Positions 1-30,889 of a DNA stretch of 30,889 nucleotides are shown here, piece by piece. Position 1 is the stretch's first letter. The number at the start of each line of letters is the position of its first letter. A model generated the notes under the pieces. That model was not told the origin of the DNA. It searched no databases and saw only the letters and a list, made by a program, of their open reading frames with translations. The position numbers and the translations under genes were made by a program. The DNA comes from Ectocarpus siliculosus. Taxonomy: Eukaryota; Sar; Phaeophyceae; Ectocarpales; Ectocarpaceae. The stretch lies in contig FN648398.1 of the NCBI GenBank assembly GCA_000310025.1, forward strand, positions 927,799-958,687. Direction: 5' to 3'.

Positions 1-563
1 GGGGGGGGGGGGGGGGGAAAAAAGGGACAGGATGATTTGGGGGGGGTCAACAAAATTGGGGGGGGGGGGGGGGGGGGCCTCCATCGTCCGACGCTGGGTG
101 CGCCAGCAACGAGTGTTTTCGCTGCTGTTGCTTTTGGCAGTGCTTAGTGCTGCCTGTTTGTCATCCTCCACCGCTTTGTTCCCGACTCTTTCAGAGGGGT
201 TGACTCCAATTCATGTTCACTAGTTTTTCTTAACTACAGCAGTCGGTCACGGTGAACGCGCACATTCCATCCAGCAAGCACCACACATGCCAAATCATAC
301 CACAACACACCACAACACACCACACCACACCACCCCGGCGCGGCGCGACAGACGTACGGCTTCGAGAACGAGTCGTGTACGCCCCCCCCGTCCCTTCGCG
401 CTTGCGTACACAACGCGCGCACCCCACCCCTCCTCGCGGGAAACCAACGAAACAAGCCAACGCCCACAACCGAAACATCGCACGCGCGAAGACTATTGTA
501 ACGCCTAAAACAAGAGCCCTACACGCAAAATAACCGACACGAACATAGAAGAGAAGCCGGAGC
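1..563. other. Region downstream of the kinase gene
   Basis: It starts with a 17-base G run and a second G run at 58-77, and contains a CACAACACAC-type repeat at 295-340. It would hold the kinase 3' untranslated region. No clear polyadenylation signal or other gene is seen; the small open frames here are low-complexity. Confidence 0.4.
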
Positions 564-1218
564 TCACATGCCCGGAGCCGGCTGCAGATCGCACGAGGAA
601 ACAGTTCCCCCCTCCGCTCCTCCCGCGCGTGCCGGACACTCCCCACCCTCCGTCCTATCGCCGCTCGGCCTTCGAGACCCGTGATTGCTCCGTGATCCAC
701 CGCCGTGGTTGATGTGGTCGACGTCGATGTGGAGGTTAGAGGGTAGGCTATCGTGGCGCTGCTGCTGGCGCTGCGGAGCCGGCGACGCCGTGCGTGTCCA
801 ACCGCCCAGGAAAGGGCCCGGAGCACCCCACCTCGATCGCCTCCCGCCGCCGCCGCCGCCGCCGCTGCTGCCGCCGCCGCCGCGAGAAATATTAAAGCCG
901 TTGTTCCCTGACTCGACTTCGTCGAAGTTACCTCCACCCGCCGACGCGCGCATTGGGGTTCCTCCAGCGGCGGTTGCGTTCGGCTTACTGCCGTTCCCGT
1001 CGCCGTAGCTGCAGCCGCCGCCGCCGCCGCCGCTGTAGCTCTTCCGCCGGACGCCTCTGGGCCAGCCGAACTGGGTGATGTTCCCGGTCGCAGTGGGCGT
1101 CACGAGGTGGTTCAACGTGCCCGCGGGGGTGGCGGCGGCCGGTGACGGGACCGAAGGGGCCTGGGACCCCGGGCTGTTCGCGCGGGAGGCGAGGGAGCAA
1201 GACGACAACGGGCCCGGG
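564..1218 (-). CDS. Kinase gene exon 19: terminal exon, disordered tail
   Basis: The frame opens at acceptor CCTGAAACAG (one base completing a phase-2 codon) and runs 217 codons to TGA at 566-564. The tail is rich in Ser, Gly, Pro, Asn and Arg, with segments such as [18 protein letters not shown] that look like real sequence rather than pure repeat. Its link to exon 18 across a 2.8-kb intron rests on matching phase. It could instead belong to a separate gene, and the stop could be skipped if a further exon lies off the window. Confidence 0.55.
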
Positions 1219-4200
1219 CTGTTTCAGGAACAGCCGTCCAGACCGTGACCCAAAGACGAGCGAAATATAATAGGAGGAGGGGGGGGGGGGCAGGAAGGAA
1301 GCAGGAAGGGGTAAACATTTTATTAGGAGGAGCGGGGGGCGGCGGGCAGGAAGGAGGCAGGAAGGGGTAAACATTTTATTAGGAGGAGCGGGGGGCGGCG
1401 GGAGGGTGGGCGAGGGGAGGGAGAAGCGGGAAGGGGTGGCGGTGTTGTTGTTTTCGGCCGATCTAATGGTGACAGTTCCCCCATTTTTCGAGGTGAGACG
1501 TGCTGCACTTTTCAGTGTATAGTAGAGTACTACATTTTTCGGTGTATTTTTTCGTACATGTACAACCATCCAGGGTCACACAGGAGGAGGGGGTAAACAC
1601 AGGGGCTTCTTCTTCTTTTTCTTTTTCTTTTCGTGCCCCACGTTCCTCCTACGGTGCGTGCTGAATTTTATTTTTTATCGCGAGAAGGGTCCAGCCGTCC
1701 CTTTCCCTCATATACGGCGCTATTTGTCGAAATTTGGTACTCACAAGGAAAGCTTTTTCAGCTTTTGTTCGCTTTCACCCGCAAATTTGTAAACTTTAAC
1801 TTTTCACCCCATGGGGAATCGAAGTCACGATTTTTTGCGACTAGCGGTTTCGAGGCTACCACTAGACCACCGGGGCGACCGGTGTTGGGTAGGGACGAAA
1901 TTAGGTGACCAAGGTGGTCGTTGGTTCGGGGCGGGTCTTCAATGGGGTCCAACAGATTTTCACGCCAAGAAAAAAAAAAACGGGAAACAAACCCATTTTT
2001 GTTCAGCGTGCTCGGAAAACAACAAGCTTGTAATTATCTATTGTTGTTGTTGTTGTCTTCACATTAAAAACCGTTCCGGTCTCCGCTCAGTACCTTCTAA
2101 TGTCCGTACTATACTATACTATACTATACTATACTATAACAGTCCAACTGACGCGGACGCCTTCCGTGGTCACAAGCCAACTGCCCCACCGAAGGGGGGG
2201 TACACCGTTCAAATAAAAAAATAAAAAATCGATACCAGAAAATATTGCTCCAAGGCGCGAATTGTTTTTGTACCCAAACGAACAGAAAAAAGAAGCAACT
2301 AAAAGGAAAAAAGGCCAACGACCGGGAATCTATGCATGCAGAAACGGGGAATGATCCGTCCTAAAATTGCCGAAGACAACGCGTTAGGATGTATTCAATC
2401 GACACTGACGCAATTCCGTAATAAAAAAAGCATACACGTACGGAGAATCGAACTCCGGGCGTAACCGTGGGAGGGTTACATGTTACCACTACACCACACG
2501 TGTTTTACGATGCACAGTATCAACATTTCCGATATCAAAATGAGAGAAAACAACTAACGATGGCCACGCCAACGTCAACGTTTCTACGTTACAGTATCGG
2601 CATTGTGCTGCTGAGGCGATCGAGGACAAGGGGAGGGGGCACCGTACGTCGCCGAATAATCCCCCCCTTCCCCCTCTGGACTTGCTGAAATAACCACGAT
2701 ACTTTGGACCGGAGGCAGCGAAGATCTTATCGCGATACGGACAGAGAGAGAGAAAAAGCTACCCAGGATGCATCATCGTTCCCTGCTGGCAGCGAACTCA
2801 ATATACTGCTGTCGAGATATCAGGATTAGTCAATTGACCCACGGGCATGACGGCATGCTCTTCCATTCACAGCAGCGTATGCTACATCCTCATAACATCA
2901 TCGTCTATGGTCTACAACCAGACGTCGCAAACGCCGCCAATAAACTGCGTGCGCGCTTGTTTGTGAACTTCACTACTAAGACTGAGCCAAACATAAGCGG
3001 CGCTCGAACGGGGGGAGAGAGGGGCGCAGGTCACACCTGCCACAGCGCCAGCCGCCGTCGACGTATCTCTCCTGCGACGGAAAAAACTCTCCCGTCCTCC
3101 GGGGGGGTGCGCGATGCGCCCATCGGGACCCCCTCCACGAAGGCGACGGGGAACTGGCGGGACAACACCGGGAGGGCGAGATCAAAACAACGGAACGGAA
3201 AAAAAAAAAAAAACGCAGAGCAACACTGGTCAATAGCTTCCACCAAAGCGGCAACCACAATCAGTTTTTTACCCGTCCTGGTGCTGCTGGTGCCTCTCGT
3301 TGGTCTTGTTTCTGCGGCTAAGTTCGTGGCAGAAGCCTGGCCCCTTTTTTAAGCTGCTTCAAAACAAAAGAGAGATACAAGGGGTTATAGAATTGTGTCC
3401 AGTTTGTTGGATAAAATTAAGTATAAATTAAAAATCACTTACACTTATCCTGTATTAATTTTTTTAGGGTTTAGCCTTGCTTTAGCCGGCGCTATTTTTG
3501 GCGCATCGTTTATTTTAGCTTCGTGGCAGAAGCCTGGCCCCTTTTGACCACGGTAACACGCAGGGAGGGAGGAAAACATGCTTCTGCTCCTCTTCCCCGT
3601 TCCCTTTTATGTAAACGGTAGGTCGAAATAAATGTAGTCGTGGAACGCCGATCAGCAGACACACAAAAAAAAGAGACGAGGTTGGGGTAGCATACGGCAA
3701 AGAAACACATAAAATAAGTCTTAAAAGGCGGGTTCTCTGTACGCGCTGACACAATCGAAGGGGGGTATGTGTGCCTTGCTCATTTCAACGAGTGATTTTG
3801 GCACTGCCATGAGCAGCAGCAACAGCAACGACAGAGGCACAGCCGCAGCAACAACAGCCACAACAACCACAGCAAAAAAAAAAAAAAAAACAACCACAAC
3901 AACCACAGCAAAAAAAAAAAAAAAAAACACAACAACCACAGCAAAAAAAAAAAAAAAAAAAAACAACAACAACAACAACAACAACAACAAAGTACCGTGG
4001 GGAGTACGAGACATCCCGTCCCCGAGGAGTAGGAGTCGCCGGAAATATCGTCCACGCATCCAGAAGCTCGCCATCGGTAACCTGTCGAAACCAACCGTCA
4101 GTCAGTCGCCATCGGACACGGTTGAAAAAACGAAATACGTTACTTCTTCGGTTCCGAAGCTGAACCGATTACCATGTCCATGGTACGAATAAAACTATGG

Positions 4201-7200
4201 GCGTACAAACTTGTAGCAACGACCAACACATGCGACAGCGAGCGACTGTTTATTTCGTTCTATTAACGAGAATGAAATACCTTAGGTTACGGAGGAGGGG
4301 GGGGGAAGTCCGCCACCGAGGCCAAAGGTGGCACGCACAATCACTTACCGCTCCGAGGCGGAAAAAGAAAGACAGAAACCGAATCACACCGCACCTGAAG
4401 TTCGCCGTCTTTGCCGCCGGGTTCTTTTAAGGCCTCCAGGCCTTCCGGGGGAATGGACCCCTCAACCGTAACCCAGGGGTGACTGATCGCGGCCTTGAGG
4501 TTTTTTGGATGCTCCGGGTCTTTTTCCAGCTTCCGTCGTAGGAGGTTTTAGGTAATTGCAAAAGGGGGGGCCCCGTGCGGAGAAGGGGGGGGGGGGGTGA
4601 GGAAGCGGTCCTGGTGATGCAACGCACCACCTAAAACTACACACGGATGACGAAGAAAGAAAACGTCAAAATCGGATACCCGCTTAGTCAGACGAACAAG
4701 CAACAAGGTAGCACCTTCCGCAAGAAGACCGCATGCTGAAGAAACAGACATGACGCCTTTCATCTGTGGATGGAGATGAACTAGTTGCGTTTGGGCAACA
4801 AACAACAAAATTGTCCAAAACCTCTCCTGCCAGTAGAAAACATCAACCTCCTCGCGGTAAAGAAGGGTAGAGTGCACGTGGGTGGTCAACCTTAAAACAC
4901 GTGGGATCGAGGGCTTGCGAGCGACGAAAATGGCTGGGACGTGACGACTTTGGTACCTACCATAGACGACGCGGAAGCCCGTACGTACGTGGTGTGGCTA
5001 TCACCCGGGCAGACAGACGTGTTCTCGTCGTCAAGACTTGGGGCGGCCGACGCATCCCAACACAGCGCCCCAAAGCATTTATCAAACCAACTGACATAAC
5101 CCAGTATCAACCCACCCTAACTGCGTGACACTTCTCCGAAGCCTCATTTGCAAGTAGTCGACTGCATGGCAATTGGAGGCGTACCTGTCGCTCAAAACTC
5201 CTAACAATCACATCCCTCGTCTCGCAAGCTTCGCCCGCAACATTTCGACACTCCGCCGAAGCCTCAAAAGCTCACCCGCAAGTAGCCGACCATGGGGTCG
5301 TAAGCCTCGAGGTTGGTCAAGACCCCGGACGACAGCGTCCTCGTCCCGTTCTTCAAGTCTGGCTCGTCCGCTACCGCCGCGGCCGCCGCTGCCACCAAAC
5401 CACCGCCGCTACCACCGGCTCCCCCATACCCCACGCCCGCGCCGGCCGCGCCACCCCTGACCCTGATGCCGATGCCCCCCGCGCCCTCTAGGGCAGCCAC
5501 CGAAGAGGGAGAGGAGGACGAGGGGGAAGGGAAGGAGAGCTCCCTGTGGGTGACCATGATCTCGAGCTCGGAATGATTGCCCGAGGGGGGCCAGAAGGGC
5601 AAGGTGCCGTAGACCATCTGGTAGAGGGTCACGCCCATCGCCCACACATCGCAGGCCGGGCTGTGTGGTGCGTGTTGTTCGCGTTTTGTTGGGTGGGAGC
5701 ATAGGTAGGGTATCGCGAACGTTAAGTTTAAGAGGGGTGGGAAAGGTTTTGTAAGGAGCGGCGGTAACGTTGGGGGTTGATGCATATGCGCATGGTGTTG
5801 AAATTTCAACGATTACTGCAACACACCGCGGGCAGGGGCGGGTTCAAGTACGGTGATGTGACGGAGCAAACGACAACAACAACGACAACGACAACACCTA
5901 CCTGACCGTCGTTGATGCCCCGAACAGCTCGGGCGGCGTGAAGGCCGGCGTCGAAATCAATTTCCCCTTCATCTTGGAAACTTCCTCGTCCTCCGTCTCC
6001 CCGGACTGGTAGAGCGAAATGAAAAATGACCACCACAAACGGAACACACGGTAAGAACGGACCGAACATGACGGAAATGAACGCGGTATTTGAGGAAGTA
6101 CACCAGAGCCAGACGCAGAGAACCCGACTGGTGCTATGCACCGAACGGAGTAGACCGGCACCAACAGGGCGGAATGGGCTCGCAACAAAGTATCCAAGTC
6201 GGATCGAGGCTAAATTTCGTGTGTCATCGCCACCGTCAGGCAAAGGTCATGTTATAGAGACTTTAGTGTAGGACCCTCCGCCGAGCTAGATGTGCTCCAT
6301 AATCCCATCGTCTAAACTTTCCCGCCAAATGGTTGGTCTCTTATTTCTTCAGCAAACCGTTTTTTAATTCCGGGCCCGTTTCTGTAGATGGGGACAAAAA
6401 ATAAAGGTAAGTGGGTGCCGCGTTGCACAAGATACCATACGGTCCTCTTCGCCATGGAGTTATCGAGCTTTACTACTTGGTCTAGGGGGGGGGGTTATCT
6501 TACGCTTCCTACGGTACACGCAACTTTAACGTGTAACTGTTCCCGGACCTCAAGGTGCTCGGGGGACGCTACCCAAGAGCCTCGAAACAAACACCATCAA
6601 CACGAAAATGCTGGGGAAGATACCGACGCTGTTGTTGTTCCCCGCACTTGCCTGGCTCTGCAGCATGACGGCGGCGCCGAAGTCGGCGATCTTGACAGTC
6701 CCGTCCTTGGCCACGAGCAGGTTTTGGGGCTTGATGTCGCCGTGCACCACTCCGTGCTGGTGGAGGTGGTGGAGGCCACGGATGCAGCCGAGGAACTTGT
6801 CTCGAGCCTCCTCTGTGTCCATGGGCGAAACCACGACGCCCTCGGGGAGAAGCGGGCCATCCGCGACATACTCCTGCAGGGAGAGGCGGAGACAGAGAGA
6901 GAGATACACAGAGAGAGGGAGAGGGAGGGGAAGGACAGAGAAACAAAGAGAAGGAGAAAGAGAGAGATGTGGGTGTGGTTGTGCTTGAAGTGATTTTTTG
7001 CAAGTACTGGGAAAAATTTATGTTTGATGTTTGATTAACGAGGTCGTGTCGTTCCTTATACTCGCTGATACGGTTGTCGCTAGCGTCGACAACGCGCGGG
7101 GGTGGGTGGCAAACGTAAAGACAAGACCGTTCGTACAAGGCTCCTTCTTGTGCCAGGCTGGGCTCGAAAGAAAAGCTGGACTGGGAGAACCCCACCGTCC

Positions 7201-10200
7201 TACCCTCTTTGTCCGGGTGCAGTGTCTCACATCATCGCACCCCTATAAACGCACGCATGACCGCGACTAAACCTACCCCCCACCTACGCAGTATGCCGTG
7301 CCTCCTACGCGCACCTGGATCATGTAGAGCTGCTGCGCCTTGGGGTCATCGATCACTTCCCACAGGGTCACGATGTTCGGGTGCCTCAGCTTCTTCATCA
7401 CCGCCACCTCGCGCCTCAGTGTCTCGGCCAGGTGCTGGTGGCCGCCCTGCCCCTGCCTCGACCGTATGCCGCCGCGCTTCCGCTTGTCCATGACCTTCAT
7501 CGCGTACTCCTGGTCTCAGGATAGCACGCAACGTGTCGATTTCGGTGGCAGAGGATGAGAGGCGTGACGACTAACGCCCAGACTATCCTGTCGCTCGAGT
7601 TTATCAACTCCATTTCTTCCGGTTTCCTCAGTCTCCGTATCTATACCTTTGCTCTCTCAGTCTCAGGTTTCAGCCTATCTCTTCCGGTCTCTTCTGTCTC
7701 TGTGCCGACACCTCTGCCCTCTCAGTCTCAGGTTTCAGTCTCAGTCTCTGCTCTGTCTCTGCCGTTGTTTCCTCTTGTTGTGTCTCTCCCGCTCCTTCTT
7801 GGCCATGTCTACGACGTCGACGACCGAAAGGACTACCACCGCCCTGTGTGTATGTTCCAGTGCCATGGGCGGCACGGCATTTTCGTCACGATGGAACCGT
7901 GTGTGCCCCCCCCATCGCCATCACGATCATGGGCACCTCCCCTTCCCCCCAAAGTAGCAAGGAACGATTGGCGATGTGTCTTGTGGGAACAATGCTCCGT
8001 CCGCTCGAGGATACCTGGTCACGGGTCTATAGAAGCCGAAATCAAATAATTAGACTTAGTCAGCGCTGACTAGTCTAATGGTTTGATTTCGGCTTCTATA
8101 GGTCTTACAACTCAATAAGGCATGGCGAAACATGAGCACGCCCCCCCCCCCCCCCCCCCCTATCGAGGCCTACCCAACACCCACCATGCCGGTTTCCCCG
8201 TCCCGGCAAAGGTGTACCGACCCGTACGAGCCTTTCCCGAGCTCGCAGATGATGCGGTACTTGTTGATGATGATGGTTCCGTTGTTGAGCTTGCGCTTCA
8301 CCACCTTGACGGTCTCGCGGAAGCTCGACCTTCGAAGCGAGTGCGACGACGAGCTCGCGGACTGGCCGCAAGGGGGCGTCAAGCTCCTGGTCGGCGAGGC
8401 CCCCCTTACCTCTGCCGCCGTCCATCTCCCCCTGCCTCCGGGCCTCCCCGTCCCGCTATCGGCGGGGCGGCCCCCGCGACGACCACCGCCGTCTTCGCCG
8501 CCGGGGCTGCGGCTGGACGGACTTACGCTAGATCGGGACCGGATCAGGCGCCTCGGCTGTTTCCCGCGGCCCCGCTGCTGCAAGAGTAGACGGGGAGGGA
8601 GGAGTTAGCTACTGTATTCATCCTCACCCGTGACCGCTTTGCATCCGTCGTTTCCTAGAGTCCGTCCGCCCGGCGAGTGCGTGGTTTCTTCTATTAATAA
8701 AAGTGGCATCAAGACAGCGTCTTTTTTTCGTTTGGAGCTTGCAGGGCCTTCCTTCCGTGTGATCGAGGATGCCAATGTATTCCTTGTTGATGACAAATAC
8801 GTGCCCGTGTTTGCTAAGCAGCCGCTGTCTGTCACTAAGACTCACCATACTCGGGAAAAACGAAGAAAATGCGCGAGCGTCAACACGACTGTCCGGACAG
8901 AGTGGCGGCAGCAACAACTCCCCTTAAAACGATGACGACGACGACAACGACAACGACAACACACCTGCTTTTCCTGCTCCTCCTCCAGCTGCTGAGCTCG
9001 CTGCTCACGGTAGAAGGCCCGCTGGTAGGCCACCTCCTCCAACACCTCCTGGAACCGTTTCTCGTTCATGCAAGACCGGAAGTCTTCCTTGGTGATGCAT
9101 ACACACCGCACCTGCGTTTGTCGGGGGATAAATTAGACAATAAAAAAACGGCGGGGGGGGGGGGTGTACTCATAGTCGTGCATGCCGTAGACGTTAGACC
9201 ATTGACCTCGCATCCCTACAAAGCCGGGACGGAGCACGCCGGGTTCTCACCGGACCAGGCTCTCACATCACCAAGCGCGAAGCGCCGTGGGCTATTCGGC
9301 GAGTCGCATGAAGGGTGCGCTGCATCCTGCTACGGGTGTTCGGCATCTTGTGCTTACTTCCTTGCGTATGGATGACAGCTGCGTATGACTTAGTTTATTT
9401 TCTGGTGCTTTCACTTCCAGAGACAGTTGTAAGCGCTGTGTAACTGCCTCGAGGATGATTGACCATTTTAACGCAACGTGGCGCGATTTCCCCCCCTCGC
9501 GCGGAGTGAGGGTTCTCGACCCCGCACAACATGATCTACTCGACCACCATTGTGATTACCGCAAAAAACAAAAGAGGTAAGAAAAAGACGGTGACCTGGT
9601 TGCCGAGTTCACGAAGTGAATTGGCTTGTTTCACAACGTCGTTGCCAAGCGACGAAAACCCAACCCCGATGGCAAACACCGGGGGGGGGGGGGGGCTTTA
9701 AACTGGAACAAGTGCGGAGGAATCGGGCCATTCGTGAGCCAATAATCGTAGCTCGGGTGACCGGCTAGGTGCTATCCATGCGGCCTTCTACAGGGACCAC
9801 CACTATGCCTTGAACCTGGAATACTACGGTCCATGAGGATCAACACTCCAGGGTTTACCGACAAACATGAACGACGCCACATCAGTCGGTCGGTTCAACG
9901 AACCGCTAACCACACAAATCGCTACATGTAAAAACCCGTCGTTGCAGCCGTGAGAGTAGAAACGCGAATACATGGATTAGGCAAAGGCGACAAGAGCGTC
10001 TCACCTCCTCCGTAGCCCTAACGCTGGCGTTCCGCGGTTCTCCGTAGATGAGGGCCAGTTCTCCGAAGTAGTGTCCCTCGAACATTTGTACGAGGAGTTT
10101 CGTCCGCTCCATGTCGGTCTCGGGGTCCATGGACGTCTCCAACACGTCCACCGTGCCCTTCACGATCATGTAGAAGACATCTCCGTCCTCGCCTTGCCGA

Positions 10201-13200
10201 ACGATGTACTGTTCTCGTCGTCGCCGTCGTTTTTGGCGATGGTGATGGTGATGGTGATGGTGATGATGGTGATGTTGTTGTTGACGACGACGTTGTCGTT
10301 GTGTTCATGGCGGTGTGTTGTGATGAGGCGTTGGAGTCGTTGTTGTCGTTGGTGATGATGATTTATGGAGAGGGTACAAGGATATCGGTGTCATCGTACA
10401 GATAGCAGTACCGGCAACAAACGTTGTTCTTGATGCGGTTGTCGTCGCAAGAGCGCGATGAGGTAACGACAAATAGAAATAGTCCGTGTTCAGTGGCTCC
10501 ACTTTGGTAGTGGAAGCCGCTCTTGGTTGCAATACACCCAAGTAAACCAATCACTTGGTGCCAAATGAAACACACGGATGAATCGCGACGTTCTTTTCGT
10601 GGACCCCGCGGCCAACAGCAGGCGGTGAGAACTGCCGACAAAGCTCCAATCAACGCAGGCAAGTAACTACAGCAGTCGTGGCTCCGATATTAGAGGGTGG
10701 TGTGACAAAGGCCCTGAACCCTCTTATATCGGAGCCCCCTCTTATACCGGAATAAGAGAGTACTCAACTATACTATAGTCGTGACAACCGATTTGGACCC
10801 TCTCATATCGGAGCCCCCTCTCATAAGGCACCCCTTTATATCGGGGCCACGACTGCAACCGAGTCTTCGAACTCATTGCGAAAACAAAATCAGAAACACA
10901 GAAGGTGATGGGCGCGAAAACCGAACACAGGGCGAGGACACCCTCCCGCTGCTCCTATCGAGACGGGGAAGCAAGTAAAAGCAAGCCTTACCTCCAACTC
11001 ACTACTGCACCAAACGTCACAACAAACGCTACCTCCAACTTACCATTGCGATCAACACAACAACAACGACGCCTACAACCAACTCACCATTTTTTTAAAC
11101 ACACCAACAACAAACACAACCACACAGCAGCACGAATATCGCAATACTTAGCACGTACATCTCCCGCGGAAAAGGTCTGGTGCCGCAGCGTCTGCTGTAG
11201 GGCGTGCAGGGAGAGCATCGGTAGGTTCGCCAGAAGTGGAATCTGAAACAAACAGGTTTCCACAAAAAAAAAGTAATGTAAACGTCGGGCAAGGACCCTT
11301 TCGGGGATGAAGCTGGGTGGGTGGGTGGGTGCGTGGGTGGAGGGTATCGAGCAAGCAGCCGCTGTGCCCCCGGCACCTAGGCAACGAAGCCAAACGCGAT
11401 GGTGTCTAGCTCAAACAGTCTCGGAGAAGATGAGGAACCTAGCCCCCACAGTTTCCCAACAAACCCAAGCGACAAGAGTACAGAGTGATGGGTCAAGGGG
11501 AGAGGGATAGGGGGGGGGGGTAGGTTCCAGTTATAAAGTGCAAAAAAAATCGTAATACACTCAATACTTCTATCAAATACGGTGCGTCGCCCGTACGGAT
11601 AGCAGCACGTGCTTACCTCGCCCAAAATTCGCAGATAAATAAGCAAAGACGCAGGGTCATGACCAATCCCAAAGTTCACCAGTTTTTTACCGCGGTATCA
11701 AAAACCGCCGCGTGCCGGGCGGCGGCGGCGGGACTCGCACCTCTTTCATGAGCACGAACATGCGGAACGGCTCCCACACGCTCATGTCGTCGATGTCGAT
11801 GCTGGCCACGTCTACCACGGTCGACGCGGCAACCGTGGTCGCCACCCTTACGCTCTGCGCGGCAGCACGAGCAACGGCAGCATGAGCAGCAGCAGCGAGC
11901 CAAGTTCGCCAAAACAAGGCGCCGGCAGATGGAGACAAGGGTGGGGGCTTTGTATTTGAGCAACGATTCCATGGACTTGAGTAGAGTAATTAGGTCGTGG
12001 TACGCTCGACATCCCTACGAAACCATGGGGGGGGGGGGGTGCAAGTCGAAGTTTCCCCGGACAAGCCGGCGGGGTGGGGGTAATACAAATTTCTTGCCGC
12101 CGCTGAGTTCGGCGCCGTCACCTTCCTCCTGCAAGCGTTAGGCGAGAAACGACCGACCATCGTCGAGAAATGACCGACTACCAGACGCACACAGCGCATG
12201 CACTCTCGATCCCGCTAGGAAGGGACGTTCTCTCGACGAAACACCATCCTCACTCTCGCAAATGCGGCACTCCTGCTGAAAGTCTACATGATCCCTTGCC
12301 CTCCTCCAGTTGTCGTTTTCTTTATACGTTTTCTGGCGACATGTTTGCGCACTACTGTGCCCTCCGAGACCGATGGCTACTATGGGTGGACGATACAGAA
12401 AGCACAGAAGGGCACACAAGACACGCCACAAGCACCCTCTTTGCTGCATCCACACCCTTCACACCACCAAAAAGACTCCAAACCCCGTTTTCGCCCGAAT
12501 CAGGTACTACCACGACAGCGATACCCCCCCCCCTTCAGAGCCCCGTATTCTCGAGGACGCGGAGTCAATGGTCTAACCGTTAGGGCATGCAAAAGAGTAT
12601 GCCCCCCCCACCCCCGTAGTTCACCTCCGCCTGCCTCAGCAGCCCCTTCTCCCCGAAGTACTGCCCCGCGAGCAGCCGGCATCCCCTCCTCGACGCCGCC
12701 GGAGACGCAGACGACCCGGCGATACCGATATCACTACCGCCGCCACCGCGTGGGTCCCCCTTCGGCCCTGTCGTCGCTACGGCAGCACCGGCGGCGGCGG
12801 CGGCGGCAGCAGCAGTAGTAGCGCTGGCGGTGGCAGCAGCAGCAGGGCCGCCGGTAGTAGTAGCGCTGGCGGCGGCGGTAGCAGGAGCAGCAGCAGGGTC
12901 TCCGGTAGCAGCCGTAGTAGCGTCGGCGTCGGCGGCGGCGGCGGTGGCGGGAACCTCGACGGAGCGCTCGACGGCGGGGACTTCTCCGACGGCGAGGAGC
13001 TCCCTGGGGGCCCCGAGGACGACGTAGAAGCGGCGGCAGGTGGTGCCGGCGGCCGCGATCACCTCTCCCTGATATTGTGTCGCCGCCGTTGTTGAGTGAA
13101 CGTGCAACGTGGAGCAAACAAACGAACGAACGTGCCGCGTGATTGATTGCCACCTGGCCTGTTTCGGTGGATGATGGATACGGACGGGTTCGGCTAGATA

Positions 13201-16200
13201 CCGCTGCGAAGCAGAAACAAAAGAGAGATAGATCGAAACATAACTTAGTACACAGAGAGAGAGAGAGGCAGAGACCGAACAAAAGTGGCATTTCGATGCA
13301 AGGGGCAAGCAGACTGAGAGAAAGATAGAGAGGAAGCGAGAGCGAGAAGTAGAGAGAGAGTCAAACAGACAGAGACAGGGACAGAGAGAAGAAGGCAATT
13401 CTCTGCCAGCCCATTCCTAAAAACAAGAAAAGAAAGGCCAACGCTTTCTGGAACCTGTGCGATGGCTAGCTGGGAAATACCAAATAGCTGAAATCGTAGT
13501 ACAGCCTGTCTGTCTCACCCGCTGTGCTCGCTGACGATTTCCATTGCATTTCGAGAAAATCTCCAAGAGCACCGTAAGAGAGAGGCACGAACACCAATCC
13601 GTGTTCGCGCACAACAACAACAACAATAGACAACAAGGTTCTCTACGCAAACCCCAGGCCGGCCGCCACCACTCACCTTCGTGTATCTCGTGATGGTCAT
13701 GGGCTTCATCATCTTGAGCTGGAGCTCCGCCGTGAGCGTGTCGAAGTTGAGGCCCACCACCGCCCCGAGCCCCTTCCGCAGGGCGAGGTTGGCCTGCATG
13801 TACCTAATCCGGGCGGGGTACGCAATTGGACGGGGTCGAACAGGGGTACACATGGCATACTCAGGAGGAAACTGGGCAGGGTCAAACGGGGGGCACAGTG
13901 AATCAATTCCAAGTACCCCGGGATAGGTTGGGGGCAAAACAGGGATGCACTGGGTCGGATCCCATCACCATGCTCTTGGCTGTAGGGTCCGGGTGGAAGG
14001 GGTCACGGTGGGCCGGGCTGGGCGGCACATCAGACGGGGTTGGGTTGAAACATGGCAGCACGGCAGGCGTGAGCAGCCCTCCGTAGCACCCGCTAGGTGC
14101 CAACCGTTGTCTCCGACACGACAGCGCGCACCCGGCACTATGTAGCGGATGTCAAAAAGCTTATCTCTCCGCGCTCGAATAGCAGGGGCACCCGACCCTA
14201 CTGCACCGACACATACCGCTGGCGTTGTATCGAACTGGCGCCACGAGACCGAGAGCGGACACACCCAAGAACAAACACCACTCATTCACCGAAAAACTGC
14301 ATCCCACATCACCTGACAACCATAAAAAAAACGCCTCTGTGTCCAATTCTCTCTCGCTAACCTTTGATCCTTCTTTGGCAATGATCGCATGTGAGGCGGC
14401 AGTGGAGGCAACCGCTCCCTCTGGTGGTGGTGGTGGTGGTGGTGGCGGCGGCGGCGGCTGCCTCCACCGCCCTTGTCACCGTCGTGGCGATGGTGTCTTT
14501 TCTTGCCCGGGGTCACCTCACCCTTCCCAACCACGGGGCCCCCGTCACCGCTATCCAATCCCCCCGCTGTCGCCGTCCCTGGTATCGCCTCCCCCACACT
14601 ACAACTCCTTCCATCATCGTCTAGCTCGCGCGGGACAGAGCTCGAAGAAGAGGAACAAGGGGAGGAAAAGGAGGAGGAGGAGGAGGACGAGGACGAGGAC
14701 GAGGTGTCCCGGAAGAAATCTTCGATCTCGCGCTTGCTGAGGGCACCGATCTTGCTTCCGCCGGGGCTGCTGCTGCGGTTGCCGGTGTTTTCGGCTCTTC
14801 CGCCGCCGCCACCGCCGCTCCCCCCGCCGCCCCCATCGTTCTCCGGATGGAACGACACCCCGTCACTAGACTCCAGGAGAAAGTCGGTAACCTTAAAGCG
14901 AAGGAAAGAAATACGATTCAAACCGCAAGACAAGGGTTGAGTGTATCATCAATCAACTCAAGTTTCGTCGGTGTTTCGTGTCGGTCTTCGATCGTCTTGA
15001 TTTGCGCGCGCGCGCGCGGGGGGGGGGTTAGACGACCAGCTGAGTGTTGCCAGCTTTACTTGTTGTTGTTCGTTGCTGCTGCTGTCATGACTTCAAAAAA
15101 TGCTCCGGCTTCTGCTACCCGGACGCTTCCTGCTCCGTCCTACCGCACAACTCGCATAAAACATTTCGGCCATATATCAAATCGTCACCGGGTGTGCTAG
15201 TTGTGTGGGGTGCGCGATATCATACGTCACCTTTTTCCCTGACCTGAGAGCAGTTTCATATTTTGGGCTCTCACGGCGACCGCTCAAAGTAATACCACCG
15301 GGCGGGAGCGGTATTGTGTTACTGGGGGTGTTATCTTATGTCATGTGGGTGTGTTATCTTGTGTAGTGGTAATCTGCGTTTTTTCCAGCCTGCCGAGAAG
15401 CGACGCGGAACGCTGAGCAAGGTGTCTGCTGCAGCTACAAGAGCAAAAAACAGAAACAACCACGACAATTTCGTCGGCTCGGGCATCATCTCGAAGGGCG
15501 TCTTTCTTTGAATGCGTGTATTTTTTCTGGGAAACACAACGGGAGCACGCGATTTTTCGTCGAAAACGCACCCGCAACAGCAGGATGATGACACTCACGG
15601 CTGGCTGTCGGCCCGACGCGCCCAAGGCAAAGACTCGACGTTGGGAGTGAACATAATCAAAACTATCTAGTCTTCGATTTGGGTTGGGTTGCGTCACGTC
15701 GAGTGTTTTATTTCTCGGTCTATACTGAAGTGATGTGTTTGAACGCTACGCATATATGTGCACTTGTGGCGACCGCATTCGCTCCATGGCGGAAGGTCGG
15801 GCTCGAAAGAGGTTGAAAACGATCGAGGACGACGCTTGCCACGGCCATCAATCGCCGTCACCCCCTGCATTCAATATGTACTTCTTCTTTTCACGCCGCA
15901 CGCATGCCATGGTGAACTCCTAAGTAACACACACAAAAAGCACAGCCCCCCATCCCCCGAGTTGCGACTACGGCATGCGTTTACATGAATTCCCCCCCCC
16001 CCCTCCGCGAAGACCACTTGGAGATATACGGGAAGTTGAAAGAAGGGCTAGGGATGAAGAAGTACTTGGACGGCCCCATGGACTATGCGAAAAAGCTGAA
16101 ATTGCAATTTCGAGTAGGCGATCTGGACTTGCCAGAACGGAGGAAGAGGTATACCAGCCGTAGGAGAGAGGAAGAGGAGGATAGACACACATGTCCATGT

Positions 16201-19200
16201 GGCAAATCGGAGGAGAGTAGACCCCACATAGTTGGGGAGTGTGAGTTGTACAGGAAGGAAAGAGAGGATCTCGAGGAGGAAATGAGACAGAGAGGGTGTG
16301 ACATGGACAAGTTTGGTAAATTAGACAACAGCGAAAAAACGATCGCGATAATTGGGGATAGATGGTGGGCACAAGAGACCCTAGAGGACGGGGAAAAGAT
16401 GTGCAAGAAATTTTTATGGAGTTTGTGGCAGAAACGTAAAGAGCTCCCAAATGTTGGTGGTGTCTCTAGTAGGTGTAGGAACGGTGCTCCGTCTCGAAAG
16501 GGACGCGTGGTCAATGGTCAAATGACTACGGCAAGCAACAAATGAGTACGCCCCCCTCCCCGAATACCTCAAACGGCGCTTCGGGCTTGGTAATGTGCGA
16601 GCCTGGTCCGGTGAGAACCCGGCGTGCTCCGTCCCGGCTTTATAAGGATGCGAGGTCAATGGTCTAAAGACTACGGCATGCACGACTATGAGTACACACA
16701 CCCACACCACCCACCCACCTCGTCGTCGGTCGTGGAGGGGCTACTCCCGAAGGTGATAAGCGAGTTGCCCCCGGGGCTGTCCAGCGACTGCTGGCCGTGC
16801 TCGACGGCGGCCCGAGCTCTCGGGCTATCCCCGGGCGAACCGTGCTCGCCGCCGCTGCCGCCACCGCCACTCCCAACGCCGTGGTATCCGCTGTTCATGT
16901 CGGCCACGTTCAACGGAGAAAGGTCCGGCCGCACCCGTTGTTGTTGTTGCTGCTGCTGCTGCTGGGGTCGAGTGTCGCCGCCGCCGCCGCCGCCGCCACC
17001 GCCACCGGCAGTGGCACCGCCGTTGGCGGGACGTCTATCGCCGTCGTTGTCGGCTGCTGGCCGGGGTAGACACCGCGCAAGGCCGGCGATGTCCCGGATG
17101 TCGAGCATCAGCGACCGGAACTTTCCCAAGAGGGGCGGCGCAATCTCGACCTTTCATAAATTAATTGTTATTTTTGTTTTATAGAAACGGAAGGAGGTAG
17201 GGAATGGGCCGGCGGCGGGGGAGGGTCGTTAGAACAAACGTTACTTCCTCGGGGTTCTTTCTGCGTCAACTCAAGACCTTGCCCTTCCACGCTGCCGCGA
17301 AAAACAATGCGACTCATTGATTGGCTTCGAAGAGGGTCTTCGGGGGGCAAGAAACAACACCCCGGTCGCGCTTTTGAACCGATACATACGAGATCTACTA
17401 CAGTGTATAGTTGTTCGATACCAGAGCAGTGCTACTGAACATTGACTCGGACATGGCCATATGCTAACATTTCCACGACAATCCACCTTAATGGAAGTCA
17501 GCGGTGACTTGTAGTCTAGTGGATATGCTGTGCATCTCAACGGCCATCGATTCAGATCATGGGGAAAACCCGCGCGCGCCGTGTCCACACACGCACACAG
17601 AGCGAAAAATACCCACCGCGAGCCGAAAACACGCATCATGCCATGCGTGGGTGGAGAGCTGTGCAAAAAAAACAACACAGCAGTAGACGTGGAGCTGGGT
17701 CCGACCAAGGGGCATCGTTGTCGTTGTGTCGCTGTTTCGACCGCATTTGGCACTTCGTTTTCATGAGGGTTTGCCCCACGTGAGGTAGGGGCGCGTATGC
17801 ACACGATTTTCAAGTCTTTGTTGGAGCCTTGCCTTTTCAAATCCGCGCCACTACTTTCAACTCTCCCCGCGAACCTGAGACCGATAATCCCCCCCCCCCC
17901 CCCCCGCCTGTGAGGTTGGAGGGTGGATGGGTCGAGGTAGGGGTGGCTCTTGTGGCCTTGGGCTGTACAGAGCAGGGACTTGTTAATGCGGTACATCCTG
18001 TGAGCTTGTGGTCTTCGGTCCTACCGACGCGACCAGCGCTGGAAGAGAGCGGTGTAGCCGCTACCGGCGGTGTCGGGTGACTACCACTACGTGGGGGAGG
18101 GAACCATAAAATAAACGAAACATTTCCTCGGTGCGGATGATGCAATACAAGTATTCAATATTAGTGCGTCCTCCAGCCGCCGCGGCCGGAGGACCTCGCA
18201 TGAAGGATACTGCCCCGCCGGTGCTGAGAGCCCCCTCAATGCCGGGGGGGGGGGGGGGGGGGTACCCTTTTGTTTTGCATGCCTTTACGGTTAGTCCCTT
18301 GACCCCCCGTCCCCCAGGGGGGGGGGGGGGGGTTTCCCCCCAAATTTTCCCCCCCCCCAGGGGGGGGGGGGGGGGGGGGGGCCCCCAAATTCTCTAAAAA
18401 TTTTTCCGCCTTTCCCGGGATTTGGGGGCAAACAAAAAAAAAGAGTTTTGTTTTTGGTTTTTTCCCCCCTTCCAACGGGGTCCCCCCCCCTGGGAAAAAT
18501 TCCCCCAGGTCCCCCCTTTTTCCCAANNNNNNNNNNNNNNNNNNNNNNNNNNNNNNNNNNNNNNNNNNNNNNNNNNNNNNNNNNNNNNNNNNNNNNNNNN
18601 NNNNNNNNNNNNNNNNNNNNNNNNNNGGGGGGGGGGGGCATTCCCCCGAAATCATCGCAGCACCAAGCGGTGGGGTGGGAGGGGCGGTCTCCAGATTCTA
18701 CTACGACTTTTCGCGTCGTCTCGAGGATTCGGGAGCAAACGACAAAAAGCGACTTGTGTTTTGGTACTTTCCCCCATCCAAACGTGTACTCCACCCATGT
18801 AGATAATTCCAGCAATGCCACCAGTTCTGCCAAATGCGAAGCTTTCGATTGGGTATATAGCGATGATATCCTCTGCATCTTTAGAATGATAGACTCGATA
18901 TTTCAGCCTAGAACGGATACTGATACAATAGGAAAATACGAAAATACGACGGTTTCCGACGGGCTAGATGTATCACGATGAGTTTCAAAACTGGAACTCA
19001 TGTTGCAACAATATAGCAAGGGTGTGTTCGGTAAGGTACGGGTACGTTCGGTAAGGTATTCAAAAAGTACCGAAGCGTACCGAGAAATTCGGTAAGGTAT
19101 TGAAAAAGTACCGAAGTATACCGAGAATTTCGGTAAGGTATTGACATAATACCGAAGCATGTACCGGTACTCTCGGTATTTGTCGAGGGTATACCGAGAT

Positions 19201-22200
19201 TTTCGTTAAGGTATTGAAAAATTACCGAAGTATACCGAGATTTTCGGTAAGGCATTGAAAAAGTACCGAAGTATACCGAGAATTTCGGTAAGGTATTGAA
19301 AAAGTACCGAAGTATGCCGAGATTTTCGGTAAGGTATTGAAAAAGTACCGAAGTATACCGAGACGATCTGTATGGTAAATACCGGCGGAATTTACCGCCG
19401 GTATGCTTCGGTAATACCTTACCGAACGCGCCCTTGCAAAATTCGGTAGGGGTACAGCAGTCTGCAACCAATTTTGTGTGGTGAGTGGCGAGTGGAAAGA
19501 GTGACGTCACAATGTGTCGGTGGGGGGATACCCCTACCGTGCGGAGGGCTGTACCGGTACCGTCACCTCGGTATTTTGTGAAGGGTTCACCGATACCCTC
19601 GGTATTTGTCGAAGGTATACCGAGATTTTCGGTAAGGTACTAAAGAATTACCGAGGTATACCGAGAATTTTGGTAAGGTATTGAAAAAGTACCGAAGTAT
19701 ACCGAGCATTTCGGTAAGGTATTGAAAAAGTACCGAAGTATATCGAGACGCTCGGTATGGTAAATACCGGCGGTATGCTTCGGTAGTACCTTACCGAACA
19801 CACCCTTGCAATATAGGCTGGTTCTTCACACGAAGGACCCCGGATTTGAGAGGATTCTGGCCAAACTGAGCTTGTCCCTGCCGAGGCATGACTCTCGATG
19901 GCGTAAGGATTTTCACGATCGCATCTATCATTAGGGAATAAACACGATCGAAACGAACGCAACACATGTCAGGGGCAGGCTAACGAGCGAGTGAGAGAGG
20001 GTGGGGTCAGGGGCAAACAGAGAGCTTGAGATCAGCGTCTCATGTGCTACACGGACAAGACGACGCTTCTTTAAGAAGTGCCACGTAGAAGTACAACACA
20101 AACGTGGTACCACACATCGCGGGCGACACCCCATCGATACACACTGTACACTCGATCACACTGGCACCGTGAGCCCGTGTCGTTGAACCTCCCGATACAT
20201 TTGCCGCGGGAACCGCTTACATCTCGATGAATTCAACTTTATCTCCAAAGTCTCACCCCCAAAACGATTGTGCGTGGGGTCCACGTCTTTAACTCGCTTG
20301 AGCGGGGGCGGTTCCCAGATGAACAAGCCTGTCGGGTGGCTATCGCCCCCGGTCCAGCGGGTCAAGCACTTGGACCCCACGCACAAGGGTCTCTTGGGAA
20401 AACGACTCTGGAAACAAAGTCGATTTCACCGAGAGGTAAGCAATTCCCTCGACATATGTATCGGAAGGTTCAACGCCACGCGTAAAATTCATGGACGAAC
20501 AGGCTGTTGGTGCATGGGACCTGGTGTGATTTTGTGCGACAATTACTGAATCCCAAGTCATTGCACCAAGCTGTATCGACGAGTTAGAAACAAGGGCACC
20601 CCCCTCGAATCGCAGCGGGTAGACAAGCGAACACCCCGCCGACAATCCGCACTAAAACTACCTTACAATTTGTTTGCATATCGTGCATCGTTTTGTTATC
20701 TCTCTCGTTTTCTGACGTCTATCTGCGCTAGTCGCAGGACTCCTAAGAATGTCAGGAGTGGTTTCCCTCGTCGATGTGCTTCATTGGCCCGTCTGATTGT
20801 GGCGTGGCTGCACACAGGCTCGTTTCAAGGGCGAACTGGCGTTTCGTTGTGCATCGACGGCATCTCTCCTGTTGTATGTGCGAACGTCCAACACATCCCC
20901 TTCATCTCTGATGTGTAATTTGAACGTTGCACTATTCAGCTATTCAGTTCATTTTCAATGTGATCGGACATGATCGCAATTGGAGCTTTTTGGACCGATA
21001 CGGATATCATAACGTACTTAGCGGAGACGGAACATTTTTTTTTAATGTGAAGATAACAACAACAACAGATACTCATTAATCAGTCTTTTTTCCAGGCAAG
21101 TGATCATTGTAAGCTGCAACATCCGAAGTATGGACGAGGGGGCAACCCACAACGACAAACACTCTGAGACGAGGGTAACATCGATCCCGCTAACCCAACT
21201 TTACCTGCACACCGTCGCCGTCAATGTCTCGTCCCCCGCCCGCCGCAGCAGCAGCACCAGTAGCAGCAGCATCGGCTTCCGCCTCGACCTGCTGATGTTT
21301 CCAAGCAGTCGCCGCCACCGCCGCTGCCGCCATGGGCGACCTCGACTTGCTGCTGAGGCGCTGCTGCTGCCGCTGCTGCTGCTGCTGCCGTGAAGCCCTC
21401 GTCGGCGACGTAGCCGGACTGAAACCGCTTATGCTGCCGCCGCCGCCGCTGCCGCCACCGCTGCCGCTCCCGAGAGGGGGCGGGCTCCTGTTCTGAACGT
21501 GGTGCTGGACCCTGTGGGATGGAATCCCCACGGCCGACCGCGCGACGGCGGCGGCGGCCGCCGCCGCCCCGACTCCCGAGCACCCTTCGGACGGCGGAGG
21601 CGATGAGCCCAGGCGACCGCTAGCAACACCCCCGCCGTCGCCGGCGCCCCCGTTGCCTGCCCCGCCGGCCACGACCCTCGCCCTCCTCCTGTTCTTCTCC
21701 CTACGGTCGAAAAAAGAATCGGAGGCGGCGATATCAACCGCCTTGCCCCCGATGACGGTCAGCCCGATGAACTCCGGCCGGTCGTCATTAGCCTCGTCGT
21801 CAGCTTCACTCGGAGCGGCGGCGGCGGCGGCGGCGGAGTTATCGCAGCGGCGTAAGCTTCTTCTGCGCCAGGAGCGGCTATCTCGCCGACGGACAGCCGG
21901 CCGGAGTCGGGGGCGGTCGTCGTCATCGTCATCGTCGTCGTCGCCATCGTCCTCAACGTCGTGAATCTCGGCCTAAATTCGCGTTTTTTGAACGTTTTGT
22001 TGTCAGACAGGGCGTTTTTTTTAGTTGTGTTGAATAACAGTCCCCATTAAAAGAAAGAGAGCCAAGCATAAAAACGGGGCACTTTGTCATGCACCGGTAC
22101 AGTACCGGAGATTAAGCTCCTCGAAAGGGATGGACACAAAAGGAACAGCTTGCGAGAGCGCATCTTTTGACACGCACCCAAGTGCATTTTCTCGTTGTAG

Positions 22201-25200
22201 AATGACGTGGCTCCAGGCCTGAGAGGGTTCCGTTCGAGTGCGAAGCCATCTAAGCATCGACCGGGGTAAGCCTCTGGCTATAACTCGGGAAGTACCGAAC
22301 TTTCCTTCCAAGGCCGCGCTAGAGCGCCGGTGCTCCGCTTACTCTTTCCGCTATGGATACGTGCATAGGCACTTAACAACTCGGAAATGTTGGGGAACTC
22401 GAACTTGCAGTATTGTAGGAACATTGTAGGACCAAAGGAATGCGCTTTGACATCGATCCAGTACAGCATCGCCGTGTGTGGCTGGCCTAAAGCCCCCTGG
22501 ACATCGTACTGGCAGTGCTGGTACCACTGCTGTTGTGTGTACAGGCAGCGTGATGCTCGACAACGTACTTGGAAGGGGTTCCAAGAGACCCGAAAAGAAT
22601 AGTCGAAAACTTGAAGCGGTATGTAGCAGTGACCTTCAGATGTACTCCCCAAACCTGAAAACCTGAACAACACAACAAAACAATAAAAATAAACACCCCA
22701 TACATAGTCTTCTTACAATTTAAGTTTTCTCTGAGAACGCTTCATTTCGCTTCTTTCGGCTTCTGTTAGCGCTCTATTCCGGTCTTCTCGGGCTCTCACA
22801 GAGCAGCATTTCCTCTGGAAATTTGGCACTTTGGTGGACTTTCCACTTTTATCTTCCGCTTTTATCTCTCTCGCCTGCTGCTGTCACCCCGCTCTGTACC
22901 ATCATACCACGCATTCCACTCGAAGTACGGCCCTCTCTGTGTGTGCCTCCTTCTCCTCCGTTCCTCCGCCTCTCTATGTCTCTGACGGTATGTCTATCCA
23001 CATTCTCTTTTCATTTTCGCCTTCTCTGTTGACCGCTCTCGCGTCGGAATGGTCTGTTGTTTGTTCCGATTCCGTGTGCTACTGCTGTACATTTTTTTTT
23101 TTCTTCTAACACCTTCACACGGTATGCACTCACCTCCTATCACCTTGGTACTGTATTCTCTCTCTCTCTCTCCTCTCGGTGCGTGTGTGTGTCTGTGTAT
23201 CCACGTTGTCTTTAAATTTTTGCTTTTCTCTCTTTACCGCTCTCGCGTCGGAATGGTCTGTTGTTTGTTCCGATTCCGGCAACGGTGTTGTGTGCTCCGG
23301 TTCCGATAATCCCTTCTAAAGGCCCGGAAAATACGAAAATACACTCCTTTCTACCTCCACTCTCGATGGCTACCCCGGCCCACTCCTCCCACTCCTCTGT
23401 AGCTACTCCGGCTACTTTTCGCACTCCTTCGGTTACTTCCATCTCCTTAAATCACACACGAACCTCCATCATGGGAACTCCACCTTCACGGAAACTTTAA
23501 CTGCCATCGGTACCTGTCTTCATTTTAACAATATCCTACACCCACTTTCAGAGAAAACGTTGCCTTGGAATCGCTTCAAATCAAGCGGGGGCGCGCAGCG
23601 CCCAAAATCTTGTTTATGTATATTTTATATTTTGCAGTGACTGGGAGAGAAGACCTGCGACGTATGTTTTACGAGCAGCATTAGTTGGTTTCGAAGCCAA
23701 GCAAGTGGGCAGGGAGGCCGTGTTTTGTTGTATCGCGTCCTACAAAACACAAAAACCATCCATGCATGAAACGTGTACCATAAACATGGTAACGGTAGAT
23801 ACCCCGTTTCAGCAGTCGGGGGACCATCGCATCGTCCCAACCAGTACCAACAGCGACGAGCAGTGCTCACGCTCACCTCCTCTGCTTGCTGTATGAGGCT
23901 ATCGTCCGCAAGTGGAAGTTTCTCTTTCTCCGGGCGCTGCCCTCCTGCCTCGACCAACATCGCCCTACAACATGTTTTGTCGCCGTCGCATACACACGCA
24001 CACGGCACAGAAGATTTTCGCGTGAAGACATGAGAGCGGAAGCACACGCCAGGGTTTACGTGCGGATCATAGGAGACCGAGAATGAGGGAGAGAAAGTGA
24101 GGGAAAGGGAGAGAGAGGGACAAAAACAAATAGAGGGAGAGAGAGTGAGAGACAGAGACAGAGGGAGACAGAGAGAGAGAGGAGGAGGAAGATACAGCTG
24201 TTGTACAATGGCGAGGCAGGCGATAGAGAAAGTTCGGCTGCACGCTGATCGCGTCAAGGCTGCCGTTTAAGACTACCGCCGCATACAGGAAGGACTTGAG
24301 TCCTGGAGAAGCTGTCGACCACCGCAGCAGCGGCCATGCGCAGCAGCGGGCCATGAATAAGCAGGGAAGCAATCATCAGGGGAGCCGCCATGTCTAGACG
24401 CAGTGGCACAAGGCAGCTTCATCGGACGACGTTTTTCTTTCTTCGTTTCAACAGTAGTAGCACATGTGGTCCTGGGGGTGCGATATCTTGTGTCGCCTAC
24501 GGATATGTATCCGTTGGGACTTCTTATGAAGAACAGGCCGCTGAAGAAATTTGATCACATTATCGTATGGCCCTGGTCTCGGCCTCAGCACCTTTCTAAC
24601 ATCCGTACTAGTCCAACTGACGTGGACATCTTGCCCACTTGTGTATCTACTCGAAGTAGACTACTGTATTGTGAACATGGAGCGTTGTTGTTGTTGTTGT
24701 TGTCGGTGTGTCTTCAAAAAAGGAAGTAATATGGTTCCGATTCTGCGTACTCCGGTATTGGTCCAGCTCGAGCGGATAGCATTTTGGTTAACGTGGTACA
24801 GCGCGGTGGATTCTTCTTGCTCTAGAGTAAATGTACTGAAGAAAGCATGGAAAGGATCTCTGCTGCTGCCCTCGACTCCAAATGTGCTGCTGTACTGCTG
24901 TAGTCTAGACGATCCTACGCATCGCAGTTCCACAGGTGCTCAAACGCAATATATAGCAACATGACACCACCCAAATAAATCGAAGTAGGTTGCATTGTTG
25001 CGATGCTCACCGCCGTGTCGTATGGCCCACCACCACCACCACCTCCTCCTCCTCCTCCTCTTCATCGGACAACCAGCGATGCATCTCCTGCTCGGTTGGC
25101 CCTCCACACGCTCCCGCTTCCTTGCCGCAACAACCATCGCCCCCGCCCGTCGCCGCCGCCGCCGCTGGCGCCCCCGCCCGCGTCATCCCGTCATGACCAA

Positions 25201-25501
25201 CCTCCACTGGTGTTGCACTAATACTGATGCTGCTGTTCAAGCCCACAAGATATTGGCGTTCGTCCGATCCCTCTTGCCGAGGGAGAGCGGCAGCGACAGC
25301 AGTAGCGCTAGCGCGATCCCTGGCGGGGCGATCCGGCGGAATTGGGGGAACCTTGTCGGCAAGGAGATTGGCGAATTCGTCGCGCCCAATAGATGTTGAT
25401 GCTTGGCGCGTCAGCTTCGACTGACTGCACTGGGAATCCTTACTCCCGTTGCCAAGACCAACACTCGTCGTCGCACCGTTCAACCCCGCCGATCCTGTGG
25501 T

Positions 25502-25540
<39 letters not shown>

Positions 25541-25858
25541 AGCGGCGGCGGCTGCTGCTGCCGTGCTCTTGGCGGGTACGCGCCGTTTTGTTGTCGAGCG
25601 GTCATGGATGCGACGTTGCTGTTGCAGGACAGCTGTGCTAGAAGCTTTCGCGTCAGGCGCCTCGTCCGAAGACCCGCCTGAATCGTCGTTCAGCCAAGCT
25701 AGCACCGACGCCGGGATGTCCGAGCTCGCCCCTACCCCCGCTGCCGGCCGCGTTGTCCTTGCCACCGCTGCTGCTGCTCCGCCCGCTGCGCCGTTAGGCG
25801 GTGATCCTTCACTGGAGTACACCATGGAATCTACAGATGCTCGAGATGTGCCCTTCAT
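564..25858 (-). CDS. Two-CNBD CaMKK-type protein kinase, 19-exon gene
   Basis: Whole-gene model. Exons in transcript order: 25858-25011, 23964-23877, 21972-21205, 17150-16719, 14891-14362, 13803-13677, 13068-12625, 11854-11741, 11242-11159, 10208-10005, 9111-8965, 8577-8185, 7509-7315, 6873-6652, 6005-5902, 5660-5276, 4529-4395, 4081-3996, 1218-564. They sum to 5961 nt (about 1986 aa) with every phase matching; all introns are GT-AG except one GC-AG. The protein has a disordered N-terminus, CNBD-A, CNBD-B, a kinase domain with all core catalytic elements, and a disordered tail. The kinase resembles CaMKK/GRIK/SAK1 enzymes, which phosphorylate the activation loop of AMPK/SnRK1 in the cytosol. 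Direct control by a cyclic nucleotide is inferred from architecture. No signal peptide or membrane segment is seen. The central exons (6-17) are secure; exons 1-5, 18 and 19 rest on open frames, splice consensus and phase. Confidence 0.85.
1271..1402. repeat. Tandem repeat, about 55-bp unit, 2.4 copies
   Basis: TAGGAGGAGCGGGGGGCGGC, then GCAGGAAGGAGGCAGGAAGG and GGTAAACATTTTAT recur at 1271-1323, 1324-1379 and partly 1380-1402. On the kinase strand it is a pyrimidine-rich tract just before the last exon acceptor. Confidence 0.7.
1806..1876 (-). repeat. Decayed tRNA-like sequence
   Basis: This 71-nt block has a perfect A box (TGGTCTAGTGG, 1859-1869) and a near-consensus B box (ACTTCGATTCC, 1815-1825). 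Acceptor-like ends (GCCCCGG / ATGGGGT) pair through four C-G pairs. The D, anticodon and T stems do not fold well. It is best read as a tRNA pseudogene or the head of a tRNA-derived SINE. Confidence 0.4.
2107..2141. repeat. ACTAT microsatellite
   Basis: About six ACTAT units. The flanks (CGGTCTCCGCTCAGTACC, then GTCCAACTGACG) recur without the microsatellite at 24572-24628. Confidence 0.7.
2433..2503 (-). tRNA. tRNA-Gly (anticodon CCC)
   Basis: The 71-nt cloverleaf folds fully. The acceptor stem is ACACGTG/TACGTGT (7 bp with one G-U), the D-arm GTGT-AGTGGTA-ACAT, the anticodon stem TAACC/GGTTA around loop CTCCCAC, the variable loop 4 nt, and the T-arm CGGAG-TTCGATT-CTCCG. Anticodon CCC reads glycine GGG codons. 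A T7 run follows the 3' end directly (2423-2429 on the plus strand), a typical RNA polymerase III terminator. The first base is A rather than the usual G. It lies inside the last intron of the kinase gene, same strand. Confidence 0.85.
3323..3545. repeat. AT-rich insert bounded by 26-bp direct repeats
   Basis: The 26-mer beginning TTCGTGGCAGAAGCCTGGCC occurs exactly at 3323-3348 and 3520-3545. Between them lies about 170 bp of AT-rich DNA unlike the surroundings. On the plus strand part of it reads as a hydrophobic segment ([20 protein letters not shown]) ending in the second repeat. An organellar fragment or a tandem duplication followed by divergence would explain it; the source is not identified. 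Confidence 0.5.
3838..3991. repeat. AAC / A-run compound repeat
   Basis: CAACAACCACAGC followed by a 16-20 base A run repeats three times, then AAC runs to 3991. It starts at the donor of kinase exon 18. Long open frames through here are repeat artefacts. Confidence 0.75.
3996..4081 (-). CDS. Kinase gene exon 18 (tail)
   Basis: This exon starts phase 0 after TTTCGACAG with [22 protein letters not shown]-x-x-E-x-x-x-A motif at this distance from the kinase end is typical of CaMKK-like tails. Two phase-2 donors are possible: CG|GTACTT at 3995 (used here) and TC|GTACTC 12 nt earlier. Both fit the last exon. The intron beyond opens into AAC and A-run repeats. Confidence 0.6.
4395..4529 (-). CDS. 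Kinase gene exon 17: end of kinase domain
   Basis: This 45-codon exon, phase 0 both ends, ends at [29 protein letters not shown] matches the last kinase helix of CaMKK-type enzymes ('L-x-K-x-P-E ... H-P-W-V-T', HPWV about 1712-1715). Joined to exon 16 it reads GYLRLEKDPEH, the expected spacing. The acceptor (GACGGAAG) is pyrimidine-poor, but the protein alignment supports it. Confidence 0.9.
4530..5275 (-). other. Intron 16 of the kinase gene
   Basis: 746 bp, GTGAGC to GGAAG. It holds the decayed exon-end copy and a G14 run at about 4586-4599; nothing else is recognised. Confidence 0.7.
5126..5295. repeat. Decayed duplication of the exon 16 end
   Basis: 5246-5295 (exon 16 end plus donor) and 5126-5169 share CCGAAGCCTC, GCAAGTAG, CGAC and CATGG in the same order. 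The intronic copy lacks the GTGAGC donor. Confidence 0.45.
5276..5660 (-). CDS. Kinase gene exon 16: C-lobe with low-complexity insert
   Basis: The first base completes AGC (Ser), then [20 protein letters not shown] with the invariant Asp of helix F (about 1571), then PFW and [11 protein letters not shown], all CaMKK-like. An insert of about 50 Ser, Gly and Ala residues interrupts the C-lobe before a segment ending YDPMVGYLR. Donor CGG|GTGAGC, phase 0. A decayed copy of this exon-end region lies about 120 bp downstream in the intron. Confidence 0.93.
5902..6005 (-). CDS. Kinase gene exon 15: activation segment
   Basis: This 104-nt exon lies between CTCTACCAG and AG|GTAGGT (phase 2). [16 protein letters not shown] leads to [12 protein letters not shown], equivalent to G-T-P-A-F-x-A-P-E. 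Two positions deviate: Gly is Ser and the Ala of APE is Pro. The Thr at about 1551 is the expected activation-loop position. Confidence 0.94.
6006..6651 (-). other. Intron 14 of the kinase gene (GC-AG)
   Basis: 646 bp, GCAAGT to CTACCAG, the only GC-AG intron in the model. It contains a G10 run near 6486; no repeat or gene is recognised. Confidence 0.75.
6652..6873 (-). CDS. Kinase gene exon 14: catalytic loop and DFG
   Basis: This 74-codon exon follows [30 protein letters not shown] is the catalytic loop (Asp about 1504), with Gly replacing the Arg of HRD; plant GRIK kinases are remembered to share [18 protein letters not shown] carries DFG (about 1522). The exon ends CAG|GCAAGT, a GC donor with otherwise perfect consensus, and reads on in frame to the activation segment. 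Confidence 0.95.
6874..7314 (-). other. Intron 13 of the kinase gene
   Basis: 441 bp. The 3' part is a long CT-rich tract (GA-rich on the plus strand, 6885-6968) ahead of the acceptor. Nothing else is seen. Confidence 0.8.
7315..7509 (-). CDS. Kinase gene exon 13: catalytic Lys, alpha-C helix
   Basis: This 65-codon exon lies between GAGACCAG and [23 protein letters not shown] contains the ATP-binding Lys (about 1398). A basic Gly/Gln-rich insert precedes the alpha-C helix [20 protein letters not shown], with the Glu partner at about 1427. [15 protein letters not shown] matches the E-V-x-D-D-P hallmark of CaMKK. The insert sits where CaMKKs carry their Arg/Pro-rich insert. Together these place the domain in the CaMKK/GRIK/SAK1 group. 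Confidence 0.96.
8028..8100. mobile_element. 73-bp palindromic miniature element with GGTC target duplication
   Basis: The arms TATAGAAGCCGAAATCAAA and its complement close on a second palindrome (TAGTCAGCGCTGACTA). Only a few of the 36 pairs mismatch. GGTC flanks both sides (8024-8027, 8101-8104), consistent with a 4-bp target duplication. It sits in intron 12 of the kinase gene. If transcribed it would make a tight hairpin. Confidence 0.65.
8114..8160 (+). repeat. Probable eroded retrotransposon tail with C20 run
   Basis: AAGGCATGGCGAAACATGAG, then CACG and a 20-base C run resemble the end of the tail (GGCATGC..ATGAGTACGCCC). It lies 24 bp from the donor of kinase exon 12. It is a weaker match than the other copies. 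Confidence 0.35.
8185..8577 (-). CDS. Kinase gene exon 12: linker and kinase glycine loop
   Basis: This 131-codon exon starts after a good pyrimidine-rich acceptor (CTCTTGCAG). A basic Ser/Arg/Gly-rich linker precedes [20 protein letters not shown]. The start of the kinase domain resembles CaMKK ('I-N-x-Y ... G-K-G-S-Y-G-x-V'). The glycine loop is at residues 1376-1383. It ends at the codon after GETG, donor ATG|GTGGGT, phase 0. Confidence 0.95.
8578..8964 (-). other. Intron 11 of the kinase gene
   Basis: 387 bp between CNBD-B and kinase exons. The GTGTGT donor starts a GTTGTC repeat and the acceptor has a normal pyrimidine tract. No repeat element is seen. Confidence 0.8.
8965..9111 (-). 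CDS. Kinase gene exon 11: end of CNBD-B and helix
   Basis: This 49-codon exon lies between AACGCAG and [24 protein letters not shown] is the closing strand and hinge helix of a CNBD. A long charged helix follows ([20 protein letters not shown], then a Glu/Gln-rich end), a probable coiled linker to the kinase. It ends in phase 0 and exon 12 starts in phase 0 at a strong internal acceptor, which argues that the CNBDs and the kinase are one transcript. Confidence 0.92.
9112..10004 (-). other. Intron 10 of the kinase gene
   Basis: 893 bp holding the inverted tail copy (9153-9300) and a G run near 9680. The remainder is unremarkable. Confidence 0.8.
9153..9300 (-). repeat. Solo retrotransposon tail with spacer, inverted copy
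   Basis: Reading from the G run at 9153-9164, the block matches the reverse complement of 16555-16700 almost base for base (TACTCATAGTCGTGCATGCC, then GACCATTGACCTCGCATCC, then CCGGGTTCTCACCGGACCAG). No reverse-transcriptase coding accompanies it, so it is a SINE-like or severely truncated copy. It lies 40 bp upstream of the acceptor of kinase exon 11. Confidence 0.65.
10005..10208 (-). CDS. Kinase gene exon 10: CNBD-B core
   Basis: This 68-codon exon lies between GAACAG and GAG|GTGAGA. It encodes a textbook CNBD core: [20 protein letters not shown], then [20 protein letters not shown] with FGE at about 1193-1195 and the phosphate-binding Arg at about 1204. Spacing is canonical. The residue after Arg is Asn; PKA sites usually have Ala and PKG sites Thr there, so ligand preference cannot be assigned. 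The acceptor lies just past an ATGGTG repeat. Confidence 0.95.
10209..11158 (-). other. Intron 9 of the kinase gene
   Basis: 950 bp holding an ATGGTG repeat next to the acceptor (10236-10275) and the 185-bp inverted-repeat element. Confidence 0.8.
10672..10856. mobile_element. Small inverted-repeat element with internal direct repeats
   Basis: The ends GCAGTCGTGGCTCCGATAT and the complement of ATATCGGGGCCACGACTGC form imperfect terminal inverted repeats. Inside, a 28-bp unit built on CTCATATCGGAGCCCCCTCT occurs at 10719-10746 and 10798-10825. No convincing target duplication is visible. It is a MITE-like sequence in intron 9. Confidence 0.5.
11159..11242 (-). CDS. Kinase gene exon 9: start of CNBD-B
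   Basis: This 28-codon exon, phase 0 both ends, lies between TTTCAG and GAT|GTACGT. It encodes [20 protein letters not shown] followed by HQTFSAGD, the N-terminal helices and first strand of a CNBD (consensus: Leu-rich helix, then F-x-x-G-D-x-I). It joins exactly to [18 protein letters not shown] in the next exon. Confidence 0.9.
11243..11740 (-). other. Intron 8 of the kinase gene
   Basis: 498 bp with a GGGT repeat near 11310-11340 and a G10 run near 11510; otherwise nothing recognised. Confidence 0.8.
11741..11854 (-). CDS. Kinase gene exon 8: end of CNBD-A, linker
   Basis: This 38-codon exon, phase 0 at both ends, lies between GCCGCGCAG and GAG|GTGCGA. It starts [11 protein letters not shown], supplying the Arg (1082) expected to grip the cyclic phosphate, then the last strand ([12 protein letters not shown]). 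The helix [14 protein letters not shown] leads into CNBD-B. FGE-to-Arg spacing is two residues longer than the usual cassette, and the residue after Arg is Val rather than the common Ala or Thr. Confidence 0.9.
11855..12624 (-). other. Intron 7 of the kinase gene
   Basis: 770 bp holding the tail copy at the donor end and a G12 run near 12027. No gene seen. Confidence 0.8.
12547..12609 (+). repeat. Solo retrotransposon tail
   Basis: CTCGAGGACGCGGAGTCAAT, then GGTCTAACCGTTAGGGCATG, then GAGTATG and a C run match the LINE tail. The C run stops about 15 bp from the donor of kinase exon 7. Confidence 0.6.
12625..13068 (-). CDS. Kinase gene exon 7: CNBD-A core with Ala/Thr insert
   Basis: The exon is 444 nt (148 codons), phase 0 both ends (AATATCAG acceptor, GAG|GTGAAC donor). 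It opens with [18 protein letters not shown] and closes with [17 protein letters not shown], which carries the FGE of the phosphate-binding cassette (residues 1069-1071). Between them lie about 100 residues dominated by Ala, Thr, Pro and Gly, an insertion in the loop before the cassette. The flanking domain sequence is intact, so the insert is probably looped out. Confidence 0.9.
13069..13676 (-). other. Intron 6 of the kinase gene
   Basis: 608 bp dominated by a CT-rich tract on the gene strand (plus-strand GAGA repeats, 13205-13395). Confidence 0.8.
13677..13803 (-). CDS. Kinase gene exon 6: start of CNBD-A
   Basis: This 127-nt exon lies between acceptor GGATTAG and donor AAG|GTGAGT. It encodes the N-terminal helix and first strand of a cyclic-nucleotide-binding domain: a [20 protein letters not shown] helix, then [12 protein letters not shown]. 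This joins in frame to GEVIAAAG in exon 7, giving the usual arrangement of a Leu-rich helix, then basic-Y-x-K-G-E-V-I and a conserved Gly. The position corresponds to residues 889-931. Confidence 0.88.
13804..14361 (-). other. Intron 5 of the kinase gene
   Basis: 558 bp. The half nearest the acceptor carries loosely repeated blocks of the form CCCNGTTTGACCC on the gene strand (13825-14055), a degenerate pyrimidine-rich minisatellite. Confidence 0.6.
14362..14891 (-). CDS. Kinase gene exon 5 (Gly/Ser/His-rich linker)
   Basis: The exon starts phase 0 after CGCTTTAAG with [20 protein letters not shown]. Gly and Ser runs, a short helix-like motif ([16 protein letters not shown]) and a His run follow. 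The chosen donor AAAG|GTTAGC at 14361 is weak, but it is the phase-2 site that fits exon 6. Earlier GT sites (for example G|GTGCCC after KI) are alternatives in the wrong phase for exon 6. The start is fairly safe; the 3' end is provisional. Confidence 0.58.
15966..16004 (+). repeat. Solo retrotransposon tail
   Basis: GACTACGGCATGCGTTTACA, then TGAATT and a long C run: the last part of the tail. It abuts the truncated LINE coding fragment that starts just after the C run. Confidence 0.5.
16005..16545 (+). pseudogene. 5'-truncated non-LTR retrotransposon, C-terminal reverse-transcriptase end
   Basis: An open frame to TGA at 16545 encodes a charged domain with [20 protein letters not shown] and then [10 protein letters not shown]. 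The C-x-C-x(8)-H-x(4)-C pattern followed by Y-x-x-x-R is the zinc-knuckle-like C-terminus of many LINE reverse transcriptases. No polymerase motifs are present, so this is a 5'-truncated insertion. It directly follows the C run of an older tail copy and is antisense to the kinase gene inside intron 4. Coding ends within its own tail repeat. Confidence 0.65.
16483..16559 (+). repeat. Retrotransposon 3' tail, first unit
   Basis: The unit runs GTGCTCCGTC..GGACGCGTGGTCAATGGTC..ACTACGGCAAGC..GAGTACGCCCCCC and ends in a C run. It is attached to the LINE coding end, so it defines the 3' terminus of that family and identifies the solo copies elsewhere. Confidence 0.65.
16624..16700 (+). repeat. Retrotransposon 3' tail, second unit
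   Basis: This is a second copy of the tail (GTGCTCCGTCCCGG..GGTCAATGGTC..GGCATGC..GAGTAC), separated from the first by a 64-bp spacer. Unit plus spacer recur together, inverted, at 9153-9300. It ends about 20 bp from the donor of kinase exon 4. Confidence 0.65.
16719..17150 (-). CDS. Kinase gene exon 4
   Basis: The exon is 432 nt (144 codons), phase 0 both ends. It starts after TTTATGAAAG with [20 protein letters not shown], a plausible amphipathic helix. Gly, Gln and Ser runs follow, and it ends at DDE|GTGGGT. The helix resembles the segment that often follows a CNBD, but the rest of such a domain is not visible upstream. A retrotransposon tail ends about 20 bp beyond the donor. The acceptor is short on pyrimidines, so the start is less certain. 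Confidence 0.66.
17497..17570 (+). repeat. Possible second tRNA-like relic
   Basis: A perfect A-box match (TAGTCTAGTGG, 17512-17522) is followed about 30 nt later by a degraded B box (CCATCGATTCAG). No cloverleaf can be drawn. It could be a SINE head or chance. Confidence 0.22.
18242..18313 (-). repeat. Solo retrotransposon tail beside the gap
   Basis: Reading backwards from a 21-base G run, TACCC..TTTTGCATGCC..ACGGTTAGTCCCTTGACC matches the inverted tail, especially the copy at 12547-12609. The far end dissolves into homopolymers of doubtful quality. Confidence 0.5.
18317..18526. other. Degraded duplicate reading of 18627-18836 (assembly artefact)
   Basis: The block is dominated by homopolymers yet follows the sequence after the gap base for base: AAATTCTCTAAAAATTTTTC against AGATTCTACTACGACTTTTC, and GGGGGCAAACAAAAAAAAAG against CGGGAGCAAACGACAAAAAG. 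Minor bases have collapsed into neighbouring runs, as in poor reads through a long G tract. It should not be annotated biologically. Confidence 0.8.
18527..18626. other. Assembly gap (100 N)
   Basis: Exactly 100 Ns, the conventional placeholder for a gap of unknown size, between two readings of the same flank. The true gap may be nil. Confidence 0.95.
19016..19809. mobile_element. 794-bp terminal-inverted-repeat element with AATATA duplication
   Basis: The 24-bp ends (19016-19039, starting GCAAGGGTGTGTTCGG, and 19786-19809) are perfect inverted repeats. AATATA lies immediately outside both (19010-19015, 19810-19815). The interior is mostly a roughly 40-bp tandem unit (TTCGGTAAGGTATTGAAAAA, then GTACCGAAGTATACCGAGA). 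A second right-like end occurs at about 19409-19437. No transposase is present, so it is a non-autonomous DNA element. Confidence 0.75.
20177..20482. mobile_element. Foldback element with arms of about 140 bp
   Basis: The left arm (20177-20318) and the complement of the right arm (20334-20482) align along most of their length. Examples are CGTTGAACCTCCCGATACAT with ATGTATCGGAAGGTTCAACG, and GCGTGGGGTCCA shared near the centre. The loop is short. The arms have diverged, so it is an old insertion. No coding is seen. Confidence 0.55.
21205..21972 (-). CDS. Kinase gene exon 3 (acidic, Gly/Ala/Gln-rich)
   Basis: The exon is 768 nt (256 codons), phase 0 at both ends, with acceptor AATTTAG and a strong donor CAG|GTAAAG. 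It opens with a run of Asp, then a more complex stretch ([20 protein letters not shown], then [11 protein letters not shown]), then Gly/Ser/Gln/Ala repeats. The complex stretch looks folded but I do not recognise it. The basic [10 protein letters not shown] patch could serve as a nuclear-localisation or docking motif; that is speculation. Confidence 0.7.
21973..23876 (-). other. Intron 2 of the kinase gene
   Basis: 1.9 kb with the direct repeat at 23032-23278 set in CT-rich sequence; 21980-22780 shows nothing recognisable. Confidence 0.6.
23032..23278. repeat. Direct repeat in intron 2
   Basis: A 43-bp stretch beginning ACCGCTCTCGCGTCGGAATG is exact at 23032-23074 and 23236-23278. Weaker similarity extends upstream of both (TATCCAC..TTCTCT), suggesting a duplication of about 110 bp. 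Confidence 0.6.
23877..23964 (-). CDS. Kinase gene exon 2
   Basis: This 88-nt exon follows acceptor TTGTAG and ends at donor GAG|GTGAGC. Its first base completes the Arg codon left open by exon 1 (phase 2) and it ends in phase 0. It encodes a charged segment including [18 protein letters not shown], likely a short helix. It is supported only by splice consensus and phase continuity on both sides. Confidence 0.65.
23965..25010 (-). other. Intron 1 of the kinase gene
   Basis: 1.05 kb with a CT-rich tract on the gene strand (24079-24185) and the dispersed repeat at 24572-24720. Confidence 0.6.
24572..24720. repeat. Second copy of a dispersed repeat also at 2040-2160
   Basis: CGGCCTCAGCACCTTTCTAA, CATCCGTACTAGTCCAACTG and a GTT run plus GTCTTCA are shared, partly reordered, with the 2040-2160 region. 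The family is unidentified. Confidence 0.4.
25011..25858 (-). CDS. Kinase gene exon 1 (start codon, disordered N-terminus)
   Basis: The ATG is at 25858-25856, with an in-frame TAA 27 nt upstream, so this is the first possible Met of the frame. The exon encodes about 282 residues rich in Ala, Ser and Gly, with a long Ala run encoded near 25505-25550 and an acidic Glu run near the end. No known domain is recognised. The donor reads CG|GTGAGC (phase 2). An N-terminal exon upstream of this ATG cannot be excluded. Confidence 0.72.
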
Positions 25859-26588
25859 GGTGTTTGCTGCGTGGTGGCCAATTTATCTTTGCCCCCCGTT
25901 CCCCTCCCAGTGTATATCGAAGCAAGAGATGGCCCTCGGGTGCCGGCAGCTGCATATAGAGAGAGCTCGCGATATCACAACTAGCACAGCTTCTCTGTGG
26001 TTGTATCTGAGAGCTGGTGTCTAGACGGAAAAAAAGGTAACCGCCACGAGATGAAGTTGACAACAGTCGACAACCGGATGGTTGGGTTTGACCTCCTGGA
26101 TTTGCTAAGTCCCTCACAGCAAAACCAAATTTCGCCTACCACACACACTCGAGGAACTCTCTCGTGCCTCCGTCGCGTCTACCTCCACGCCTCCACGAGA
26201 GGTCACACCCATGGGACACGTATTGGAGCGCGCGCAGAGCTCATCTACGATTTGTTCTATAAATAGACACGCCAATGGAAACCCCCTCGAGTAGTTTTTT
26301 TTATTTTTTGCGAATCTTCCTTGACCACAGAGAGAGAGACAGGCCTCTTTGTGCTCGCAAGCTGCGACGTTTCTCGGAGTTGGTACACACGCACACACGC
26401 TTTGTGGGACCTTCGCGGCGGCTACACATGGGCTCAAGAGGCACATTCAGCAGCTAGTAGCCTGTCACTTCTACTAGATAGCCCTCTCTCCCCGTCTCTG
26501 TCGCCTACGGCTGTGGCTCGCTGTGTGGTCCGAAGCGTTGTTTTCGACACCCCCGCTGCTTGTTGTCGAGCATCGGCAAGTAATCATT
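25859..26588. promoter_or_regulatory. Divergent intergenic region
   Basis: 730 bp between the two start codons, presumably holding both promoters and leaders. The plus strand has the TATA box. No TATA box is evident toward the kinase gene. Leader introns in either gene cannot be excluded. Confidence 0.5.
26258..26266 (+). promoter_or_regulatory. TATA box of the plus-strand gene
   Basis: TATAAATAG stands alone in a GC-rich context about 320 bp before the ATG at 26589, allowing a 5' leader of roughly 290 nt. Confidence 0.45.
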
Positions 26589-27355
26589 ATGCTGGACGAC
26601 GGTGCACATTGCGAGGATGACCGCCTTAGGAGGGCCCTCCGCAGCAGTGGCCTCGGTCACCACGCTCCCGTCGCCTCCTCCACTACGATGAAGACCGCTA
26701 CAGCCGATGTTCCTCGCGCGCGGAGCGGCAGCGGGGCGGCGGAAGGCGGCGCGGCCGCGGAGGACTCAATAGTCCTGGGTGCGGGAGAAGGAGGAGGAAC
26801 CTACCATTGGCTAACCAAAGGTGGACTGAACTCCGGCGTGGGTAGGCCCACCCGGCATCACCGCGTGCCCGTGGGGCGCGAACGCAGGCCGTTGCAACGT
26901 TCTTCCGCGCTCGCCGGCAGAAGCGGCGCGCCTCCTCCGACCGGCCAGCAACCAACCGAGCCCCCTGCCCAGCAGAGCGCGGGTGACAGCAGTACGCCCT
27001 CTGCTGCAGACCTGAGCCCAGGCTATTCCTTCCCAAGAAGCAGTTCAGCGGATAGTATGCTCGCGACGACCTCGTCGTTGGCGACGGGCCCATCGGCATC
27101 GTACACGTCGGCGGTGGCCATGTCGCCGGCCACGAGGAAGCGCGGCGGCGGGAAGTCGTCGCGCGGCGGTCTCGGCATTCGGAGGGGGGGAAGCAGCGGC
27201 GGCGGCGGCAGCAGCGGGGCAGGCTGTGAGGACGAGGAGGACGAGGAGGACGAGGAGGAGGATAGGAGAATATCTTTCCGCGACGCTACCCTGGTTGCTT
27301 GGTTGAATTCGGTTCTGTTTGCACATGACGACGAGGGAAGCAGCACTACCAGCAG
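26589..27355 (+). CDS. Divergent plus-strand gene, exon 1
   Basis: ATG at 26589, open for 255 codons, ending at a perfect donor AG|GTGAGT (phase 2). The product starts MLDDGAHCEDDRLRRALRSS, then is Ser/Gly/Pro/Ala-rich with a Glu/Asp run, and ends with RRISFRDATLVAWLNSVLFA. The 'W-L-N-x-x-L' end recalls the segment before the calponin-homology region of ASPM-type spindle proteins. That is only a weak resemblance, so I assign no function. Confidence 0.7.
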
Positions 27356-29423
27356 GTGAGTTTTCGGACCTTCTGCTGTTGTTGCATGCCTGCACGCACA
27401 ACCGGGTACCGTGGGGTTTTGCTTGCTTGAGAGGACCTCGCCCAGGAGGCAGTGGCATTCGAGGTATTGACTACTGTATGCATATGCATGATGACAAGAT
27501 GTTGTTGTCGATACTACAACCCTCCCCTGTGGTGAGGAAGTGCGCACCATGCGCAAGACACAGATCTTTGGAACATTTCATTTCTGCCCACATAAAACCG
27601 AGTACCAGTATTTTCAATACACCAACGGATTTCATCTCCTCTCCCCAAGATATAGAGTCTGGGACGGTTAGCAAGACCGAAGCTGTACTTCCATCTTTCC
27701 CGGAGCAGCGTGCAGCGATACCGTTGCCGTGGGTAGCTAGGCTGAAACAAGACTGTAGTTGCAGTTTGGTGCCCACATCTTGTAAGCATCTGACTACGTA
27801 CCTCATATGTGAGATGCTGGTGGTTAGGAAGATGTTAGTTTGAATATTTCGGCCGCAAGTAAACTGGCCGAGAAGGCGAGAAGTGGTGCATCTCCAAGCA
27901 AAGACCGACGCGACGCAAGAGGTTGCCGAACTCGTTATCAGAGTATCGGCGGAGGAAAGAGAAAGCCGGGAAGTACAGCAGACGTCCAAGGCGCCAACAC
28001 CCCTACAAACACGCACACCGCACGCCCGTTTACGCCTGTGTACTTGTAGGCAGGTAATTGAAAACTACAAAAGGTCACGGCCGACAGTTTTTTGCGCATG
28101 TTCAATGCTCTGGTGGCACGGGTAATTTTGTGACCCTTTTTCCTGTAGTTTTGTAATTTTGCAGCTGGAGAGCGGAAGGACAAGCTGGTGTTTGTGTTGC
28201 ACCTGTATTTTGGACGTCTGGTACGCATACGTATGAAGTAGGTTGCATGCATATGCGTGATCGAGTTGTCTGTGAAAACTGCGTGTGATCGTAATTTTAG
28301 TTTTTTAAACACAGACACGGGTGGTCTGGCATGCGGAGAAGAAAACAAGCGCCCTATTGTACCCCATAAATACATCCAACACGAAGGTTACTCGAAATAT
28401 GTCCAGATGTCCAGTACCCAGCCGGTTTTCCTCCACTCACTGCTGTAAAGACTCCACCACATCCCGTTCAACTGTGGGTATATCTCGAACGGGTATTCTT
28501 TCTGCGGTTGTGTTTATTTTTTTCCTTTTTTTAGAAGGGAACGTACGCACTTGTAAGGGGTTGTAATCCTCGTGATGAGAAATCGTCCTGATGATAGCTG
28601 CCTGTGCGTATGTATGTATGCGGACCCATGAATGGATGCATGCAATGGAGGCCGTGTATCATGACGTACAACTGCATCGCCCTGAAGCAAATGCGACGAC
28701 AAAACAAATCTACTTCTTGGTTTGTGTTTTTTTGTGGGTCTCTTGACCTGGTGTACGAATTTGTATCCCACCAACTTTACGTAAAATTGTACAGCAGTAC
28801 CGGCAACGAGTATCGTACCTAGTTTACGAAGTCATCGGCGTGCCCATAAAAGTATGTAGATCGCTGCACTTGCCGTTCGCTCCTATTGTATGCTTGAAGA
28901 TATCGCGGAACAAGAGTGCGTCACACCCTTGCGACATCATCAATATTTTTACCGCAAGAAACATTTTATGCCAGAACCCACACGGTAATAATTTTGCCTG
29001 TAGGTGACGAAGAGAGACCTCTGGTTCTGTTGGCCGGGTGTTAAAAGGAAGTGAGCGGACGGAGACCGGAACCGTGTTTCAACAACGTGCATAGACCTCC
29101 ACGTGTTTTTTTTTTGTTCTTCTTCTCCCGGACGAAGTGTGGCTTTCGTTTTTGCCGTGTACGCTAGCCCGCCACCACGCCGTCCTGTCTCTTTTGGATC
29201 GAAAAACCCGTACCCGCGCGAACCCCATCCCGCCTTGTCTTTTCGCTCGTTTGTCCGGTAACTTTATCGACGAAAACGCTCGTCGTCTTCGTCCCTCTAC
29301 GTCGCGCCCCATCCCGCCTTGTCTTTTCTTGCGGTCTCCGCTCGTTTGTCCGGTATATTTATCGACGAAAACGCTCCTCGTCTTCGTCCCGTTACGTCGC
29401 GCCCTTGACAACGGCGAGGACAG
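27356..29423 (+). other. Intron 1 of the plus-strand gene
   Basis: 2.07 kb with the 29223-29401 duplication at its 3' end. Nothing else is recognised. Small exons may be hidden here. Confidence 0.5.
29223..29401. repeat. Tandem duplication before exon 2 of the plus-strand gene
   Basis: CCCCATCCCGCCTTGTCTTT through TACGTCGCG occurs at 29223-29306 and, with a short insertion, at 29307-29401. It forms the pyrimidine-rich tract leading to the acceptor at 29423. Confidence 0.65.
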
Positions 29424-29954
29424 CCGCCGCGCTTCTCCTTCGGGGTCGCCCAACGCTCGCCAGCAGCAGCAGCACCTGCAGCAGCAACGTCCGCCGGGCC
29501 ACAAGCGCCTGCGCTCCCTGTCCGAGCTGAAGCAGCACCAGCTGCTGGCCCTCTCCGTGCGGAAGATCTCGGGCGCCGACAAAGACTGCGATGCCGCCGC
29601 CGCCGCCGCCGCTTTAAGCAAGGGCGGCGGCGCCGCTGCCTCTCCGAAGTCGGCGAGTTCGGGCAGCGGTGAGCTCTTCCCCACGGAGATGTCGATCTCG
29701 ACGGGGTCGAGCAGCGACTTCGAGGACAGTAGCGGCTTCGGCAGCGGCGACGCGGAGGCGGGGGTGGGGGGCGGCGGCGGCGGCGGCGGGAGCAGAGCTC
29801 GGGGGAGCCATCCCGGGCAGGGCTTGCGGACGAGGGGGAAGTGGAAAAGATCGGATGGCGCCGCGGGTGGCAGGGTCGTCACGAAGAATAGACCTCTCCG
29901 GAACATGATACGGCTGCTGCCGACCGGTCGCAAGTCGGGCACTTCGAGGGCGGG
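29424..29954 (+). CDS. Divergent plus-strand gene, exon 2
   Basis: Acceptor GAGGACAG at 29423; one base completes the phase-2 codon of exon 1 (AG+C, Ser). The exon runs 531 nt to GG|GTGAGA (phase 2). It encodes Gln-, Ala-, Gly- and Ser-rich sequence with more complex islands (KRLRSLSELKQHQLLALSVR, GELFPTEMSISTGSSSDFED, NMIRLLPTGRK). No domain is recognised. Other small exons may lie in the 2-kb intron before it. Confidence 0.68.
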
Positions 29955-30358
29955 GTGAGAGGAGAAGTTTTGAAGCACGCGCGCGCTGGGGGTGGGCCGG
30001 GCGTACTCATGTTTGCATGTCTTGGTTGTTAGACAATTCACCACGCGTCCTCGAGAAGACGGAGCGTTGTTCCCACGGGACCGATCGCCAAATGGTTAAA
30101 TCGTTCCTTCCTATCCTTTTAATCCTGTCGATATCGCTTGTCATGCCCCAGTAGAGCTATATAAAACCGGGGACTGCCGGGAGATATTTTTGTCGAGTAG
30201 AGGCAGGAGGCAGTGGGGCAGTCCGGCGCATTGCAAAGCATCGAACACGTCAAGAATCACGGGTGTCGGCAGCGGTGCTCCCTGAATGTTCTTGCGTCTT
30301 ACGCTGTCCCCACCCCCACCCCCTCTGCGCCATTCCTGATTCGCCGTTACACGTTTAG
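29955..30358 (+). other. Intron 2 of the plus-strand gene
   Basis: 404 bp, GTGAGA to GTTTAG, holding the inverted tail copy near its 5' end. Confidence 0.55.
30001..30074 (-). repeat. Solo retrotransposon tail
   Basis: GCGTACTCATGTTTGCATGT, then TTAGACAATTCACCACGCGT and CGGAGC match the inverted tail. It lies about 45 bp beyond the donor of exon 2 of the plus-strand gene, again antisense to its host. Confidence 0.55.
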
Positions 30359-30458
30359 CGCGGCGAGGCGCATCAAGCAAGACGTCGCTCTGCTGCTGTC
30401 TGGACGCTGCGCCATGGACGGGGCTACCCCAAAGATCCCGGGGCACATGGCGGCAGAG
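30359..30458 (+). CDS. Divergent plus-strand gene, exon 3 (gene continues off window)
   Basis: Acceptor ACACGTTTAG; 100 nt, the first base completing a Gly codon (phase 2), ending GAG|GTGAGC (phase 0). It encodes AARRIKQDVALLLSGRCAMD, then GATPKIPGHMAAE. The helix-plus-'I-x-x-x-M-x-x-E' pattern looks folded. No further exon is seen before the window ends at 30889, so the gene is partial. Confidence 0.6.
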
Positions 30459-30889
30459 GTGAGCGAAGCTGTATGTCGCTCTTGTTTTCGGTAGCGATGT
30501 CCGAGACCCTCGGCTGTTTCTCTGCGGGTCCCCGGGTAACCGAATGGCCGCTGCTTCTTCACTCTCTTGCGCCTGTCTACAGCTCGGCGAACGTTTTTTT
30601 TTCTCCTGCAAGTATCAGGCTGTTCCCTGACTGTTCAAGCTTGCGAGGAAGAAGTTCGTGTCCTTCCGGTTGTTGTTTGCCGCGTCAGTTGGGGGAACGC
30701 CGCACAGAAAAACACCTCTTCTGATCGTTTTACCTACACACCCCGCCCTCCCCCCTCTCCGGTTGTTTAATGACTTAAATCGCTGGACCGTTCGTGCCTG
30801 TCTGGTGTCGCTCTCTCTCTCCCCCTTTGCCTCTGTCTCGCCCTCCCGCATTATTTTGTCCGCCCGCCCGCTCCCTTCCCCCCCCCCCC
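30459..30889 (+). other. Start of intron 3 of the plus-strand gene, window end
   Basis: 431 bp, pyrimidine-rich toward the end and closing in a C run. No further exon is seen. Confidence 0.45.

What the first reader, a model, noticed from the sequence alone, without database searches (positions are those of the whole stretch)
4395..13803. Two cyclic-nucleotide-binding domains fused to a CaMKK/AMPK-kinase-type domain
Seen: CNBD-A, CNBD-B and a kinase domain lie on consecutive exons whose phases all match. The exon 11 to exon 12 junction (CNBD to kinase) is phase 0 on both sides with a strong internal acceptor. Known: CNBD-kinase fusions of the PKG type use an AGC kinase, and CaMKK/GRIK/SAK1 kinases activate AMPK/SnRK1 and are normally controlled by calmodulin or constitutively. 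Inference: this enzyme would let cAMP or cGMP act directly on energy signalling. I cannot say whether such fusions are already catalogued.
Basis: partly seen in the sequence, partly recalled or inferred. Interest (0 to 1): 0.88.

Follow-up and report, generated by a model that had tools for sequence, protein, structure and literature searches.

The report
Kinase fused to cyclic-nucleotide sensors
An alga-like genome carries a protein that joins two cyclic-nucleotide sensor domains to a kinase of the type that switches on the cell's energy regulator, and a second gene of the same build elsewhere in the genome indicates that the join is real.

Summary
Observation confirmed; interpretation partly supported. 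A 13-exon minus-strand model (14891-4341) stays open for 1045 codons. It holds two cyclic-nucleotide-binding domains (CNBD-B 1.3e-24; CNBD-A just below Pfam's cut-off) followed by a protein kinase (1.9e-49).

The strongest evidence is outside the window: a paralog on another contig (L048). There most of CNBD-B, the linker and the start of the kinase up to its ATP lysine lie on one uninterrupted 429-codon stretch, so in that gene the fusion needs no guessed intron. In the window no in-frame ATG lies between the stop at 8607 and the kinase.

The kinase is CaMKK-type, not PKG/AGC: best solved relatives are human CaMKK2/CaMKK1 (157/138 bits, next 119); AGC placement is rejected in one tree test (AU p=0.009), only disfavoured in another with shorter AGC sequences (p=0.062). 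The genome also has an AGC-type PKG candidate.

Ligand binding, gating and SnRK1/AMPK as substrate are inferred. CNBD on 'CAMK' kinases was already tabulated in an oomycete (PMC3019232), so I call this a new variant of a known kind. The organism was not identified.

The parts
14362..14891 (-). Exon with low-complexity N-terminal region (contains [11 protein letters not shown] and [10 protein letters not shown]); probably not the first exon
   Evidence: open, GT-AG, phase 2 end
13677..13803 (-). CNBD-A, first part
   Evidence: phase 2 in, phase 0 out
12625..13068 (-). CNBD-A core with Ala/Thr-rich insert, up to the FGE of the phosphate-binding cassette
   Evidence: cNMP_binding 26.6 bits for CNBD-A without the insert; donor GTGAAC is weak
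11741..11854 (-). CNBD-A, cassette Arg (SVRVATT) and C-terminal part
   Evidence: phase 0; aligns with the paralog's CNBD-A
11159..11242 (-). CNBD-B, first part
   Evidence: phase 0
10005..10208 (-). CNBD-B core with cassette [16 protein letters not shown]
   Evidence: Pfam cNMP_binding 1.3e-24 for the spliced protein, residues 427-518
8965..9111 (-). CNBD-B C-terminal part and helix ending ...[10 protein letters not shown]
   Evidence: 52.8% identity over 72 residues to the paralog across the end of CNBD-B
8578..8964 (-). Intron at the CNBD-kinase junction
   Evidence: GTGTGT...CTACTCTTGCAG, phase 0 both sides; unspliced reading meets a stop
8185..8577 (-). Interdomain linker (contains RRSSFRET) and kinase glycine-rich loop GKGSYG
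   Evidence: no in-frame ATG before the kinase
7315..7509 (-). Kinase: ATP lysine (AMK), alpha-C Glu, EVIDDP loop
6652..6873 (-). Kinase catalytic loop HGDIKPQN and DFG
   Evidence: PF00069 58.9 bits for this stretch alone; GC donor
5902..6005 (-). Kinase activation segment, TPAFTPPE
5276..5660 (-). Kinase C-lobe [10 protein letters not shown] with Gly/Ala-rich insert
4341..4529 (-). Kinase C-terminal end (HPWVTVEG) and tail to a stop; could instead splice on after 4395
   Evidence: alignment to the CaMKK2 tail scores only 1.0 bit; exon start uncertain

Best explanation
The gene encodes one polypeptide: a long low-complexity N-terminus, two CNBDs in tandem, a low-complexity linker, and a CaMKK-type Ser/Thr kinase with its ATP lysine, alpha-C Glu, catalytic Asp, Asn and DFG in place. 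Most likely it works like PKG in layout: the CNBD pair restrains the kinase, and cAMP or cGMP binding (CNBD-B being the better preserved site) releases it through the conserved helix after CNBD-B. The released kinase would then phosphorylate activation loops of CAMK-like kinases, SnRK1/AMPK being the first candidate. Shown: domain order, single chain (directly in the paralog's DNA), cassette Glu and Arg, catalytic residues, CaMKK-type kinase. Inferred: ligand binding, direction of control, substrate.
For: Open 13-exon model; Pfam domains; CNBD query best matched in solved structures by multi-CNBD apicomplexan PCR12, PKG and PKA-R chains (113, 97 and 88 bits). Paralog with most of CNBD-B and the start of the kinase on one stop-free stretch, 49% identical over the aligned kinase and 53% over 72 residues at the CNBD-B end. 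CaMKK2/CaMKK1 are the best solved relatives of both kinases, while AGC kinases of the same genome, as controls, find PKA/PKG. Trees. Possible partners in the genome: AMPK-beta domain, cyclase exons, PDE exons.
Against: No RNA evidence. In the first AU test the AGC placement was only disfavoured (p=0.062); the second, with N-lobes added, rejected it (p=0.009). For the paralog the lead of CaMKK over MARK is small (111.9 against 105.7 bits) and an AGC kinase, ROCK1, is among its 60 best (93.8 bits). CNBD-A is weak in the window. The residue after the cassette Arg is N in both CNBD-Bs, neither the A of PKA nor the T/S of PKG (rule recalled), so the ligand cannot be read off. No AMPK-alpha subunit was identified (uninformative). 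A calmodulin-binding tail was neither searched for nor excluded.
Confidence: 0.68

Rival explanations
1. Same fused protein, but the CNBDs bind another ligand (such as a nucleoside, as recalled for trypanosomatid PKA) or act only as a scaffold, so the kinase is not a cAMP/cGMP effector.
For: CNBD-A is diverged and its cassette is two residues longer than the PKA form (recalled); the residue after the cassette Arg is V in CNBD-A and N in CNBD-B (sequence), unlike PKA and PKG (recalled).
Against: By my alignment the cassette Glu and Arg are kept in all four CNBDs of the two genes, and the genome has cyclase and PDE domains.
Confidence: 0.22
2. Two adjacent genes: a CNBD protein ending after 8965 and a separate CaMKK starting in or after the intron.
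For: The junction in the window is an intron and no RNA was seen.
Against: The paralog has both on one uninterrupted stretch; no in-frame ATG lies between the stop at 8607 and the kinase; phases fit. A further, unseen exon carrying a start codon is not excluded.
Confidence: 0.05
3. An ordinary PKG with a diverged AGC kinase.
For: Tandem CNBD followed by a kinase is the PKG layout; the first AU test did not reject it at 5%.
Against: CaMKK-type best hits, a two-column EVIDDP insertion shared with CaMKK and absent from the AGC and CIPK/SNF1-like rows, AGC placement rejected in the second test, and an AGC-type PKG candidate elsewhere in the genome.
Confidence: 0.03

Closest known systems
PKG (cGMP-dependent protein kinase, AGC group)
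   Same: CNBDs upstream of a Ser/Thr kinase in one chain
   Different: kinase is CaMKK-type, not AGC; the same genome has a separate AGC-type PKG candidate (L051)
CaMKK1/CaMKK2 and, from recall, plant GRIK/SnAK and yeast SAK1
   Same: catalytic domain and EVxDDP loop; HGD in place of HRD is recalled for GRIK
   Different: two CNBDs upstream; no calmodulin-binding segment recognised (not searched for)
Phytophthora infestans kinases with cNMP-binding domains (PMC3019232: passages and the CAMK section seen)
   Same: CNBD on CAMK-group as well as AGC kinases: 8 proteins in Table 2; the text gives six PKGs with CNBDs
   Different: the text seen does not say which CAMK subfamily carries them or the domain order
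Leishmania STE kinase LmjF15.1200 (PMC1266030, passages seen)
   Different: STE group, with a PAS domain; [quoted passage not shown]

Membership tests
CaMKK family kinase | catalytic domain closest to CaMKK among solved kinases | tested here: met
   CaMKK2 157.4, CaMKK1 137.6, next MARK4 119.1 bits; AU tests p=0.009 and p=0.062 against AGC
CaMKK family kinase | catalytic residues for an active kinase | tested here: met
   Lys, alpha-C Glu, Asp (HGD), Asn, DFG in both paralogs
CaMKK family kinase | C-terminal autoinhibitory and calmodulin-binding segment | not tested
   only a short tail is modelled and its exon is uncertain; no search for such a segment was run
CaMKK family kinase | phosphorylates AMPK/SnRK1 or CaMK activation loop | not testable with these tools
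   needs an assay
PKG | AGC catalytic domain | tested here: not met
   no PKA/PKG among the 60 shown of 2529 hits; (one search was weaker)
PKG | tandem CNBD upstream of the kinase in one chain | tested here: met
   CNBD-A of the window is just under Pfam's cut-off
cyclic-nucleotide-binding domain | phosphate-binding cassette with Glu and Arg | tested here: met
   FGE...R in both CNBDs and, by my alignment, in the paralog; the CNBD-A cassette is two residues longer
cyclic-nucleotide-binding domain | binds cAMP or cGMP | not testable with these tools
   needs a binding assay

The most novel reading that the evidence does not exclude
A second, non-AGC class of cyclic-nucleotide-gated kinase, old enough to exist as two diverged copies, in which cAMP or cGMP acts directly on the kinase that activates SnRK1/AMPK, so that second-messenger and energy signalling meet in one molecule.
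Probability: 0.35. Interest if true: 0.8.

Novelty: new variant of a known kind. Interest (0 to 1): 0.58.

Why it matters
In animals cyclic nucleotides reach CaMKK through other kinases (recalled for PKA; in platelets a cGMP-raising drug increased phosphorylation of CAMKK1/2, PMC5667593, one passage seen). A CNBD built into the same chain would make the link direct. If ligand gating holds, lineages with this protein would have a cyclic-nucleotide effector independent of PKA and PKG, and a test of how CNBD control can be moved onto a different kinase family.

Tried and rejected
Two-gene reading and PKG reading: set aside. Relatives in other species: three scans of IMG/VR gave none; the one scan of the prokaryote genome collection gave 6 loci in records titled bacterial MAGs, at 25-34% identity to the kinase, not pursued. 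No eukaryotic genome collection was available, so the spread of the fusion is unknown. Ten literature searches listed no paper whose title, abstract start or passages that I saw name a CNBD-CaMKK fusion; several listings were capped (for example 20 of 593, 20 of 30), the library lacks most subscription journals, and no supplementary table could be read. The shared linker motif RSSFR is a lead only: the whole-linker alignment is no better than shuffles (444 of 1000 reach it); a shared 5-mer occurs in 15 of 1000 shuffles. Structure prediction of the paralog stretch from a single sequence was useless (pLDDT 34.6). The AdenylateSensor search was uninformative because no control rang. One search was a mistaken query (fragments of two different own kinases joined) with a very strict cut-off; it found nothing and supports nothing.
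Full report
What is there. On the minus strand, thirteen exons between 14891 and 4341 join into a frame of 1045 codons without an internal stop. Ten of the 12 junctions are phase 0 and two are phase 2, so matching phases alone say little. Eleven introns are GT-AG and one is GC-AG. Pfam finds a protein kinase at 1.9e-49 and a cyclic-nucleotide-binding domain at 1.3e-24 (CNBD-B). The upstream CNBD-A is interrupted by an Ala/Thr-rich insert; without the insert it scores 26.6 bits, just below the 27.5 cut-off. Against solved structures the CNBD region is best matched by a multi-CNBD apicomplexan protein (113 bits), apicomplexan PKG (97) and PKA regulatory subunits (88), mainly through CNBD-B. The last exon and the 5' end are uncertain.

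The fusion is supported by a second gene. Searches of the same genome (189 Mb, 492 contigs) with the kinase and with the CNBD family found both next to each other on contig C13 (L048). There most of CNBD-B, the linker and the start of the kinase through the ATP lysine sit on one stop-free stretch of 429 codons, L048 3597-4883, inside an open frame of 491 codons; the first part of CNBD-B is on the exon before. Pfam reports cNMP_binding at 9.7e-12 on that open frame; its kinase match is 20.6 bits, below the cut-off, because only 32 of 263 profile positions are covered, while the kinase joined with its next exons scores 2.2e-47. A CNBD-A is also present upstream (35.2 bits). Identity to the window gene is 49% over the aligned kinase (49% over 108 and 37% over 100 residues in the two segments) and 53% over 72 residues across the end of CNBD-B. 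With inserts shortened, 0 of 1000 shuffles reach the pairwise score of the two CNBD-As or of the two CNBD-Bs; CNBD-A against CNBD-B inside the window gene is marginal (47, shuffle maximum 46). By eye few intron positions of the two models agree, which suggests an old duplication; that is inference.

In the window itself, reading from the CNBD-B exon into the intron meets a stop, and from the stop at 8607 to the kinase there is no in-frame ATG, so a separate kinase gene starting there would need another exon.

The kinase type. Against solved structures the window kinase scores best with human CaMKK2 (157.4 bits) and CaMKK1 (137.6), then MARK4 119.1, STK11/LKB1 110.1 and AMPK-alpha1 101.2; no PKA or PKG is among the 60 shown of 2529 hits. 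The paralog kinase agrees with a smaller margin: CaMKK2 111.9, CaMKK1 107.7, MARK3 105.7, and the AGC kinase ROCK1 at 93.8. Two AGC kinases of the same genome, used as controls, return PKA and PKG instead. In a 12-sequence tree the AGC and CIPK/SNF1-like sequences separate with 97% support from the two fusion kinases, CaMKK1/2 and the C19 gene. With short AGC sequences the AGC placement was only disfavoured (AU p=0.062); with N-lobes added it is rejected (p=0.009). The tree is small, some rows are partial, and it lacks LKB1, plant GRIK and stramenopile relatives. Both fusion kinases keep the residues for catalysis but read HGD instead of HRD and PPE instead of APE; plant GRIK kinases share HGD (recalled).

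Elsewhere in the genome. A PKG candidate lies on C25: three CNBD matches (one of three over the cut-off) and, some 4 kb on, AGC kinase exons; that they are one gene was not tested. Two further CaMKK-like loci, C19 and C26, have no CNBD match near them in the family search at E <= 0.001; the C19 kinase, with canonical HRD, is also closest to CaMKK2, and the C26 locus runs into a stretch of N. AMPK-beta (2 matches, one locus), cyclase (3 matches) and PDE (18 matches in six clusters by my count) domains are present. An AMPK-alpha subunit was not pinned down (uninformative).

How it most likely works. The order CNBD-A, CNBD-B, linker, kinase and the conserved helix after CNBD-B fit PKG-like restraint of the kinase that ligand relieves. 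By my alignment cassette Glu and Arg are present in all four CNBDs. Which nucleotide binds is open. The expected substrates of a CaMKK-type kinase are activation loops of AMPK/SnRK1 or CaMK-like kinases. These steps are inference.

What is known. The P. [quoted passage not shown]). The trypanosomatid kinome paper describes an STE kinase with cNMP domains and says that elsewhere these are restricted to AGC (PMC1266030, passages). Ostreococcus has five AGC kinases with them (PMC4143559, passages). The passages seen of an Ectocarpus gamete paper, a diatom pheromone paper and an AMPK review (PMC3879662, PMC4726125, PMC5805978) do not mention such a fusion. Ten searches listed no description of a CNBD-CaMKK fusion (limits in Tried and rejected). 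So CNBD-bearing non-AGC kinases have precedents; the CaMKK-type version appears undescribed in what I could search.

The organism was not identified.

Noticed in passing
window 14891, 25084, 25705 (minus strand); L048 7077, 9100, 9487 (minus strand): A short recurring motif, hydrophobic-x-x-[FW]-[LF] followed by acidic/Ser residues ([64 protein letters not shown]), occurs 3 times on the coding strand of the window and of the paralog locus, not on their opposite strands, and 3 times in 26 strand-scans of 13 other loci. The pattern was written after seeing examples. It suggests that the window gene may reach upstream to about 25.7 kb and share an N-terminal repeat with its paralog.
   Followed up: partly
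window 8577-8185 and L048 3597-4883: Linkers of both paralogs contain RSSFR followed by ET or ST, in the window as RRSSF, which resembles a PKA/PKG site (recalled); statistically weak.
   Followed up: partly
L051 (C25), L049 (C19), L050 (C26): The genome also has an AGC-type PKG candidate and two CaMKK-like loci without a detected CNBD; the C26 locus runs into a stretch of N.
   Followed up: partly
window 18295-18978: A run of N between low-complexity flanks (seen).
   Followed up: no
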